Assembly (NCBI GenBank): GCA_000720535.1
Contig: JOAZ01000024.1
Coordinates: 42,127 to 106,126 of the forward strand
Reading direction: 5' to 3'
Source: Streptomyces halstedii
GTDB taxonomy: Bacteria > Actinomycetota > Actinomycetes > Streptomycetales > Streptomycetaceae
DNA: 64,000 nucleotides
The translations under genes were made by a program, and so were the position numbers. The notes beneath the pieces are model-generated. The model saw only the letters and a list, made by a program, of their open reading frames with translations, was not told where the DNA came from and searched no databases. Shown one piece after another: positions 1 through 64,000 of this stretch. How positions within the stretch are numbered: the first letter of the stretch is position 1; every line of letters starts with the position of its first letter.

Positions 1-2
1 CC

Positions 3-227
3 GGGACCTGGGCGCTGTCCACGGAGGACGGGCGCCGCCAGGCCGCGATCGGCTACAACCTGATGAAGTACGAGCGGTTCGGCGAAGACGGGACACCGCT
101 GCCGGACCCGATCGGCTCCGCGCTGTTCGGTTACATGGACGGAGCGCTGAGCGGCGCCCCCGCCGAGCGGGCCCCCGGCGCGTCGCCGGTGCCTCAGCGT
201 CTGGTCGCACCCGAGCAGCTGCGGTGA
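3..227 (+). CDS. C-terminal end of an unknown protein (partial)
   Basis: This reading frame is open from the left edge of the window and ends at a TGA, giving the last 74 residues of a protein that begins outside. The visible part contains a stretch reading KYERFGEDGTPLPDPIGSAL and then an Ala/Pro-rich tail. I do not recognise the family. Codon third positions are strongly GC and a strong terminator follows seven bases after the stop, which supports a real gene end. No function can be given from this fragment. Confidence 0.6.
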   Translation, partial: GTWALSTEDGRRQAAIGYNLMKYERFGEDGTPLPDPIGSALFGYMDGALSGAPAERAPGASPVPQRLVAPEQLR

Positions 228-233
228 GGGCGG

Positions 234-263
234 GCGGCCCCCGTACTGCCGTACGGGGGCCGC
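234..263 (+). terminator. Rho-independent-type hairpin after the partial gene
   Basis: Two perfectly complementary 13-base arms (234-246 and 251-263) enclose the loop TGCC just after the stop codon of the partial gene. There is no U-tract, as is usual in Streptomyces. Confidence 0.75.
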
Positions 264-277
264 GTGGACACCGCCGA

Positions 278-308
278 TGAGCCGCTCCCCCACGAGGGGA
301 GCGGCTCA
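278..308 (-). terminator. Terminator of the streptogrisin-like protease gene
   Basis: A perfect 13-bp stem (278-290 with 296-308) and a five-base loop CACGA lie 35 bases beyond the stop of the minus-strand protease gene. With the hairpin at 234-263 it separates two convergent genes. Confidence 0.75.
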
Positions 309-342
309 CAGACCTGCCCGGAACCGAGGGCGACCTCGGAGG

Positions 343-1428
343 TCAGCCGATCTCGGCCCCGTACGCCGCCAGCGCCTCCGGCACCGGCTGGAAGAAGGTC
401 GTGCCTCCCGCCGAGCAGTCACCGCTGCCGCCCGAGGTCAGGCCGATGGCCGTGTCGCCCGAGAAGAGCGAGCCGCCGCTGTCGCCGGGCTCGGCGCAGA
501 CCGTCGTCTGGATGAGCCCGTTGACGATGTCGCCGTTGCCGTAGTTGACCGTGGCGTTCAGGGCGGTGACCTGGCCGTCGTGGACCTGGGTGGTCGAGCC
601 GCTGCGGGTCACCGTCATGCCGACCGTGGCCTCGCCCGCCTTGGTGATGGCCTGGCTGGAGCCGTTGTAGAGGTCCACCGCGCTGGGGTGCGCCACGCTC
701 GCGGTGTACTTGACCAGGCCGTAGTCGTTGCCCGGGAAGCTGGAGCCCGCGTTGCTGCCGATCTCCGAGCCGGTCTGCGTGTCGGACCAGCTGGTGATGG
801 CGTCGGTGCAGTGACCGGCCGTCAGGAAGTACGGCTCGCCGCCCTTGACCACGTTGAAGCCCAGCGAGCAGCGGCCGCCGTTGCCCCAGATGGCGTCGCC
901 GCCCGCGATGAGCGGTGTGAACTCTCCTGCGGAGCGCACGAGTTCGGCCTTCGCCCCGAGCCCGTCGACGACCTTGCCGAGCTTGTCCAGGGCCGCGCCG
1001 TCCACCGTGCTGTCCGCGGTGACGACGACCTTGTTGCTGACCGGGTCGACCGCCCAGGAGGTGCCGGGGAGGGAGGCGCGCTCGCTCAGGGTCTGCCGGG
1101 CGGCCGTCAGGTCGGCGGTCGAGTTCTGTACGACCCTGGCCGTGCCGCCCGCCTGGCGCACCTGCTCGGCGGCGGCCTGGTCGAGGACGTTCACGACGAG
1201 GTGCTTCGTCCCGGCGTCGTAGTACGCGCCCGCCGCGTCGGCGCCCAGGCTCTTGTCGAGGGTGGTGGCGAGATTTCCGGCCGCCTGCGCCGTCAGCGTC
1301 CGGGCGGTGAACGCGGGTACGTCATCGCTGGCGTTCGCAGTCTGGAAGGTGGCTCCCGCGGCGACCAGGGCGACGACCGCCGAACCCGCGAGGGCCGCAC
1401 GCTTCCCGGATATGCGTCGCTGCTTCAA
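343..1428 (-). CDS. Secreted S1 family serine protease, streptogrisin/alpha-lytic type
   Basis: A 361-residue preproprotein. It starts at a TTG codon six bases after a strong AGGAGG site. Residues 1 to about 33 form a signal peptide (basic start, hydrophobic core, Ala-rich cleavage region). A propeptide of the alpha-lytic protease type follows, and the mature enzyme probably starts at [20 protein letters not shown]. The chymotrypsin-fold triad is visible: His in TAGHC, Asp in NDYGLVKY and Ser in GDSGG, with paired cysteines around them. The product should be an extracellular protease folded by its own propeptide. It stands alone and faces away from the hydrolase gene to its right. A decayed relative lies at 13679-13830. 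Confidence 0.93.
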
Positions 1429-1887
1429 CTTCTACCTCCTGTGGGGGGCCGCGTACGGGCAAGTGGGGTGCTCGTACACGGAGGATGTGACGCCCACTAT
1501 TCCGATGCGGCGGAGCCCACACAAGGTCGCCTTCTGGACGCACACATGACAACAACACCGCGCACGCACCCTGTTCACACGGCGAGGTCGGAGGGTGCCG
1601 ATTCCACATCGCGAACGCCGCGCGCGGGCCCGAACCGGTGGTACGCGGGCATTCGGCCTGTCCTGAACTCGCCCTCCGCAGTCCGGATGCTGGGGTCGCG
1701 CATCCGGATACGGGGCGCGCGCGGTGCGGTGGGGGGGCGCCAAAGGCCACGGGCCGCACACCGGTTCCTTCCGTCCGGGGAGTCCCGGTGACGCCCTTGA
1801 TGGTTCATCATCGGAAAGACGGAACAGGCAGTACGAACCGGGTAGTTGGGCCCGGACCGGGCGGGGTGGCCGAGCGGAGGAGGCGGA
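1429..1887. other. Divergent intergenic region with inverted repeat
   Basis: This 459-base stretch separates the divergent protease and hydrolase genes and should hold both promoters. The only clear structure is an inverted repeat at 1683-1707 (CCGGATG, 11-base loop, CATCCGG), which could be an operator. I see no further gene with Streptomyces-like codon usage. Confidence 0.4.
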
Positions 1888-2772
1888 GTGCGCAGTCGTG
1901 TGCGCGTGGCGGACGGGCGGCATCTGATGGTGGAGCGTCAGGGGGATCCGCACGGCAGACCCGTCTTCCTCCTGCACGGCACGCCGGGCAGCCGGCTCGG
2001 CCCCGCCCCGCGCGGCATGGTGCTCTACCAGCGCAAGACCCAGCTCATCGCCTACGACCGTCCCGGCTACGGCGGTTCCGACCGGCTGGCCGGCCGGCGG
2101 GTGGTGGATGTCGTCGAGGACATCCGGGCGATCGCCGACTCGCTCGGGCTCGACCGGTTCGCCGTGGTGGGCCGCTCGGGCGGTGCTCCGCACGCGCTGG
2201 CCTGCGCCGCGATGATGCCGGACCGGGTCACCCGCACGGCCGCGCTGGTGGGCCTGGCCCCCTGGGACGCGGTGGGTCTGGACTGGTTCGAGGGCATGGC
2301 CGCGTCCAACGTGCTCGCGTACTCCACCGCCGCCGCCGATCCGGACGGGCTCGCGGAGTCCTTCATCAGCCGTTCGGCGGAGATCCGGCAGGACCCGGTC
2401 CGGCTCCTGGACGACCTGCGCCGGGAGCTGACCGACTCCGACCGGGTGGTGGTCAACGACGCGGGCATCCGCACGCTGCTGCTGGCCAACTACCGTGAGG
2501 GGCTGCGCACATCGGCGTACGGCTGGATCGACGACGCCATCGCGTTCTCCCGGCCGTGGGGGTTCGACCCGGCGGACATCACCGGGCCGGTGATGCTGTG
2601 GCACGGCGAGAAGGACGTGTTCACACCGGTCGGCCACTCGCGCTGGCTGGCCGGACAGATTCCGGGCGCCACCGCCGTACTGGAGCCGGCGGCCGCACAC
2701 TTCGACGCGCTCTCGGTGCTGCCCGAGGTGCTCAACTGGCTGCTGGACGACCGCCCGGCCCCGGTGGGCTGA
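1888..2772 (+). CDS. Alpha/beta-fold hydrolase
   Basis: A 294-residue alpha/beta hydrolase. I place the start at GTG 1888 because GGAGG lies seven bases upstream; an in-frame ATG at 1846 would add 14 residues unlike the family. The oxyanion-hole motif LHGTPGSR, the strand with AYDRPGYGGSD, the nucleophile elbow GRSGGAPHAL (Ser) and the late acid/histidine region (HGEKDVFTPVGHSRW, then AAAHFDAL) are in the usual order. There is no signal peptide, so it is cytoplasmic. Substrate cannot be deduced; esterase, lipase-like or haloperoxidase-like activities are all possible. Confidence 0.85.
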   Translation: MRSRVRVADGRHLMVERQGDPHGRPVFLLHGTPGSRLGPAPRGMVLYQRKTQLIAYDRPGYGGSDRLAGRRVVDVVEDIRAIADSLGLDRFAVVGRSGGAPHALACAAMMPDRVTRTAALVGLAPWDAVGLDWFEGMAASNVLAYSTAAADPDGLAESFISRSAEIRQDPVRLLDDLRRELTDSDRVVVNDAGIRTLLLANYREGLRTSAYGWIDDAIAFSRPWGFDPADITGPVMLWHGEKDVFTPVGHSRWLAGQIPGATAVLEPAAAHFDALSVLPEVLNWLLDDRPAPVG

Positions 2773-2854
2773 CCACGACGGAGCTGACCGGACCGGCCCG
2801 CACGGCGGGGCTCACCTGACCGGCCGGCCACGGCGCGGCCCCCGGACCGGCATG

Positions 2855-2893
2855 CCACGGTGGGGGCCCCTTTCACCGGGGCCCCCACCGTGG
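2855..2893. terminator. Bidirectional terminator between convergent genes
   Basis: A perfect 16-bp stem (2855-2870 with 2878-2893) and a seven-base loop lie between the hydrolase stop (2772) and the fxsT stop (2902). It should end transcription from both sides. Confidence 0.8.
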
Positions 2894-2901
2894 TCACGGC
2901 G

Positions 2902-5900
2902 TCACACCGACATCGGTTCCAGCTCCCGCCGGAACCGCCGCTCGGTCCGCGCTATCCGGGTCAGCGGGTGCTCGTCCCCCAGTTGCCGGGCCAGCTCGTC
3001 ACCCGTCTCCGCCCGCAGCCGCCGCGCCTCGTCCGGCCGGCCCAGCGCGTCCAGCGTCACGGCGAGGTTGGACGTCATGGCCAGGGTCTCCGGGTGGTGT
3101 GCTCCCAGTACCTCCCGGAGCTGCCCGGCCACCGTGCGCTCCGTCTCCAGCACGATCTCCAGCCGCCCGGTGTCGGCCGTCGCGTTCGCCAGGTTCATCA
3201 CGCAGAACAGGGTGTTGGGGTGCTCCCTGCCGAACGTCTCCCGCATCAGGGCGACCACCCGCTTCAGCAGCCGCTCCGCCTCCTCGGGCGCGTCGGACCC
3301 CGAGAGGTAGACACCGAGGTTGTTCTGCGCCGCCAGGGTGTACGGATGCCTCTCCCCCGGCACCTTCATGTACTGGTCGACCACCTCCTGCGCGGTCGTC
3401 CTGGCCTCGGCCGCCTCACCCGCCGCGAACAGGTCGGCCGCCATGTTGAGGTCGCAGGCCAGGGACTCCGGGTTGGCCGCGGTGTACTTGGCCCGGTACC
3501 TGGCCCGGGTCGCCACCGTCAGCCTGCGGGCGTCCTCCAGCTGCCCGGCCCGCCGCAACGACACCGCGAGGCTCTTGGCGGCGCTCAGGGTGGTGGGATA
3601 GGTCCGCCCGAGGGTCGCCTTGAGACTCTCGTACGTACGGCTGAGCAGACCGACCGAGTCCTCGTACCGTCCGACCTCCCGCAGGTCGCGGGCGAGGTTC
3701 AGGGCGGAGGACAGGCTGTGCGGATGCTCCTGGCCCAGCACCTCCGACCTCAGGTCGTAGCAGTCCTGGTCGATCTCGCGGGCCCGCGCGTACTGCCCGA
3801 CGCTCCGCAGGTTCAGCGCCAGGTTGTTGGCCGCCGCCAGGGTCCGGGCGTGCCGCTCGTGGAAGATCTGGTTGAAGCCGTCGTGCGCCTCGGTGGCCAG
3901 CTCGATCGCCCGCCCGTAGTCCCCGAGCAGGCCCAGGTCGATGGCCAGGCTGCTGGTGGTCATGTAGGTGTGCGGGTGCTCCGGCCCCAGCACCTCCCGC
4001 TGGGTCCGCAGCGTGAACTCGTCGAGCTCCTTGGCCTCCACGTACCGCCCGCGGGTGCGGAGGATGTTGGAGAGGTGGAAGCAGAGGTAGAGGTACTGGA
4101 TGTCCCGCTCCCCCAGCATCTCCAGCCAGGTCTCGCGCAGTTCGTCGCCCAGCGTGGCGGCGGTCCTGATGTCACCGCGCTTCCAGAGGTAGCGCACCCG
4201 GTCTATCAGCAGCCTGCGGGTCTCGTGGTCCCGGCAGTTGCGGGCGTCGGACGGCCCGAGGTGCGGCCAGATGGCCGCGAAGCGCGGCCAGGTGTCCGGG
4301 TTGTCGATCGGTTCGGTGTCGTCCGGCCGGGCGCCCGCCAGGATGCGGTGGACGACGTGCCGGGCCTCGGCCTGCTCCTCCTCGCTGAGCTGGGCCCTGA
4401 TCACCGCCTGCACCAGGCGGTGCACCTGGATGGAGTTGGACACCTGGTCGACCTTGGCGAGGGCGAAGCGGCCGATCTCCCGGATGACCCGGCCCAGCAC
4501 CAGCTTCTCCTGGAGGGAGGCGTCGTACGGCTTGAGTGCCTCGATCATCTCCTTGCTGTAGAGGAGGTTCGCGGAGATCGGCTCGGGGGCGAAGAAGGCG
4601 CAGAGCTGGAGCAGCCGCACGGCCGCGGGCGAGCGCTCCTCAAGGCGTTCGATCGAGATGTTCCAGGTGGCCGCGACCGGCTGCGGGTAGCCCGCCGGCT
4701 GGTTGAGGGCGAGCACCTCGGGCGCCTGCCGGGCCAGTTGCTCCAGATAGGTGTCGATGGGGGTGGCGGTCTCCGCGATCCAGGCCGCCGCCTGCTCGAC
4801 GGCCAGCGGCAGGTCACCGACGGCCGTGGCCACCTGGGCCGCGTCCCGCTCGCTGAGCCCCGGGGCCCGGCGCTGGAGGTGCTCGACGGACTCCTCCCGG
4901 AGGAAGACGTCCACCGGCAGCGCGTCGCCGTGCTGGGACCAGGCCTGGTTCCTGGACGTGACCAGGATGTGCCCGGAGCCGCCCTGCGGGAAGTAGCGGC
5001 GGAGCCGTTCCGGGTCGTCCGCGTTGTCGAAGACCAGCAGCCAGCGGTCCGACGGCACACCGCGGCGCAGCAGGTCCACGGCCTCCTTCGAGGCGGCGGC
5101 CATGTCGTCGCCGCCCTGGGCCCCGAGCCGTACGGCGAGTTCGGCGAGCCCCGCGATCACGTCGTCGGTCTGCTCGGACGAGATCCACCACACCAGGTCG
5201 TAGTCGGCCATGAAGCGGTGGACGTACTCCAGGGCCACCTGGGTCTTGCCGACGCCGCCGAGCCCGTAGAGGGTCTGCGGCTGCGGCAGCACGACGGCCA
5301 TCCCGCCGCCGAGCTGGTCGCGCATCCGCTCCAGGACGAGGGAGCGGCCGGTGAAACCGGGGTTGCGGGGCGGTGCGTTCCAGATCCTCGGCACCGTGCC
5401 GGGGAAGCGCGGGCCGGGTGCCACCCCGTCGCCGAGCTGGACCGGCCGGTCCACGGCGCGCATCAGGGCGGTGGTGGCGTGGACCTCGTCCAGCCGGAAC
5501 AGGTCCACCGGGTTGCGGTCGATGTACGGGGCCGAGAGGCGCACGTCGCTGATCCTGAGCGGCAGCAGCCGGCGCCGCCCGCCGCCGGGGTCCTCGGCCA
5601 CCGCCCTGTCCCACAGGCCCACGGCCCGCTGGGACTTGAGGTAGGCGCTGGACAGCAGGACGACCGTACGGGCCGCGGTCTCCGGGGTGGGGCGCGCGGG
5701 GGGCTCGGGTCCGGGGTCGGCGGAGGCGTCCCGGGGGACGACCCGGAATCCGGCCCGGGTGAGGACCGACTCGATCCAGTCCGCCCACATGCGGTTCTCC
5801 GCCACGTAGCTGAGGAAGAGGTCGGCGGGCAGCGCCGGCCTGCGCCGGGTGAAGGCGTCGCGGACGCGCAGCCGTACCTCCTCGCTCATCTGCGCCATCG

Positions 5901-6837
5901 CCGTGACCTCCTGGTCGGTGATCACGGCGGTGAGGCGTTCGAAGGCGGAGAGCAGCGAGTTGCTGAGCCCGGCCTCGTCGCCGAAGGTGGCGAGGGTCTC
6001 CTCGTACGCGTAGTAGGGACGGTAGGGGATCTCCACCGCGCCCCAGTAGGCGGTGAGTTCGTCGCCGGAGAGGTCGCGGGGCAGCCGGTCGAACTTCAGC
6101 CGGGCCAGGGCGCGGCCGGCGTCCGCCTTCTCCTTCTCGCCCTCGTCGATGCGCATCGGGACGGGGAAGATGGAGATGGGCCTGCCCGTGTAGCGCTCGG
6201 CGATCTGCCGGGCGACGGAGGCCGCGCCGTCGATGGACTGGTCGCTCAGGGTGAAGCAGTCCACCAGCACGTCGGGGAGGTGGACGGTGCAGATGTCGGC
6301 GATGTCGCTGAGACCGGTGCGGCTGTCGATGAGGACGTAGTCGTAGTGGGTCTTCATGTCGTCGCGCAGGGCGTCGAAGAAGTGGCCGCCGCCGAGCCGG
6401 TCGTAGAAGTTGTCCCAGTCGAAGGTGGAGACGGTCGCGGAGTACTCGCGGTTCTGCCGTCCGGCGGAGACGAAGTCGAGGGTGCCGCCGCGCGGGAACT
6501 CCCAGCCGAGCGCCTCGGGGTCGAGCGAGACCGCGTGCGGCTGGACGCGCGCGTAGTCGCGGTGCCAGTCGCCGGCGCGCTGGGCGGGGTTGGTCGCGGC
6601 CCAGGCGTACTCGGTGATCAGGTCGATGACCCCGGTGGTGGCGCCGAGTGTCGAGGGGTCGAGGAAGGGGTGGAAGAACCGGTGGAGCCCGGGGGCTTCC
6701 AGGTCCCAGTCGACGGCCAGCACCCGCTTGCCGTTGGCGGCCAGGATCCAGGCGGTGTTGGCGAGGGCCATGGTGCGCCCCGTGCCGCCCTTGTACGAGT
6801 AGAAGGTGACGATGCGCCCGTCACGCCCGGCTGTCAT
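2902..6837 (-). CDS. fxsT: FxsT: ATPase/TIR-like/NB-ARC/tetratricopeptide protein of the FxSxx-COOH system
   Basis: A 1311-residue multidomain protein. Residues 1-310 resemble a MinD/ParA-type NTPase with the P-loop YKGGTGRT (15-22), where Arg replaces the usual final Lys, and a switch-like DYVLIDSRTG near 167. Residues about 326-455 are TIR-like (FLSYVAENRMWADWI onward). An NB-ARC/STAND NTPase follows, with Walker A GLGGVGKT near 515-522 and Walker B-like WLLVFDNADD. The last ~400 residues are TPR repeats of the kinesin-light-chain type. This order fits the FxSxx-COOH system tetratricopeptide protein family. The ATG at 6837 overlaps the fxsC stop as ATGA, so translation is probably coupled. 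An upstream extension to 7164 is possible in frame but would lie inside fxsC. Its molecular role is not established. Confidence 0.88.
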   Translation of the reverse strand: MTAGRDGRIVTFYSYKGGTGRTMALANTAWILAANGKRVLAVDWDLEAPGLHRFFHPFLDPSTLGATTGVIDLITEYAWAATNPAQRAGDWHRDYARVQPHAVSLDPEALGWEFPRGGTLDFVSAGRQNREYSATVSTFDWDNFYDRLGGGHFFDALRDDMKTHYDYVLIDSRTGLSDIADICTVHLPDVLVDCFTLSDQSIDGAASVARQIAERYTGRPISIFPVPMRIDEGEKEKADAGRALARLKFDRLPRDLSGDELTAYWGAVEIPYRPYYAYEETLATFGDEAGLSNSLLSAFERLTAVITDQEVTAMAQMSEEVRLRVRDAFTRRRPALPADLFLSYVAENRMWADWIESVLTRAGFRVVPRDASADPGPEPPARPTPETAARTVVLLSSAYLKSQRAVGLWDRAVAEDPGGGRRRLLPLRISDVRLSAPYIDRNPVDLFRLDEVHATTALMRAVDRPVQLGDGVAPGPRFPGTVPRIWNAPPRNPGFTGRSLVLERMRDQLGGGMAVVLPQPQTLYGLGGVGKTQVALEYVHRFMADYDLVWWISSEQTDDVIAGLAELAVRLGAQGGDDMAAASKEAVDLLRRGVPSDRWLLVFDNADDPERLRRYFPQGGSGHILVTSRNQAWSQHGDALPVDVFLREESVEHLQRRAPGLSERDAAQVATAVGDLPLAVEQAAAWIAETATPIDTYLEQLARQAPEVLALNQPAGYPQPVAATWNISIERLEERSPAAVRLLQLCAFFAPEPISANLLYSKEMIEALKPYDASLQEKLVLGRVIREIGRFALAKVDQVSNSIQVHRLVQAVIRAQLSEEEQAEARHVVHRILAGARPDDTEPIDNPDTWPRFAAIWPHLGPSDARNCRDHETRRLLIDRVRYLWKRGDIRTAATLGDELRETWLEMLGERDIQYLYLCFHLSNILRTRGRYVEAKELDEFTLRTQREVLGPEHPHTYMTTSSLAIDLGLLGDYGRAIELATEAHDGFNQIFHERHARTLAAANNLALNLRSVGQYARAREIDQDCYDLRSEVLGQEHPHSLSSALNLARDLREVGRYEDSVGLLSRTYESLKATLGRTYPTTLSAAKSLAVSLRRAGQLEDARRLTVATRARYRAKYTAANPESLACDLNMAADLFAAGEAAEARTTAQEVVDQYMKVPGERHPYTLAAQNNLGVYLSGSDAPEEAERLLKRVVALMRETFGREHPNTLFCVMNLANATADTGRLEIVLETERTVAGQLREVLGAHHPETLAMTSNLAVTLDALGRPDEARRLRAETGDELARQLGDEHPLTRIARTERRFRRELEPMSV

Positions 6838-8153
6838 ACGTCCTCCGCATCCGTCGCAGGGTCGTGCCTGTCGGATATGAACTGTGTGGGGCCCATCGGT
6901 CCCGTCGGGCCCGTCAGCCGTGTCCGTTCGCCGTGCCGTCCGCCCGTCGAGGGGGGATACGCCGTCGCGTGCCGCAGATACTGCTGGGCGGCCACCTCGA
7001 CCACCCGCGGGAGGACCTGGCCGAAGGCCTCCATGGTCGGTACCCCCTTGGCGGCGGCGCGGCAGAAGGCCCGGCCCTGCCGCATCTTGACCGGCATCGT
7101 CCGTTCGAGCATCTCGGTCAGTTCGGTCTCGGCCGCCCGGCTCTGGTGGTCGTCGCGGCACCACGGCACGACCATGGTCACCCAGGGCCGGTTCTCCTGG
7201 TCGAAGGCGGCGAGCCTGCGTCTCAGTTCCTCGTCCCGCAGGGCCCAGCGGTCCACCAGGAGTATCTCCGGTGTGCTGGGAGCCTGTTTGCCCTCCCGCT
7301 GCCCGGTGTCCTCGTCGAACGAGGTGATGACGGCCTGGTAGTTGAGTGAGCGGACCAGGTCCCCGGTGACGTAGGCCAGTGGTCTGGCGGCGACCGGGTG
7401 GTAGGGGTTCCAGTCCTGCGGATGGTCGCCGTAGTAGTCGGTGGCGCGCCCTTCGGGCAGGTCGTGGCGGGTGGGCGCGGCGACGGTGATCCGCATCCGG
7501 CGGGCAGCGCCCGCCCCGCCGCCCGGTGTCCCGAAGGCGCTGGGGGCGAGCCGGTAGTCCACCGGCCTGCCGGTGTCGATCTGCACGGTGTCCGCGACGC
7601 TGACGATGCGTTTGGCCAGTTCGTAGACCGCCTGCTCGTATTCCTGGGCGAAGAGCCTGAGTTTGATCAGGCCGTAGAGACCGTCACTGACGTACCGTTT
7701 CCCGAAGTCGCGGTGATTGAATTGCAGCCGCTCGGCCGGTCCCGGCAGTTGGCGGGGCGGGACCGGGACCCAGAGGGCCGGGACGATGGCCTCGGCGGGC
7801 TGATTCGAACGGGCCCGGTGGTGGATGGCCCGTTGCTCGAACGCGTACCATTCCTTTCCGCACATCTCACTGGCGAAATAGCGCGGCGAGAACAGGGGTA
7901 CGAACACCCGGCAGGTGGCGAGAACTCCGCCCAGCCGTTCGGACCATCCCTCGCCCGAGCGAATCTCCCTGTCCATGAATCCCGCGGATGCGCTCGCGGG
8001 CAGATCGGTCATCGCCATCACATGACCGCAAAGATCTTGGAAAAGCCGCTCGACCCACATATCGGGGTCCGTTCCACCGCCGTACCCCGGTGTATGCGCG
8101 TAACTCAGAAAGAAGTACGGCCGATGGTCCCGCTGCTGCCTTGACGCGTGCAC
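6834..8153 (-). CDS. fxsC: FxsC: TIR-like protein of the FxSxx-COOH system
   Basis: A 439-residue protein. The N-terminal ~140 residues are TIR-like, beginning RPYFFLSYAHTPGYGG and continuing through DLPASASAGFMDREIRSGEGW, RVFVPLFSPRYFASEMCGKEWYAF. The C-terminal half contains the part typical of FxsC proteins (DRWALRDEELRRRLAAFD near the middle). I choose GTG 8153 over GTG 8186 because a purine-rich GGACGGGGG segment precedes it and the upstream codons lack a ribosome site. The gene ends in a four-base ATGA overlap with fxsT and follows fxsB after 184 bases. The TIR fold suggests protein interaction or NAD-related chemistry, but the family has no proven activity that I know of. Confidence 0.85.
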   Translation of the reverse strand: MHASRQQRDHRPYFFLSYAHTPGYGGGTDPDMWVERLFQDLCGHVMAMTDLPASASAGFMDREIRSGEGWSERLGGVLATCRVFVPLFSPRYFASEMCGKEWYAFEQRAIHHRARSNQPAEAIVPALWVPVPPRQLPGPAERLQFNHRDFGKRYVSDGLYGLIKLRLFAQEYEQAVYELAKRIVSVADTVQIDTGRPVDYRLAPSAFGTPGGGAGAARRMRITVAAPTRHDLPEGRATDYYGDHPQDWNPYHPVAARPLAYVTGDLVRSLNYQAVITSFDEDTGQREGKQAPSTPEILLVDRWALRDEELRRRLAAFDQENRPWVTMVVPWCRDDHQSRAAETELTEMLERTMPVKMRQGRAFCRAAAKGVPTMEAFGQVLPRVVEVAAQQYLRHATAYPPSTGGRHGERTRLTGPTGPMGPTQFISDRHDPATDAEDV

Positions 8154-8337
8154 ACGACCCCCGTCCTGTGTGAGCACTCGCACCACGGAGTGAAAAGAAA
8201 GATGCGAGCGAATTCATCATCACGGAGCAGACTGTGCTCCACCCCCCTGCCGTTCGGTCATTCACCGTTGCTTTTCGGTCATCCGTTCCCGGATGCGGCC
8301 CGCGGCGTCGCCGGCCGGTCCCCGTCCCGGTGTCGTG

Positions 8338-10584
8338 CTACCCGGACGCCCCCCGCGCACCGCCGGCGGTCTCCTTCCGGAGCCGTGCCAGCACGCGCGC
8401 CCCGTCGACGGTCAGTTCGGCCGCCGACTCGATCGAGGCGAGCGCCCGGGGGACGCCGTCCAGGAGCCTCGGTTCCAGGAGCCCCGCACCCACCCGCTCG
8501 AACGTCTCCGCGAACAGGCGGGAGAACGGAACAGCCTCCGGCCCGCCCCAGGGCAGGCGATGCTCCCACGCCCCGTCCGACGCGTACAGGTCCGTGACAC
8601 CGGCGAGTGCCCGGAACGTGGCGCGTCTGTGTCCGCGCAGCAGCGCGAGCGCCAGTTCCCCCGCCCCGTCCTCGTCGCCGAGGCCCAGCGCCCCGTGGCC
8701 GTGCCGTCCGGCCCGGGTCGGGCCCGAGACGAGCGGGGTGACGGTGGTCAGGGCCCGCGCCGCCTCGGCCGCCTGCCCGGGAACGGCCGCGCGCAGCAGT
8801 GCCCACGCTGCGGACAGCCGCGCGTCCCAGGTCCTGACCCCGGCCGGGGTCAGGCGCGCGGCCACGGGCCCGTCGAAGCAGTCGCGCCGGGGATCCAGGT
8901 CGTCGAGTACGAGGACGGGCGCGCCGTCGCCGCCCACCCGGCGCAGCGGGAGCCAGCCGGGGCGGTCCGCCGGGCCCGTCGCGATCAGCCGCTCCGCACC
9001 CGCGCCCCGGTCCTCCGGCCGGACCAGGAGGCCCTCGTCCGTGTCCCGGACCAGGACAGGGCCCCGCCACCCGGTCCGGACCTCGCCGAGCGTGGGGAGG
9101 AAGAACCCGCCGCCGTCCTCGGTGGGCACCGGGACCGTCAGCCCGAGACGGCCGCGCACGGAGGCCGCGGCCACCGAGGCGGCCAGGTGGCGGGCGGCCC
9201 GGTCCGTCACACCGCGGTCGCCCGAGCCGGCCGCCCGCGAGGCGTCCAGGAGCCAGGTGCGGGCGTAGGGACCGGCCAGGACCTCGTCCAGGGCCTCCGC
9301 CCCCCGCTCGGTCCGCTCGGCCTCGTTCGCCAGCTCCCAGGCCGCGTCCCATCCCGTGTGGCCGTGCCCGCCGAGCTCGTCCTGGAGCAGGGCGAGCAGA
9401 TGCCGGTTCAGCTCCAGCTCGGCCGCGGTGAGCGCGTCGGGACCGGCGACGGCCGGTGACCCGAGGGAGGCCGCCGCGCGCTCCTCGACGCCGCGTACCA
9501 GCGCCGCCAGGTCGTCGCAGTAGACGGACGGGTTGTCGAAGCCGTCGCCCGTGCGGTAGCGGTGTGTGTAGAGCCCGCCCCCGCACGAGCGCACGACGGG
9601 GCAGGTACGGCAGGTCTCGCTGACACCGGCGAGGCCGAGCTGCCGGGCTCGGACGCCGGGGTGGGCGGCCACCTCGTCGAAGGTGTTGCGGAAGACGTCG
9701 AAGCCGGTGGCCGCCGCGCCGTCGTAGGCGCTCTTGAGCGAGTCCACCTGTTCGAGCTGTCCGTCGGTCTCGATGACGACCAGGTCCGTGGGGGCCAGTC
9801 CGAGGGACTCGGTGAGGGAGGGGCCGCCGCTCAGGGTGGAGAGGACCGACGAGAAGAGCCGCACGGGCACCGGCCGCCCCCGCTCCGTCCAGCGGTCGAA
9901 GACCGCGAGGAGCCAGTCGGCGTAGGCGGTGGCCGAGCCGTCGGGCCGCGGGGGCGGTTCGTCCCAGGTGGCGTGCGGCAGGAGGAAGTCCACCGCGGGC
10001 GGGTCGAGTGCGACGAGGGCGTCGAAGACGGCGGCGGGGTCGTTGCGGACGTCGATGGTGCACAGCAGCCCGAGGTTCAGGTGCCGGTAGCGGTCCTGGC
10101 GCAGCAGGTCGACGGCCCTGAGGACGAGGGGATGACTGGTGCGCCCGTCGGCGAAGAGGCGGTGCCGGTCGTTGGCCGCGCGGTCGCCGTCGAGGGAGAT
10201 GCCGACCCTGACGCCGAACTCGTCGAAGAGGTCGAGATAGCGGGGGCTGAGCTGGACGCCGTTGGTGTGGATCCTGAGGTCCAGCTCAGCGATACCGTTC
10301 AGTGCCGACGAGAGTTCCTCGCAGACACGGCGCAGGCGGGCGGGGCCGGCCAGGAGCGGCTCGCCTCCGTGCAGGATCACTGACACCGATTCGAGCGTGT
10401 GCTCCGAGGCGTGTTCGGCCAATCGCCGAGCCGCCCATGAAATCGCTTCGTCAGAGATGGACTTGGGTCGGGTGCGCCAGCTCTGGTCCGCGTGTTCATA
10501 GATGTAGCAGTGGTCGCACGCGAGATCGCACCTGCTGTGCACTTTCAGCACAATCTCGCGAAAGGGGACCAGGGGTCCTGTCAT
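8338..10584 (-). CDS. fxsB: FxsB: radical SAM/SPASM peptide maturase with degenerate HExxH domain
   Basis: A 748-residue radical SAM enzyme. The cluster motif is Cys19-x3-Cys23-x2-Cys26 in SRCDLACDHCYIYEH, followed by HGGEPLL and GISLDGD, both typical of peptide-modifying rSAM proteins. A SPASM-type cysteine region follows (CRTCPVVRSCGGG ... VYCDDL). FxsB relatives are known to make a three-residue cyclophane on the F-x-S motif of the partner peptide. The C-terminal part aligns by eye with the HExxH domain fused to FxsB proteins (DLDPRRDC, TPLVSG, TDLY, HRLPW), but the motif itself reads RGHRR (650-654), so metal binding is probably lost. The ATG start lies 30 bases after fxsA in the same direction. 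Confidence 0.92.
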   Translation of the reverse strand: MTGPLVPFREIVLKVHSRCDLACDHCYIYEHADQSWRTRPKSISDEAISWAARRLAEHASEHTLESVSVILHGGEPLLAGPARLRRVCEELSSALNGIAELDLRIHTNGVQLSPRYLDLFDEFGVRVGISLDGDRAANDRHRLFADGRTSHPLVLRAVDLLRQDRYRHLNLGLLCTIDVRNDPAAVFDALVALDPPAVDFLLPHATWDEPPPRPDGSATAYADWLLAVFDRWTERGRPVPVRLFSSVLSTLSGGPSLTESLGLAPTDLVVIETDGQLEQVDSLKSAYDGAAATGFDVFRNTFDEVAAHPGVRARQLGLAGVSETCRTCPVVRSCGGGLYTHRYRTGDGFDNPSVYCDDLAALVRGVEERAAASLGSPAVAGPDALTAAELELNRHLLALLQDELGGHGHTGWDAAWELANEAERTERGAEALDEVLAGPYARTWLLDASRAAGSGDRGVTDRAARHLAASVAAASVRGRLGLTVPVPTEDGGGFFLPTLGEVRTGWRGPVLVRDTDEGLLVRPEDRGAGAERLIATGPADRPGWLPLRRVGGDGAPVLVLDDLDPRRDCFDGPVAARLTPAGVRTWDARLSAAWALLRAAVPGQAAEAARALTTVTPLVSGPTRAGRHGHGALGLGDEDGAGELALALLRGHRRATFRALAGVTDLYASDGAWEHRLPWGGPEAVPFSRLFAETFERVGAGLLEPRLLDGVPRALASIESAAELTVDGARVLARLRKETAGGARGASG

Positions 10585-10614
10585 TCCCCCAGTCTAGCCA
10601 TCTCGGCGCCGAAC

Positions 10615-10782
10615 TCAGAGTGCCGAACTGAAGGTCGAACTCTGGACAGGCCGACGCGCGGAGGTACCGATGACGCGACCGGTCTTCCTGGTGGTCTCGG
10701 CACCCTGGGTGTCGATCTTGGCGAGTGGCACGCGGCTCTTCTTCGCGACGGCGAAGGAGGGGGAGGTTTCGTAGGTCTTCAC
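10615..10782 (-). CDS. fxsA: FxsA: FxSxx-COOH precursor peptide
   Basis: A 55-residue peptide that ends TFSSAL, so the last five residues FSSAL fit the FxSxx-COOH signature exactly. Immediately downstream lies its maturase gene fxsB. I place the start at GTG 10782, which follows AAGGA at five bases; a longer frame starting at GTG 10893 would include the leader inverted repeat and is less likely. The peptide is basic (ten Lys/Arg against three Asp/Glu) and has no cysteine. By analogy with characterised three-residue cyclophane systems, FxsB should crosslink Phe51 and Ser53. The fate of the modified peptide is unknown; no dedicated exporter or protease lies nearby. Confidence 0.85.
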   Translation of the reverse strand: MKTYETSPSFAVAKKSRVPLAKIDTQGAETTRKTGRVIGTSARRPVQSSTFSSAL

Positions 10783-10804
10783 GGCCGTCCTTGAGGGTTT
10801 GTTT

Positions 10805-10851
10805 CCGGACACTGGGTTCACCACCGGAATCTGCGTATTCACAGTGTCCGG
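10805..10851 (-). promoter_or_regulatory. Inverted repeat in the fxsA leader
   Basis: Perfect 10-base arms CCGGACACTG (10805-10814) and CAGTGTCCGG (10842-10851) are separated by 27 bases and end about 20 bases before the fxsA start. They could be an operator for the whole fxs operon or a leader hairpin. No regulator gene is adjacent. Confidence 0.45.
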
Positions 10852-11010
10852 CGGCCTGACTTTACTCCCCCGGCAGCCCCTCGCACATGCCACGGTGGTA
10901 TGAATTCACGGGTTCGAGCCGCATTGCGGGGAAAGGAATCCCCGCGTGGTTGGCCCGGCCGGGTGACGGCGAATAGGCGGGCCGGGCGGGAACCGCGGCC
11001 GGTTCGCCTC

Positions 11011-11718
11011 TCACTCGACGGGGCCGTGCGCGGTGCCTTTCGCCCCCTTCAGCAAGTCGCCCGTCCGCTCGTGGCTGTCACCGGCGATGTCCGTCACCCG
11101 CACCCGCAGGTAGAACGCCTCCACGCGTTCCACGAACCTCTGGGAGAACGCCCCCACCAGCACGGTCTCGTAGCTTCCGGTGGCGACCAGCGGGAAACCC
11201 GGGCCGAGTTCGGGCATCTGGAAGTCCTCGGCGACCACCAGGCCCGCTCCGGTCAGTTCGCGCACGGCGGCCGGGACGTCGATCCAGGCGGAATCGGCCC
11301 GGCCGGCTCCCGCGAGGACCACCCGGCAGTCGCAGGACTCGACGGCCGCGATGTGCTGACCGCCGTTCAGTATGCCCACCCGCCAGGCCGGTACGCCCCC
11401 TCTGAGGTGCCCCTTCTCCCATGCCGCCCGCCAGCCCAGGTAGGGCCGCACGGTACGGGCGTACTGCGCGCGGGCCAGGACCGCTCCGACCGCGACCGCC
11501 AGCAGACTGCCCAGCGCCTCCGGGTCGAGCACCTGGAGCCGCCACGGCCACTGCGCCCGGGTGTCCGGGGCGATGTTGGCACGGACGGCTTCCCAGAGCA
11601 GGACGAGGACCAGCAGTCCGAGCATCACCAGCGGCGCGGTGAACAGCAGCGGGCTCCTGCGGATCCTGCGCTGGGCGAACGTCAGCGGCTCCGCACCGCC
11701 CGGACCTGCGTCGACCAC
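11011..11718 (-). CDS. Two-transmembrane protein of unknown function
   Basis: A 235-residue protein starting at GTG 11718, preceded by GGGGAGGAC with good spacing; a longer frame to 11967 lacks a ribosome site. After a short N-terminus (LTFAQRRIRRS) come two hydrophobic helices, SPLLFTAPLVMLGLLVLVLL (about residues 21-40) and around LGSLLAVAVGAVLARA (about 62-78). A soluble ~150-residue C-terminal domain follows (WRVGILNGGQHIAAVESCDCRVVL ...). I do not recognise the family. The gene is divergent from the DUF4231/SLATT gene and lies in the same direction as the fxs operon, so it may belong to either group. Confidence 0.65.
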   Translation of the reverse strand: MVDAGPGGAEPLTFAQRRIRRSPLLFTAPLVMLGLLVLVLLWEAVRANIAPDTRAQWPWRLQVLDPEALGSLLAVAVGAVLARAQYARTVRPYLGWRAAWEKGHLRGGVPAWRVGILNGGQHIAAVESCDCRVVLAGAGRADSAWIDVPAAVRELTGAGLVVAEDFQMPELGPGFPLVATGSYETVLVGAFSQRFVERVEAFYLRVRVTDIAGDSHERTGDLLKGAKGTAHGPVE

Positions 11719-12036
11719 GCGTCCTCCCCCCGTCGTGAGGGTGCGCCGCCGCGACCGTCTCCGGCACAACTCGCCCTCGTTACAACACAGTTGTGCGACT
11801 CTGCCACAGCTGTCGGCGTCGCGCGAGTGCTTCCGGGGGCCGGATCCGTGGGGGCGGGCCCGAGGCGCCATTGCCGCCGCCGGGACGGCGCCTCTACTCT
11901 CGTGGGTCCGGCAGGTCTCTCCCGCGCCCCTTCCTGTCCCGGGCGCCGCGCGCCCGGGAGACGGCACCGCGGGGCCATGGCCGACCGCGCGGCGGACCGG
12001 CGAGGCGCGCCCGCCACAACTTCAAACGGGGTGAAC
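11719..12036. promoter_or_regulatory. Divergent promoter region with nested inverted repeats
   Basis: This 318-base gap separates the two-TM gene and the SLATT gene. At 11765-11795 CACAACT and AGTTGTG form an inverted repeat with a 17-base spacer, and a smaller palindrome ACAAC-ACA-GTTGT lies inside at 11782-11794. The site is locally AT-rich and well placed as an operator for both genes. Confidence 0.4.
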
Positions 12037-12966
12037 ATGACGGCGATTCCCGGGCCGCTGCGGTCCATGGTGTTCCGGAACGACGACCTGCCCACACTCT
12101 TCCACCACACCGACGCCGTGGCCGTCGCCAGGCAGCGGGAGGCGGTCAACACCACCCGCTGCCAGCTGGCGCTGCTCGTCCTGGGTACCGTGCCCGCCGC
12201 CCTGCCCTGGCACGTCCGGGTCGGTGACTCGGTGCGGCTCCTGGACTGCGTGGCGGTGGCGGCGTATCTGGGTGTCCTGATCACGACGTACGCCGCGGCC
12301 CGCCGCAAAGCGAAGTCGCATTGGCAACTCAACCGCTCCGCCGCCGAGTTCATCAAGTCCAACTGCTGGCGGTACGCGGTGCACGGCTCCCCCTTCGACA
12401 CCGGCACCCTCCACCCGGAGGCGGTGTTCGCCAACCGTCTCGAAGAGGGGTTGCAGGAGTTGCGGAAGGTGGGGTGGCGCGACCCCCGGGAGGAGATGGA
12501 CGACGAGGGCGGCGGGCTCATCACCGCGTCCATGCGGGAGTTACGGGACAAGGCGTTCACCGTACGCAAGGAGACGTACATCCGGGACCGGCTCATCGAG
12601 CAGAGGCGCTGGTACCGCAGGCGGCAGCAGGTGTCGCGGAAGGGGGCGCAGGTCTGGTCGGGCACCGTCGCCGCGCTGACCCTGCCGGCGCTGGTGCTCG
12701 CCGTGCTCCAGAGCCTCGGCACGGCCGGTTCCTTCGCGCTGACCGGGTCGCTGTCCGCGGCCGCCGCGGCCTGCCTCGCCTGGAACGAGACGCGCCGCCA
12801 CCACCCGCTGGTGTCGGCGCACTCGCTGGTGGAGGAGGACCTGGAGAACATGCAGGCCGCGATGGAGACCACGCTGACCGAGCGGCAGTGGGCCGCCGCG
12901 GTCTTCGAGACCGAGCGCATCGTCAGTCCCGAGCACACGGACTGGCTGGCCCGGCACCGGATATGA
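12037..12966 (+). CDS. DUF4231/SLATT-type membrane protein
   Basis: A 309-residue protein with two hydrophobic helix pairs, at about residues 41-59/67-87 and 209-226/230-248. Each pair is associated with SLATT-like features: FIKSNCWRYAVHGSPF after the first and YIRDRLIEQRRWYRRRQQ before the second. This matches DUF4231 proteins, which belong to the SLATT fold, predicted pore-forming effectors of nucleotide-sensing conflict systems. The ATG at 12037 follows CGGGGTG; a GTG six bases earlier is also possible. It converges on a SLOG-like gene 48 bases downstream, the partner type expected for SLATT proteins, although the usual arrangement is an operon. Confidence 0.75.
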   Translation: MTAIPGPLRSMVFRNDDLPTLFHHTDAVAVARQREAVNTTRCQLALLVLGTVPAALPWHVRVGDSVRLLDCVAVAAYLGVLITTYAAARRKAKSHWQLNRSAAEFIKSNCWRYAVHGSPFDTGTLHPEAVFANRLEEGLQELRKVGWRDPREEMDDEGGGLITASMRELRDKAFTVRKETYIRDRLIEQRRWYRRRQQVSRKGAQVWSGTVAALTLPALVLAVLQSLGTAGSFALTGSLSAAAAACLAWNETRRHHPLVSAHSLVEEDLENMQAAMETTLTERQWAAAVFETERIVSPEHTDWLARHRI

Positions 12967-13014
12967 CCACCGACGGGCCCAACCAGCGTGCTCAGAAAGG
13001 CATATGACAGCCTG

Positions 13015-13494
13015 TCAGTTCCGCGTCACACCGTCACGCCAGATGACCGTGACCGGGCGCCCCAGCGTCCTGGCGTACGTCACGATGTCCCCGGTGCCGC
13101 CCAGGCCCCGGGCGGGCAGGCCGTCCCAGACCGCCAGGAGCCGGTCGCAGTGGTCGGCGATGTACGTCCCTGCGGCGTAGTAGGCCTCGTCGGTGGAGTG
13201 CGGGAAGTCCAGGCGGACCTCACGGACCGCGCGGGCCTTCAGCTTCCGGTAGCGGGCGAGATCCGCCTCGTCGTCGAAGCCGTCCTCGTAGTCACCGCTG
13301 GGGATCACCGCGGTCAGCTCCGCCCCGTGGGCCAGGGCGAGGTCGGCGAAGAGCTGGTCCGCGCCGACGGCCAGGCTGGAGAGCGCCTCCAGGGAGCCTT
13401 CGAGCCCGCGCAGCGCGCTCCGTATCCCCTCCAGCACATGGGCGCGCGCCTCCTCGGGGATGGAACGGTGACCGGTCACTCCGATGCGTTTCAC
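13015..13494 (-). CDS. SLOG-like (LOG/DprA-type) nucleotide-binding protein
   Basis: A 159-residue Rossmann-like protein. It begins MKRIGVTGHRSIPEEA, where the TGHR turn is characteristic, continues with SLAVGADQLFADLALAHGAELTAVIP, and ends with the nucleotide-site signature GLGGTGDIVTYARTLGRPVTVIW. This pattern matches SLOG superfamily proteins that are thought to bind or produce a nucleotide signal and often sit beside SLATT membrane effectors. Here the neighbour at 12037-12966 is such a membrane protein, but in convergent orientation. The activity could also be a simple lysine-decarboxylase-like phosphoribohydrolase. Confidence 0.7.
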   Translation of the reverse strand: MKRIGVTGHRSIPEEARAHVLEGIRSALRGLEGSLEALSSLAVGADQLFADLALAHGAELTAVIPSGDYEDGFDDEADLARYRKLKARAVREVRLDFPHSTDEAYYAAGTYIADHCDRLLAVWDGLPARGLGGTGDIVTYARTLGRPVTVIWRDGVTRN

Positions 13495-13623
13495 GGATCT
13501 GGAACCCCCTGGGTGTCTGCCGGGGGCCCGGGTGAACTCCCCCGGACAGGCACGGTGTCCGCCCCCGGCCTACCTCTGCGACCGACCGTCCCCACATCCT
13601 CTCAAAAGCCGCGGGCCGAGCGG

Positions 13624-13652
13624 GAGCCCCCACCGGGGACCGGCGGGGGCTC
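13624..13652 (-). terminator. Hairpin at the 3' end of the protease pseudogene
   Basis: A 12-bp stem with one G-U pair (13624-13635 with 13641-13652) and loop GGGAC lies 27 bases beyond the stop of the protease remnant. It is probably the original terminator of that lost gene. Confidence 0.6.
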
Positions 13653-13678
13653 GCGGGAGTGCGGTGGTGCTCGACGGG

Positions 13679-13830
13679 TCAGTACAGGGCGACGCCGTAC
13701 GCGCTCAGCGCCTCCGTCACGGGCTGGAGGAAGGTGGTGCCGCCCGAGGAGCGGTCGCCGCTGCCGCCCGGGGTGAGCCCCACGGGCCGGGAGCCCGAGC
13801 CAGCGGGTCGCCGGGGTCCCCGCGCCGGGC
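13679..13830 (-). pseudogene. Remnant of a streptogrisin-like S1 protease, C-terminal part only
   Basis: On the minus strand this segment translates to a fragment ending [21 protein letters not shown] and a stop, nearly identical to the C-terminus of the intact protease at 343-1428 ([21 protein letters not shown]). Upstream the conserved GDSGGPL motif reads GDPL, so three codons including the catalytic serine are gone. The rest of the gene is missing and the frame runs into the stop region of the DUF1684 gene. It is a decayed second copy, not a product-forming gene. Confidence 0.85.
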
Positions 13831-13834
13831 CTGA

Positions 13835-14641
13835 TCAGGCGTCGACGCGGTTGCGCTCCCCCGCCGGGACCGCGGCCGGCAGGGTGTTGCCCGGCGGGGG
13901 GAAGGGGCAGATGAAGTGGTCGGCGAAGGCGCAGGGCGGCAGCAGCGCCCGGTTGAAGTCGACCACCACCCGGCCGTCGGCGTCCGGGGCGGCCGGGCGC
14001 AGGAAGCGGAAACGGTAGCTGCTCCTGCCGCTGGTGGCGTCCGCGAAGACCGCCCAGAGGGAGCCGTCGGGCTCCACCGCCACCTGGAGCGTGTGCGCGG
14101 CGCCGTCCAGGGTGAAGGCGATCTCGCCGCCGAGTCCGAGCCCCCGTTCGCGCCCGTCGGCGTTCTCGACGCGGACGCTCCGGTCGCCGTCGTACGGGCG
14201 GAAGACGCCGTCCAGGGACCAGCGCGGGTCGTACGGGGTGGCGTCGATGGTCCGGAAGGCGTGCCGGGCGGGTGAGGCCGGGTCGAAGTCCCGTACCGCC
14301 CAGAGACCTTCACGGCGCAGGACGACCAGCCGCCGGTCGCCCCGCGCCGCCCGCGAGGCGTCGATCGGGCCCCGGTCGGCGGCCAGCCGCGCCTCCCCGG
14401 AGAACGGCTCGCCGTCGAGGGTCAGCCCGTCCTCGGGGGCGGCGGTGAGCACCACGGCGTCGCCGTCCTCCCGCCACCGTCCGGGGACGTCCGGGATCCG
14501 GCCGTCCGGGTGGTCGAGGAGCCAGTGGGTGCCGGTGAGGGAGAGGGGTCCGTGCGGTGCCGCCACCGCGACGACGCGTGCCTCGTGCCAGCGCCTCCAT
14601 GCGGCGGGGCCCCGGCCGTCGTGTTCTGCGTCCGTGCTCAT
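13835..14641 (-). CDS. DUF1684 domain-containing protein
   Basis: A 268-residue soluble protein of the DUF1684 family, recognised from WRRWHEARVVAVAAPHGPLSLTG at the N-terminus, the central TIDATPYDPRWSLDGVFRPY, and the C-terminal signature RVVVDFNRALLPPCAFADHF followed by FICPFPPPGNTLPAAV. Members of this family have no established reaction. It starts at ATG only four bases after the stop of the flavin monooxygenase gene, so it is the third gene of that operon. This suggests a helper role in the same oxidative or scavenging pathway, but that is inference. Confidence 0.85.
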   Translation of the reverse strand: MSTDAEHDGRGPAAWRRWHEARVVAVAAPHGPLSLTGTHWLLDHPDGRIPDVPGRWREDGDAVVLTAAPEDGLTLDGEPFSGEARLAADRGPIDASRAARGDRRLVVLRREGLWAVRDFDPASPARHAFRTIDATPYDPRWSLDGVFRPYDGDRSVRVENADGRERGLGLGGEIAFTLDGAAHTLQVAVEPDGSLWAVFADATSGRSSYRFRFLRPAAPDADGRVVVDFNRALLPPCAFADHFICPFPPPGNTLPAAVPAGERNRVDA

Positions 14642-14645
14642 GCGG

Positions 14646-15938
14646 TCAACCCTTCCACACCGGCTCCGCGTGGCCGAGGTGCGACCTCAACGTGGTTCCG
14701 GTGTACGCGGAGCGGAAGGACCCGCGTTCCTGGAGGAGGGGCACGACCCGGTCGACGAAGTCGTCGAGGCCGCCCGGGGTGAGGTGGGGTACGAGGACGA
14801 AGCCGTCGGCCGCTTCGGCGGTGACGAAGGTTTCCAGCGCGGTGGCGACCGTCTCCGGGGAGCCGACGAGGGACTGCCGGGTGGTGGCCTCGACGACCGT
14901 CCGGCGGACGGCGAGCCCCGTGGCCTCGGACGACGCCCGCCGGGTGTCCGCCGCCCTCAGCGGGTCGGCGGTCCTGGCCCTGCCCCGCACCAGGTCCGGT
15001 TCCGGGCCGGGGCCGACGCCGGGCGGGGGCCCCTCGGGATCGTACGGGGAGAGGTCGCGGCCCCGGACCTGTTCCGGGGCCGGCAGGGCGTTCCGCGGGG
15101 AGACCTGGAGGCGGCGGAGCGCGGCGGCGTTCTCCTGGGCCTCCGCGTCCGTGTCACCGAGGACGACGGTGACCCCCGCCATGACCGTCAGGTCGTCGGG
15201 CCGCCTGCCGTAGGCGGCCAGCCGCGCCTTGACGTCGGCGTAGAGGGCCTGGCCGTCCTCCAGGGTGCGGTGCCGGGTGAGGACGACGTCGGCGGCCGAG
15301 GCGGCGAACTCCCGTCCCTCGTCGGAGTCACCGGAGTGGAGGACGACCGGGTGCCCCTGCGGGGAGCGGGGGACGGTGAACTCCCCGGAGATGTCGAAGT
15401 GCTGCCCGGTGTGCGCGAAGGGGCGCGGGGTCCCCTCGGGTGTCCAGGAGTCCCACAGTTCCCTGGCGGTGGCGACGAACTCGGCGGCCCGCGTGTACCG
15501 TTCGGCGCGGTCCAGGTGGCCGCCGCGGCGGACGTCCTCCCCGGTGGGGGCGTCGGGGGAGGTCACCACGTGCCAGGCGGCGCGCCCGCCGCTGAGGTGG
15601 TCGAGCGTGGCGAGGCGGCGGGCGAGTTCATAGGGCTCGTTGTCCGTGGCGTCGACCGTCGCGGCGAGGCCGAGCCGGTCGGTGACGGCGGCCAGGGCAC
15701 CCAGCAGGGTGAGGGGTTCGGGGCGGCCGGCCACGCCCAGGTCGTGGGTCCGGCCGTGGTGTTCGCGCGGGCGCGGCCCTTCCCCCGCCAGGAAGAGGAA
15801 GTCGAACTTCCCGCGTTCGGCGGTCCGGGCGAGGTGTGCGAAGGAGGAGAAGTCGATCTGGCCGCCGGAGCGGTGGCCGCCCCGCACGGTGGTGCTGTCG
15901 GCGCCCGGGAAGCGGACGGCGAGGCGCATCTGCTTCAT
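14646..15938 (-). CDS. LLM-class FMN-dependent monooxygenase (NtaA/SnaA/DszA type)
   Basis: A 430-residue flavin-dependent oxidoreductase of the bacterial-luciferase-like class. Typical features are RLAVRFPGAD at the start, ERGKFDFLFLAGEG, then EPLTLLGALAAVTDRLGLAATVDATDNEPYELARRLATLDHLSGGRAAWHVVTS, and the late DGFVLVPHLTPGGLDDFVDRVVPLLQERG, which marks the NtaA/SnaA/DszA branch. Such enzymes use FMNH2 from a separate reductase to oxidise sulfonates, sulfones or aminocarboxylates. No reductase or transporter is visible here. The ATG overlaps the stop of the second monooxygenase gene as ATGA. A start three codons later (MRLAVRF) is equally possible. Confidence 0.88.
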   Translation of the reverse strand: MKQMRLAVRFPGADSTTVRGGHRSGGQIDFSSFAHLARTAERGKFDFLFLAGEGPRPREHHGRTHDLGVAGRPEPLTLLGALAAVTDRLGLAATVDATDNEPYELARRLATLDHLSGGRAAWHVVTSPDAPTGEDVRRGGHLDRAERYTRAAEFVATARELWDSWTPEGTPRPFAHTGQHFDISGEFTVPRSPQGHPVVLHSGDSDEGREFAASAADVVLTRHRTLEDGQALYADVKARLAAYGRRPDDLTVMAGVTVVLGDTDAEAQENAAALRRLQVSPRNALPAPEQVRGRDLSPYDPEGPPPGVGPGPEPDLVRGRARTADPLRAADTRRASSEATGLAVRRTVVEATTRQSLVGSPETVATALETFVTAEAADGFVLVPHLTPGGLDDFVDRVVPLLQERGSFRSAYTGTTLRSHLGHAEPVWKG

Positions 15939-17035
15939 GAGGCGGCCCCCGCCCCGCGTGGCGCGTACCGGTTGGCCGGGCGGGCCAGTCCGAGGTGCTC
16001 GCGGAGTGTGCCGCCGGGATAGAAGGTGCGGAAGAGGCCGCGGTGCTGGAGGAGTGCCACGGTGCCGTTGACGATCCTTTCGAGGTCGCGTCCGGGGGTG
16101 AGGGGGGTGAGGTGGAAGCCGTCGACCGCCCCGGCCCGGTACCAGTGGGTGACGAGTTCGGCGAGGTCGACGGGGCCGCCGCGGAAGTAGGTGCCGTGCC
16201 CGGCGAGTGGCGGGCCGCTCTCCGGCCCCGGTCCGGGTGCGGTCTCGGCGTCCCCGAGGTCGACGGTGAGCGCGACCAGGACCCGCAGCCCGTCGGGGTC
16301 CCGCCCGTGGGCGCCGGCCGCCCGGCGCAGCTCGTCGCGGAGGGCCGCCGCCCGCTCGGGCGAGGAGGCGCGTACGTACACGACGTCGGCGTGCCGGGCG
16401 GCGGCCCGCGCGGCCGGGCCGGTGGTGGCGTCGAAGACGGTGACGGGTCTGCCCTGCGGGGGCCGGGGCACACGGGCGGGGCCCTTGACGGAGAAGGTGG
16501 TGCCCTTGACGGAGAAGGTGGTGCCCTCGAAGTCGACGGGGTGCGGTGCGTCGCGGCCGGTGGAGGGGTCGCGGCCGGTGGAGGGGCCGCGGATCCCCGC
16601 GCCGTCCTCCCAGCCGTCCCAGAGCCGGGCGGACACGTCCGCGGTCTCGCCGGCCTCCTGCCAGAGCGCGGGGGCGGGCGCGGCGGGCCGTCGGCCGAAC
16701 AGCCGGGCCTCCGCCTCGGTGGTGGACACGTCGGCGTGCCAGCCGGCCCGGCCCCGGCTCATCCAGTCGAGAGTGGCGACGGCGGACGAGACGTGGAACG
16801 GCTCGGTGTGCGTGGTGGTGACGGTCGGCACGAGGCCGATCCGGGTGGTCTCGGGGGCGACCCGGGCGAGCACGGCCATGGCGTCGGGGCCGGGCCGGGC
16901 GAAGGAGTCCCTGAAGGTGACGAAGTCCAGCGTGCCCCGCTCGGCGAGCCGGGCGAGCGCGATGTGGGAGGCGGCGTCGTAGCGGGGCGGGCCGCCGATC
17001 TCGGCGGCCAGATGGAGGGACCTGGTCGTGGGCAT
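15935..17035 (-). CDS. LLM-class flavin-dependent monooxygenase
   Basis: A 366-residue luciferase-like oxidoreductase and the first gene of the operon. I use ATG 17035 (MPTTRSLHLAAEIGG) because GGAG lies eight bases upstream and the codons further up are unlike the family. ERGTLDFVTFRDSF, ETTRIGLVPTVTTTHTEPFHVSSAVATLDWMSRGRAGWHADVS and the terminal DGFHLTPLTPGRDLERIVNGTVALLQHRG are diagnostic. The middle contains two in-frame microduplications (GTTFSVK twice and STGRD-P twice). The gene pair lies near an orphan cysteine-type leader peptide, which suggests organosulfur use. Confidence 0.85.
   Translation of the reverse strand: MPTTRSLHLAAEIGGPPRYDAASHIALARLAERGTLDFVTFRDSFARPGPDAMAVLARVAPETTRIGLVPTVTTTHTEPFHVSSAVATLDWMSRGRAGWHADVSTTEAEARLFGRRPAAPAPALWQEAGETADVSARLWDGWEDGAGIRGPSTGRDPSTGRDAPHPVDFEGTTFSVKGTTFSVKGPARVPRPPQGRPVTVFDATTGPAARAAARHADVVYVRASSPERAAALRDELRRAAGAHGRDPDGLRVLVALTVDLGDAETAPGPGPESGPPLAGHGTYFRGGPVDLAELVTHWYRAGAVDGFHLTPLTPGRDLERIVNGTVALLQHRGLFRTFYPGGTLREHLGLARPANRYAPRGAGAAS
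16481..16586 (-). repeat. Two tandem microduplications inside the monooxygenase gene
   Basis: A 21-base unit occurs twice head to tail (16481-16501 and 16502-16522), and an 18-base unit TCGCGGCCGGTGGAGGGG occurs twice (16551-16568 and 16569-16586). Both lengths are multiples of three, so the frame is kept and the protein gains seven and six residues. Confidence 0.85.
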
Positions 17036-17152
17036 GCGAGGGCTCCGTGGATGCAGAGATCGGACACGGGACGCGCCTGCGCGTGGAACACGACGTGGAC
17101 CGGGCCCCTCAGCGCCGGTCCGTTCCTGAGAAAACCGCTGACCGGGGCCCGT

Positions 17153-17158
17153 TGTCAA
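17153..17158 (-). promoter_or_regulatory. Possible -35 element upstream of the monooxygenase operon
   Basis: On the minus strand TTGACA is present at 17158-17153, about 120 bases before the monooxygenase start. No good -10 partner is seen at the right distance, so this is a weak call. Confidence 0.25.
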
Positions 17159-17229
17159 GCATGTCCATACTGTGAGCGGGCCGTCCCGGCATGGTTGACG
17201 TGCCGTCCGATGCCTGTTCCACTGAGGCC

Positions 17230-17301
17230 ATGTACGCGCAGCAGTGGCTGGTCACCCGATCGCACATCGACTTCGGTCGCGTGTGGTCCTGTTCCTGTTG
17301 A
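17230..17301 (+). CDS. Cysteine-containing leader peptide (orphan)
   Basis: A 23-codon reading frame, ATG to TGA, whose product ends LVTRSHIDFGRVWSCSC. This fits the actinobacterial leader-peptide pattern LxxRxHxDxxRVxSxxC that usually precedes sulfate- or sulfonate-assimilation operons and is thought to sense cysteine by attenuation. Both cysteines use TGT, a rare codon in this GC-rich genome, which suits a sensor. The ribosome site is weak (GAGG two bases upstream). No sulfur gene follows on this strand; the next plus-strand gene starts at 19009. The flavin monooxygenase operon lies on the other side, divergent. It may be a leftover from a rearranged operon. Confidence 0.65.
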   Translation: MYAQQWLVTRSHIDFGRVWSCSC

Positions 17302-17484
17302 CCTGGCCCCCGCGTCTTCCTGAGCCTGTCCCGCTCGCGCCGCCGCCGGCGCCGGAGCGGCTCCTCCCGCGTGCCTTCGCGTCCACGACATCTCCGCGCA
17401 CCGCCCCCCCCTCACGCTCCTCCCCTCGTAGGACCGCTGTTCCCGCCCGTGGCTCCGTGCGCCCATCCGCCGGAGCTCGCGGGT

Positions 17485-18684
17485 TCAGCAGTCGCACCCG
17501 CAGTCGCAGCCTCCGTCGCCGCAGCAGCTACAGCAGTTGCCACAGCAGTCGCACCCTTCGCAGCAGCCCTCGCAGCAGTCGCTCTTGTGGCAGAGCCCTT
17601 CGCGCCGCTGCCCGCTCCAGGGGTCATGGAAGGTACCGGCACAGCACAACTGGCAGGTGCAGGCCAGCCCGGCCCAGACCAGGCAGCCGGCGATCAGACC
17701 GCGGCGGCCACGGGGCGGCTCGGGCGGGAGCGGGGGTCCGGGCGGGCCTCCGGGTCCCGGCGCGTACGGGTTGCCGGGCGGCGGGCCGAAGCTTCCGGCC
17801 GGCCGCTCTTCGGTGCCGTGCGCGCACCCGGTGGAGCCGAACGCCCGGTCCACCGACCGCCGCAGTTCGTGCACCAGCAGCACATGGGCCAGCGTGCCGT
17901 CGGTGAACTCGGCGTCCGCCAGCGCGAGGCGCACCCCGCGCAGCGCGTCGTCGCAGAGCCGGCGGGCCTCGGCGAGCGGGGTACCGGTGGCGGTGAGCGG
18001 GTTCCAGGCACCCGACGCGGCGTCAGTTCCCTGGTCCTCGACGGCGTCCAGCAGATGCGCGAGCCGTCCGAAGAGCCGTCCGGCCTCGGCGAGCGGCGCC
18101 GCGTTGCCCGGTCTGCCGGCGAGAACGGCGGTGTGCGCGAACGCCGCCGCGGTCGCCGTCTCGGTGGGCTCGGTGACGGTCAGCAGGCTGCTGCCGGGTC
18201 CGGCCAGCGACTCGACGCCGGTCTGCCGGTCGACGGCGTCCACGAGGACCGCGGTGTCGAAGCCCAGCTCGGCGCCCGTACGCGCTCCGGCCCTGTCCCA
18301 GCCGGCGGCGACCCGGCGGGCGGCGGCGGCCACCGGGCGGCGTTTCAACAGCCCGTCCCGGTCCGCCACGTGGTCGCGTACCTTCGCCGAGGCCAGCACC
18401 AGCGAGACGGCGGCCGCGAGCCGGGCGCCCTCGCCCCGGGCGACCGGGGCCGTACGCATCGCGCGCAGCGGGCAGGGCCCCGCGGTGCGCCTGCGGTCGG
18501 CCGTACGCTCGACCTGAGCCTCCGTCAGAACCGAGACGATGAGGCCGTCGTAGTTCGTGACGACCCGGGCGAACTGCCCGTGATCGGCGCGGAGCGCGAG
18601 GCAGAGCCCGCAGAGGTGGGCCATCCACTCCGTCCTGAGCCCCTCGGACAGCCGGTGGGCGCAGGGCCTCACTATTCCGAACAC
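17485..18684 (-). CDS. DUF5685 family protein with cysteine-rich tail
   Basis: A 399-residue protein recognised from its start MFGIVRPCAHRLSEGLRTEWMAHLCGLCLALRADHGQFARVV, where the Cys/His residues are typical of DUF5685, and from DLAHxx-like all-helical middle regions. Near residue 330 a Gly/Pro linker leads to a hydrophobic stretch (LIAGCLVWAGLACTCQLCC) and then a terminal segment with 16 cysteines in the last 36 residues, mostly CC pairs. This tail could bind metal ions or take part in redox chemistry. The gene is monocistronic and divergent from the SepF-like gene. No function has been established for the family to my knowledge. Confidence 0.8.
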   Translation of the reverse strand: MFGIVRPCAHRLSEGLRTEWMAHLCGLCLALRADHGQFARVVTNYDGLIVSVLTEAQVERTADRRRTAGPCPLRAMRTAPVARGEGARLAAAVSLVLASAKVRDHVADRDGLLKRRPVAAAARRVAAGWDRAGARTGAELGFDTAVLVDAVDRQTGVESLAGPGSSLLTVTEPTETATAAAFAHTAVLAGRPGNAAPLAEAGRLFGRLAHLLDAVEDQGTDAASGAWNPLTATGTPLAEARRLCDDALRGVRLALADAEFTDGTLAHVLLVHELRRSVDRAFGSTGCAHGTEERPAGSFGPPPGNPYAPGPGGPPGPPLPPEPPRGRRGLIAGCLVWAGLACTCQLCCAGTFHDPWSGQRREGLCHKSDCCEGCCEGCDCCGNCCSCCGDGGCDCGCDC

Positions 18685-19008
18685 GACAATCCCCCGTAAG
18701 CCGTTCCCCCGTGCCCCGCGCGCTCGTGCGGGCGCGCGGCGCGCATCGTGCGGCGTGCATCGTATCGAGTGACCCGTTCACCCGTACGTCCCCCATGTCA
18801 CCCGTACGGACTGGAGCATCATATTTTCTTTCCGCAAGCCCCCTTATACGGGTAGAAACCTGACGAACCGCCACATGATCTGCACCAGTAGCGTCACGAA
18901 TCCCCTGCGCGCCGACTATCCCCTTGGCGCACGATCCGCATCATGGACGACCATAGGGATAGGAAAGAGATGCGGAACACCACAGAACCGCGGTGAGAGG
19001 AGGCGTCC
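18685..19008. other. Divergent intergenic region
   Basis: This 324-base gap separates the DUF5685 gene from the SepF-like gene and should hold both promoters. It has a notably AT-rich patch near 18815-18855 (containing CATATTTTCTTTCC and CCTTATACGGG). I see no gene, tRNA or strong hairpin in it. Confidence 0.4.
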
Positions 19009-19449
19009 ATGGGATCGGTGCGCAAGGCGAGTGCCTGGCTGGGCCTCGTGGAGGACAACGACGAGCGGTACTACGACGACGAGTACTCCGAGGATGCCGA
19101 TACCGGTACGAACCAGGCGTGGGTGACCGACCCGCGCGTCCAGGTCGCCTCCGGGAAGGCGGAGGACACGGGCCGGCGGATCGCCACCGTCACCCCGGAC
19201 AGCTTCCGGGACGCGCGCGCCCTCGGCGAGCTGTTCCGGGACGGCGTCCCGGTGATCGTCAACCTCACGGCCATGGACCCCACCGACGCCAAGCGCGTCG
19301 TGGACTTCGCCGCCGGGCTGACCTTCGGGCTGCGCGGTTCGATCGAGCGGGTGGCGACCCGGGTCTTCCTGCTGACCCCCGCCCACACGCAGGTGGTGAA
19401 CGGCGAAGCCGCCGGCCGGCCCGCCGACGGCTTCTTCAACCAGAGCTGA
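19009..19449 (+). CDS. sflA: SepF-like cell division protein (SflA-type)
   Basis: A 146-residue SepF family protein. The start [18 protein letters not shown] forms the membrane-binding amphipathic helix; an acidic linker follows ([13 protein letters not shown]) and the C-terminal DUF552 fold spans about residues 60-135 ([67 protein letters not shown]). SepF anchors FtsZ filaments to the membrane. Streptomyces carry SepF in the division cluster plus two shorter relatives; the 146-residue length and the position near glutaryl-CoA dehydrogenase fit SflA, a judgement from memory. The ATG has GAGAGGAGGCG upstream, a strong ribosome site. Confidence 0.88.
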
Positions 19450-19499
19450 GCAGGGCGCTCGCCTCGGGCCTCCCGCGCGCTTCCCGGATCCGGCGGGAT

Positions 19500-20708
19500 C
19501 TAACGGAAGGCGTCGAGGCCGGTGAGCGCCTTGCCCAGCACCAGCTGGTGCATCTCCACGGTGCCCTCGTAGGTGAGCACCGACTCCAGGTTCGTCGCGT
19601 GCCGCATCACCGGGTACTCCAGCGAGATGCCGTTGGCGCCGAGGATCGTGCGCGAGGTACGGCAGATCTCGATCGCCTCCCGCACGTTGTTGAGCTTCCC
19701 GAAACTGACCTGCTCCGGCCGGAGCCGGCCCGCGTCCATGCGCCGCCCCAGGTGGTGGGCGAGCAGGATGCCCTTGTGCAGTTCCACCGCCATGTCCGCG
19801 AGCTTGGCCTGGGTGAGCTGGAAGCCCCCGATCGGCCTGCCGAACTGCTCCCGCGTACGCGCGTAGTCCAGGGCCGACTCGAAGCTCGCGCGCGCCGCGC
19901 CCATGGCGCCCCAGACGATTCCGTACCGGGCGTGGCCGAGGCAGCTGAGCGGTCCGCGCAGTCCGGTGGCCTCCGGCAGCACGGCGTCGGCGGGCAGCCG
20001 CACACCGTCCAGGACCAGTTCGCTGGTGACCGAGGCGCGCAGCGACCACTTGTGCCTGATCTCCGGCGCGGAGAAGCCGGGGGTGTCCGTCGGTACGACG
20101 AAGCCCCGGATGCCCGCTCCCCCGGCCGTCTCGTCGGTCCGCGCCCAGACGACGGCGACCCCGGCGACGGAGCCGTTGGTGATCCACATCTTGCGGCCGG
20201 TGAGGATCCAGTCCGTGCCGTCCCGTTCGGCGCGGGTGCGCATCCCGGCCGGGTCCGAGCCGTGGTCCGGTTCGGTGAGGCCGAAGCAGCCGATGATCTC
20301 GCCGGCCGCCATGCCGGGCAGCCACCGCCGCCGCTGCTCCTCGGAGCCGAAGCGGTGGATGGCGTACATGGCGAGGGAACCCTGTACGGACACCAGGGAG
20401 CGGATCCCGGAGTCGGCGGCCTCCAGCTCCAGGCAGGCCAGCCCGTACTGGACGGCGGTCGCCCCGGCGCAGCCGTAACCCTGGAGCGGCATGCCGAGTG
20501 CGCCGAGCGCGCCGAGTTCGCGGGCCAGCTCGCGGATGCCGGGCAGTTCCCCCTTCTCGTACCACTCGGCGATGTGCGGCAGGACCCGGTCGGTGGCCCA
20601 GGTGCGCACGGTGTCGCGGATCGCGAGGTCCTCGGGGTCGAGGAGATCGTCGATACCGAGGGGGTCGGCCGGGTCGAACGGGGGGAGTTTCGACGGCTTC
20701 ACGGACAA
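19500..20708 (-). CDS. gcdH: Glutaryl-CoA dehydrogenase-type acyl-CoA dehydrogenase
   Basis: A 402-residue FAD enzyme of the acyl-CoA dehydrogenase family. It shows CFGLTEPDHGSDPAGM (FAD/substrate region), KMWITNGSVAGVAVVWAR, YARTREQFGRPIGGFQLTQAKLADM and the C-terminal TYEGTVEMHQLVLGKALTGLDAF, in which the Glu of TYEGT is the catalytic base. This arrangement matches glutaryl-CoA dehydrogenase, which oxidises and decarboxylates glutaryl-CoA to crotonyl-CoA in lysine and tryptophan breakdown. The TTG start is five bases after GGAGG; GTG two codons later is an alternative. The gene converges on the SepF-like gene with 50 bases between the stops. Confidence 0.88.
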   Translation of the reverse strand: MSVKPSKLPPFDPADPLGIDDLLDPEDLAIRDTVRTWATDRVLPHIAEWYEKGELPGIRELARELGALGALGMPLQGYGCAGATAVQYGLACLELEAADSGIRSLVSVQGSLAMYAIHRFGSEEQRRRWLPGMAAGEIIGCFGLTEPDHGSDPAGMRTRAERDGTDWILTGRKMWITNGSVAGVAVVWARTDETAGGAGIRGFVVPTDTPGFSAPEIRHKWSLRASVTSELVLDGVRLPADAVLPEATGLRGPLSCLGHARYGIVWGAMGAARASFESALDYARTREQFGRPIGGFQLTQAKLADMAVELHKGILLAHHLGRRMDAGRLRPEQVSFGKLNNVREAIEICRTSRTILGANGISLEYPVMRHATNLESVLTYEGTVEMHQLVLGKALTGLDAFR

Positions 20709-20779
20709 GGGGGCCTCCGGCGGCTCGCACGGTCCAGAAACTAGCAGTGGTAGTTATCGCGTCGTGCAGACGTTACGGC

Positions 20780-22519
20780 TCAGTGTCCCGCCCGTCCAGA
20801 GCCGGTGGCCTCGGCCACCTCGCGCCGCCCGGCGGCCGGACGGCGGCGCCCCGGCGTGCCCTGCGCGGGGAGCGCGGGGGCGTCGGAGCGGGTCCGGACC
20901 GCGCCGGCCCCGTGGGCGGTGGCCCGCTCCGGTGCGGCCGGCGCCGGGGCCGCCTCCCGGTGGTCCTCCGGTTCCCCGCCGCAGTCCATGGCGCGCGGCA
21001 GTCTGAGCGCGGCCAGCGCGCCGAGCAGCAGGAGCCCCGCGCTGACCAGCAAGGTCACATGCAGCCCGCCGACGAAGGCGTGCCGGGCCGTGGTGCGCAG
21101 CGCGTTGCCCGCGGGGCCTCCGAGCTGTCCGGCCACCTGGTAGGCCTCGCCGAGCGAGCGGGAGGCGGCGGAACCCGCCGCGGCGGGCACGCCCTCCTTG
21201 TGGAGCCCGGCCAGACCGGGCGCGTAGGCGGCGTTCATCACGCTGCCGAGCAGCGCGATCCCCAGGCCCGCGCCCAGTTGGTAGGAGGTCTCGCCGATCG
21301 CGGCCGCACCACCGGCCCGTTCGGCGGGGGCCTCGCTCAGCATCGACTCGTAGGCCCCGAAGAGGGTGGACTGGAGCCCGAAGCCCAGCAGGACGAACCC
21401 GGCGGTGAGCAGGACGGGCCGGTCGTGCTGGCCCATCAGGGTCAGCAGGAGCACCGAGGCGGCCGTGAGCACGAAGCCCCAGCCGACCATGCGGCGCGGA
21501 CCGACGCGGCGCAGCGTGTACGAGCCGGTGGCACCGGCCGCCATCGCGGCGAAGGTCAGCGGCAGCAGCCGCAGGCCGGTCTCCAGCGGGCTGAGGTCCA
21601 GGACCAGTTGCAGGTACTGCACCGCGATCAGTTCCAGGCCGACGAGGGCCAGCATGGCCAGCACGATGCAGCCGACGGCGGTGGTGAAGGCGGCCCGGGA
21701 GAACATCGCGATGTCGATCAGCGGATGGGTACGGCGCCGCTGCCTGCGGACGAAGAGGACGAGCAGCGCGGTGCCCGCCAGCAGCGGGACCAGCGAGGCG
21801 GGGTCGGGCATCCCTCCCCCCGTGCCCAGGCGCTTTATCCCGAGCACGACACCGAGCACCCCGGCCGCGGCCGTCAGCGCGCCGGCCAGGTCCCAGGGCC
21901 CGTCGTCGCCGCCCCGGGACTCGGGCAGCAGCCAGCGGCCGACCGGCAGGACCACGGCCATCAGCGGGACGTTGACGAGGAAGACCGAGCCCCACCAGAA
22001 GTGCTCGACGAGGAAGCCGCCGACGACCGGCCCGGTCGCGGCGCCCACGGCGGCGACCGCGGTCCACACCCCGATGGCCAGGGCGCGTTCACGGCGGTCG
22101 GGGAAGACCTGGCGGAGTATCGAGAGCGTCGCGGGCATGATCATCGCGCCGCCGACGCCGAGCAGCGCCCGAGCCGCGATCAGGACGCCGGGGCTGCCGG
22201 CCGTCGCGGCGAGCGCGGAGGCGATCCCGAAGAGCGCGTAGCCGCACAGCAGGACGCGCCGCCGCCCGATCCGGTCACCGAGCGTGCCGAACAGGATGAG
22301 CAGGGAGGCGCAGACCAGCGGGTAGGCGTCCACGATCCACAGCAGGCCCACGGCGCTCGGCCGCAGGTCCGCGGTGACGGCCGGTACGGCGACGTGCAGC
22401 ACGGTCGCGTCGAGGGCGACCAGCAGCAGGCTGAGGCAGAGGACGACCAGGACGACCCATCGGTCGGCACCGCCGGCCGTCGGGCGCGGCCGCGTCACGG
22501 CCGTGGACGTCCCTGTCAT
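20780..22519 (-). CDS. MFS drug/proton antiporter, 14-TM (DHA2) type
   Basis: A 579-residue transporter. ATG 22519 follows GGGAGGTGC at eight bases. The first helix contains LLVALDATVLHVAVPAVTADL, the DHA2 hallmark, and the loop 2-3 motif is GTLGDRIGRRRVLL; motif C-like GAATGPVVGGFLVEHFWWGSVFLVNVP follows. I count about 14 hydrophobic segments, then a ~75-residue hydrophilic Ala/Pro/Arg-rich tail. It should export toxic compounds or antibiotics with proton influx. No regulator gene is adjacent; the gene upstream is a divergent PAP2 phosphatase. Confidence 0.88.
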   Translation of the reverse strand: MTGTSTAVTRPRPTAGGADRWVVLVVLCLSLLLVALDATVLHVAVPAVTADLRPSAVGLLWIVDAYPLVCASLLILFGTLGDRIGRRRVLLCGYALFGIASALAATAGSPGVLIAARALLGVGGAMIMPATLSILRQVFPDRRERALAIGVWTAVAAVGAATGPVVGGFLVEHFWWGSVFLVNVPLMAVVLPVGRWLLPESRGGDDGPWDLAGALTAAAGVLGVVLGIKRLGTGGGMPDPASLVPLLAGTALLVLFVRRQRRRTHPLIDIAMFSRAAFTTAVGCIVLAMLALVGLELIAVQYLQLVLDLSPLETGLRLLPLTFAAMAAGATGSYTLRRVGPRRMVGWGFVLTAASVLLLTLMGQHDRPVLLTAGFVLLGFGLQSTLFGAYESMLSEAPAERAGGAAAIGETSYQLGAGLGIALLGSVMNAAYAPGLAGLHKEGVPAAAGSAASRSLGEAYQVAGQLGGPAGNALRTTARHAFVGGLHVTLLVSAGLLLLGALAALRLPRAMDCGGEPEDHREAAPAPAAPERATAHGAGAVRTRSDAPALPAQGTPGRRRPAAGRREVAEATGSGRAGH

Positions 22520-23029
22520 GTACGCACCTCCCACACATGTGTCCCTCGCGCTCGGCGGGCCCCGGGGGCCGGACCCGCGGCACCCCGGGCCCGGCATCGA
22601 CGGGCGAGTGAGCCGTCAGCGTACGCGAGTCCCCTCTGGTCACACGTGTCCCATCTCATACCGCCGTCCGCCCCGGAGTGTGGCGTACGCCACGCCCGCC
22701 GCCTGCGACGGGGCCCTTCCGGAACCGTCGCGTTCCGCGTACGAGCCGCGCCCCCGGCGTCCTCCGTGAACGTCCGGCGCCCTGTCCGGACGGGCCCGCC
22801 GAGGGGCGCGCCGTCGAATCGCGGGCCGCGCCCACCCCCCTCGGCCCATTCGGCGAAGATCAAACACCCCTGCGAATTCAGGGCCGTGACGAATAGCCCG
22901 CACACGAAGAGAGGATTCTCCGGAGCCCGCGGAATGGATACCGGCCCGAGACAAAGTCCACATCACATCGTCATCACAAAGAGCCGGGATGGACCGGATC
23001 ACACACTCACTCGCTGTAACGTCCATTGC
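22520..23029. other. Divergent intergenic region, exporter/PAP2 phosphatase
   Basis: This 510-base gap holds promoters for the exporter (minus) and the PAP2 gene (plus). Near its right end TAACGT at 23017-23022 fits the -10 pattern TANNNT and is seven bases from the phosphatase start codon. No other gene is convincing; open frames here have no family resemblance. Confidence 0.4.
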
Positions 23030-24127
23030 GTGCGTACCGACATCTTTGCCCGTCTGGACCGGGAGCCGGAACCGCCGAAGATAGAGATCCCGCGGATGAG
23101 CCGTCACCGCATCGCTCTCTTCGGCGGGACTTTGGTGTTCTATCTCGCCATCGTCGTCGCCGTGCTGGTCTCGTCCTGGCTGGTGGCTCTCGACTGGAAG
23201 GTCATGCTCTTCCGGCCGTACCAGCAGTGGCCCGAGCTCCACGCCTTCCTCGACTACTACGTCGTGCTCGGCCAGCGCGGCCCCACGGCCGTGATGGTCG
23301 CCGCCTGGCTCGGCTGGCGCTCCTGGCGGCAGCACACCCTGCGCCCCCTGCTCACCCTGGGTACGGCGCTGCTGCTGCTCAACGTGTCGGTGGGCGCGGT
23401 CAAGCTGGGACTCGGACGGCTCGGACCGCACTACGCCACGCAGATCGGCTCCGCCGAGCTGTTCGCCGGCGGCGATATATTCCCCTCGGGTCACACCGCC
23501 AACGCCGTGGTGACCTGGGGAATCCTCGCCTATCTGGCGACCACGCCGCGCGCCCGGCGGTATCTCTCGGCCGTCTCCGCCTTCGTCTCGCTGGGCGTGG
23601 GCCTCACGACCGTCTACATCGGCACCCACTGGCTCAGCGACGTCCTGCTGGGCTGGGCCGCGGGCCTGCTGATCATGCTGGCTCTGCCCTGGTTCGAGCC
23701 GCTCATCACCCGGGCCGAGGTCTGGATCCTCTCGGTACGGGCGTCGTGGCGCGCCCGCCGCAGGCTGCGCGGGCCCGCCGAGGGCGTTGCCGGACCGCCC
23801 GTACCTGCCCTGGTGCCGCGGACCACGGACGGCGCCCCGGAGACCGGCGCCGGGCACGTCCAGGAGACCGGCGCCCCGGCGCCCCCGCAGGCCGTCGACG
23901 GCCCGGGAGACGCGGAGCCGACGCCCGGTGGCCCGGCCACCGATCCCCCGGCGGGCGGCCCCCCGGGGGCGGCGGGCCGCTCACGGGCCCACTCGGCGCA
24001 TCCGGTGCGCTCGGAGCGGACGCCGCTCAGCCCGGCGGGCTCCCGGCGTCCCCCGCACGCGGACCGCGCGCCCCGCAGCAGCCCGGCCCCGGCCCGCCCG
24101 GTGGCCGGAGGGCCCGTCGCCCCCTGA
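23030..24127 (+). CDS. PAP2-family membrane phosphatase
   Basis: A 365-residue protein with six hydrophobic segments in its first ~230 residues and a PAP2 active site: KLGLGRLGP near residue 125 (a variant of motif 1), GDIFPSGHTANAVV (motif 2) and TTVYIGTHWLSDVLLGW (motif 3 with the catalytic His). Members remove phosphate from lipid phosphates such as undecaprenyl diphosphate or phosphatidic acid. The last ~110 residues are a Pro/Ala/Gly-rich, probably disordered tail. The GTG start has no ribosome site but sits seven bases after a -10-like TAACGT, which suggests a leaderless mRNA. A very long palindrome follows the stop. Confidence 0.85.
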   Translation: MRTDIFARLDREPEPPKIEIPRMSRHRIALFGGTLVFYLAIVVAVLVSSWLVALDWKVMLFRPYQQWPELHAFLDYYVVLGQRGPTAVMVAAWLGWRSWRQHTLRPLLTLGTALLLLNVSVGAVKLGLGRLGPHYATQIGSAELFAGGDIFPSGHTANAVVTWGILAYLATTPRARRYLSAVSAFVSLGVGLTTVYIGTHWLSDVLLGWAAGLLIMLALPWFEPLITRAEVWILSVRASWRARRRLRGPAEGVAGPPVPALVPRTTDGAPETGAGHVQETGAPAPPQAVDGPGDAEPTPGGPATDPPAGGPPGAAGRSRAHSAHPVRSERTPLSPAGSRRPPHADRAPRSSPAPARPVAGGPVAP

Positions 24128-24134
24128 CGGCTCC

Positions 24135-24196
24135 CGCCCCGTTGTACGTCTGTGGGCCCCGGCACGTGCCGGGGCCCACAGACGTACAACGGGGCG
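24135..24196. terminator. 62-base perfect palindrome between convergent genes
   Basis: Two perfectly complementary 31-base arms meet at 24165/24166 without any loop base. The structure lies between the PAP2 stop (24127) and the stop of the protease-inhibitor gene (24199), so it is best read as a bidirectional terminator. Its arm length is unusual. Confidence 0.75.
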
Positions 24197-24198
24197 GT

Positions 24199-24414
24199 TC
24201 AGCCGACCCAGCAGCGGGTCACGGTCGCGTCGGCCACCTCGAAGTTGATGCGCCCGCCCCGGAACTCCATGGTGATGACCGTGCCGGGGGCGAGGGCCCG
24301 GACGGTGGTCCAGCCCCGCGCTCTGGCGCGCTGTTCGGCCGTCCCCGCGTCGAGGCCGACGTAGGACGCGGGGGTGTCGTCCGGCTGGGCGGGGGGAGTC
24401 GGTACGGATGTCAT
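24199..24414 (-). CDS. I78 family peptidase inhibitor
   Basis: A 71-residue protein. The pattern SYVGLDAGTAEQRARARGWTTVRALAPGT followed by VITMEFRGGRINFEVADATVTRCWVG matches the I78 inhibitor family, small wedge-shaped inhibitors of serine proteases; the closing G after the last strand is typical. The ATG at 24414 follows GTGAGGGG closely, and the longer frame above it lacks any family match. It has no signal peptide, so a cytoplasmic role is likely. It is monocistronic. Confidence 0.8.
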   Translation of the reverse strand: MTSVPTPPAQPDDTPASYVGLDAGTAEQRARARGWTTVRALAPGTVITMEFRGGRINFEVADATVTRCWVG

Positions 24415-24793
24415 ACCCCTCACCGTAGGGGCCGGGGCGGCAGGACGGAAGCGGGGCGGCCCGGCCGCCGCCGCATACCCAGGTACCCGGGCGGTCACGC
24501 TTGTGTCACAGGATCCCCACACCTGTTCCCGTGGTTCCACTTCACCCGAACGGGCAGTTCCGCCGCCGGAAAAATGAATTGCCCGACCGCTCACGAAAGG
24601 GACCGCACCACCCGCCGGGGATAAATACCGGCGGGCGGGTGCGTCCGATTTCCTCTCCCCTCGGCGGGAAATGTGAAGATGTGCGCCACCTGGAATTCAC
24701 GCCCCCTTATGCGGGCCTTATATTCCCGTGGGCCGCACGTGGACCGCCCGTGGACCGCGCGCCGGACCGTCCGGCACCGGGCCCCCCGCCCCG
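24415..24793. other. Intergenic region without recognised features
   Basis: This 379-base gap lies upstream of the inhibitor gene and downstream of the glycosyltransferase gene, both on the minus strand. It should contain the inhibitor promoter. It includes an AT-richer part near 24560-24735, but I see no gene, tRNA or clear terminator. Confidence 0.4.
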
Positions 24794-26074
24794 TCAGCGC
24801 CCGCCGCCCCGGAGCACCCCGGCCGCCTTGTAACGCAGCGCGTACGCCCCGTCCAGCACGGTGCCCCTGGAGCGGTGCAGCACGGTCCGCACGGCACTCC
24901 GCGACCGGCGCGAGGAGCCCTCGGCCGTCAGCTCCGTGAAGAGCCTCTCGTGCCGCTCCGCGATCGGCGCCGGGTCGAACCGGGCCGAGGAGTCCAGCGC
25001 CGCCCGCCCCATCCGGTGCCGCAGGGCGTCGTCGTCGACCAGGGAGAGCAGGGCGGCCGCGAAGGCGGACGTGTCCCCCAGCGGCACCAGCCGTCCGTCC
25101 GAGCCGTCCCGGATGATCTCGGCCGGGCCGTGCGGGCAGTCGGTGGCCACGACCGGCAGGCCGCCGCGCATCGCCTCCACGATGGTCATGCCGAACGACT
25201 CCCGCTCGGAGGTGACGGCGGCGATCGAGGCCTTCGGCCACTCCGCCTCCATGGGGTCGACCGACCCCATCAGCCGGACCCTCTCCCGCAGCCCGAGCTC
25301 GTCGACGAGCCCGCGCAGCGCCTTCTGCTCGTTGCCGGTGGCGTCTCCGGCGCCGTAGATCCGCAGTCCCCACTCCGGGCGGACGGCCGCCACCTCGGCG
25401 AACGCCCGCACCAGGACGTCGTACCGCTTCACCCGGTGCAGCCGGCCCGCGGCCACGATCCACTTGGCGTCACCCGTGGCCGGGGGGTGCGCGGGCGCCG
25501 GGACGCCGTTCGGGATGGCCTCGATCCGCACGCCGGGCAGCCGCAGCCCCCGGCGGTAGTCCCGGGCGTCGGCCTCGGTCACCGTGGTCACGGCGTCCAG
25601 CAGCGCGTACCGGTGCCGTATCTCCCTGCGGAGCCGGTAGCCGTGGCTCTCCAGGGTCAGGTGCTCCTGACCGACGCGCACCGGGCCGCGCCGCGCCTGC
25701 CTGCTGATGTGGACGTTGAGGCCAGGACGGGTACCGACGACGACATCCGCCTCCAGAGCGCCCAGATGCGCGGCGATCCGGGCGTCGGTGAGCCCGCTGT
25801 ACTGCTTGTGCCTCGTGTCGCCGCGCGGGAAGACGGCGGCGGGCCGGGCGTGCCCGGCGTCCGCGCCGTCGTACCCCGGGCTCTTCTTCCGCAGGTCCAC
25901 GAGGTGGCTCATCCTCACACCGTCGGGCGCGCCCAGCTTGGGGCTGTCCCGGTGCCGGAAGACGGAGACGATCTCCACGTCGTGGTGCTCCGCCAAGGTG
26001 CGCGCGAGCGTGAAGGTGGTACGGATCGTTCCCCCGATGCCGTACGCGTTGTGGAGCAGAAAAGAAATGTGCAT
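24794..26074 (-). CDS. Glycosyltransferase family 4 protein
   Basis: A 426-residue GT-B fold glycosyltransferase. The N-terminal domain opens MHISFLLHNAYGIGGTIRTTFTLARTLAEHHDVEIVSV with the glycine-rich acceptor loop. The C-terminal domain has VAAGRLHRVKRYDVLVRAFAEV, LRIYGAGD and the EX7E donor-site motif in SERESFGMTIVEAMRGGLPVVATDCPHGPAEII. It probably transfers a sugar from a nucleotide donor to a cell-surface polymer or metabolite; the substrate cannot be inferred. A basic ~35-residue tail ends the protein. The ATG is preceded by GGGGAA at about 11 bases. It stands alone. Confidence 0.85.
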   Translation of the reverse strand: MHISFLLHNAYGIGGTIRTTFTLARTLAEHHDVEIVSVFRHRDSPKLGAPDGVRMSHLVDLRKKSPGYDGADAGHARPAAVFPRGDTRHKQYSGLTDARIAAHLGALEADVVVGTRPGLNVHISRQARRGPVRVGQEHLTLESHGYRLRREIRHRYALLDAVTTVTEADARDYRRGLRLPGVRIEAIPNGVPAPAHPPATGDAKWIVAAGRLHRVKRYDVLVRAFAEVAAVRPEWGLRIYGAGDATGNEQKALRGLVDELGLRERVRLMGSVDPMEAEWPKASIAAVTSERESFGMTIVEAMRGGLPVVATDCPHGPAEIIRDGSDGRLVPLGDTSAFAAALLSLVDDDALRHRMGRAALDSSARFDPAPIAERHERLFTELTAEGSSRRSRSAVRTVLHRSRGTVLDGAYALRYKAAGVLRGGGR

Positions 26075-26218
26075 TACGCGGTCGTTTCCCCTGGTCGACT
26101 GGTCTGTGACGGACCTTACGCGGCGTCAGGAACGGCCACAGCCCAGCCACAGGAGTCGTACAGAGTCGTGACAATTCGAACTGAGGGCCGCACGAAGCCG
26201 CAGGGCCGGTGCGTACAC

Positions 26219-26306
26219 GCCTCCCCACGCCGCCCCGCGTCACTCCCGACGGCGCCCGGCGTCACTCCCCACGGCGTCCCGAGCCACTCCCCACGGCGCC
26301 GCCGAA
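26219..26306. repeat. Four imperfect 22-bp tandem repeats
   Basis: Four head-to-tail units of 22 bases start at 26219, 26241, 26263 and 26285, sharing a core like CACTCCCCACGGCG. They lie in the 378-base gap (26075-26452) between the divergent glycosyltransferase gene and the gene at 26453, where otherwise I see only promoter space. They could be an iterated binding site or simple replication slippage. Confidence 0.7.
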
Positions 26307-26452
26307 TCGCTTTCGCGATCTGTCGACCTGTCGTCCTGCCGACACCCGGGCCGCCCGGTCCCGATTCGCGCGTGACCCCCGCACCGGATCGAACGTTGTC
26401 TTCATGAGCCGGGAACCGCCCGGCCCACGCCCCGAGTTCGAGGAGCCACCCC

Positions 26453-27232
26453 GTGCCGCGCATGCTCGACGTCAGCGAGGACGTACGTGCCGAGATCGGC
26501 GACGCCGAAGCCGACCGGCTGCTCGTCGGCGACAGCGCCCCAGGCAGTTACGACTGCACCTCCTGCCGTACCCCCGGCGACTCCGACCAGGAACGCACCA
26601 GCACCGTGCTCTTCGTGGGCGACGAGACCGCCGTACTCGCCTTCGCCCACGCCACCTGCATCCCCTCACAGGTCGTCAACGTCGCGGAGGACCAGCTCAA
26701 GGGCGCCATGCGGTCCATCACCGGCGACGAGTCGCAGACCCCGGAGGGGCTCATGCCCGAACAGGCCGTCCTCGGCATCACCAGCGGTCTCGTCCTGATC
26801 GAGGACGACCTGCGCCCCGCCCTGGTCGTCGAGCCGACCGGCCCGATCGCCAGGCCCGGCACCGACGGCCGCGGCGGCGACCAGTTCCTCCAACTGCTGC
26901 TGGAGCAGGGCTTCCAGCCCACCCAGGACCTGAACCGGCTGCCGGGCGTGCTTCCCGGCTGGTCGGTGCTGCTCGCCGCGGGCCGGCTGCACGCCGTGCT
27001 CCAGCCGGGCCCCGGCGGCGGCCAGGTCGCCTGGTGGCAGGCCCATCAGCCGCTCCAGGTGACCGAGGGCTGGCGTACGGCGGCGAACAAGTCGCAGTCG
27101 GTCCTGGTCTTCGCCGCCCCGGTCGGTTCGATCGGCCAGCAGCCGCGCGAGGACCTGCTGCGTGACGCGCTGGACAAGGCGGCGGCCAACGCGGTGCTGG
27201 TCGCCGCGACGATGCCGCTCGCCGGGACCTGA
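26453..27232 (+). CDS. Conserved actinobacterial protein of unknown function
   Basis: A 259-residue acidic, soluble protein beginning MPRMLDVSEDVRAEIGDAEADRLLVG. It contains one CxxC pair (YDCTSCRTPG), a hydrophobic core segment (AVLGITSGLVLIEDDLRPALVVEPTGPI) and ends DALDKAAANAVLVAATMPLAGT. I know such proteins only as hypothetical proteins next to der in Streptomyces. The GTG start follows GGAG at eight bases. Codon usage is normal. No catalytic motif is visible. Confidence 0.75.
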   Translation: MPRMLDVSEDVRAEIGDAEADRLLVGDSAPGSYDCTSCRTPGDSDQERTSTVLFVGDETAVLAFAHATCIPSQVVNVAEDQLKGAMRSITGDESQTPEGLMPEQAVLGITSGLVLIEDDLRPALVVEPTGPIARPGTDGRGGDQFLQLLLEQGFQPTQDLNRLPGVLPGWSVLLAAGRLHAVLQPGPGGGQVAWWQAHQPLQVTEGWRTAANKSQSVLVFAAPVGSIGQQPREDLLRDALDKAAANAVLVAATMPLAGT

Positions 27233-27366
27233 CGGGTCCGCTCCCGCCCGCGCCGGGCCCCACACCGGCCGGGCACCCGGGCCGCCCGTGTCACGCGGCT
27301 GCCCGCCGCGCGGCGTTTTCTCCGCCCGGCCCGCATCCGACGGGCGGTGGAGTCGTTGGCACCTAT

Positions 27367-27711
27367 GTGCACTCATACGACCCCTCCCGCCAGCGGCAGA
27401 GCCCGATCCCGGCCATGCGTCCCGCATGGGACCCCTCGGCCGGCCGGTCCCCCACCCCGATCTACGACGCGCTGTACGCCGAGTTCCGCCGGTCGTTCAG
27501 GGCGCTTCCCGGGGACCGGACCGGGGAGGAGAATCTCGGCTTCAGAGGGTTCGGCATCGGGATGTTCCCCGGCCGCGCCCCGCTGACCGGCCGGGCGGCG
27601 GCCACCAGCCAGAGCACGCACACCCCGAACGCCGGTTCCTGGCAGCGGGTCGGACGGCACGCCGGGAACGCCCGCCCCGCCGCGCTGCCTCCGGGGTCCA
27701 CGGACGCCTGA
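27367..27711 (+). CDS. Small hypothetical protein
   Basis: A 114-residue Pro/Arg/Ser-rich protein. Its middle, PTPIYDALYAEFRRSFRALPGDRTGEENLGFRGFG, looks like a conserved streptomycete segment, whereas both ends look disordered. The GTG start has no strong ribosome site. The gene is supported mainly by codon bias and by the strong terminator starting four bases after the stop. Function unknown. Confidence 0.5.
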   Translation: MHSYDPSRQRQSPIPAMRPAWDPSAGRSPTPIYDALYAEFRRSFRALPGDRTGEENLGFRGFGIGMFPGRAPLTGRAAATSQSTHTPNAGSWQRVGRHAGNARPAALPPGSTDA

Positions 27712-27714
27712 GGG

Positions 27715-27769
27715 CACGGCGAAGCCCCGGACCCCCGGCTCGCGCGCGGGGGTGCGGGGCTTCGCCGTG
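27715..27769. terminator. Strong bidirectional terminator
   Basis: A perfect 15-bp outer stem (27715-27729 with 27755-27769) encloses a second inner stem of C and G runs. It separates the small plus-strand gene from the end of der on the minus strand. Confidence 0.8.
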
Positions 27770-27776
27770 GGCGCTC

Positions 27777-29246
27777 CTACTTCGCGCGGCCGCGCTTCTC
27801 GCGCACCCGCACGGAGATGTGCAGCGGCGTGCCCTCGAAGCCGAACTCCTCACGCAGCCGGCGCTCGACGAAGCGGCGGTAGCCGTGCTCCAGGAAGCCG
27901 GAGGCGAAGAGCACGAACCGCGGCGGCTTGGTGCCGGGCTGGGTGCCGAAGAGGATCCGGGGCTGCTTGCCGCCGCGCACGGGGTGCGGGTGGGAGGCGA
28001 CGATCTCCCCCAGGAAGGCGTTCAGCCGGCCGGTGGGAACGCGGGTCTCCCAGCCGTCGAGCGCGGTCTCGATCGCCGGGACCAGCTTCTCCATGTGCCG
28101 GCCGGTGACGGCCGAGACGTTGACGCGCGGCGCCCACGCGATCTGGGCGAGCTCCGTCTCGATCTCGCGCTCCAGGTAGTAGCGGCGCTCCTCGTCGAGG
28201 GTGTCCCACTTGTTGAACGCGACGACGACGGCGCGGCCCGCGTCCACCGCCATGGTGATGATCCGCTGGTCCTGGACGCTGATGGACTCGCTGGCGTCGA
28301 TCAGGATGACGGCGACCTCGGCCTTCTCGACGGCCGCCGCCGTCCGCAGCGAGGCGTAGTAGTCGGCGCCCTCCTGGAGGTGCACCCGGCGGCGGATACC
28401 GGCGGTGTCGATGAACTTCCAGGTGGTCCCGCCGAGCTGGATCAGCTCGTCGACCGGGTCGCGGGTGGTGCCCGCGAGGGCGTTGACGACGACGCGGTCC
28501 TCGCCGGCCACCTTGTTGAGCAGGGAGGACTTGCCGACGTTGGGGCGGCCGATGAGCGCGATGCGGCGCGGGCCGCCGAGCGCGGTGCCGAACGTCTGGG
28601 CGGGAGCCTCGGGCAGGGCCTCAAGGACCGCGTCGAGCAGGTCGCCGGTGCCGCGGCCGTGCAGCGAGGAGACCGGGTGCGGCTCGCCGAGCCCCAGCGA
28701 CCACAGCGTGGTGGCGTCGGCCTCGCCGCTCTGCCCGTCCACCTTGTTGGCGCACAGCACCACGGGCTTCCCGGCCCGGCGCAGCAGCTTGACGACGGCC
28801 TCGTCGGTGTCGGTGGCGCCGACGGTCGCGTCGACCACGAAGACGACCGCGTCGGCCGTCTCGATGGCGTACTCGGCCTGGGCGGCGACGGAGGCGTCGA
28901 GGCCCAGCACGTCCTGCTCCCAGCCGCCGGTGTCCACGACCTTGAAGCGGCGGCCGGCCCACTCCGCCTCGTAGCTGACGCGGTCGCGGGTGACACCGGG
29001 CTTGTCCTGCACGACGGCCTCGCGGCGGCCGATGATCCGGTTCACCAGGGTCGACTTGCCGACGTTGGGACGGCCGACGACGGCGAGTACGGGAAGCGGT
29101 CCGTGACCGGCCTCACCGAGGGCGCCCTCGACGTCCTCGGGGGCGAACCCCTCCTGCGCGGCGAGCTCCATGAACTCCGCGTACTCGGCATCGCCAAGTG
29201 CTCCGTGCTCGTGGTCCGAGCCCTCGGAGTGAATCTGGTCGTTCAT
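27777..29246 (-). CDS. der: Ribosome biogenesis GTPase Der (EngA)
   Basis: A 489-residue double GTPase. The first G domain has GRPNVGKS at 58-65, a DTGG and CANKVDG; the second has GRPNVGKSS near 230, DTAGIRRR and AFNKWDT. A C-terminal KH-like domain follows ([16 protein letters not shown] ... [37 protein letters not shown]). Der assists 50S subunit assembly. The N-terminal ~50 residues are an acidic actinobacterial extension. ATG 29246 is used; GAGGAAC lies upstream. It is the last gene of a run transcribed from tyrA/cmk leftward. Confidence 0.95.
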
Positions 29247-29313
29247 GAAGTCCGTTCCTCTTTGCATCATCATCGATGGGCCACGATCGCGCGGCCCACT
29301 ACTCACGTCTCGC

Positions 29314-29970
29314 TCAGCGCCCGGTGAGGCGCCTGGCGTCTTCCAGGTGGGCGGTCAGCCTGCCCTGGATCCGCAGCGTCGCCTCGTCCAGCGCCTTCCT
29401 GGTCCGCCGGCCGCTGCCGTCACCGGCGTCGAAGGCGTCACCGAAGACGACGTCGACCCGGCTGCGCAGCGGAGGCAGGGCGGGTATCAGCCGTCCGGCG
29501 CGCTCGGTGCTCCCCAGGACCGCCACGGGGACGACCGGTGCCCGGCCGCGTACCGCGAAGTACGCGAGGCCGGCCCGCAGGGAGGCGAAGTCGCCCTCGC
29601 CCCTGGTGCCCTCGGGGAAGATCCCGAGGGCTCCGCCGTTCTCCAGGACACCGAGGGCCTGGGTGACGGCGGTGCGGTCGACGGTCGTACGGTCCACCTT
29701 CAGCTGCCCGATTCCCCGCAGGAACGGGTCGAGCGGACCGACGAACGCCTCCTTCTTGATCAGGAAGTGGACGGGCCGGGGCGCGGTGCCCATCAGCATC
29801 GGCCCGTCGATGTTGTGCGCGTGGTTCACCGCGAGTATGACGGGTCCGGCGGTGGGCACGCGCCATGCTCCGAGCACCCGGGGCCTGAACAGCCCGTACA
29901 TGAGCCCGATCCCGATGCGGCGTCCGACGGCCGCTCCACGCGGGGTGGGCGCGGTGGTGGCTCCGGTCAC
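29314..29970 (-). CDS. plsC: 1-acyl-sn-glycerol-3-phosphate acyltransferase (PlsC family)
   Basis: A 218-residue acyltransferase. The HX4D catalytic box is NHAHNIDGP, the glycerophosphate-binding motif is FPEGTRGEG, and [12 protein letters not shown] is the following conserved block. It should convert lysophosphatidic acid to phosphatidic acid at the membrane, though other lyso-acceptors are possible. The GTG start overlaps the stop of cmk by four bases (GTGA), so the two are co-translated. Position between cmk and der is conserved in Streptomyces as far as I recall. Confidence 0.9.
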
Positions 29971-30683
29971 GTGGCGACCCGCTTCTCCCCGACCAGGGTG
30001 ACGACGCACTCGATGACCTGGGAGAGGGTCAGCTCGGTGGTGTCCACCTCGACCGCGTCGGCGGCCTTGGCCAGCGGCGAGGTCGTACGGCCGGAGTCGG
30101 CGGCGTCCCGCTTGATCAGCGCTTCGCGGGTCGCGGCGAGGTCGGATCCCTTGACCTCGCCGCTGCGGCGGGCGGCGCGGGCCTCCGGGGACGCCGTCAG
30201 GAAGATCTTGATGTCGGCGTCGGGCAGCACGGTGGTGCCGATGTCGCGGCCCTCGACGACGATGCCCCCGCGGGCCGCGGCGGCGATGGAGCGCTGGAGC
30301 CCGGTGATCCGGGTGCGCACCTCGGGGACGGCGCTGACGGCGCTGACCTTGGAGGTGACCTCCTGGGTGCGGATCGGGCCGGAGGCGTCCTCGCCGTCCA
30401 CGGTGATCGTCGGGCCGGCCGGGTCGGTGCCGGAGACGATGACGGGCTTGTCCGCGGCGGTGGCGATCTCGGACGGGTCGCTCACGTCGACGCCGTTGTT
30501 CAGCATCCACCAGGTGATCGCCCGGTACTGGGCGCCGGTGTCCAGGTAGCTCAGGCCGAGCTGGGCGGCGACGGCCTTGGAGGTGCTCGACTTGCCGGTG
30601 CCGGAGGGGCCGTCGATGGCGACGATCACTGCGGCCGGGGCGGTCCGGGCGGCGGCGCTTACGGTTTCCACGGTGGTGGACAC
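29967..30683 (-). CDS. cmk: Cytidylate kinase
   Basis: A 238-residue CMP/dCMP kinase. The P-loop is IDGPSGTGKSSTSK, followed by LSYLDTGAQYRAITW, the substrate region GRDIGTTVLPDADIKIFLTASPEARAARR and RDAADSGRTTSPLAKA. It makes CDP from CMP and ATP for nucleotide recycling. The start is GTG at 30683, close to AGGAAG. The gene overlaps plsC by four bases and sits 112 bases after tyrA in the same direction. Confidence 0.95.
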   Translation of the reverse strand: MSTTVETVSAAARTAPAAVIVAIDGPSGTGKSSTSKAVAAQLGLSYLDTGAQYRAITWWMLNNGVDVSDPSEIATAADKPVIVSGTDPAGPTITVDGEDASGPIRTQEVTSKVSAVSAVPEVRTRITGLQRSIAAAARGGIVVEGRDIGTTVLPDADIKIFLTASPEARAARRSGEVKGSDLAATREALIKRDAADSGRTTSPLAKAADAVEVDTTELTLSQVIECVVTLVGEKRVAT

Positions 30684-30774
30684 CTTCCTGGTACACGGGG
30701 TGGGCGGAGCAGGGCCACGGGACGGCCTCCTCCAAGGTTACCGAGTGCCCGCCGCGCCCTTGTACCCCTGTCCC

Positions 30775-30796
30775 GGACCGGGCCCGGGGCCGGTCC
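30775..30796 (-). terminator. Weak hairpin after tyrA
   Basis: Seven-base arms GGACCGG and CCGGTCC with a GC-rich eight-base centre lie directly beyond the tyrA stop. The stem is short and cmk follows in the same direction, so read-through is possible. Confidence 0.4.
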
Positions 30797-31881
30797 TACG
30801 GGCGGATGGGCCAGCCGCGCTCGCCGAGCGCCGTGCTCAGCGCGGGGGCCGCGCTGGGCTCGACCATCAGCTGGACCAGGCCGGCCTGCTGCCCGGCCGC
30901 GTGCTCGATGCGGACGTCCTCGATGTTGACCCCGGCCCGCCCGGCGTCCGCGAAGATCGCGGCCAGTTCGCCCGGCCGGTCGCTGATGAGCACGGCCACG
31001 ACCTCGTACGCCGCCGGGGCGGCGCCGTGCTTCCCGGGCACCCTGACCCGTCCGGCGTTGCCCCGGCGCAGGACGTCCTCGATGCCGCCGGTGCCCGTGC
31101 GCCGCTTGTCCTCGTCGGCGGACTCCAGGCCGCGCAGGGCCCGGACCGTCTCGTCCAGGTCGGCGGCGACCCGGTCGAGGACGTCGGCGACGGGGCCGGG
31201 GTTGGCGGAGAGGATCTCCATCCACATCCGGGGGTCGGAGGCGGCGATCCTGGTGACGTCCCTGATCCCCTGTCCGCACAGGCGTACGGCGGTCTCGTCG
31301 GCCTCCGCGAGCCGGGCGGCGACCATCGAGGAGATCAGCTGCGGGGTGTGGGAGACCAGGGCCACGGCGCGGTCGTGGGCGTCGGCGTCCATGACGACGG
31401 GGACGGCACGGCAGAGCGCGACCAGCTCCAGGGCGAGGTTGAGGACCTCGGTGTCGGTGTCCGGGGTCGGGGTGAGCACCCAGGGGCGGCCCTCGAAGAG
31501 GTCGGCGGTGGCCGCCAGCGGTCCGGAACGCTCCTTGCCGGCCATCGGGTGGGTGCCGATGTACGGGGCGAGGCCGACGCCCAGCGCCTCCAGCTCGCGG
31601 CGCGGGCCGCCCTTGACGCTGGCCACGTCCAGGTAGCCGCGGGCGACACCGTCCCGGATGGCGCCGGCCAGCACGGAGGCGGTGTGCGCGGGCGGTACGG
31701 CGACGACCGCCAGGTCGACCGGCCCGTCGGGGGCCTCTTCGGTCCCGGCTCCGAGCGCGGCGGCCGTCCCGGCGGACGAGCGGTCCCGGTCCACGAGGTG
31801 GACCCGGACGCCCCGCCCGGCGAGGGCGAGCGCGGCGGAGGTGCCGACGAGTCCGGTGCCGATGACGACTGCTGTTCTCAC
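30796..31881 (-). CDS. tyrA: Prephenate dehydrogenase
   Basis: A 361-residue NAD(P)-dependent enzyme of tyrosine biosynthesis. The Rossmann start is VVIGTGLVGTSAALALAGRG, the active-site block is GTHPMAGKERSG, and DAHDRAVALVSHTPQLI contains the conserved His. The last ~75 residues form an ACT domain (YEVVAVLISDRPGELAAIFADAGRAGVNIEDVRIEH), which suggests feedback control by an amino acid. The GTG start overlaps the aroH stop as GTGA. Together with aroH it provides successive steps from chorismate to 4-hydroxyphenylpyruvate. Confidence 0.93.
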   Translation of the reverse strand: MRTAVVIGTGLVGTSAALALAGRGVRVHLVDRDRSSAGTAAALGAGTEEAPDGPVDLAVVAVPPAHTASVLAGAIRDGVARGYLDVASVKGGPRRELEALGVGLAPYIGTHPMAGKERSGPLAATADLFEGRPWVLTPTPDTDTEVLNLALELVALCRAVPVVMDADAHDRAVALVSHTPQLISSMVAARLAEADETAVRLCGQGIRDVTRIAASDPRMWMEILSANPGPVADVLDRVAADLDETVRALRGLESADEDKRRTGTGGIEDVLRRGNAGRVRVPGKHGAAPAAYEVVAVLISDRPGELAAIFADAGRAGVNIEDVRIEHAAGQQAGLVQLMVEPSAAPALSTALGERGWPIRP

Positions 31882-32240
31882 TGGGCGATGTCCTTGCGGA
31901 GGGCGCCGGTGGCGCCGAGGTAGACATGGCTGATCTCGGCCTTGGAGAGATACGTCTCCACATGGGCGAGGACGCGGACGACGCGGGGCATCGCCCCGGT
32001 GATGTCGAGCTCCTGGGCGCAGATCAGCGGTACGTCGACGATGCCGAGCCCCCGCGCGGCGGCCGCCGGGAAGTCGCTGTGCAGGTCGGGGGTGGCCGTG
32101 AACCACACGCTGATCAGATCGTCGGCGACGAGCTGGTTGCGTTCCAGGACGGCCGTGAGCAGGGCGCTCACCCGCTCGTCCATGTGTCCCGCTTCGTCCC
32201 GTTCCAGCTGGACGGCTCCACGGACCGCTCGTACCGCCAC
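31878..32240 (-). CDS. aroH: Chorismate mutase, AroH class
   Basis: A 120-residue monofunctional chorismate mutase of the AroH trimer type. It begins VAVRAVRGAVQLERDE (Arg in RGAV binds substrate), has ISVWFTATPDLHSDFPAAAARGLG in the middle and ends with VYLGATGALRKDIAQ. It converts chorismate to prephenate, the substrate of the coupled tyrA product. GTG 32240 is six bases after GAGGGG. Length agrees with the family. Confidence 0.93.
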   Translation of the reverse strand: MAVRAVRGAVQLERDEAGHMDERVSALLTAVLERNQLVADDLISVWFTATPDLHSDFPAAAARGLGIVDVPLICAQELDITGAMPRVVRVLAHVETYLSKAEISHVYLGATGALRKDIAQ

Positions 32241-32333
32241 GTCGTACCCCTCGTTGCTTCGTCCTGCGTGCGCTGTCAAGCCTAGAGGTGCGGCGGCACC
32301 GGTGGTCACCGTGCTCTGTGGGTGAGACACGGC

Positions 32334-32357
32334 GGCGGGGGCGTGCGTACCCCCGCC
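32334..32357 (-). terminator. Hairpin after the maltokinase cap-like gene
   Basis: An eight-base stem GGCGGGGG/CCCCCGCC (32334-32341 with 32350-32357) with an eight-base loop lies just beyond the stop at 32365, before aroH. Confidence 0.5.
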
Positions 32358-32364
32358 CGCGTGA

Positions 32365-33018
32365 TCACCCCTGAGCCGGCGGCTGCGCGGCCCCGTCGAA
32401 CAGCGCGAGGAACCGTCCCCGCGCCTCGCCGCCGTCCGGGAGCCGCCACGGGGCACCGACGTGCCCACGGGCCGCGGCCGGCTCCCCGGCCCCCAGGACC
32501 CGCGACACCACCAGCGTGGCCCCGTCCAGCAGGATGTCGGTGCGGTCCTTCCCGTCGCGGGCGGTGGACGCGCCCAGGTCCGACGGGCCGTCCCCGGCGG
32601 GAACGACGGTGACGGCCGGGTCGGGGGTGTCGCTCACGCTCTGGGCCTGCGGCTCGGCCCGCCCCCGCAGCAGGGCGAGCGCCTGGGCGACGAACACCGG
32701 GTCGTGGGCTGCGTCGTACACCCAGCGCCGCCCGAGGACTCCGTGCTCGGAGGTGCCGATGAGCGCGTCGTCGGCCCCCTCCAGCGGCGCTCCGCGGTAG
32801 GTGACCGGCACCTGGTACGCCACCGGCCGGTCGCCCGAGGCGTCGGTGACCACCATGAGCTCGATGCCCACCTCGCCCCGCGGGTCGTCGAGCCGGAAGC
32901 CGCCGGCCCGGTCGAGCCGCGGCTCGCCGGTACCCGCGTACCAGGGCCGGGTGGGCAACCAGGCACCGAGGAGCTCCAGTTTGCCGGGTTCCATGGTCGT
33001 TCTGTGGATGACAGCCAT
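32365..33018 (-). CDS. Maltokinase N-terminal cap-like domain protein
   Basis: A 217-residue protein. It begins MAVIHRTTMEPGKLELLGAWLPTRPWYAGTGEPRLDRAGGFRLDDPRGEVGIELMVVTD, which matches the cap-like N-terminal domain of maltokinases, here without the kinase domain. Further on it has YQVPVTYRGAPLEGADDALIGTSEHGVLGRRWVYDAAHDPVFV. The stand-alone protein is common in actinomycetes and has no assigned activity that I know. It is not obviously in an operon. Confidence 0.8.
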   Translation of the reverse strand: MAVIHRTTMEPGKLELLGAWLPTRPWYAGTGEPRLDRAGGFRLDDPRGEVGIELMVVTDASGDRPVAYQVPVTYRGAPLEGADDALIGTSEHGVLGRRWVYDAAHDPVFVAQALALLRGRAEPQAQSVSDTPDPAVTVVPAGDGPSDLGASTARDGKDRTDILLDGATLVVSRVLGAGEPAAARGHVGAPWRLPDGGEARGRFLALFDGAAQPPAQG

Positions 33019-33094
33019 GCCTGATCAACTCCCCGCGCGCCCGCCGTGTTCCCCTCGGGCGCCGGACGGGCGACCCCGTGGCACCCCGCGAGGC

Positions 33095-34117
33095 TCACGC
33101 GTCCCAGAGCGCCCCCAGTGACAGCAGGTCGCTGCGGTACTCGACGCGCTCCGACCATTCCTGGGGCCAGGCGCCCGCCCCCAGGTGCGCCCCGGCGAAC
33201 GCCCCCGCCAGACAGGCCAGCGAGTCGGAGTCGCCCCGGGTGCAGGCGGCCCGGCGCAGGGCGGTGACGGGCTCTTCGGGGAAGAGCAGGAAGCAGTGCA
33301 GGGCGGTGGCGAGCGCCTCCTCGGCGATCCAGCCGTCCCCGGTCCGCTCGCAGGGGTCGGTCTCCGGTGACGGACGGCGCAGGGCCTCCTCGACGGTGAC
33401 CAGCGCGGTCAGGCACTCGTCCCAGCCGCGCCGGATGTACGCCTCGGGTGAGGCGTCGCCCGCGTGGCGCCAGAGGTCACCGAGCCAGCGGTGCGGGTAG
33501 CGGTCACGGTTCTCCTCGGCGTACCCGCGCAACTGGCTTATCAGGCCCGCCGGTTCGGCTCCGTGGGCGAGCAGGAACACCGCGCGGGCGGTGAGGTCGG
33601 AGGCGGTCGGGGCCGTGGGGTGCCCATGGGTGAGGGCGGCCTGGAGCTGGGCGGCACCGGACCGCTGCTCCTCGCTGAGGCCGGGAACCAGTCCGACGGG
33701 GGCGACCCGCATGTTGGCGCCGCAGCCCTTGGAGCCGGTCTGGCTCGCCTGCTGCCAGGGCCGGCCGGCCGCCAGCAGCCCGCAGGCCGTCATGCAGGTG
33801 TGGCCGGGGGCGCGGTTGTTGTCCGGGGAGCGGTGCCAGTCCACGAACTCCTGCCGCAGGGGCCCGACGAGCCGCTCGGGCGTGAGCGGCCCCTCGTCCA
33901 TGGCGGTGCGTACGGCGCGCCCCAGGGCGAGTGTCATCTGGGTGTCGTCGGAGACGAACGCGGGCTGCGGGAGCCGCATCTCCCGCCAGGGACCGCACTT
34001 GGCGAGGATGGAGGGGACGTCGTTGAACTCGGTGGGGAAGCCCAGCGCGTCGCCGAGCGCGAGCCCGGTCAGCGTGCCCGAGGCCGCCTGGGTGGTGAGG
34101 GTTCTGGCCGGGATCAT
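33095..34117 (-). CDS. ADP-ribosylglycohydrolase family protein
   Basis: A 340-residue protein of the DraG/ADP-ribosylglycohydrolase fold. Metal-site motifs are GLALGDALGFPTEF, SDDTQMTLALGRAV near residue 55 and TRGDSDSLACLAGAFAGAHLG at about residue 300. These enzymes remove ADP-ribose from proteins or nucleic acids. ATG 34117 overlaps the Nudix gene stop (ATGA) and follows GGAAGGA. Genetic coupling to a Nudix regulator suggests a function in ADP-ribose or NAD turnover. Confidence 0.9.
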   Translation of the reverse strand: MIPARTLTTQAASGTLTGLALGDALGFPTEFNDVPSILAKCGPWREMRLPQPAFVSDDTQMTLALGRAVRTAMDEGPLTPERLVGPLRQEFVDWHRSPDNNRAPGHTCMTACGLLAAGRPWQQASQTGSKGCGANMRVAPVGLVPGLSEEQRSGAAQLQAALTHGHPTAPTASDLTARAVFLLAHGAEPAGLISQLRGYAEENRDRYPHRWLGDLWRHAGDASPEAYIRRGWDECLTALVTVEEALRRPSPETDPCERTGDGWIAEEALATALHCFLLFPEEPVTALRRAACTRGDSDSLACLAGAFAGAHLGAGAWPQEWSERVEYRSDLLSLGALWDA

Positions 34118-34857
34118 GGTGTCCGTCCTTCCGGGCGCCCTTCGGGACGCAGGAGTGGTGGGTGCAGGGCGGTCGCGGCACCCGCCCGGTAGAGGGCGGC
34201 GGGTTTGCCCCGGCCGCCGGTGCGGCGCGGGGGGCCCTCCACGGCCTGGACGAAGCCGGGTGTGGTGAGGACCTTGCGCCGGAAGTTGGGGCGGTCCAGC
34301 TCGACGCCCCAGACGGTCTCGTACACGTGCTGGAGGTCGCCGAGGGTGAACTCGGCGGCGCAGAAGGCGGTCGCCAGGCAGGTGTACTCCAGGCGTGCCC
34401 CGACGCGGTCGTACGCGTCCGACAGGATGCGGTCGTGGTCGAAGGCGAGGGGGCCGGTGCGGCCCGTCTCCCACCAGCGGGCGTGCGCGGCGTCCCCGCC
34501 GCCGCGTGGTTCGGGCAGGTCGGGGACGAGCGCGGCGTACGCGACGGAGACCACCCGCATCCGGGGGTCGCGGTCCGGGTCGCTGTAGGTGCGCAGCTGT
34601 TCGAGGTGGAAGGCGCACACGGAGCGCTGGGTGAGTCCGGTCTCCTCGGCGAGCTCACGGCGGGCGGCCTCCTCCGCCGATTCCCGGGGCCGCACGAAGC
34701 CGCCGGGCAGCGCCCAGTGGCCCTGGTACGGGGCCTCGCCGCGTTCCACGAGCAGGACGTGCAGCCGGCCTTCGCGGACGGTGAAGACGGCGAGGTCGAC
34801 GGTGACGGCGAAGGGGACGAAGGCACGGGGGTCGTACCCCTCGGGGGCCGCGCTCAT
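34114..34857 (-). CDS. NrtR-like Nudix-domain transcriptional regulator
   Basis: A 247-residue protein with an N-terminal Nudix domain (residues ~15-150; PGGFVRPRESAEEAARRELAEETGL is close to the Nudix box) and a C-terminal winged-helix domain (LGDLQHVYETVWGVELDRPNFRRKVLTTPGFVQAV). This fusion is typical of NrtR-type regulators of NAD metabolism that sense ADP-ribose or relatives. The ATG at 34857 overlaps the upstream small gene (ATGA), and its own stop overlaps the glycohydrolase start. A palindrome at 35071-35091 ahead of the operon is a likely operator. Confidence 0.85.
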   Translation of the reverse strand: MSAAPEGYDPRAFVPFAVTVDLAVFTVREGRLHVLLVERGEAPYQGHWALPGGFVRPRESAEEAARRELAEETGLTQRSVCAFHLEQLRTYSDPDRDPRMRVVSVAYAALVPDLPEPRGGGDAAHARWWETGRTGPLAFDHDRILSDAYDRVGARLEYTCLATAFCAAEFTLGDLQHVYETVWGVELDRPNFRRKVLTTPGFVQAVEGPPRRTGGRGKPAALYRAGAATALHPPLLRPEGRPEGRTP

Positions 34858-35054
34858 CGCCGCCCGGCGCGGGTCACGGCGAAGTCCCGGACCCGGGCGC
34901 GGAGTTCGTCCGTGACGACGGCGGCGACGGCCGGACGGACCGGTGCACCTGATCCACCCCCGTGGGTCCAGGTCCACCGGCCGTGCGCGACGGGGGTGAC
35001 GAAGACGGCTCGCGGTCCGGTGTCGGCGTACGGACCGGCCTGGGCGAGTGTCAC
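34854..35054 (-). CDS. Small protein leading the Nudix regulator operon
   Basis: A 66-residue reading frame beginning MTLAQAGPYADTGPRAVFVTPVAHGRWTW and ending RDFAVTRAGRR. I do not recognise the family. It is supported by a strong ribosome site (AGGGAGGGG) before GTG 35054 and by an ATGA overlap with the Nudix regulator gene. It could be a genuine small partner or serve mainly to couple translation. Confidence 0.55.
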   Translation of the reverse strand: MTLAQAGPYADTGPRAVFVTPVAHGRWTWTHGGGSGAPVRPAVAAVVTDELRARVRDFAVTRAGRR

Positions 35055-35070
35055 GCCACCCCTCCCTCTT

Positions 35071-35091
35071 TAATGGTCACCCTGACTATAA
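35071..35091. promoter_or_regulatory. Candidate operator of the NrtR-like operon
   Basis: An AT-rich imperfect palindrome TAATGGTCA-CCC-TGACTATAA (seven of nine arm positions pair) lies 17 bases upstream of the first gene of the operon. Position and shape fit an autoregulatory binding site of the Nudix regulator; it would overlap the promoter. Confidence 0.5.
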
Positions 35092-35115
35092 AGAAGAAAC
35101 GGAGACGGCAAAAGA

Positions 35116-35165
35116 CCCGCGGCCGGTTCTCTGTTCGAAACGACGAACAGGGAACCGGCCGCGGG
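35116..35165 (-). terminator. Long hairpin terminator after rluB
   Basis: A 22-bp stem with one G-U pair (35116-35137 with 35144-35165) and loop AAACGA lies 18 bases beyond the rluB stop, ahead of the Nudix operon. Confidence 0.85.
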
Positions 35166-35182
35166 CCGTCGGATGCCGGGGG

Positions 35183-36322
35183 TTACAGGCCGACCTCGCG
35201 CATCAGCATGCCCACCTCGGTGTTGGTGAGCCGGCGCAGCCAGCCGGACTTCTGGTCGCCCAGCGGGATCGGTCCGAAGGACGTACGCACCAGGCGCTCG
35301 ACCGGGAAGCCGGACTCGGCCAGCATCCGGCGGACGATGTGCTTGCGGCCCTCGTGGAGGGTCACCTCGACCAGGTAGTTCTTCCCGGTGTTCTCGACGA
35401 CCCGGAAGTGGTCGGCACGGGCGTACCCGTCCTCCAGCTGGATGCCGTCCTTGAGCCGCTTGCCGAGGTCGCGCGGCAGCGGTCCCTGGATGGCGGCCAG
35501 GTAGGTCTTCTTCACGCCGTACCGGGGGTGCGTCAGACGGTGGGCCAGCTCGCCGTGGTTGGTGAGCAGGATGATGCCCTCGGTCTCCGTGTCGAGCCGG
35601 CCGACGTGGAACAGCCGGGTCTCGCGGTTGGTGACGTAGTCGCCGAGACTCTGCCGGCCGTCCGGGTCCCCCATGGTGGAGACGACCCCGGCGGGCTTGT
35701 TGAGGGCGAAGAAGAGGTACGACTGGGTGGCCACGGTCAGGCCGTCGACCTTGATCTCGTCCTTCTGCGGGTCCACCCGCTTGCCCTGTTCGAGGACGAT
35801 CTCGCCGTTGACCTCGACCCGGGCCTGCTCGATGAGCTCCTCGCACGCCCGGCGCGAGCCCATCCCGGCCCGTGCGAGCACCTTCTGCAACCGCTCGCCC
35901 TCCTGCTCGGCGCCCGGGTGGGTCTTGGGCGTCCGGACCTCCTGCTTGTCCGCGTACCGGTCGCGGTTGCGCTGCTCGATCTTGGCGTCGAGCTCGCGCG
36001 GCCGGGCGGGCGCGCCCTGGCGGCGGCCGCCCTTGCTCACGTTCTGCGCGGGCTTCGGGCCGCCCTTGGCCCCGCCGCGCGCGGCCGCGCCACGGCCCTT
36101 GCGCGGCCCGGCGCCCGGCTGGTCGGTGCCCACGTCGTAGCGGCGCTCCTCGGGGCGGGGGTCACGGGGGCGCTGTTCCCGCTTGTCGTCACGGCCTCCC
36201 GCGCCACCGGCGCCGCCCCCGGCCTTCGGCCGGAAGGAGCCGCCCGAGCCGCTCCGGGGATTCCGGTTGCCGCCGCTCTTGCCGCCGCCGCCGCTTCCGC
36301 TGTTCCTGCCACTGCTTCGCAT
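35183..36322 (-). CDS. rluB: 23S rRNA pseudouridine synthase, RluB type
   Basis: A 379-residue enzyme. The first ~130 residues are a disordered Gly/Ser/Arg/Lys-rich extension. An S4 RNA-binding domain follows (RLQKVLARAGMGSRRACEELIEQARVEVNGEIV), then the catalytic domain with VGRLDTETEGIILLTNHGELAHRLTHPRYGV, where the Asp is the nucleophile, and EGRKHIVRRMLAESGFPVERLVRTSFGP. It should convert a uridine of 23S rRNA to pseudouridine. Its ATG overlaps the scpB stop by one base (TGATG). Confidence 0.92.
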   Translation of the reverse strand: MRSSGRNSGSGGGGKSGGNRNPRSGSGGSFRPKAGGGAGGAGGRDDKREQRPRDPRPEERRYDVGTDQPGAGPRKGRGAAARGGAKGGPKPAQNVSKGGRRQGAPARPRELDAKIEQRNRDRYADKQEVRTPKTHPGAEQEGERLQKVLARAGMGSRRACEELIEQARVEVNGEIVLEQGKRVDPQKDEIKVDGLTVATQSYLFFALNKPAGVVSTMGDPDGRQSLGDYVTNRETRLFHVGRLDTETEGIILLTNHGELAHRLTHPRYGVKKTYLAAIQGPLPRDLGKRLKDGIQLEDGYARADHFRVVENTGKNYLVEVTLHEGRKHIVRRMLAESGFPVERLVRTSFGPIPLGDQKSGWLRRLTNTEVGMLMREVGL

Positions 36323-36972
36323 CAAAATTCCGTCTTGTCGTCTGCGTGAGTTTCCGGGGTGTCCGGTGCGTCCGGATCGAACGACGGCACACCCTCTGGC
36401 GTCTCAGCCTCGATCGCGTCCGCCTCCGGGAGGAAGGGCGCGAGTTCCGGGAGCTCGTCCAGGCCTCGCAGGCCCATGCGCTCCAGAAAGTAGTTCGTCG
36501 TCCTGTACAGGATCGCACCTGTTTCCAGTTCCGCGCCCGCCTCCTCGACCAGACCCCTCTGGAGCAGGGTCCGCATGACTCCGTCGCAGTTCACCCCGCG
36601 CACGGCGGAGACCCTGGACCGGCTCACCGGCTGACGGTAGGCGACCACGGCGAGCGTCTCCAGGGCGGCCTGGGTGAGCCGGGCGTGCTGGCCGTCCAGG
36701 ACGAAGCCCTCGACCGCCTCCGCGTACGCCGGGCGCGTGTAGAAGCGCCAGCCGCCCGCGACGAGCCGCAGGTCGAAGCCCCGGCCCTGGGCGGTGTACT
36801 CGTCGGCCAGCTCCCGCAGCGCGTGCGCGACGGCCTTGCGGGGGCGCTGCACCACCTTGGCGAGGTGCTCCTCGGTGGCGGGCTCGTCGACGACCATGAG
36901 GACCGCCTCCAGCGCGGGCCTGAGGTCGAGTGCGGCGACCCCGGTCGCGGGCCCGTCGTCGTGTGCGTTCAT
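36322..36972 (-). CDS. scpB: Segregation and condensation protein B
   Basis: A 216-residue winged-helix protein. LRPALEAVLMVVDEPATEEHLAKVV at the start and ARLTQAALETLAVVAYRQPVSRSRVSAVRGVNCDGVMRTLLQRGLVEEAG in the middle are the ScpB signature, and YRTTNYFLERMGLRGLDELPELAPFLP closes the second winged helix. With ScpA and SMC it forms the condensin that organises the chromosome. It overlaps scpA by four bases (ATGA) and rluB by one. Confidence 0.94.
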   Translation of the reverse strand: MNAHDDGPATGVAALDLRPALEAVLMVVDEPATEEHLAKVVQRPRKAVAHALRELADEYTAQGRGFDLRLVAGGWRFYTRPAYAEAVEGFVLDGQHARLTQAALETLAVVAYRQPVSRSRVSAVRGVNCDGVMRTLLQRGLVEEAGAELETGAILYRTTNYFLERMGLRGLDELPELAPFLPEADAIEAETPEGVPSFDPDAPDTPETHADDKTEF

Positions 36973-38156
36973 TCCTCCACGTCCTCCCGTGCCTCGCGGA
37001 CCTCTTGGTCGAACTCGTCCGTCACGAGCGGTTCGGTCCCCTCGGCGCCCGCCCAGCGCACCAGCAGCTCACCGAGGGCCTCCTCCTGGTCGAGGGCGAC
37101 GGCCTTCTCCCGGTAGAGCTCCAGCAGCGCCAGGAAGCGGGCGACGACCGTCAGGGTGTCCGGGGCGTCCTCGGTGAGCGCCCGGAAACTGGTCTCGCCC
37201 TCCGCGCGCAGCCGCGCCACCACGACCTCGGCCTGTTCGCGGACGCTGACCAGGGGGGCGTGGATGTGGTCGACGTACACCTGGGGCTCGGGTCTCGGCC
37301 GCATCGCCTTCACGGCGAGCCGGGCGAAGCCGTCCGGACCGACGCTGATCACGACCTCGGGCAGCAGCTCCGCGTGGTGCGGCTCCAGGCCGACGGTACG
37401 GGGGTGGCGGCGGGCCTCGGAGTCCAGCCGGTCCTGGAAGATCTCCGCGACCCGCTTGTACGCGCGGTACTGGAGCAGGCGCGCGAAGAGCAGGTCGCGG
37501 GCCTCCAGGAGGGCGAGGTCCGCCTCGTCCTCCACCTCGGCGGTGGGCAGCAGCCGGGCGGCCTTCAGGTCGAGCAGGGTGGCGGCGACGACGAGGAACT
37601 CGGTGGTCTGGTCGAGGTCCCAGTCGGGGCCCATGGCGCGGATGTGGGCCATGAACTCGTCGGTGACCTTCGAGAGGGCGACCTCGGTCACATCGAGCTT
37701 GTGCTTGGAGATCAGCTGGAGCAGCAGGTCGAAGGGGCCCTCGAAGTTGACCAGCCGCACGGTGAACCGCCGCTCGTCCCCGCTCGCGGCCTCCCCCGGC
37801 CCCTCGGCGGCACCCGGGACGGCCGGAGTCTCCTCGCCCGGCGGGGCGGTCACCACGGCCCCGGTCCCGGCGGCCCCGGCCTCAGGGGCCCCGGCCTCAG
37901 GGGCCCCGGCCTCGGCGGCCACGCTCCCGCCGGTCTCGTCCACGGCGGCCGGCCCCTCGGCCGCGTCCAGGCCGACCCCCGCCCCGTTCAGGCCGGCCGC
38001 GTCCGTGTCCAGGCCGACCCCGCCCGTGGTGGCCACGTCCGCGGCGGGCCCGCCCGGTGCCGGTGGCTGACCGGCCGCCACCGGCGCGGCCTTCGGCTGC
38101 GGCCCGCGGCCGAGGGCACGGCGGAGCGGGCGGGGCGGGTCGTGGGCTGTCGGCAT
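36969..38156 (-). CDS. scpA: Segregation and condensation protein A
   Basis: A 395-residue kleisin subunit of the SMC complex. The conserved part starts near residue 130 with FTVRLVNFEGPFDLLLQLISKHKLDVTEVALSKVTDEFMAHI and includes TTEFLVVAATLLDLKAARLLP. The C-terminal helix bundle with FLALLELYREKAVALDQEEALGELLV binds SMC. The first ~125 residues are an Ala/Gly/Pro-rich extension, including three AGAPE-like repeats from a 15-base DNA repeat at 37872-37916. ATG 38156 is the only convincing start, though an internal start before the conserved part cannot be ruled out. Confidence 0.92.
   Translation of the reverse strand: MPTAHDPPRPLRRALGRGPQPKAAPVAAGQPPAPGGPAADVATTGGVGLDTDAAGLNGAGVGLDAAEGPAAVDETGGSVAAEAGAPEAGAPEAGAAGTGAVVTAPPGEETPAVPGAAEGPGEAASGDERRFTVRLVNFEGPFDLLLQLISKHKLDVTEVALSKVTDEFMAHIRAMGPDWDLDQTTEFLVVAATLLDLKAARLLPTAEVEDEADLALLEARDLLFARLLQYRAYKRVAEIFQDRLDSEARRHPRTVGLEPHHAELLPEVVISVGPDGFARLAVKAMRPRPEPQVYVDHIHAPLVSVREQAEVVVARLRAEGETSFRALTEDAPDTLTVVARFLALLELYREKAVALDQEEALGELLVRWAGAEGTEPLVTDEFDQEVREAREDVEE
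37872..37916 (-). repeat. 15-bp tandem repeat inside scpA
   Basis: Three head-to-tail copies of GGCCCCGGCCTCAGG (the third with two changes) encode repeated PEAGA residues in the disordered N-terminal extension of ScpA. Confidence 0.8.
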
Positions 38157-38260
38157 GTGCTGGGGTCCAGGGGTGCGGCGGCGGGTCGGGCAACGGGCCC
38201 TGAGGCAGGGACCGCCCCTCCGGCGGCCCTCTCCCCCGCAGGCTACCGGCGCCGCGCCGG

Positions 38261-38848
38261 TCAGCGGCCCCGCAGCCGCCGTACGAGGATGCTCGCGTCG
38301 CCCCGCGACTCCAGGTCGGCGAGCACCACGGCGACCGCTTCGCGGACGATGCGCCCGCGGTCCACGGCGAGACCGTGTTCACCGCGCAGGACGAGCCGCG
38401 CGTGTTCGAGGTCCATCAGTTCCTCGGCCGACACGTAGACGGTGATCTTCTCGTCGTGGCGTTCCCGGCCGCTGGGCCGCCGGTTGGCGCCCCGGCCGCC
38501 CCCACGCCCGCCGCGCTGCGGCTGGACGGGCGCCGCCTCCTGCGGCGGGGCGCTGCGCGGCTGCGGCGGGGCGGGGTCGGCGCGCCGGTGGGGCGGACCG
38601 CCGTCGGACTCCGTCGCGGAGTGCTCCTCCCGGGCCGGGGCCGCCGCCGGTCCGCCGGCGGGGTCGCGCGTCCCGCCCTGGCCCGCCGGTTCCGCCGCCG
38701 GGGAGTCGTTCGTCCCGCCCGGCGGGGGCACCTGCGCCTCGCCGGTGGCCTTGCGTCGCCTCTCGGCGGGGGAAGAGGCCTGGAGGCCCATGCCCCCGGT
38801 CGTACGGAACAGCTCGTCGGCACCGGGCAGACTCACTCGGCGTGACAC
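38261..38848 (-). CDS. Ribbon-helix-helix-like protein overlapping parA
   Basis: A 195-residue protein. The first ~130 residues are low-complexity (Pro, Gly, Arg, Gln). The C-terminal ~60 residues read DEKITVYVSAEELMDLEHARLVLR and later DRGRIVREAVAVVLADLESRGD, a pattern of one beta strand and two helices like ribbon-helix-helix DNA-binding domains. The GTG start lies inside the end of parA (16-base overlap), so both are co-expressed. It may be the DNA-binding partner of this ParA, replacing a ParB; this is inference. No recognised parS site was found. Confidence 0.7.
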   Translation of the reverse strand: MSRRVSLPGADELFRTTGGMGLQASSPAERRRKATGEAQVPPPGGTNDSPAAEPAGQGGTRDPAGGPAAAPAREEHSATESDGGPPHRRADPAPPQPRSAPPQEAAPVQPQRGGRGGGRGANRRPSGRERHDEKITVYVSAEELMDLEHARLVLRGEHGLAVDRGRIVREAVAVVLADLESRGDASILVRRLRGR

Positions 38849-39993
38849 CGGGCGAGCACCTCCCTGGCGAGCTGGCGGTAGGCGGCGGCACCGACCGAGT
38901 TGGAGGCGTACGTGGTGATGGGCTCACCGGCGACGGTGGTCTCCGGGAAGCGGACCGTACGGCCGATGACCGTGTGGTAGACGTGGTTGTCGAAGGCCTC
39001 GACGACGCGCGCGAGCACCTCGCGGCTGTGCACCGTACGCGAGTCGTACATGGTGGCGAGGATGCCGTCGAGCTCCAGCTCCGGGTTCAGCCGCTCCTGG
39101 ACCTTCTCGATCGTCTCGGTGAGCAGGGCCACCCCGCGCAGCGCGAAGAACTCGCACTCCAGCGGGACTATCACCTTGTGAGCGGCCGTCAGGGCGTTCA
39201 CGGTGAGCAGGCCGAGCGAGGGCTGACAGTCGATCACGATGTAGTCGTAGTCGGCCATCAGCGGCTTCAGGGCGCGCTGGAGCGTCGACTCGCGGGCCAC
39301 CTCGCTCACCAGCTGCACCTCGGCGGCGGAGAGGTCGATGTTGCTCGGGAGCAGGTCCATGTTGGGCACGGCCGTCTTCAGCAAAACCTCGTCGGCGGCC
39401 ATGCCCCGCTCCATGAGCAGGTTGTAGACGGTGAGGTCGAGCTCCATCGGGTTGACCCCGAGGCCGACCGACAGGGCGCCCTGCGGGTCGAAGTCGACGA
39501 GCAGGACGCGTCGTCCGTACTCCGCGAGTGCGGCGCCCAGGTTGATGGTCGACGTGGTCTTGCCGACGCCGCCCTTCTGGTTGCACATCGCGATGATCTT
39601 GGCGGGACCGTGATCGGTCAGCGGACCGGGAATCGGGAAGTACGGCAGCGGGCGGCCGGTGGGGCCGATCCTCTCGCGGCGCTGGCGAGCGGCGTCGGGC
39701 GCGAGGGTGGCCGCGTACTCCGGGTCGGGCTCGTACTCGGCATCGGGGTCGTAGAAGTGCCCCTCGGGCACCTCGGCGAAGTCGGCGAGGTGGGCGGAAT
39801 CTCGGCCACTCTCGTTGCCGGCCATGGCGTTCACGTGTAGGCCGTCCATCATCTGGGGGGCTGTCGTCATGTGCGGGTGGGTGGCGAAGGTGCGGACTGC
39901 GACGGAGCCGACAGCTTCGAGCCCGCTCGGGCTCAGACCCCGTACAGGCATCCCTGGTCGACCACCCCCGGGAGTAATTGTCGACTCATTCAC
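38833..39993 (-). CDS. ParA family partition ATPase
   Basis: A 386-residue ATPase. The deviant Walker A is CNQKGGVGKTTSTINLGAAL near residue 136, with LLVDFDPQGALSVGLGVNP, then YIVIDCQPSLGLLTVNAL and the closing EVLARCHAE region. The first ~125 residues are an extension without a known domain, ending in a Pro-rich linker. GTG 39993 follows a perfect AAGGAGGT at ten bases. The gene lies upstream of scpA/scpB and overlaps a ribbon-helix-helix-like gene, so it probably acts in DNA segregation or positioning. It is distinct from the parAB pair near oriC. Confidence 0.9.
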   Translation of the reverse strand: MNESTITPGGGRPGMPVRGLSPSGLEAVGSVAVRTFATHPHMTTAPQMMDGLHVNAMAGNESGRDSAHLADFAEVPEGHFYDPDAEYEPDPEYAATLAPDAARQRRERIGPTGRPLPYFPIPGPLTDHGPAKIIAMCNQKGGVGKTTSTINLGAALAEYGRRVLLVDFDPQGALSVGLGVNPMELDLTVYNLLMERGMAADEVLLKTAVPNMDLLPSNIDLSAAEVQLVSEVARESTLQRALKPLMADYDYIVIDCQPSLGLLTVNALTAAHKVIVPLECEFFALRGVALLTETIEKVQERLNPELELDGILATMYDSRTVHSREVLARVVEAFDNHVYHTVIGRTVRFPETTVAGEPITTYASNSVGAAAYRQLAREVLARCHAE

Positions 39994-40255
39994 AAGTCGT
40001 CTTACCTCCTTGGATGTGACCAGGAAACTTATCGATAGGTCAGCGTGGCACCATGCCGACGATTGGCGACTCTATGGCGTGTCACCGGTTCGCAGCAACA
40101 CAATCCTCCGGACCCGGCCGGATGTGTCGGCAATCGAACACCCTCCTGTCAAGAGTGCACGGCACCCGGCATGGGACTTTCCCCGGGGTGCAAAAAGGGT
40201 AGAGGGTTACCTCTCCGGCGAGTTGACGGGGGTCGCCTCGGGGGCCCGGCACACC
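39994..40255. other. Upstream region of the parA gene
   Basis: Together with the terminator at 40256-40290 this makes the 327-base gap before ald. It contains an AT-richer part around 40015-40035 (GGAAACTTATCGATAGG) that probably holds the parA promoter. I find no GTTTCACGTGAAAC-type parS sequence and no gene. Confidence 0.4.
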
Positions 40256-40290
40256 TCCGGCCGGATCTCGCGGTGCGAGGTCCGGCCGGA
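40256..40290 (-). terminator. Terminator of ald
   Basis: A 16-bp stem with one G-U pair (40256-40271 with 40275-40290) and a three-base loop lies 30 bases beyond the ald stop. Confidence 0.75.
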
Positions 40291-40320
40291 CGCGTGAGGT
40301 TGACGGAGGGTGTTGACCGA

Positions 40321-41436
40321 TCAGCCGAGGAGCGTGCCGAGTTCGACGTGGTCGAGCCCGTGGGCCTCGGCGACCTGACGGTAAACCACCTGGCCGTCAT
40401 GGGTGTTGAGGCCCTTGGCCAGCGCGGGGTCGCGGCGCAGCGCCTCGGCCCAGCCCCGGTCGGCGAGCTCCAGGATGTAGGGCAGCGTGGCGTTGGTGAG
40501 CGCGTACGTCGAGGTGTTGGGCACCGCGCCCGGCATGTTCGCCACGCAGTAGAAGACCGACCCGTGGACCGTGAAGGCCGGGTCGGCGTGCGTGGTCGGG
40601 CGGGAGTCCTCGAAGCAGCCGCCCTGGTCGATCGCGATGTCGACAAGAACACTTCCGGTCTTCATCCGGGAGACCAGCTCGTTGGTGACCAGCTTCGGCG
40701 CCTTGGCGCCGGGGATCAGCACGGCGCCGACGACGAGGTCGGCCTCGACGACCGCGCCCTCCAGTTCGAGGGCGTTGGAGACGACGGTGCGCACCTTGTT
40801 CCCGAAGATGCGGTCGGCCTCGCGCAGCTTGTTGATGTCCTTGTCGAGCAGCGTGACGTGGAAGCCGAGTCCGACGGCGATCTGCGTGGCGTTCCAGCCG
40901 GAGACACCGCCGCCGATGACGACGGCCCGCGCCGATCCGGTACCGGGGACACCGCCGGGCAGCACACCGCGCCCGCCGACGGAGCGCATCAGGTGGTACG
41001 CGCCGACCTGCGGGGCGAGCCGGCCGGCGACCTCGGACATCGGGGCGAGCAGCGGCAGCGCGCGGTTCGCGGTCTCGACGGTCTCGTACGCGATGGCGGT
41101 CGTGCCCGACGCGAGCAGGGCGTCGGTGCAGGCGCGGGACGCGGCCAGGTGCAGATAGGTGAAGAGCGTCTGGCCCTTGCGGAGGCGGTGGTACTCCTCG
41201 GCGACCGGCTCCTTGACCTTGAGCAGCAGGTCGGCGGCGGCCCAGACCTCGTCGGCGGTGTCCAGGATCCGCGCGCCCGCGGCGAGGTACTCCTCGTCCG
41301 GGATGGAGGAGCCCTCGCCGGCGTGCCGCTCGACGAGGACCTGGTGGCCGTGACGGACGAGTTCGTGCACGCCGGCGGGTGTGATCGCCACCCGGAACTC
41401 GTTGTTCTTGACTTCGCGGGGGATGCCGACCTTCAC
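40321..41436 (-). CDS. ald: Alanine dehydrogenase
   Basis: A 371-residue NAD-dependent enzyme converting L-alanine to pyruvate and ammonia. It opens VKVGIPREVKNNEFRVAITPAGV, has the pyruvate-site LFTYLHLA, the Rossmann motif VVIGGGVSGWNATQIAVGLGFHVTLLD, and VANMPGAVPNTSTYALTNATLPY near the end. The chosen start GTG 41436 gives exactly the usual family length, with AAGGA 11 bases upstream; GTG 41445 would add three residues. It is monocistronic, with a terminator behind it. Confidence 0.94.
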   Translation of the reverse strand: MKVGIPREVKNNEFRVAITPAGVHELVRHGHQVLVERHAGEGSSIPDEEYLAAGARILDTADEVWAAADLLLKVKEPVAEEYHRLRKGQTLFTYLHLAASRACTDALLASGTTAIAYETVETANRALPLLAPMSEVAGRLAPQVGAYHLMRSVGGRGVLPGGVPGTGSARAVVIGGGVSGWNATQIAVGLGFHVTLLDKDINKLREADRIFGNKVRTVVSNALELEGAVVEADLVVGAVLIPGAKAPKLVTNELVSRMKTGSVLVDIAIDQGGCFEDSRPTTHADPAFTVHGSVFYCVANMPGAVPNTSTYALTNATLPYILELADRGWAEALRRDPALAKGLNTHDGQVVYRQVAEAHGLDHVELGTLLG

Positions 41437-41578
41437 GTCGATCACGGTCCTTGGCTCGGAGATGGCTGGGGCATGACGGGAGGTGCCCGAAGGAACCCAG
41501 CTCGATGGAAGCACCGCAGGGATACGCGGCGCAATCATCATTAATGAAGGACTTCCCGCTGTCTAGCCTTACAAACCA

Positions 41579-43651
41579 TTATTTTTCCGAGAAAGCACCG
41601 CTGGTTTCGTAGGCCCCACGGGCGGCACCCAGCAGATTGTCGGCCACCGCACGGTGCAGCCGGGCGGCCGCGGGGTCACCGAGCCTGTCCAGCGTGTCCG
41701 CCAGCCTGAGCTGGAGGGCCGCCTGGAGACGTACGTCACCCGTCCCGCGCGCCAGCTCGACCGCCTCCCGGCAGGTGTGCAGCGACTCCTGCGGCCGTCC
41801 CGCGTACTCCTGCACCCTGGCCGCCTCGCTGAGCGCCCGCGCCTGGGCGGCGGTGTCACCGAGCCTGCGGTGGCCCGACGCCGCGGCCCGCCAGTTCCGC
41901 AGGGCCTCGCCGTAGCGCCCCTGGTAGGTGTGGACGGCGCCCAGACGCCCGTACAGCCGGGCCGCGTCCGCCCGCTCCCCGTGGGCGAGCCGCTGCGCCA
42001 GCGCCCGGCCGTACCAGTCCGAGGCCCTGCTGAAGTCGCCCAGTTCGGCGTGGGCGCCGGCCACCGACTCCATCGCGCGGCCGGTCGCGTAGAGGTCCTT
42101 CGCCTCGCGGCCGGCGTCCAGCGCCGCCCGGTAGCGGGCCAGCGCCTCCTCGGTACGGCCGGTCCGGGCGTCCAGGTCGGCGAGGTTGAGCAGGGCCGCG
42201 GCCTTCTCCCGGGGCAGATCGCGCCGCTCGGCGACGTCCAGGACCAGCCCGTGCAGTCCGTACAGCTCCGGCGCCGCGTCCTCGGTGCCGCGGTGGACGG
42301 CCAGGGCGCGCACGAGTGCGGCCACCAGCCGGCGGGCCAGGGTGTCCAGCTCCCCGTCCCGCACGGCCATCCGGGCGGAGGCCAGCAGCGCCGGCTGCCG
42401 GGTCCGCAGCCACTCGGCCGCCGCCTCGGGGCTGGGGAAGCGCAGGGAGCTCGGCAGCCCGGCGAGCTTGCGGCGGCCCGGGGAGCCCTCGGGGTCGGTG
42501 ACCGCCCGGCAGGACTGGAGCCGGCGTACGGTCCGCTCCAGCATCCGGGCCCTGGCGAGCTGGACCTCGGCCGGCCGGTCCAGCTCGTCCAGCAGGGAGC
42601 GCAGCAGCGGGGCCAGGCAGCCGGGCACCTCGTACTGGGGGCGGGCCGCGCCGTTCGTGCGGAGCAGCCCGAGCCGGACGAACTCCTCCAGGGTGGTGCG
42701 GGCCACCGAGACCGAGCATCCGGCCAGCGCGGAGGCGGTGTGGGCGTCGGCCAGCCCGGCCGGGGCGAGCGCGAGCAGCCGCAGTGTCCGGGCGGAGGCC
42801 GGCGGCAGCGAGGAGTGGACCAGGTGGAGGGCGCGGGCCGACGGGCGGGCGCCGAGGGGGAGTTCGCCGTGGTCCGGCAGTTCCCTGAGCCGCTTGGTGA
42901 CGTCCGCGACGGAGGCCCCCGGGCGGGCCGCGAGCCAGCCCGCGACCAGGGTGAGGGCGGCGGGCTGGCCCCCGCACTCCTCGCTGAGCGTCTCGGCGGC
43001 CCTCGGGTCCACGGTGATGCGGACCTGGCCGACGGTGCGGGCGAGCAACTGGACGGCGGCGCCCGCCTCCAGGCCGCCGAGGGTGCAGGGGCGGACCCCG
43101 GGGATGCCCGTCAGCGGTCCGGTGGAGGTGGCCACGACCAGGCAGTCGGGGTTGTCCGGGAGCAGCGGGTCGACCTGCTCCGCGTCCACGGCGTCGTCGA
43201 GCAGGATCAGGGCCCGCCGGGTGGCGAAGGCCTCGCGGACCATCTCGGAGAGTTCGTCCTCGTCGGCGCCGGGCGGCGCCGCGGTGCCGAGGCGGTCGAG
43301 GAGTTCGCGGGCGGTGCGCTCACCGGGGACCCGGTCGCCCCCCGGTTCGGTGAGCGGGACCCGGAAGACCCCGTCGGGGTAGTCCCCGGGTTCGGTGAGC
43401 CGGCGGGCGAGTTCGACGGCGAGCGCCGTGCGTCCGGATCCGGGCCGTCCGGCGATCAGCAGGACCCGGGCGCGGGCGGCCTTGCGGCCGGCCAGGGTGT
43501 CCAGTCCGGCCCGCCCGATGTCCGCCTGAAGGGCTTTCAACTCCCGTTCGCGGCCGAAGAACCGAGGCGGTGTGGCACCTGACGGCTCGTCGGCCGCCCC
43601 TGTCCTGGCCGCTTCGGCCGGGCTGCTGGTGTCCACCGCCTGATCGGTCAC
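41579..43651 (-). CDS. NB-ARC-like ATPase with tetratricopeptide repeats
   Basis: A 690-residue protein resembling the ATPase and TPR parts of AfsR/SARP regulators without the DNA-binding domain. FFGRERELKAL opens the NTPase; the P-loop reads GRPGSGRTALAVELARR, with Arg where Lys is expected, and the Walker B is ALILLDDAVD. VVATSTG and GGQPAALTLVAGWLAARPG follow. The last ~250 residues contain TPRs (LLNLADLDARTGRTEEALARYRAAL, YGRLGAVHTYQGRYGEALRNWRAAA). It is probably a signalling or scaffold STAND protein. The Arg suggests altered ATP hydrolysis. It lies upstream of ald in the same direction. Confidence 0.8.
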   Translation of the reverse strand: MTDQAVDTSSPAEAARTGAADEPSGATPPRFFGRERELKALQADIGRAGLDTLAGRKAARARVLLIAGRPGSGRTALAVELARRLTEPGDYPDGVFRVPLTEPGGDRVPGERTARELLDRLGTAAPPGADEDELSEMVREAFATRRALILLDDAVDAEQVDPLLPDNPDCLVVATSTGPLTGIPGVRPCTLGGLEAGAAVQLLARTVGQVRITVDPRAAETLSEECGGQPAALTLVAGWLAARPGASVADVTKRLRELPDHGELPLGARPSARALHLVHSSLPPASARTLRLLALAPAGLADAHTASALAGCSVSVARTTLEEFVRLGLLRTNGAARPQYEVPGCLAPLLRSLLDELDRPAEVQLARARMLERTVRRLQSCRAVTDPEGSPGRRKLAGLPSSLRFPSPEAAAEWLRTRQPALLASARMAVRDGELDTLARRLVAALVRALAVHRGTEDAAPELYGLHGLVLDVAERRDLPREKAAALLNLADLDARTGRTEEALARYRAALDAGREAKDLYATGRAMESVAGAHAELGDFSRASDWYGRALAQRLAHGERADAARLYGRLGAVHTYQGRYGEALRNWRAAASGHRRLGDTAAQARALSEAARVQEYAGRPQESLHTCREAVELARGTGDVRLQAALQLRLADTLDRLGDPAAARLHRAVADNLLGAARGAYETSGAFSEK

Positions 43652-43841
43652 GGGCCACGCTCCACTTCACTGCACGCGGTTGCCCGCCGGAACTCCGGCC
43701 GGGCCCTTTCGAGCGTAGTTCAGTGACGCGGGCGATCAGGGTCGAGCACGGCGGCCGCGTCCCTCGATCGGATCAGCCTTTCGTACGACAGGGCCCTCGA
43801 TCGGCCCCCCGTGCGGCCCCGTCCCGGCCTCGGTCCGGCCC

Positions 43842-44468
43842 TCAGGACTCGAACGGCCGGGCCGGCCAGGGCGCGTCGGCCGGGCGCAGCGCGTCCACCC
43901 CGTCGCCGGCGAGCGCCGCGCCGAGCGCGAGGACACCCACCGCCAGGCAGCTGTTGTGCAGGTCCCCGGCGAGCACGCCCCGTACCAGCTCCTCCAGCGG
44001 CACCCGGGCCTGCTCCATGTCGGCCTCCTCCTCGGAGACCTCGAAGCGCTCGCCCTCGGCCTCGGAGAGCTCGCGGGCCAGGAAGACGCGGACGGCCTCG
44101 TCGCTGCCGCCGGGGGTGGTGAAGATGTCGGCCAGCACCCGCCAGTCCTCGGCCTTGACGTGGGCCTCCTCGTACAGCTCCCGCTGCGCGGCGTGCAGCG
44201 GGTTCTCGCCGGGCACGTCGAGGAGGCCGGCGGGGATCTCCCACAGCTTGTGGCGCACCGGGTGCCGGTACTGCCGCAGCACGAGCACCCGGCCGTCGCC
44301 GTCGAGCGCGAGGACGGCCACGGATCCGGGGTGGACCTGGTAGTCGCGGCTGTGGACGCTGCCGTCGGGCATGACCACGTCGTCGGTGCGGACGCTGGTC
44401 TTGTTGCCGGTGAAGGGGGTCACCGACCCGGTGACCCGCCACTCCTCGGGGGTGTCCTGGAAACCCAT
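43842..44468 (-). CDS. Nudix hydrolase, ADP-ribose pyrophosphatase type
   Basis: A 208-residue Nudix hydrolase. The Nudix box is GLLDVPGENPLHAAQRELYEEAHV, preceded by RVLVLRQYRHPVRHKLWEIPAG, both typical of ADP-ribose pyrophosphatases, and followed by FTTPGGSDEAVRVFLARELS. It should split ADP-ribose to AMP and ribose 5-phosphate. It follows pyrG in the same direction by 78 bases; in Streptomyces these two genes often travel together. The ATG begins MGFQDTPEEWRV, normal for this family. Confidence 0.92.
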   Translation of the reverse strand: MGFQDTPEEWRVTGSVTPFTGNKTSVRTDDVVMPDGSVHSRDYQVHPGSVAVLALDGDGRVLVLRQYRHPVRHKLWEIPAGLLDVPGENPLHAAQRELYEEAHVKAEDWRVLADIFTTPGGSDEAVRVFLARELSEAEGERFEVSEEEADMEQARVPLEELVRGVLAGDLHNSCLAVGVLALGAALAGDGVDALRPADAPWPARPFES

Positions 44469-44546
44469 CTACGTCCTTCCACGAACGAACGAAAACCGGG
44501 GCACCGATCCATGGGAAGGATCCGTACCCCGGTCAACCGTATCGCC

Positions 44547-46217
<1,671 letters not shown>

Positions 46218-46668
46218 AGCCAAAGGGGGCTCCCGTGGTCGCGATCGTGAGGTGCGTACCGGCAGGCCGCTCGGAGAGTCCGGGGTGCCGTCGCTGCGGT
46301 TCGGGGGCCTCGTCCACTGTCGGGACGACCACCGGTCCACGGGCTACCAGGGTATCAGCGACGGAGAGGGGGTGCTTCCGGCCGTGCCCGTCACGCGACG
46401 GCCGCCGTGCCCGTCACGCGAAGGTCACAGGGTCACCGCACCTTCTTTACCTCACAAAGGTGTGACCTGGACAACATATGAACAGCGTCGCGCGGATCTT
46501 CGTAGTGCGTCGTATCCTGCTCGGACACTCGCTGCCGAGTCGGCCGGCCCAGCGGCATCACCCCAGCCCGCTACACCCGCGCAAGAGCTCGTCGGTTTTC
46601 TTACAACGACCCCTTGACCAGCAGTTAGCGCCCCCACGGGGCGACTGGCCGTTCGACTGGAGATACAC
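46218..46668. promoter_or_regulatory. Divergent region with direct repeats and a TCACA/TGTGA palindrome
   Basis: This 451-base gap separates pyrG and the GH15 gene. An 18-base direct repeat GCCGTGCCCGTCACGCGA occurs at 46381-46398 and 46404-46421. Just to its right TCACA-AAGG-TGTGA forms a palindrome at 46452-46465, and AGGTCACA (46422-46429) is mirrored by TGTGACCT (46461-46468). These are candidate regulator sites for the GH15 gene. I see no convincing gene. Confidence 0.45.
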
Positions 46669-48471
46669 GTGGCCGGGCGCATCGAGGATTACGCACTCAT
46701 CGGAGACATGCAGACCGCCGCCCTGGTCTGCCGGGACGGAACAGCAGACTGGCTGTGCCTTCCCCGCTTCGACTCGCATGCCATTTTCGCCGGGCTTCTC
46801 GGTACCGAGGAGCACGGTTTCTGGCGGCTGGGACCCGCCCGTCCGGAAGGGGCCGAGCCGCCGGCCGCCGACCGGCGCCGCTACCGAGGGGACTCACTCG
46901 TCCTCGAATCGGAGTGGGACACCTCACGCGGCACGGTCCGGGTGACCGATTTCATGCCGCCGCGTGACGGCGCGCCCCAGCTGATCCGCATCGTGGAGGG
47001 CGTGAGCGGCCGTGTGCCGATGCGCTCGGAGCTGCGCATGCGCTTCAGCTACGGGCGGGTCACCCCCTGGGTGCACAAGGTGGACGGCCGTACGGTCGCC
47101 GTCGCGGGCCCCGACTCGGTATGGCTGGACACCGAGGCCGAGACGTACGGGCAGAACCTCACGACGTACACGGACTTCACGGTGGCCCCCGGCGACCGGG
47201 TCGCCTTCACCATCAGCTGGCAGCCCTCGCACCACGAGCCGCCCGCCCTGCCGGACCCGGAGGGGTCCCTGGAGGCGACGGAGCAGTTCTGGCGGGAGTG
47301 GGTCGAACAGTGCACGTACCACGGCCCCTACCGGGAGGCGGTGGTCCGCTCCCTGATCACGCTGAAGGCACTCACCTACGGGCCGACCGGCGGCATCGTG
47401 GCGGCCCCCACGACCTCGCTGCCGGAGGAGATCGGCGGCGTACGGAACTGGGACTACCGCTACACCTGGCTGCGCGACGCGGCGATCACCCTCTCGTCGC
47501 TGCTGCGCACCGGGTACCGCGAGGAGGCCCGCGCCTGGCGCGAGTGGCTGCTGCGGGCGGTCGCGGGCGACCCGGAGAACCTCCAGATCATGTACGGGAT
47601 CGCCGGTGAGCGCGAGCTCGGCGAGGCGGAGCTGGACTGGCTGCCCGGTTACGAGAACTCCGGCCCCGTCCGGGTCGGCAACGGCGCGGCGAACCAGTTG
47701 CAGCTCGACGTGTACGGCGAGGTCACCGAGGCGCTGCACCTGGCGCACATGACGGGCCTGACCCGCAACGACTACGCGATGGGCCTCCAGCTCAAGCTGA
47801 TCGAGTACCTGGAGAAGCACTGGGAGGAGCCGGACGAGGGCATCTGGGAGGTGCGCGGGCCGCGCCGGCACTTCGTGCACTCCAAGGTGATGGCCTGGGT
47901 CGCGGTGGACCGCACGATCAAGCTGATCGAGGCCGGGGACGCGGAGGGGCCCCTGGAGCGGTGGCACCAGCTGCGCGACGACATCCACCGCGACGTGTGC
48001 GAGCGGGGCTACGACAAGGAGCGCAACACCTTCACCCAGTCCTACGGGTCGAAGGAGCTGGACGCCTCCCTGCTGCTGATCCCGCAGATGGGCTTCCTGC
48101 CGCCGGACGACAAGCGGGTCATCGGGACGATCGAGGCGATCCAGCGTGAACTGTCCACCGAGGACGGCTTCGTGCTGCGCTACCCGACCGACGGCGAGGA
48201 GGCCGGTGTGGACGGCCTGGAGGGCGACGAGGGCGCGTTCCTGGCCTGTTCGTTCTGGCTGGCGGACGACCTGGCGATGATCGGGCGGGTCGACGAGGCG
48301 CGCCAGCTCTTCGAGAAGCTGCTGTCCCTGCGCAACGACCTGGGTCTGCTGGCCGAGGAGTGGGACTCCCGGCTCCAGCGCCAGGTGGGGAACTTCCCGC
48401 AGGCCTTCAGCCATGTCCCGCTGATCGACACGGCACTGCGGCTGACCGCGAGCGGGGCGTACGTCGGCTGA
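46669..48471 (+). CDS. Glycoside hydrolase family 15 protein (glucoamylase/trehalase-like)
   Basis: A 600-residue enzyme. The N-terminal beta-sandwich begins IEDYALIGDMQTAALVCRDGTADWLCLPRFDS. The (alpha/alpha)6 catalytic domain has TSLPEEIGGVRNWDYRYTWLRDAAITL, the most typical GH15 block, and later DEGIWEVRGPRRHFVHSKVMAWVAVDR, carrying a candidate catalytic Glu. Actinobacterial members act on trehalose or alpha-glucans. There is no signal peptide, so it works in the cytoplasm. GTG 46669 is six bases after GGAG. It is divergent from pyrG. Confidence 0.9.
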   Translation: MAGRIEDYALIGDMQTAALVCRDGTADWLCLPRFDSHAIFAGLLGTEEHGFWRLGPARPEGAEPPAADRRRYRGDSLVLESEWDTSRGTVRVTDFMPPRDGAPQLIRIVEGVSGRVPMRSELRMRFSYGRVTPWVHKVDGRTVAVAGPDSVWLDTEAETYGQNLTTYTDFTVAPGDRVAFTISWQPSHHEPPALPDPEGSLEATEQFWREWVEQCTYHGPYREAVVRSLITLKALTYGPTGGIVAAPTTSLPEEIGGVRNWDYRYTWLRDAAITLSSLLRTGYREEARAWREWLLRAVAGDPENLQIMYGIAGERELGEAELDWLPGYENSGPVRVGNGAANQLQLDVYGEVTEALHLAHMTGLTRNDYAMGLQLKLIEYLEKHWEEPDEGIWEVRGPRRHFVHSKVMAWVAVDRTIKLIEAGDAEGPLERWHQLRDDIHRDVCERGYDKERNTFTQSYGSKELDASLLLIPQMGFLPPDDKRVIGTIEAIQRELSTEDGFVLRYPTDGEEAGVDGLEGDEGAFLACSFWLADDLAMIGRVDEARQLFEKLLSLRNDLGLLAEEWDSRLQRQVGNFPQAFSHVPLIDTALRLTASGAYVG

Positions 48472-48488
48472 CCGGAGGCGTGACCGCT

Positions 48489-48525
48489 CGGGTGGCACGG
48501 TGGGAGTCTTCCGCCGTGCCACCCG
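48489..48525 (+). terminator. Terminator of the GH15 gene
   Basis: A perfect 12-bp stem (48489-48500 with 48514-48525) and 13-base loop lie 18 bases after the stop. Confidence 0.75.
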
Positions 48526-48631
48526 GCCTTCCTTCCGGGCCCACCGCTTGCCGCGGGCGGGCTCCGGGGCGGGTCGGCGAGGGGCACGGGCCGGGCGCGC
48601 ACGGCGGGCGCCCCGTCAGGTCAGGTCCGGG

Positions 48632-49723
48632 TCACCCGCGGCCGGCCACCGACAGCGGCTGGGCCAACTCGTCGTAGACGGACAGCACATGGGCGACGGT
48701 GTCCTCCTCGGTGGGCCACCCGGCCGCCTGCCGCCGTCCCGCCCCGGCGAGCTGCTCCCGGCGGCCCGGATCGCCCAGCAACCGCAGGACGGCACCGGTG
48801 AGCGCCGGGGCGTCCCCGTACGGCACCAGTTCGGCGGCCTGGCCGACGAGATCGCGCACGGCGCCGGACCCGGCGGCGACCAGGGGGACTCCGAGCCGCA
48901 AGGCCTCCCGGGCCACGGCGGGCCGGCCGTCCTCGCGGCCGGGCACCACGGCGAGGTCGGCGGCGGCGAGCAGTTCACCGAGGTCGTCCCGGCGGCCGGT
49001 CATGACCACGGGCAGCCCTTCGTCGACGACCCGGTGCCGCAGGGCCTCCTCCTCGCGCCCCTCCCCCGCGACGACCAGCAGCGGTACGGGGTCCAGCTCA
49101 CGCCACCCGTGTACCGCGTCCAGCAGCGTGTGGTAGCCGTGGTGCGGTGCGAGGACACCGGCGGAGACGAGTAACGGCCGTCCCACCGCCCCCAGTTCGG
49201 CACGCGCCTTGCCGCCGTGGACGAGGGTCGGCCGACCCGGCGGCATCGCGGCGGGAGCGAGCCGGGCGTCCCGGGCGCCCCGCAGCCGGGCCCGGTCGAC
49301 CAGCTCCGAGGACGTACCGAGCACCACGGCGGCGGCGCGGTTGGCCCGTCGCTCCAGCAGGTGCAGCATCCGGCGGCGGGCTCCCTCGGCGTGGGCCCGG
49401 TGGTGCCAGGTCATGACCAGCGGGGTGCTCCGGCCGCTCAGCGCGAGCCCGGCACGTACGGCGGCGTGCAGTCCGTGCGCGTGGACGACGTCGGCGTCGG
49501 CGCAGGCGGCGCGCAGGGCGACGACGGAGGCGGGATCGCCGCGCCGGGGTACGGGGGTGAAGCGAGCGCCGGTCGCGGGGAACGTCCGGGCGTGCTCGCC
49601 GTCGGCCGGGGCGCAGACGGTGACCTGCACCCCTCGTGCCACCAGGCCCGTGGCGAGCGAGGTGACATGAGCGCTGCTTCCGGCACCGCCGCCCAGTACT
49701 TGGACCGTACGCAGCTGTGACAC
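48632..49723 (-). CDS. Glycosyltransferase family 4 protein
   Basis: A 363-residue GT-B glycosyltransferase. VQVLGGGAGSSAHVTSLATGLVARGVQVTVCAP opens the acceptor domain; DADVVHAHGLHAAVRAGL follows. The donor domain has LLVSAGVLAPHHGYHTLLDAV, LLVVAGEG and GREDGRPAVAREALRLGVPLVAAGSGAVRDLVG, a variant of the EX7E region. From memory, a gene of this type stands next to recN in S. coelicolor; here ~3.6 kb separate them. The GTG start reads VSQLRTVQVLGGG. Acceptor unknown. Confidence 0.85.
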   Translation of the reverse strand: MSQLRTVQVLGGGAGSSAHVTSLATGLVARGVQVTVCAPADGEHARTFPATGARFTPVPRRGDPASVVALRAACADADVVHAHGLHAAVRAGLALSGRSTPLVMTWHHRAHAEGARRRMLHLLERRANRAAAVVLGTSSELVDRARLRGARDARLAPAAMPPGRPTLVHGGKARAELGAVGRPLLVSAGVLAPHHGYHTLLDAVHGWRELDPVPLLVVAGEGREEEALRHRVVDEGLPVVMTGRRDDLGELLAAADLAVVPGREDGRPAVAREALRLGVPLVAAGSGAVRDLVGQAAELVPYGDAPALTGAVLRLLGDPGRREQLAGAGRRQAAGWPTEEDTVAHVLSVYDELAQPLSVAGRG

Positions 49724-49905
49724 GTCGAATGGCTCCCCGGGGCTCCCGAGTCGGCGGAATGTACAGCGTCAAGGATGCCAGTCCGTACGCACGTTCCGGG
49801 ACCGGAGAAACGTTGCTCCTCTCCGCGTCCCGATGACAGACAGGACCACCCCACTCGTTCGAGTGAGTTCAGAGGCCGAAAGCTGACGACCTGTCGTCCC
49901 GCCCG

Positions 49906-50075
49906 TCAACCACCGGTGGTCGCGGAGGCGGTCGTGTCGAGCGCCTCGTACGGCGAGGTGAAGCCGACGCCACGCTTGCGCGCCGGACACAACCGCGATG
50001 AGGTCCTGGACAGAGCGGCCGAGCCGGTCCAGTGACGGGACGACGAGGCTGTCGCCCTCGCGCGTGCCGCCACTT
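49906..50075 (-). pseudogene. Frameshifted serine recombinase/resolvase fragment
   Basis: On the minus strand one frame gives REGDSLVVPSLDRLGRSV and continues QDLIAVVSG, the typical central part of Tn-type resolvases and invertases. The match continues in another frame as RKRGVGFTSPYEALDTTASA and then a stop at 49906. The shift lies between VVSG and RKRG. The N-terminal catalytic serine region and the C-terminal DNA-binding part are absent. The rest of the gap 49724-50221 holds no other recognisable gene. Confidence 0.8.
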
Positions 50076-50221
50076 ACCGATCTCGCTCGTCAAGCGGTCG
50101 GCAGATGAGCACGGCTCATTGTCCGTATGCGGCTGGGAGCGCTGACGACGCGACTGCTCCGGCCTGCCGTCCGCAGGTGGTCGCGGCGGGTACCGGGCTC
50201 AGGGTCCGAACCCCGCGGTGG

Positions 50222-51022
50222 TCATTCGTCGGCGGCGCTCGTAGCAGATGCCTCGAATGAAGCGTCGCCGTTGAGGTAGCGCCCCGGGGAAGTGCCGACG
50301 GTTCGCCGGAACGCAGCGAGGAAGGCGCTCGGTGTCGCGTATCCCACAGTGTGTGCGACCCGGGAAACGGGCTGGCCCTCGGCGAGCAGAGGAAGCGCGG
50401 CGCGCAGCCGCACATGGGTACGCCAGCGGTCGAAGTGCATGCCGGTGTCGTGGGCGAACAGCCGGGTCAGGGTGCGTCGGCTCACCCCGACGGCCCGTGC
50501 GAACGCCTCAAGGCTCCGTGAGTCCGCGGGGTCGGCGAGCAGCGCGTCGGCCACGGCGCGCACGCGGTCGTCGGTGGGGTGCGGGACATTGATGGGGGTG
50601 GTCGGCAAGGGGCGCAGCAGATCCAGGACCACGGCCTCCGCCCGTAGCCGCGGGGCATCGTTGAGGGTTTCGCGGCTGAGGTAGGCGATGAGGTGGGCCA
50701 GCAGCCCGTCGATGCCGACCGGCGTGGGGTCCGCCCAGTCCAGGTCGCATCTGTCTGGTTCGAAGTAGAGGCTGCACAGCACCGCCTCGCGGGTCGCGCC
50801 GGTCCGGTGGACCACCCCCGCGGGCAGCCACAGCGCCCGTGTGGGTGGCAGGACCCAGTAGGAGTCGTCGACGGCGACGCCGAGCACACCGCGCCGCGCC
50901 CAGGCCAACTGGTGCTGTGGGTGGCTGTGCGGGATGAACCACTGCCCGTACGCCAAAGGAAAGTTCCCGACGACGATTGCGCCCGCCCCGGGCGGGACGG
51001 CTCCCACGACAGCCTTGGTCAT
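50222..51022 (-). CDS. AraC family transcriptional regulator
   Basis: A 266-residue regulator. The N-terminal ~140 residues are cupin-like (HSHPQHQLAWARRGVLGV, WVLPPTRALWLPAGVVHR). The C-terminal double helix-turn-helix has SLEAFARAVGVSRRTLTRLFAHDTGMHFDRWR and VSRVAHTVGYATPSAFLAAFRRTVGTSPGRY. It is divergent from an MFS exporter gene 161 bases away and probably controls it in response to the exported compound. It lies between remnants of a Tn3-family transposon. Confidence 0.9.
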   Translation of the reverse strand: MTKAVVGAVPPGAGAIVVGNFPLAYGQWFIPHSHPQHQLAWARRGVLGVAVDDSYWVLPPTRALWLPAGVVHRTGATREAVLCSLYFEPDRCDLDWADPTPVGIDGLLAHLIAYLSRETLNDAPRLRAEAVVLDLLRPLPTTPINVPHPTDDRVRAVADALLADPADSRSLEAFARAVGVSRRTLTRLFAHDTGMHFDRWRTHVRLRAALPLLAEGQPVSRVAHTVGYATPSAFLAAFRRTVGTSPGRYLNGDASFEASATSAADE

Positions 51023-51046
51023 GGCCCCAATCTATGTCCTCAACGC

Positions 51047-51099
51047 GCTATGACATGACCTGGTAGCGCATCGCGGCCAGCACGGCCAGTGCATAGCGT
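51047..51099. promoter_or_regulatory. Inverted repeat in the AraC/MFS intergenic region
   Basis: CGCTATG at 51047-51053 and CATAGCG at 51093-51099 are exact inverted copies 39 bases apart, centred between the divergent starts. They are candidate half-sites for the AraC regulator. Confidence 0.35.
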
Positions 51100-51183
51100 C
51101 ATTCGTATGCCGATCAATCACCCACCGCGCCGCGGGCGCTGCCGCAGTTCACAAGGGCCGTTCACGGGGACAGGACGCTCGGT

Positions 51184-52656
51184 ATGACGTCGGTACCAAC
51201 CACAGTCACCGCCAACGCCCTTGGGCGCCGCGGACCGGCCCTGGTAGTGCTGTGTTTCGTACAGTTCATGCTCGTCCTGGACGACAACGTGGTGAGCGTG
51301 GCGCTCCCCAGCATGCGGGAGGATCTCGGCTTCGGCACCGCGGGCCTGGCCTGGGTCGTCAACGCCTACTTCCTCGCCTTCGGCGGGCTGTTGCTGCTGT
51401 TCGGCCGCATGGCCGACCTGCTGGGCCGCAGGCGCGTCTTCCTGACCGGTGTGGTGCTGTTCGGCGCGGCGAGCCTGATCTGCGGGCTCGCGCAGGAGCC
51501 CTGGCAGCTCGTGGCCGGACGGTTCGTCCAGGGCGCGGGCGCGGCCATGGCCAGTCCGGCCGCGCTGGCGCTGATCACGCTGCTGTTCCCCGGTACCGAG
51601 GAGCGCGCCAAGGCGTTTGGCGTCTGGGGCGGCATCGCGGCTCTGGGCGGCACGACGGGCCTGGTGATCTCCGGTGCGCTGACCGGCCTCGCGTCCTGGC
51701 GCTGGATCTTCCTGATCAACCTGCCAGTGGCCCTTGCAGCCGTAGTGCTGCTCCCGCGCCTGGTCCCCGAGAGCCGGGCCGGACGGCCTGCGCGCCTCGA
51801 CGTACCCGGTGCGGTACTCGGCACCGGTGCCCTGGTGTCCCTGGTCTACGGACTGCTCCGGACCGGGGAGTCGGGCTGGGGCGCTACGGCCGCTGCCGGC
51901 CCCCTGCTTCTGGCCGTGCTCCTGGCCGTCGCCTTCGTCGCGGCCGAGGCACGGACCGCCGAGCCGCTGGTGCCGTTGTCGTTGCTGTCCTTCCGCGTCC
52001 GCGCCGTCGCCAACGGGGCGACCCTGCTGTTCTCCGCCGCCATGTACGCGATGGCCTTCCTGTTGATGGTGCACATGCAGACCGTGCTGGGCTACCGCCC
52101 GCTCACGGCCGGCGTCGCCTATCTGCCCTACGGCACCGGCATCCTCGCGGGCATGTGGCTCTCCTCCCGAGCGGTGGTCAGGCTCGGCGTGCGCCCGGCC
52201 CTCGTCATGTCGTTCCTGATCAGCGCGGCCGGACTGCTGCTGCTGTCCGGCGTGGCACCGAGCGACGGCTACGCCTCCGGAGTGCTGCCCGGCATGCTCG
52301 TCACGAGCCTCGGATGCGGACTGAGTCTGCCCGCCCTGACCGTCGCCGCGCTCACGGGCACCACCGAGGAGAACGCCGGACTCGGCTCAGCCGTCCTGAG
52401 CTCCGTGCAACAAGTCGGCGGCGCCGTGGGAGTGGCGGTGCTTGTCGCTCTGGCTTCGCGCCGCAGCGACGTCCTGGCCGCACAGGACGACCCCCTGCGC
52501 GCCGCGACGGAAGGCTTCTCACTCGCACTCACCGTCGCGGCCGCCCTCCTCACGCTCGGCGCTGTCCTCATCGGCATCCTGCTCGGGAAGAGCCGGCGCC
52601 CGGAAGACGCGCTCGACGCCGCAGAAGCTCCAGCCGACCACGCGAACCGTACGTAG
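51184..52656 (+). CDS. MFS exporter, 14-TM (DHA2) type
   Basis: A 490-residue transporter. Helix 1 contains QFMLVLDDNVVSVALPSMREDLGF and the loop 2-3 motif is GRMADLLGRRRVFL; motif C-like GGTTGLVISGALTGLASWRWIFLINLP follows, then a run of helices to about residue 475. It should export a drug or metabolite using the proton gradient. ATG 51184 has only a modest ribosome site (AGGACG). With the divergent AraC gene it forms a typical regulator-pump pair, and it lies between two transposon remnants, which points to horizontal gain. Confidence 0.88.
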   Translation: MTSVPTTVTANALGRRGPALVVLCFVQFMLVLDDNVVSVALPSMREDLGFGTAGLAWVVNAYFLAFGGLLLLFGRMADLLGRRRVFLTGVVLFGAASLICGLAQEPWQLVAGRFVQGAGAAMASPAALALITLLFPGTEERAKAFGVWGGIAALGGTTGLVISGALTGLASWRWIFLINLPVALAAVVLLPRLVPESRAGRPARLDVPGAVLGTGALVSLVYGLLRTGESGWGATAAAGPLLLAVLLAVAFVAAEARTAEPLVPLSLLSFRVRAVANGATLLFSAAMYAMAFLLMVHMQTVLGYRPLTAGVAYLPYGTGILAGMWLSSRAVVRLGVRPALVMSFLISAAGLLLLSGVAPSDGYASGVLPGMLVTSLGCGLSLPALTVAALTGTTEENAGLGSAVLSSVQQVGGAVGVAVLVALASRRSDVLAAQDDPLRAATEGFSLALTVAAALLTLGAVLIGILLGKSRRPEDALDAAEAPADHANRT

Positions 52657-52729
52657 CCACCACTTCGGGCGACCCCTGTCGGTACGTGCTGCCTCACCCG
52701 GCAGCTGCCGGGCGCCTGCCGATGTACGA

Positions 52730-53125
52730 GGCCTGGGGACAGGTCAGGGCCGTCAGCGACTCCTCGGCCTCCTGCGGAGCGGCCCCCACGATGCGGTCGC
52801 ACCGGCCCGCCGTGGGCGGCTCGATGCTCTCCTCGCGACAGCGGGCCAACCGTTCCACCCGGACCCGCGCGCGGTGGTACTCGACCGTGCGGCCCGTCGT
52901 AGGACTCCGGCTCCGAGGCGGGTACCCGTACCTGCCGGGCGGCGAACTCCACGGCCTCACCAGGCAGCTCGGCCCGACCCCGGGGAAACCGGCCGTACCG
53001 CGTAGAGAACTTCAGCGGCAGGGCGAAGCCCCGTCGCGTCGCACCGCGCTTGCCGGACACGAGCGCCCGCTCGTCCTTCAGCAACATCCGGTGCTCGACG
53101 AACTCATCCAGGTCCGGCGGAGTAC
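52730..53125 (-). pseudogene. Tn3-family transposase N-terminal fragment (DUF4158), frameshifted
   Basis: On the minus strand one frame gives LDEFVEHRMLLKDERALVSGKRGATRRGFALPLKFSTRYGRFPRGRAELPGEAVEFAARQVRVPAS, which matches the DUF4158 start of Tn3-family transposases. After residue SEPESYD the match moves to another frame (YHRARVRVERLARCREESIEPPTAGRCDRIVG). The catalytic part is missing. The gap 52657-53372 contains nothing else I recognise apart from the hairpin near recN. Confidence 0.85.
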
Positions 53126-53310
53126 GGGCCACGCTCGCCGATCGACCTCGCAGAGCTTCACCCGCCGCAGCCGTACGGCCTCGAATCCACCCACACGAGT
53201 GACGCCCTCGCAAGATCACCGCCGTTTGCGGCTGGTGACAGCGTTCTTCCCTGTACCCCAAGTCCGCCCGTCCGACGGGCCGTCGGCGCCCGGTGCGGCG
53301 CGACGACCGA

Positions 53311-53341
53311 GCCGGGCGCCGGGACGGGCCGGGCGCCCGGC
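53311..53341 (-). terminator. Hairpin after recN
   Basis: Ten-base arms GCCGGGCGCC (53311-53320) and GGCGCCCGGC (53332-53341) lie about 30 bases beyond the recN stop. Confidence 0.6.
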
Positions 53342-53372
53342 CGGGGTGCGGGCGGAGCGCCGAGGACCGCCC

Positions 53373-55112
53373 TCAGCCGTCCGCCCGCGCGGCGGCCAGC
53401 AGTTCCTCGGCGTGGGCGCGGGCCGTCTCCGAGTCCTCCTGCCCGGCCAGCATCCGGGAGAGCTCCCGCACCCGGTCCTCGCCTTCCAGGATCTTGACGC
53501 CGCTCCTGGTCACCGAGCCGTCCACGGTCTTCTCGACCAGCAGCTGCCGGTCGGCGAAGGCCGCCACCTGCGGCAGGTGCGTGACCACCACGACCTGCGC
53601 GGACCGGGCCAGCTTGGCCAGCCGCCGGCCGACCTCGACGGCCGCCTTGCCGCCGACCCCCGCGTCGACCTCGTCGAAGAGGTACGTCGGCACGGGGTCG
53701 GACCCCGCGAAGACCACCTCGACGGCGAGCATCACCCGGGACAGCTCACCGCCCGACGCGCCCTTGGCGATCGGCCGGGGCTGTGCGCCGGGGTGCGGGG
53801 CCAGCAGGAGTTCGACCTCGTCGGCCCCGGACGGCCCGTAGACGACACAGCGTCCGCCGACGTCGATACCGGACGTCTCGTCCGCGGCCTCCGTCTGCCG
53901 GACGGCGAACGAGACCCGGGCGTGCGGCATCGCGAGCGAGGCCAGTTCCCCGGTCACCGCCTCGGCGAAGCGGGCCGCCGCCTCCGTACGCGCGTCGGTG
54001 AGTGCCTGCCCGAGCCCGGACAGCTCGCCGCGCAGCGTGTCCCGCTCCGCCGTGAGCTCCCCGATCCGGTCGTCGTCGCCCTCCAGCTCGGTGAGCCGGG
54101 CGGCGCTCTCCTGGGCCCAGGCGAGCACGGCGGCGATGTCCTGGCCGTACTTGCGGGTGAGCGCGGTGAGCGCGGCACGCCGCTCCTCGACGGCGGCGAG
54201 CCGCAGCGGGTCGGCGTCCAGCTGGTCGGCGTACCCGGCGAGTTCCCCCGCCACGTCGGCCAGCAGGATCGAGATCTCCCCGGTCCGGTCGGCGAGCGCG
54301 GCCAGGGCCGGGTCGTGGGCGCGTACGGCGTCCAGGGCCCGCCCGGCGGCCGCGACCACCGTGGTGGCGTCCACGGCCTCCGCGTCCTCCGGGTCGCCCG
54401 CGAGGGCCGCGTGCGCGAGGGCCGCCGCGGAGGCGAGGGCCTCGGCGTGGCCGAGCCGTTCGGCCTCGGCGGCCAGCTCGGTGTCCTCCCCGGGCAGCGG
54501 TTCGACGGCCGCGACCTCGTCGAGGCCGAAGCGCAGCAGATCCGCCTCCTGGGCGCGCTCGCGGGCGCGTACGGTCAGCTCGTCCAGCTCCGAGACGACC
54601 GCGCGCAGCCGCCGGTAGGCGGAGGTGTAGGCGGCGAGCGGCACGCTCACCCCATCGCCCGCGTACCGGTCGAGTGCCTGGCGCTGGCGGGCGGGCTTGA
54701 GCAGCCCCTGCTGGTCGGTCTGGCCGTGGACGGCGACGAGTTCGTCGGCGAGTTCGGTCAGGACCCCGACGGGTACGGATCTGCCCCCGAGGTGGGCGCG
54801 GGAGCGTCCCTCCGCCGAGACGGTGCGGCTGATGATGAGCGCTCCGTCCTCGATCTCTCCGCCGGCCTCCTCCGCGCGCAGCGCCGCCGCGTCGCCGGGG
54901 CCCACGGTGATCCGGCCCTCGACCACCGAGGCCTTGGCGCCGACCCGCACGAGGGCGGGGTCGGCACGTCCGCCGAGCAGCAGCCCCAGGCTGGTCACGA
55001 CCATCGTCTTGCCCGCGCCGGTCTCGCCCGTCACCGCGGTGAAACCGGGTGACAGCTCCACCACCGCGTCGTCGATGACCCCGAGCGACCGTATCCGCAT
55101 CTCCTCCAACAC
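53373..55112 (-). CDS. recN: DNA repair protein RecN
   Basis: A 579-residue SMC-like ATPase. The head opens LEEMRIRSLGVIDDAVVELSPGFTAVTGETGAGKTMVVTSL (Walker A). A long Ala/Glu/Arg coiled coil forms the middle. The C-terminal head has AKGASGGELSRVMLAVEVVF (signature) and PTYLFDEVDAGVGGKAAVEVGRRLAKLA (Walker B). RecN acts at double-strand breaks. I place the start at GTG 55112 because AAGG is eight bases upstream; ATG 55118 is too close to it. It lies downstream of ppnK-tlyA on the same strand. Confidence 0.94.
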   Translation of the reverse strand: MLEEMRIRSLGVIDDAVVELSPGFTAVTGETGAGKTMVVTSLGLLLGGRADPALVRVGAKASVVEGRITVGPGDAAALRAEEAGGEIEDGALIISRTVSAEGRSRAHLGGRSVPVGVLTELADELVAVHGQTDQQGLLKPARQRQALDRYAGDGVSVPLAAYTSAYRRLRAVVSELDELTVRARERAQEADLLRFGLDEVAAVEPLPGEDTELAAEAERLGHAEALASAAALAHAALAGDPEDAEAVDATTVVAAAGRALDAVRAHDPALAALADRTGEISILLADVAGELAGYADQLDADPLRLAAVEERRAALTALTRKYGQDIAAVLAWAQESAARLTELEGDDDRIGELTAERDTLRGELSGLGQALTDARTEAAARFAEAVTGELASLAMPHARVSFAVRQTEAADETSGIDVGGRCVVYGPSGADEVELLLAPHPGAQPRPIAKGASGGELSRVMLAVEVVFAGSDPVPTYLFDEVDAGVGGKAAVEVGRRLAKLARSAQVVVVTHLPQVAAFADRQLLVEKTVDGSVTRSGVKILEGEDRVRELSRMLAGQEDSETARAHAEELLAAARADG

Positions 55113-55192
55113 GGACATGACCTTACGAGGTCCGGACCCCGCCGCGCTAACGGCCTGCCGGGCGGCACGGCGTCCCGGCACGGTGTGGGACG

Positions 55193-56191
55193 TCAGTGCG
55201 GGGCGCCCCGCCAGCCCTGTACGGGCAGCGCGAACTTGGCGACCAGCCGGTCCGTGAAGGAGGCCTGGTGCAGCCGTGCCAGCCGTACGGGTACCGCGCC
55301 GCGCCGCACCTCGACCCTGGCCCCGGCGGGCAGTTCGACGGTCCTGCGCCCGTCGCACCACAGCACGCCGTGCGGGGTGTGCGGCTGGACCTCCACGGCC
55401 AGCACCGAGGTGGGCGAGGTCACCAGCGGCTTGGCGAAGAGCGCGTGGGCGCTGATGGGCACCATCAGCAGGGCCTCCACCTCGGGCCAGACGACGGGTC
55501 CGCCGGCCGAGAAGGCGTACGCGGTCGAGCCGGTGGGGGTGGCGCAGACGATCCCGTCGCAGCCGAAGCCGGTCACCGGCCGGCCGTCGATCTCCAGCAC
55601 GACCTCCAGCATCCGCTCGGGCGAGACCTTCTGCACGGCCGCCTCGTTGAGCGCCCAGTCGCTGTGCACGACGTCGCCGTTGCTGTGGACGAGGACGTCG
55701 ATGGTCATGCGCTCCTCGACCCGGTAGGCGCGGGTGACGACCCGGTCGACGACCTTGTCCAGGTCGTCGCGCTCGGCCTCGGCGAGGAAGCCGACCCGTC
55801 CCAGGTTGACGCCGAGCATGGGGACCCCCGAGGCCCGCGAGATCTCGGCCCCGCGCAGCAGGGTCCCGTCACCGCCGAGCACGATCAGCAGTTCGCAGCC
55901 CTCGACGGCCGCGGGTGTGGCGTCCGTGACCTTCACCACCGCGGAGGGCAGCGGCAGGTCCTCCGCCTCCACGGCCAGCACCCGGACGCCCAGGCCGTTG
56001 CGAAGCAGCCCCTGGACGACGAGTTCGGCGCTGCGGATCGCCGCCGGACGGCCGGTGTGGGCCAGCAGGAAGACGGTCCGCCCCGCGCCGCCCTCCTGTC
56101 CCGGACCCTCCTGCGGCGGTTCACCCTGTTCCGGGTTGGCTTGTGCCGGGTCGTCCTGTGCCGGGTCGTCTTGTGCCGGTTGTGTCGTCAA
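55193..56191 (-). CDS. ppnK: NAD kinase
   Basis: A 332-residue NAD kinase. The catalytic GGDGT motif is LLIVLGGDGTLLRGAE and the NAD-binding block is GFGCDGIVCATPTGSTAYAFSAGGPVVWPEVEALLMVPI. It makes NADP from NAD. The start is TTG 56191, preceded by GGAGGGG and overlapping the tlyA stop as TTGA. The first ~40 residues are an acidic Gln/Pro/Asp-rich extension with AQDDP repeats, and the family core begins at RTVFLLAHTGRPAA. Confidence 0.94.
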   Translation of the reverse strand: MTTQPAQDDPAQDDPAQANPEQGEPPQEGPGQEGGAGRTVFLLAHTGRPAAIRSAELVVQGLLRNGLGVRVLAVEAEDLPLPSAVVKVTDATPAAVEGCELLIVLGGDGTLLRGAEISRASGVPMLGVNLGRVGFLAEAERDDLDKVVDRVVTRAYRVEERMTIDVLVHSNGDVVHSDWALNEAAVQKVSPERMLEVVLEIDGRPVTGFGCDGIVCATPTGSTAYAFSAGGPVVWPEVEALLMVPISAHALFAKPLVTSPTSVLAVEVQPHTPHGVLWCDGRRTVELPAGARVEVRRGAVPVRLARLHQASFTDRLVAKFALPVQGWRGAPH

Positions 56192-57003
56192 CGAGGCCCC
56201 TCCGCCACTGCGCGATCGACATCCGCGGGATCGAGTTCCGGTGCCCCGGCCCGCAGCCACAGAAAGTACTCGACGTTCCCGGCCGGACCGGGCAGCGGGC
56301 TCGCGGTCACGCCCCGCACGCCCAGGCCCAGCCGCCAGGCCCGGTGTGCCACGTCCCGTACGGCTTCGGCGCGCAGCTCCGGGCTGCGTACGACGCCTCC
56401 GCTGCCCAGGCGCTCCTTGCCGACCTCGAACTGCGGTTTGACCATGAGGACGAGGTCGGCGCCGGGCGCCGCGCAGCGCGCCAGGGCCGGCAGGACGAGA
56501 CCGAGCGGGATGAACGACAGGTCGCCGACCACCAGGTCGACCGCCTCCCCGTCGATCTGTTCCAGCGTCAGCTCCCGTACGTTGGTGCGGTCCTTGACGG
56601 TGACGCGCGCGTCGGACCGCAGCGACCAGGCGAGCTGGCCGTAGCCGACGTCGACGGCGACGACGTGGCCGGCCCCGGCCCGTAGCAGCACATCGGTGAA
56701 GCCTCCGGTCGACGCACCGGCGTCCAGCGCCCGCCGCCCCCGGACCTCCAGGCCGAGGGGCGTGAACACGGCCAGGGCCCCCGCGAGTTTGTGCCCGCCG
56801 CGCGAGACGTACTCGGGGTCGTTGTCGTCCTTGGCGACGACGACCGCCGCGCTGGTCTCGACCTGGGTGGCGGGCTTGGTCGCCCGGTTGCCGCCGACGG
56901 TCACCCGCCCCTCCGCGATCAGCTGGCTCGCGTGCTCGCGTGAGCGCGCGAGTTCGCGGCGTACCAGCTCGGCGTCGAGGCGGCGACGTGCCACTCCTGC
57001 CAC
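56188..57003 (-). CDS. tlyA: TlyA family rRNA methyltransferase
   Basis: A 271-residue protein with an N-terminal S4 domain (RRRLDAELVRRELARSREHASQLIAEGRVTVGG) and an FtsJ-like methyltransferase domain (SRGGHKLAGAL, ALDAGASTGGFTDVLLRAGAGHVVAVDVGYGQL, LVVGDLSFIPL, LVLMVKPQFEVG). TlyA methylates ribose positions of 16S and 23S rRNA and affects capreomycin sensitivity. The GTG at 57003 lies 11 bases after GGAG; GTG 56994 is an alternative. Overlaps ppnK by four bases. Confidence 0.93.
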   Translation of the reverse strand: MAGVARRRLDAELVRRELARSREHASQLIAEGRVTVGGNRATKPATQVETSAAVVVAKDDNDPEYVSRGGHKLAGALAVFTPLGLEVRGRRALDAGASTGGFTDVLLRAGAGHVVAVDVGYGQLAWSLRSDARVTVKDRTNVRELTLEQIDGEAVDLVVGDLSFIPLGLVLPALARCAAPGADLVLMVKPQFEVGKERLGSGGVVRSPELRAEAVRDVAHRAWRLGLGVRGVTASPLPGPAGNVEYFLWLRAGAPELDPADVDRAVAEGPR

Positions 57004-57027
57004 GTTCGGTTCAGCTCCTGTCGGTCG

Positions 57028-57363
57028 TCACTGGGTGTCGGACACGGATGCGGGCCGGGCGTCCAGAGCGGTCAGCTCGTCGCGCAGCCCACGGTGTACA
57101 TCCTCGTACACCTCACCGTGCCCGTCCGCCGGGAGGTGGTCCGCGTCGGCCAGCCGCTCCAGCCGGGCGTCCACACCGGCGTACCCGGTGGGGGTGCGCG
57201 GGACACCGAGCGGGGCGGGCGGGGCGGGTTCGTGGGAGGGCGCGGAGGCCCCGGGGGTCGGCGCGGAGGCCCCGGGCGCCGAGGGGTCGGGGGCGGCCTC
57301 GGGCGCCGCGGGGTCGGGGGCGGCCTCGGGTCTCGTGCCCGGCTCCGGCATCCAGTCGCTCAT
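57028..57363 (-). CDS. Small conserved protein upstream of tlyA
   Basis: A 111-residue protein. The first ~55 residues are Ala/Pro/Glu-rich repeats (APDPAAPEAAPDPSAPGASA). The C-terminal part TGYAGVDARLERLADADHLPADGHGEVYEDVHRGLRDEL is well ordered and looks conserved next to tlyA in actinomycetes. It ends 24 bases before tlyA and probably shares its transcript. No known function. Confidence 0.7.
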   Translation of the reverse strand: MSDWMPEPGTRPEAAPDPAAPEAAPDPSAPGASAPTPGASAPSHEPAPPAPLGVPRTPTGYAGVDARLERLADADHLPADGHGEVYEDVHRGLRDELTALDARPASVSDTQ

Positions 57364-57405
57364 GCCGGAACGCTACCGCGAAGGGCCGGTGTACCGTCGA
57401 TCACG

Positions 57406-57759
57406 ATGGCGACCAAGGAGGAGTGCCGCAGCGCGCTCGACACACTTTCCGGCAACCTCGCGGGGGCGGACGGCGACGTACGCGGTGCCGCGGCCCTGGA
57501 CCGTTCGCTGAGCTGCCACATCAGGGACCTCGACGTGACGTTCACCGGGCGGCTGACGGACGGCCGTATCCATGTACTGGACACCTTCGAGGGGCCGCCC
57601 CGCGAGAAGGCCCAGATCAGGCTCGCGATGACCGGGGACGACCTGGTGGCCATGGTGAACGGCGAGCTGAACTTCGCGAAGGCCTGGGGCTCGGGCCGGG
57701 TCCGGCTGGAGGCGGGCTTCCGTGACCTGCTGACGCTGAGGTCGCTGCTCCGGAGCTGA
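57406..57759 (+). CDS. SCP2 sterol-binding domain protein
   Basis: A 117-residue protein that consists of an SCP2-like lipid-binding domain: ALDRSLSCHIRDLDVTFTGRLTDGRIHVLDTFEGPPREKAQIRLAMTGDDLVAMVNGELNFAKAWGSGRVRLEAGFRDLLTLRSLL. Such small proteins bind fatty acyl or sterol-like ligands; the real ligand is unknown. The ATG at 57406 has no clear ribosome site. It is divergent from the small gene at 57028-57363, with 42 bases between the two starts. Confidence 0.85.
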   Translation: MATKEECRSALDTLSGNLAGADGDVRGAAALDRSLSCHIRDLDVTFTGRLTDGRIHVLDTFEGPPREKAQIRLAMTGDDLVAMVNGELNFAKAWGSGRVRLEAGFRDLLTLRSLLRS

Positions 57760-57801
57760 CGGTGGGGCCGGGTCCCGCCCCGGGAGCCGCGCCGCCTCCC
57801 G

Positions 57802-58605
57802 TCAGGCGGCGGCCGCCGCGCGTTTCCTGCGGGCCGCCGGGACGACCAGGGGCGTGCCGGTCTGGGGGTCGTCGATGATCTGGCAGCGCATCCCGAAGAC
57901 CTCCTCGACCATGTCCGCGGTGACGACGTCCGCGGGGGCGCCCTCGGCGACGATCTCGCCCTGCCGCATGGCGACGATGTGCGTGGCGTACCGCGCGGCG
58001 TGGTTGAGGTCGTGCAGGACCGCGACCAGGGTGCGGCCCCGCGTCTCGTGGAGTTCGGCGCAGAGGTCGAGCACGTCGATCTGGTGCTGGATGTCGAGAT
58101 ACGTCGTCGGCTCGTCGAGCAGCAGCAGCGGGGTCTCCTGGGCGAGGGCCATGGCGATCCAGACCCGCTGGCGCTGACCGCCGGACAGCTCGTCGACGTA
58201 ACGGCCGGCGAGTTCACCGACGCCGGTCGACTCCATGGACTCCCGCACGATCCGCTCGTCCTCGGGGGACCATTGGCGCAGCAGCCCCTGGTGCGGGTAG
58301 CGGCCCCGCGAGACGAGATCGGAGACGGTGATGCCGTCGGGGGCCGTCGAGGTCTGGGGCAGCAGGCCGAGCATCCGGGCGACCTTCTTCGCGGGGAGCC
58401 GGTGAATGGACCCGCCGTCGAGCAGGATCTCTCCCCGCTCGGGCTTCAGCATCCGCGAGAGCGCGCGCAGCAGGGTGGATTTGCCGCAGGCGTTGGGGCC
58501 GACGATGACCGTGAAGGAGTGGTCCGGGATCTCGACCGAGAGGTTCTCCGCGATGGTCCGCCGGTCGTAGCCGAGGGTCACCGAGTCCGCGGTGAGACGC
58601 TGCAT
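57802..58605 (-). CDS. Iron-siderophore ABC transporter ATP-binding protein (FecE/FepC type)
   Basis: A 267-residue ABC ATPase. Walker A is VGPNACGKSTLLRAL, the signature is DELSGGQRQRVWIAMALAQ, Walker B is LLLLDEPTTYLD, and the switch is VAVLHDLNHAARYA, which together match FecCD-type siderophore importers; the Q-loop region is LLPQTSTAPDGITVSDLVSRGRYPHQ. No permease or binding protein lies beside it, so partners must be encoded elsewhere. ATG 58605 follows AGGAG at eight bases. An iron box at 58685-58703 predicts repression under high iron. Confidence 0.92.
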   Translation of the reverse strand: MQRLTADSVTLGYDRRTIAENLSVEIPDHSFTVIVGPNACGKSTLLRALSRMLKPERGEILLDGGSIHRLPAKKVARMLGLLPQTSTAPDGITVSDLVSRGRYPHQGLLRQWSPEDERIVRESMESTGVGELAGRYVDELSGGQRQRVWIAMALAQETPLLLLDEPTTYLDIQHQIDVLDLCAELHETRGRTLVAVLHDLNHAARYATHIVAMRQGEIVAEGAPADVVTADMVEEVFGMRCQIIDDPQTGTPLVVPAARRKRAAAAA

Positions 58606-58684
58606 GGTGGTACTCCTGGAGTCGGCGGCGGGCAGCGGCGCGGACGCGTCACCGGACCTCGGCCCGGGGGACGCTCGACCCACA

Positions 58685-58703
58685 CGAGGTAAGGCTAACC
58701 TAC
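58685..58703. promoter_or_regulatory. Iron box (DmdR1/IdeR-type operator)
   Basis: CGAGGTAAGGCTAACCTAC matches the actinobacterial iron-box consensus TTAGGTTAGGCTAACCTAA at 15 of 19 positions and keeps its symmetry. It lies 80 bases upstream of the siderophore ATPase gene. Confidence 0.8.
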
Positions 58704-58747
58704 CCACCTGTCCGGCCCCCGGGAGCGGCCACGGCCGACGGCCCGGT

Positions 58748-58792
58748 GGACGGCGGCACGGCGGACGGCGGCACGGCGGACGACGGACAGCG
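58748..58792. repeat. 15-bp tandem repeat
   Basis: GGACGGCGGCACGGC occurs twice head to tail (58748-58762, 58763-58777), followed by a degenerate third copy. It is intergenic, between the iron box and the HAD gene end. Confidence 0.7.
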
Positions 58793-58863
58793 GACGGCGG
58801 TCATACGGCCGGCGGCCGAGCAGTCGGCGCCCGGCGGCCCGGCGGCCCGGCCTCAGCCCGGGA

Positions 58864-59895
58864 TCACCCCAGTCCGAGCCGGGCCACCGGCTTCGCCGTG
58901 TCCAGCCCGCAGACACCGTCTCCCGCGTGCGTCCAGGCCGTCCCGCACAGGGCCCGCAGCCCGTCCAGGGGGTCCCCGTCACCCTCCAGCACGAGCACGT
59001 CGTCCCGCACGGCGGCCGTCCAGCCACCGCACCGGAACGCGTCGCCCTCCACCGCCGCCTCGGGCTGGCCGGTGAGCAGCCCCCGCAGGTCCCGGTCCAC
59101 GTAGGTCGGCCGGTGCCGGGGCTCGGCGGCGAGCAGCAGCGCCGCGTCGGTCACCCCGGTGAGCACCAGCAGCGAGTCCACACCGCCGTTGAACGCGCCC
59201 TCGATGTCCGTGTCCAGCCGGTCTCCGACCACGAGGGGCCGCTTGGCCCCGGTCCGCAGCACGGTCTCGCGGTGCATCGGCGGCAACGGCTTGCCCGCCA
59301 CCTGGGGTTCGGCGCCCGTGGCGATGCGTACGACCTCCACGGCCGCGCCGTTGCCCGGCGCGATGCCCCGGGCGGAGGGGATGGTCAGGTCGGTGTTGGA
59401 CGCGAACCAGGAGGCCCCGCCCCTGATCGCGTGCGCCGCCTCGGTGAACCGTCCCCACGGCAGGTCCGGGCCGCCGAAGCCCTGGGCCACCGCGGCCGGA
59501 TCGTCGTCCGCCGATTCCACGGGCACCAGACCCCGCTCCCGCAGCGCGACCCGCAGCCCCTCACCGCCGACGACCAGCACCCGGGCCCCCGGCGGCAACT
59601 GATCAGCCATCAGCCGCGCCACCGCCTGCGCCGAGGTGATCACATCGGCGGGCTCGGCGGGCACCCCCAGCTCCGACAGGTGCGCGGCCACCGCGTCCGG
59701 TGTCCGCAGCGCGTTGTTCGTCACGTACGCCAGCCGCATGCCTCCGTCCCGTGCGGTGCCCAGCGACTCGACGGCGTGCGCGACGGCGTGCCCGCCCGCG
59801 TACACCACCCCGTCGAGATCGAGCAGGGCCGTGTCGTACGCCTCGCTCAGCGGCGTACCGCTTCCGCTCGGACGGGACCTGTACTGCTGACTCAT
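58864..59895 (-). CDS. HAD-IIA family phosphatase, NagD-like
   Basis: A 343-residue HAD hydrolase. Motif I is LLDLDGVVYAGG (nucleophile Asp), motif II is YVTNNALRT, GKPLPPMHRETVLR holds the Lys motif, and LVVGDRLDTDIEGAFNGGVDSLLVLTGV carries motif IV acidic residues. The cap of the IIA type lies between. Members dephosphorylate small sugar phosphates or pNPP-like substrates. The start ATG 59895 is followed by a short Ser/Arg-rich leader. It is divergent from the DUF1015 gene. Confidence 0.9.
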   Translation of the reverse strand: MSQQYRSRPSGSGTPLSEAYDTALLDLDGVVYAGGHAVAHAVESLGTARDGGMRLAYVTNNALRTPDAVAAHLSELGVPAEPADVITSAQAVARLMADQLPPGARVLVVGGEGLRVALRERGLVPVESADDDPAAVAQGFGGPDLPWGRFTEAAHAIRGGASWFASNTDLTIPSARGIAPGNGAAVEVVRIATGAEPQVAGKPLPPMHRETVLRTGAKRPLVVGDRLDTDIEGAFNGGVDSLLVLTGVTDAALLLAAEPRHRPTYVDRDLRGLLTGQPEAAVEGDAFRCGGWTAAVRDDVLVLEGDGDPLDGLRALCGTAWTHAGDGVCGLDTAKPVARLGLG

Positions 59896-59962
59896 CGCGC
59901 TCCTCTTTCCATGCCTCTCCCCCGATCATCGCGCATCGCCGGAGCGCACATACGATGCCCGG

Positions 59963-61309
59963 ATGAACACATCAGGACGCGCCACCGACCAAGGGCTGCG
60001 GCTGATCCCCTTCCGCGGGCTGCGGTACGTCCCCGAACGGGTCGGCAGCCTGGCCGCGGTCACATCACCGCCGTACGACGTCGTCGTACGGCCGGACGGT
60101 CTGCACCACCTGGAGTCGTCGGACCCGCACAACATCGTGCGGCTGATCCTTCCGCAGGCGGGCACCGCCACCGAGCGCAACCGGCAGGCCGCCACCACCC
60201 TGAAGAACTGGCTGGCCGACGGCGTCCTGGCCGCCGACCCCGAGCCGGTCCTCTACGTCTACGAGCAGCGGTCCGGCGATCTCCTCCAGCGCGGCGTGAT
60301 CGGCGCCCTGGCCCTCTCACCCGCGTCCGAGGGGATCGTGCTGCCGCACGAGGACGTCATGGCGGACGTCGTCGCGGACCGTGCCGACCTGATGCGGACG
60401 GCCGGGGCCCACCTCGAACCGCTGCTCCTGAGTTACGCCGGTGACGGCCGGCGGGCCGGGGCCACGGCGGTCATCGAGCGGGTGGTGGAGAGCGCCCCGC
60501 TCCTGACCACGACGACCGAGGACGGGGTCGCCCACCGGCTGTGGGCCGTCACGGACCCCGTGGAGCGGGCACGTGTCGAGGCGGACCTCGCCGGCCGCCA
60601 GGCCCTCATCGCGGACGGCCACCACCGCTGGGCGACCTATCTGCGGCTCCAACGGGAGCACACGGGACCCGGCCCGTGGGACTTCGGGCTGGTGCTGCTC
60701 GTGGACACGGCCCGCTACCCGCTGCGGGTGCGTGCCATCCACCGCCTGCTGCACCGGCTGCCGGTCGCGAAGGCACGCGCCGCGCTCGACGGCCTCTTCC
60801 GGGTCCGGGACGTCGAGGGACCGCTGCCCCGGGCGCTCGACGTCCTCGCCGGGGCCGCCGCGGAGGGCAATGCCTTCCTGCTCGCGGGTGACGGACGTTT
60901 CCATCTCGTGGACCGTCCGGACGCGCGGTTGCTGGAACGTACGGTGCGCGCCGACCGGCCGGCCGCGTGGCGCGAGCTGGACGCGACGGTGCTGCACTCC
61001 ACACTCCTCGACCAGGTGTGGCGGATTCCGGACGCCCCGGAGCACATCGCCTACATCCACGACACCGAGGCAGCGGTCGAACAGGCCGAACGGAACGGCG
61101 CCACCGCGGTCCTGATGCATCCGGTCGGCGAGGACGTCGTACGGGACCTGGCCCGGCAGGGCGTCACGATGCCCCGCAAGTCGACGTCGTTCGGTCCGAA
61201 ACCGGCCACGGGCCTGGTGCTGCGCAGTCTCGGAACGGACGCGGGCGGCCCGGACGTGGGTGGTTCGGACGTGGGTGGTTCGGAGACGGGCGGCCCGGAC
61301 ACGGGCTGA
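59963..61309 (+). CDS. DUF1015 domain-containing protein
   Basis: A 448-residue protein of the DUF1015 family, seen from IPFRGLRYVPERVGSLAAVTSPPYDVV at the start, the middle block LIADGHHRWATYLRLQRE with the conserved GHHR, and the C-terminal AAVLMHPV-type stretch (NGATAVLMHPVGEDVVRDLARQGVTMPRKSTSFGPKPATGLVLRSL). The family is widespread and has no established reaction. The last ~20 residues repeat GG(P/S)D/ETG units. ATG 59963 lies 67 bases from the divergent HAD gene. A strong terminator follows. Confidence 0.9.
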   Translation: MNTSGRATDQGLRLIPFRGLRYVPERVGSLAAVTSPPYDVVVRPDGLHHLESSDPHNIVRLILPQAGTATERNRQAATTLKNWLADGVLAADPEPVLYVYEQRSGDLLQRGVIGALALSPASEGIVLPHEDVMADVVADRADLMRTAGAHLEPLLLSYAGDGRRAGATAVIERVVESAPLLTTTTEDGVAHRLWAVTDPVERARVEADLAGRQALIADGHHRWATYLRLQREHTGPGPWDFGLVLLVDTARYPLRVRAIHRLLHRLPVAKARAALDGLFRVRDVEGPLPRALDVLAGAAAEGNAFLLAGDGRFHLVDRPDARLLERTVRADRPAAWRELDATVLHSTLLDQVWRIPDAPEHIAYIHDTEAAVEQAERNGATAVLMHPVGEDVVRDLARQGVTMPRKSTSFGPKPATGLVLRSLGTDAGGPDVGGSDVGGSETGGPDTG

Positions 61310-61343
61310 GGCGCCGTCACCCGCCGTCCGTGACAGGAGACGG

Positions 61344-61387
61344 CGAGAGGGCGGCACCCGGTTCGTTCCCCGGGTGCCGCCCTCTCG
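61344..61387. terminator. Strong bidirectional terminator
   Basis: A perfect 18-bp stem (61344-61361 with 61370-61387) and loop TTCGTTCC lie between the convergent DUF1015 gene and the repeat-rich gene. Confidence 0.85.
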
Positions 61388-61420
61388 CTGTCCTACGTCA
61401 GGTGCTCAGGCGTCAGGTGC

Positions 61421-63775
61421 TCAGGCCCTCGTGGGGCCGTCCGCGTCGCCGCCTCGGCCACTCTCGCTGTCCGCGTCCGCGTCGGCCTCGGAGTCCGCAT
61501 CGGCGTCGGCGTCGACATCGACATCGGCGTCGGCGTCGTGCCGCGAGTCGGCCTGGACGTCGTCTTCGGCCTTCTCCGCCTTCTCCACACTCAGGCCGTT
61601 CGCGTCGTCCTCGCCGTTCGTGTCGCTCTCGGCGTCCTCGCCCAGGGCGTCGACGAACTCCACGCCGTCGAGCTCGGCGAGCCGGTCGGAGGCGTCGGTC
61701 GAACCGTCCTTGTCGGCCTCCAGGGCCTTCCCGAACCACTCGCGGGCCTCGTCCTCACGCCCGGCCTCCAGCAGCGCGTCCGCGTAGGCGTAGCGCAGCC
61801 GAGGGGTCCACGAGTGGACGGCGTTGGAGGCGAGTTCAGGGCTCTGGAGGGTGACGATGGCGGCGTCGATCTGCCCCATGTCCCGGCGGGCCCCGGCGGC
61901 GACCAGGCGCATCTCCACCTGCCCGGCCTTGTCCAGCTTCTGCACCTCGGACTCACCGGCCATGGCCATGGCACGCTCGGGCCGGCCCAGGCCACGCTCG
62001 CAGTCGGCCATGACGGGCCACAGTTCCACGGACCCGGTCATCCGACGCGACGCCCGGAACTCCGCCAGCGCCTCGGCGTACCTCTGGGTGGCGTACGCGG
62101 CGAAGCCGGCGGCCTCACGCACGGCGGCCACGCGTGAGGCGAGACGCAGGGCGATACGCGAGAAGGCGTAAGCCTGTTCGGGGTCCTCGTCGATCAGGCG
62201 GGCGACCATCACGAGGTTACGCGCGACGTCCTCGGCGAGGGTCTTCGGCAGGCTCATCAGCTCCTGCCGCACCTCCTTGTCGATCTCGTCCCCGGTGACC
62301 TCGTCCGGGATGGGCAGACGCTTGATCGGCTCACGGTCGCGGTCGTCACGGCCCTGGTAGCCCCCACGGTCGTCGCGCCCCCGGTAGCCACCGCGCTCGT
62401 CGCGGCCCTGGTACCCACCACGGCTGCCGCCCCGGTCGAAGCCGCCACGCTCGTTGTCCCTGCGCGGCCCACGGTCCCGGTCACCGCCTCGGTCGTCACG
62501 GGGGAAACCGCCGCCGCCACCGGTACCACCGCTCCGGTTGTCGTCGCGGCGGAAGCCGCCGGGACGGTCGTCGTCGCGACGGGGGCCACGGGGCCGGTCG
62601 TCACGGCGGTCGAAGCCGCCGCCGCCACCCCGGTATCCACCACGGTCGTCGTCACGGCGCGGGGCGCCGCCACGGTATCCACCACGGTCGTCATCGCGAC
62701 GCGGCGAGCGCTCGTCGTCCCTGCGCGGTCCACGGTCCCGGTCACGATCCCGGTCGTCGCGGCGGAAGCCACCGGCGCGGTCGTCGTCCCTCCGCGGGGC
62801 GCGGTCGTCACGGCGGAAGCCACCGCCACCACCGGTACCACCGCTCCGGTTGTCGTCGCGGCGGAAGCCGCCGGGGCGGTCGTCCTCGCGGCGCGGGCCA
62901 CGGGGCCGGTCGTCTCGACGGTCGAAGCCGCCGCCGCCACCCCGGTATCCACCCCGGTCGTCGTCACGGCGCGGGGCGCCGCCACGGTACCCACCCCGGT
63001 CGTCGTCACGGCGCGGGGCGCCGCCACGGTACCCACCACGGTCGTCCTCACGACGCGGGGCACGGTCCCGGTCGCCGCCTCGGTCGTCACGGCGGAAGCC
63101 GCCGCCCCGGTTGTCGCCACCGCGGTTGTCGTCACGGCGGAAGCCACCGGGACGGTCGTCCTCACGGCGCGGGCCACGCGGCCGGTCGTCACGACGGTCG
63201 AACCCGCCGCCACCACCCCGGTAGCTACCCCGGTCGTCGTCCCTACGCGGGGCACGGTCGTCACGGCGGAAGCCACCGCCGCTGCTGCCACCCCGGTTGT
63301 CGTCACGGCGGAAGCTGCCGCCCCGGTTGTCGCCGCCCCGGTTGTCGCCACCGCGGTTGTCGCCACCGCGGTTGTCGTCGCGGCGGAAGCCGCCGGGACG
63401 GTCGTCCTCACGGCGCGGGCCACGCGGCCGGTCGTCACGGCGGTCGAACCCGCCGCCGCCACCCCGGTACCCACCACGGTCGTCCTCACGGCGCGGGGCA
63501 CGATCGTCACGGCGGAAGCCGCCACCGCCGGTACCACCACTCCGGTTGTCGTCACGGCGGAAGCCACCGCCGGTACCGGCGCCGGCGCCACGGCCGCTGT
63601 CACGGCGCGGGGCACGATCGCGGTCGCGGTCATCGCGGCGGAACCCGCCCCGGTCACCGTCGCGTCGAGGTGCGGAGGAGCGGTCGTCACGGCCTCCCCG
63701 GAAGCCGCCCCTCTCACCGTCTTCCCGGCGACGCGGCTCGCGCTCCGGACGGTCGTCGGAAGAGTTGGTGGACAT
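61421..63775 (-). CDS. Long Arg/Asp/Gly repeat protein with C-terminal TPR-like domain
   Basis: A 784-residue protein. Residues 1 to about 480 are almost only Arg, Asp and Gly, with units such as GGGFDRRDDRPRGPRR and PGGFRRDDNR; the block containing both occurs four times. This resembles RGG-type disordered RNA-binding regions. A folded part of ~230 residues follows (DEVTGDEIDKEVRQELMSLPKTLAEDVARNLVMVARLID, YAFSRIALRLASRVAAVREAAGFAAYATQRYAEALAEFRA), which looks like TPR helices. The end is a very acidic tail rich in Asp-Ala. ATG 63775 follows AGGAG at seven bases. It sits just downstream of an rRNA operon, which fits a role with RNA or ribosomes, but this is inference. Confidence 0.85.
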   Translation of the reverse strand: MSTNSSDDRPEREPRRREDGERGGFRGGRDDRSSAPRRDGDRGGFRRDDRDRDRAPRRDSGRGAGAGTGGGFRRDDNRSGGTGGGGFRRDDRAPRREDDRGGYRGGGGGFDRRDDRPRGPRREDDRPGGFRRDDNRGGDNRGGDNRGGDNRGGSFRRDDNRGGSSGGGFRRDDRAPRRDDDRGSYRGGGGGFDRRDDRPRGPRREDDRPGGFRRDDNRGGDNRGGGFRRDDRGGDRDRAPRREDDRGGYRGGAPRRDDDRGGYRGGAPRRDDDRGGYRGGGGGFDRRDDRPRGPRREDDRPGGFRRDDNRSGGTGGGGGFRRDDRAPRRDDDRAGGFRRDDRDRDRDRGPRRDDERSPRRDDDRGGYRGGAPRRDDDRGGYRGGGGGFDRRDDRPRGPRRDDDRPGGFRRDDNRSGGTGGGGGFPRDDRGGDRDRGPRRDNERGGFDRGGSRGGYQGRDERGGYRGRDDRGGYQGRDDRDREPIKRLPIPDEVTGDEIDKEVRQELMSLPKTLAEDVARNLVMVARLIDEDPEQAYAFSRIALRLASRVAAVREAAGFAAYATQRYAEALAEFRASRRMTGSVELWPVMADCERGLGRPERAMAMAGESEVQKLDKAGQVEMRLVAAGARRDMGQIDAAIVTLQSPELASNAVHSWTPRLRYAYADALLEAGREDEAREWFGKALEADKDGSTDASDRLAELDGVEFVDALGEDAESDTNGEDDANGLSVEKAEKAEDDVQADSRHDADADVDVDADADADSEADADADSESGRGGDADGPTRA
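62400..63720 (-). repeat. Coding repeat tract of the Arg/Asp/Gly protein
   Basis: Short units such as CGGTCGTC, GCGGAAGCC and CGGTATCCACC recur for ~1.3 kb, with longer copies of ~100 bases repeated four times at varying distances. The repeats stay in frame and so reflect protein-level expansion. Confidence 0.85.
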
Positions 63776-63851
63776 GGGGGTGACTCCTGTCATCGGGTAC
63801 CACAGACATTCTCACGCAGTCGGCCGTCCGACGCGCTTCGGAAAAACAAAA

Positions 63852-63892
63852 GGACCCTTGGTCCCAGCGTTGAACGCTGGGACCAAGGGTCC
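63852..63892 (-). terminator. rRNA operon terminator
   Basis: A perfect 18-bp stem (63852-63869 with 63875-63892) and loop TTGAA lie about ten bases beyond the 3' end of 5S rRNA. AAACAAAAGG beyond it gives a short U-rich tail on the transcript (minus strand). Confidence 0.85.
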
Positions 63893-63901
63893 TGAAAGAT
63901 T

Positions 63902-64000
63902 GTTCGGCGGCGTCCTACTCTCCCACAGGGTCCCCCCTGCAGTACCATCGGCGCTGAAAGGCTTAGCTTCCGGGTTCGGAATGTAACCGGGCGTTTCCCT
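63902..64000 (-). rRNA. rrf: 5S ribosomal RNA (partial)
   Basis: The reverse complement of this segment reads AGGGAAACGCCCGGTTACAT, then the conserved CCGAACCCGGAAGCTAAGCC, then GGTACTGCAGGGGGGACCC and GGGAGAGTAGGACGCCGCC, which is actinobacterial 5S rRNA. About 20 bases of the 5' end lie outside the window. The 23S and 16S genes should follow to the right on the same strand. Confidence 0.95.

Follow-up and report, generated by a model that had tools for sequence, protein, structure and literature searches.

In the excerpts of Kaur et al. (2020, PMC7159879) used here, FxSxx peptides occur together with a radical SAM enzyme, a metallopeptidase and an AP-ATPase with TPRs, stand-alone actinobacterial versions carry an inactive MinD-like domain, and the FxSxx peptide is predicted to be a toxin or a signal in conflict systems; a conflict role for Fxs is already predicted there. 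SLATT is mentioned in these excerpts alongside GAP1 systems only, and is cited as a predicted nucleotide-responsive pore. According to excerpts of PMC7272460 and PMC11204291, Thoeris signalling runs from a TIR protein, ThsB, to ThsA, which detects cADPR isomers through its SLOG domain. Within the open-licence literature we found no publication linking Fxs to SLATT, which is no proof of novelty, and none on an FxsB cyclophane. SLATT and SLOG proteins reportedly form nucleotide-dependent effector pairs, as work by Burroughs et al. from 2015 is said to have described, and to our knowledge Fxs peptides have no established role.

The window, by which we mean the whole 64,000-nucleotide stretch of Streptomyces halstedii DNA that was analysed, carries fxsA, fxsB, fxsC and fxsT as a contiguous block on the minus strand, from 10782 down to 2902, and genes for a two-TM protein, a SLATT_3-SLATT_1 protein and a SLOG-fold protein adjoin it, just as the sequence-only reading had described. 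Domain and family scans covered the locus proteins in the 0.3-18.7 kb part of the window, and all four Fxs proteins pass the cut-offs of the NCBIfam FxSxx-COOH (FxsABCT) system, which the locus resembles in this respect. The precursor peptide FxsA (10615..10782, minus strand) ends in FSSAL, as fits an FxSxx-COOH precursor, and passes marginally (28.3 bits vs a cut-off of 28, scored from a longer start at 10842; the start at 10782 is preferred). FxsB (8338..10584, minus strand; 602 bits vs 370), a predicted cyclophane-forming radical SAM/SPASM maturase, contains the CxxxCxxC motif and a degenerate HExxH extension, which NCBIfam describes as inactivated. A motif scan found no HExxH in this FxsB, ruling out that the extension is an active peptidase or hydroxylase at the window locus, and no zincin-like metallopeptidase was found among the scanned fxs proteins; HExxH is present in 2 of 45 FxsB rows (L111 and L122). 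In divergent Fxs loci with SLATT (L233-L238, L237 included) FxsB is apparently split in two, with one gene for the radical-SAM part and another for the C-terminal part. FxsC (6834..8186, minus strand; 253 bits vs 55) comprises a TIR domain and the FxsC C-terminal domain, and FxsT (2902..6843, minus strand; 1031 bits vs 300) combines a MinD-like AAA domain, a TIR domain, NB-ARC and TPRs.

This build of FxsT, with AP-ATPase/TPR parts and an inactive MinD-like domain, is like that of the stand-alone systems in the Kaur et al. excerpts. Unlike the Fxs systems of those excerpts and of NCBIfam, the window locus has dedicated SLATT and SLOG genes, and, unlike the peptide-processing definition given there, it has no recognisable core metallopeptidase. 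The FxsT-like TPR/AP-ATPase gene is also a feature of the VMAP-ternary (vWA-MoxR) systems with FxSxx peptides in the same excerpts, from which the locus differs in that no vWA, MoxR or VMAP gene was found among the proteins scanned (window 0.3-18.7 kb). A VMAP-type locus occurs elsewhere in the window's genome (G000:C23:156500-176000, L134), where EAD2 domains are found together with an AAA protein and one that resembles FxsT. With Thoeris the locus shares a TIR protein with a candidate catalytic Glu and a SLOG protein at one place; neither a ThsA effector (SIR2-SLOG or TM/macro form) nor a match to a PADLOC Thoeris model was found among the scanned locus proteins. The SLATT_3-SLATT_1 protein beside a SLOG protein is like the SLATT-SLOG effector pairs, unlike which it is tied to peptide maturation with TIR and STAND proteins. 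PADLOC models gave zero matches to the SLATT, SLOG, two-TM, FxsC and S1 protease proteins; FxsT matched the candidate model PDC-M28B alone (79.6 bits), and FxsB gave a weak viperin-type match (pVip, 30.6 bits).

The SLATT gene (12037..12966, plus strand) encodes a predicted pore protein with scores of 127 bits for SLATT_3 and 114 bits for SLATT_1 against a Pfam cut-off of 26.3; a simple hydropathy scan placed two of the four expected TM segments over threshold, and a sequence comparison with the PDB returned no match. The SLOG gene (13015..13494, minus strand) is convergent with it, the two forming no operon. Its product has a Rossmann-like fold by fold comparison, resembling YpsA/DprA and, more distantly, the ThsA sensor; by sequence, nothing convincing was found in the PDB, the best sensible match being DprA (E 0.64). 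The fold and the conserved motifs GxTGHR, GADQ and WDG-PARG-GGT suggest a putative nucleotide sensor. The two-TM protein (11011..11718, minus strand) has two hydrophobic segments and no family match in profile scans. Its gene is present in 20 of 80 named loci (the best 80 of 167 SLATT relatives), so it is an accessory, and its reading as a core component was rejected.

Several other genes frequent the neighbourhood. An alpha/beta-hydrolase gene (1846..2772, plus strand; Abhydrolase_1, 70 bits) is a common neighbour of fxsT, being found in 69 of the 80 named SLATT loci (best 80 of 167). Of 20 FxsC loci that were fetched and lack SLATT, 8 have it, and none was detected in the divergent loci L233-L238. 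A minus-strand reading frame at 13679-13783 ends in a way that resembles the C-terminus of the S1 protease encoded at 343-1428, and since a whole second protease gene adjoins SLOG in many relatives, this frame looks like a remnant. An AAC(3)-like N-acetyltransferase-family gene (PF02522; e.g. L104:10428-11201), scoring far under curated AAC(3) cut-offs, is a feature of many Fxs loci, whether or not they have SLATT, and lies between fxsB and fxsC or next to the locus; its product may modify the Fxs peptide. No such gene was found in the first 19.5 kb of the window, and it is missing from the window's group.

The positions of the catalytic Glu and of the P-loop were assigned by comparison with SARM1 and MinD. 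In FxsC the candidate catalytic Glu (E112, in CGKEW) was present in all 31 SLATT-linked rows of one set and all 11 of a further set; in another alignment it was present in 22 of 24 rows, Gln replacing it in the SLATT-linked L190 and L197. The residue was also found in 17 of 19 FxsC rows without SLATT and was rejected as a marker of SLATT/SLOG linkage: being nearly as common without SLATT, it is no link between the two halves when taken alone. In the TIR domain of FxsT, a Glu occupies the catalytic column in 1 of 45 aligned rows (L130) and is absent from the window's protein, and the MinD-like domain reads KGGTGRT, with arginine where the P-loop lysine is expected. Retention of the Glu in FxsC and its loss from most FxsT TIR domains suggest that FxsC is likely the enzyme and FxsT a STAND scaffold; the odds that FxsC is an enzyme are about even. 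The best fold matches of FxsC were TIR domains, the first being NAD-bound RUN1 (E 0.002, from a low-confidence model), and the predicted structure of whole FxsC (mean pLDDT 59.6) gave no fold match under E 0.001. Long proteins that end in FxsC occur in L119 (9623-14323), L120, L121 and L126; the domain scan covered L119, where FxsC follows a TPR array. This suggests that in other settings FxsC serves as an effector module.

The association between the two gene groups was quantified in a draw of 392 Streptomyces genomes, which contains a smaller draw of 101. The window's SLATT subfamily was found at 110 loci in 108 genomes, and Fxs genes lie beside it at 102 of these loci. At least 89 of the 110 have FxsC within 9 kb among the matches listed (median 4.9 kb), and reading of the fetched DNA showed adjacent Fxs genes at 13 of the remaining 21, at five of which contig ends leave fxsB alone or with fxsA or the acetyltransferase gene. 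The comparison used 150 FxsC positions among the matches listed (at least about 164 bits) plus those of G002, G007 and G091. FxsC was present in 134 of the 392 genomes; 107 of the 108 SLATT genomes contain it, and 27 genomes have FxsC but lack the window's SLATT subfamily. As a control, the same genomes contain 16 loci from other SLATT subfamilies, and none of these was near FxsC among the matches listed. Strong SLATT matches were separated from the others at about 186 bits, two-piece matches were counted once, and a stop-containing 189-bit piece in G627 was placed among the 16 others.

In the smaller draw, a close SLATT (at least 43% identity) was found in 32 of the 101 genomes and a full-length close SLOG (at least 52%) in the same 32, a 33rd genome (G005) holding a SLOG fragment only (60 residues at 73%). 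All 32 hold FxsC, and all except G057 have Fxs genes beside SLATT (31 genomes, among them G028, whose contig ends within fxsB). FxsC matches without a window-type SLATT were found in 11 of the 101 genomes, two of them under the curated cut-off. When the SLATT alignment was used to search species genomes, 167 relatives were found, and the best 80 of them were kept: 79 loci titled Streptomyces and one titled '[Kitasatospora] papulosa'. Among these 80, SLOG is present in all and lies within 360 bp of SLATT in 77, fxsB is present in 78, fxsA in 76, fxsC in 70 and fxsT in 69, contig-end losses included. Several of the named loci are genomes of the 392 draw (L145 = G587, L203 = G617, L154 = G100 and others; G617 was equated with L203 by equal coordinates), and the samples are not independent. 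A draw of 296 genomes from 198 genera of the phylum gave no sign of a SLATT-Fxs unit outside Streptomyces: the SLATT profile matched three genomes, two Streptomyces and one distant (127.6 bits, with no FxsC match), and FxsC was found in three, all of the window's genus. The suggestion that the two gene groups belong together, drawn at first from adjacency, is well supported. Both conditions named at the outset as refuting it fail: the association of Fxs loci with the pair is strong, and the pair does not lie beside random neighbours.

Gene order and flanks vary among these loci. In the window's type of arrangement fxsA and SLATT are divergent; in eight loci (L094-L101) fxsABCT is inverted and SLATT lies directly behind fxsT; in L237 the order is fxsC-fxsT-fxsB-acetyltransferase-SLATT on one strand. 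In L235 and L236 no SLOG was found next to SLATT, and in G079 the two lie about 11 kb apart. The SLATT proteins of linked loci form one subfamily (100/100 against two paralogs as outgroup). A quick FxsT tree rejected a single clade of SLATT-containing loci (AU p 0.0007), and on another quick tree with more loci, which has long branches that the program flags as unsure, the starred branches force at least five changes of the SLATT label; within the window's own FxsT clade, L112 and L116 are without SLATT/SLOG. Since the association persists across flanks, arrangements and FxsT lineages, it is well supported that one class of Fxs systems has SLATT and SLOG as lasting partners. The association partly reflects shared descent, and the counts are not phylogenetically independent. 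Outer flanks (DUF1684, luciferase-like genes and S1 proteases) are largely conserved within the window's clade and differ between other groups of SLATT-containing loci. No SLATT relatives were detected in plasmid and phage collections at E 1e-10 or 1e-5, and a mobile island was rejected. Of the composite island proposed from the sequence, the link between the two groups stands and the island label fits less well, as the flanks in the clade are conserved and the plasmid and phage collections gave no SLATT relatives at these thresholds; the window's locus is a stable chromosomal locus within its own clade.

To explain these results, we propose that the genes of the locus function together, as an Fxs system partnered by SLATT and SLOG and with a TIR-nucleotide-pore circuit, a proposal to which we assign a probability of about 0.55. 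That SLATT/SLOG and Fxs are partners in function is very probable. In the proposed course of events, FxsB would cross-link the C-terminal Phe-x-Ser motif of FxsA, and the STAND protein FxsT would sense a trigger, either the peptide or an activity of an invader, and assemble via its NB-ARC/TPR part. The TIR domain of FxsT looks catalytically dead, so FxsT would act through the TIR protein FxsC, which may make an NAD-derived nucleotide. The SLOG protein might bind this nucleotide, and the SLATT protein would then open a membrane pore, leading to growth stop or death of the affected hypha. The likeliest wiring, we infer, is that SLOG reads a TIR signal and the SLATT pore carries it out; that SLOG/SLATT read the FxsC product in particular is tentative. 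A defence or self/non-self purpose is about evenly balanced against another kind of signal. The fullest version, in which a cyclophane RiPP belongs to a TIR-SLOG-pore immune circuit, with modified FxsA triggering or guarding FxsT and an FxsC messenger passing through SLOG to the SLATT pore, is doubtful.

Loci in which the Fxs core is lost or decayed bear on the alternatives. There are eight among the 110 SLATT loci (G587, G471, G057, G663, G495:C26, G617, G574:C384, a 5.6-kb contig, and G588), some with remnants, G588 keeping fxsB; SLATT stays at all of them, which indicates that the pair can outlive its Fxs neighbour. Besides the core-less SLATT/SLOG pair, G495 and G574 each have a further SLATT, which belongs to a second, different Fxs core (L235 and L236). 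Among the named loci, 12 were without one of fxsB, fxsC, fxsT or SLOG; six of these are cut by contig ends, and the other six were taken as core-lost. Five of the six genomes contain another FxsC elsewhere, in fxsB-C-T-hydrolase sets with no SLATT detected, and in the sixth (L145) no FxsC was found anywhere. Among 17 genomes whose loci are intact, 5 carry a second FxsC, which in two of them belongs to a frame of about 1000 aa (5/6 vs 5/17, Fisher p 0.05, relatedness ignored, several genomes looking related). Counted by lineages drawn by eye, with fused FxsC excluded and relatedness again ignored, the ratio was 3/4 vs 7/48 (Fisher p 0.019), and apparent relatives of the decaying loci, chosen by SLATT identity (L190, L193 and L197), each have one further FxsC (3/3). 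This borderline pattern is compatible with SLATT/SLOG acting in trans for an Fxs core, or giving immunity to its product; we regard it as suggestive and rejected it as proof of immunity. It agrees with a reading in which Fxs yields a toxin or bacteriocin-like product and SLATT/SLOG, perhaps with the acetyltransferase-family gene, protect the producer or act as its membrane receptor, as does the divergent placement of fxsA and SLATT, whose tblastn edges are 150-232 bp apart in 49 of the 57 named loci that lack the two-TM gene. However, the 27 genomes with FxsC and without a window-type SLATT indicate that Fxs does not need SLATT, no exporter was found among the scanned locus proteins, and a plain toxin needs no STAND/TIR parts; we consider this reading unlikely.

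Intercellular or developmental signalling, with a peptide cue read by FxsT and SLATT tuning membrane potential or growth in the absence of any conflict, appears less probable again. It would suit a stable chromosomal locus with conserved flanks and no SLATT match in the plasmid or phage collections, and it would suit the promoter-like conserved block upstream of fxsA (10849..10869, minus strand), which is apparently non-coding, resembles GAGAGTAAAGTCGTGCCGCCG and has three mismatches to the block defined from 49 relatives. With up to four mismatches the block is present in 60 of the 80 named loci (best 80 of 167), a number that includes the 49 relatives that defined it. Upstream of the two-TM gene, a copy better than all 100 shuffles was found in 4 of 20 loci, and the window's own sequence there is no better than shuffles (seven mismatches, best shuffle five). 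Patchy occurrence of FxsC across the 392 genomes, changing partners and repeated loss nevertheless fit accessory conflict genes better than a core pathway of development. Very improbable, finally, is that SLATT/SLOG act alone and lie beside Fxs through old synteny, neighbours by descent only: both flanks are conserved within the window's clade and the core-lost loci lack an intact local Fxs core, as this would have it, but the association spans differing flanks, arrangements and FxsT lineages, and nearly every SLATT genome holds FxsC.

The SLATT/SLOG-Fxs link has moved from an adjacency guess to a quantified association, and natural lineages with and without the SLATT/SLOG arm, or with other gene orders, are now marked for comparison. 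Through their conserved link with a predicted nucleotide sensor and a predicted pore, Fxs peptides gain a concrete candidate output that can be put to the test, in the form of an NAD-derived messenger, a change in membrane permeability, and arrest or death, and this would connect RiPP biosynthesis with bacterial immune-type signalling. If the fullest version of the proposed circuit is true, the locus would represent a RiPP-gated, Thoeris-like immune system in multicellular bacteria.
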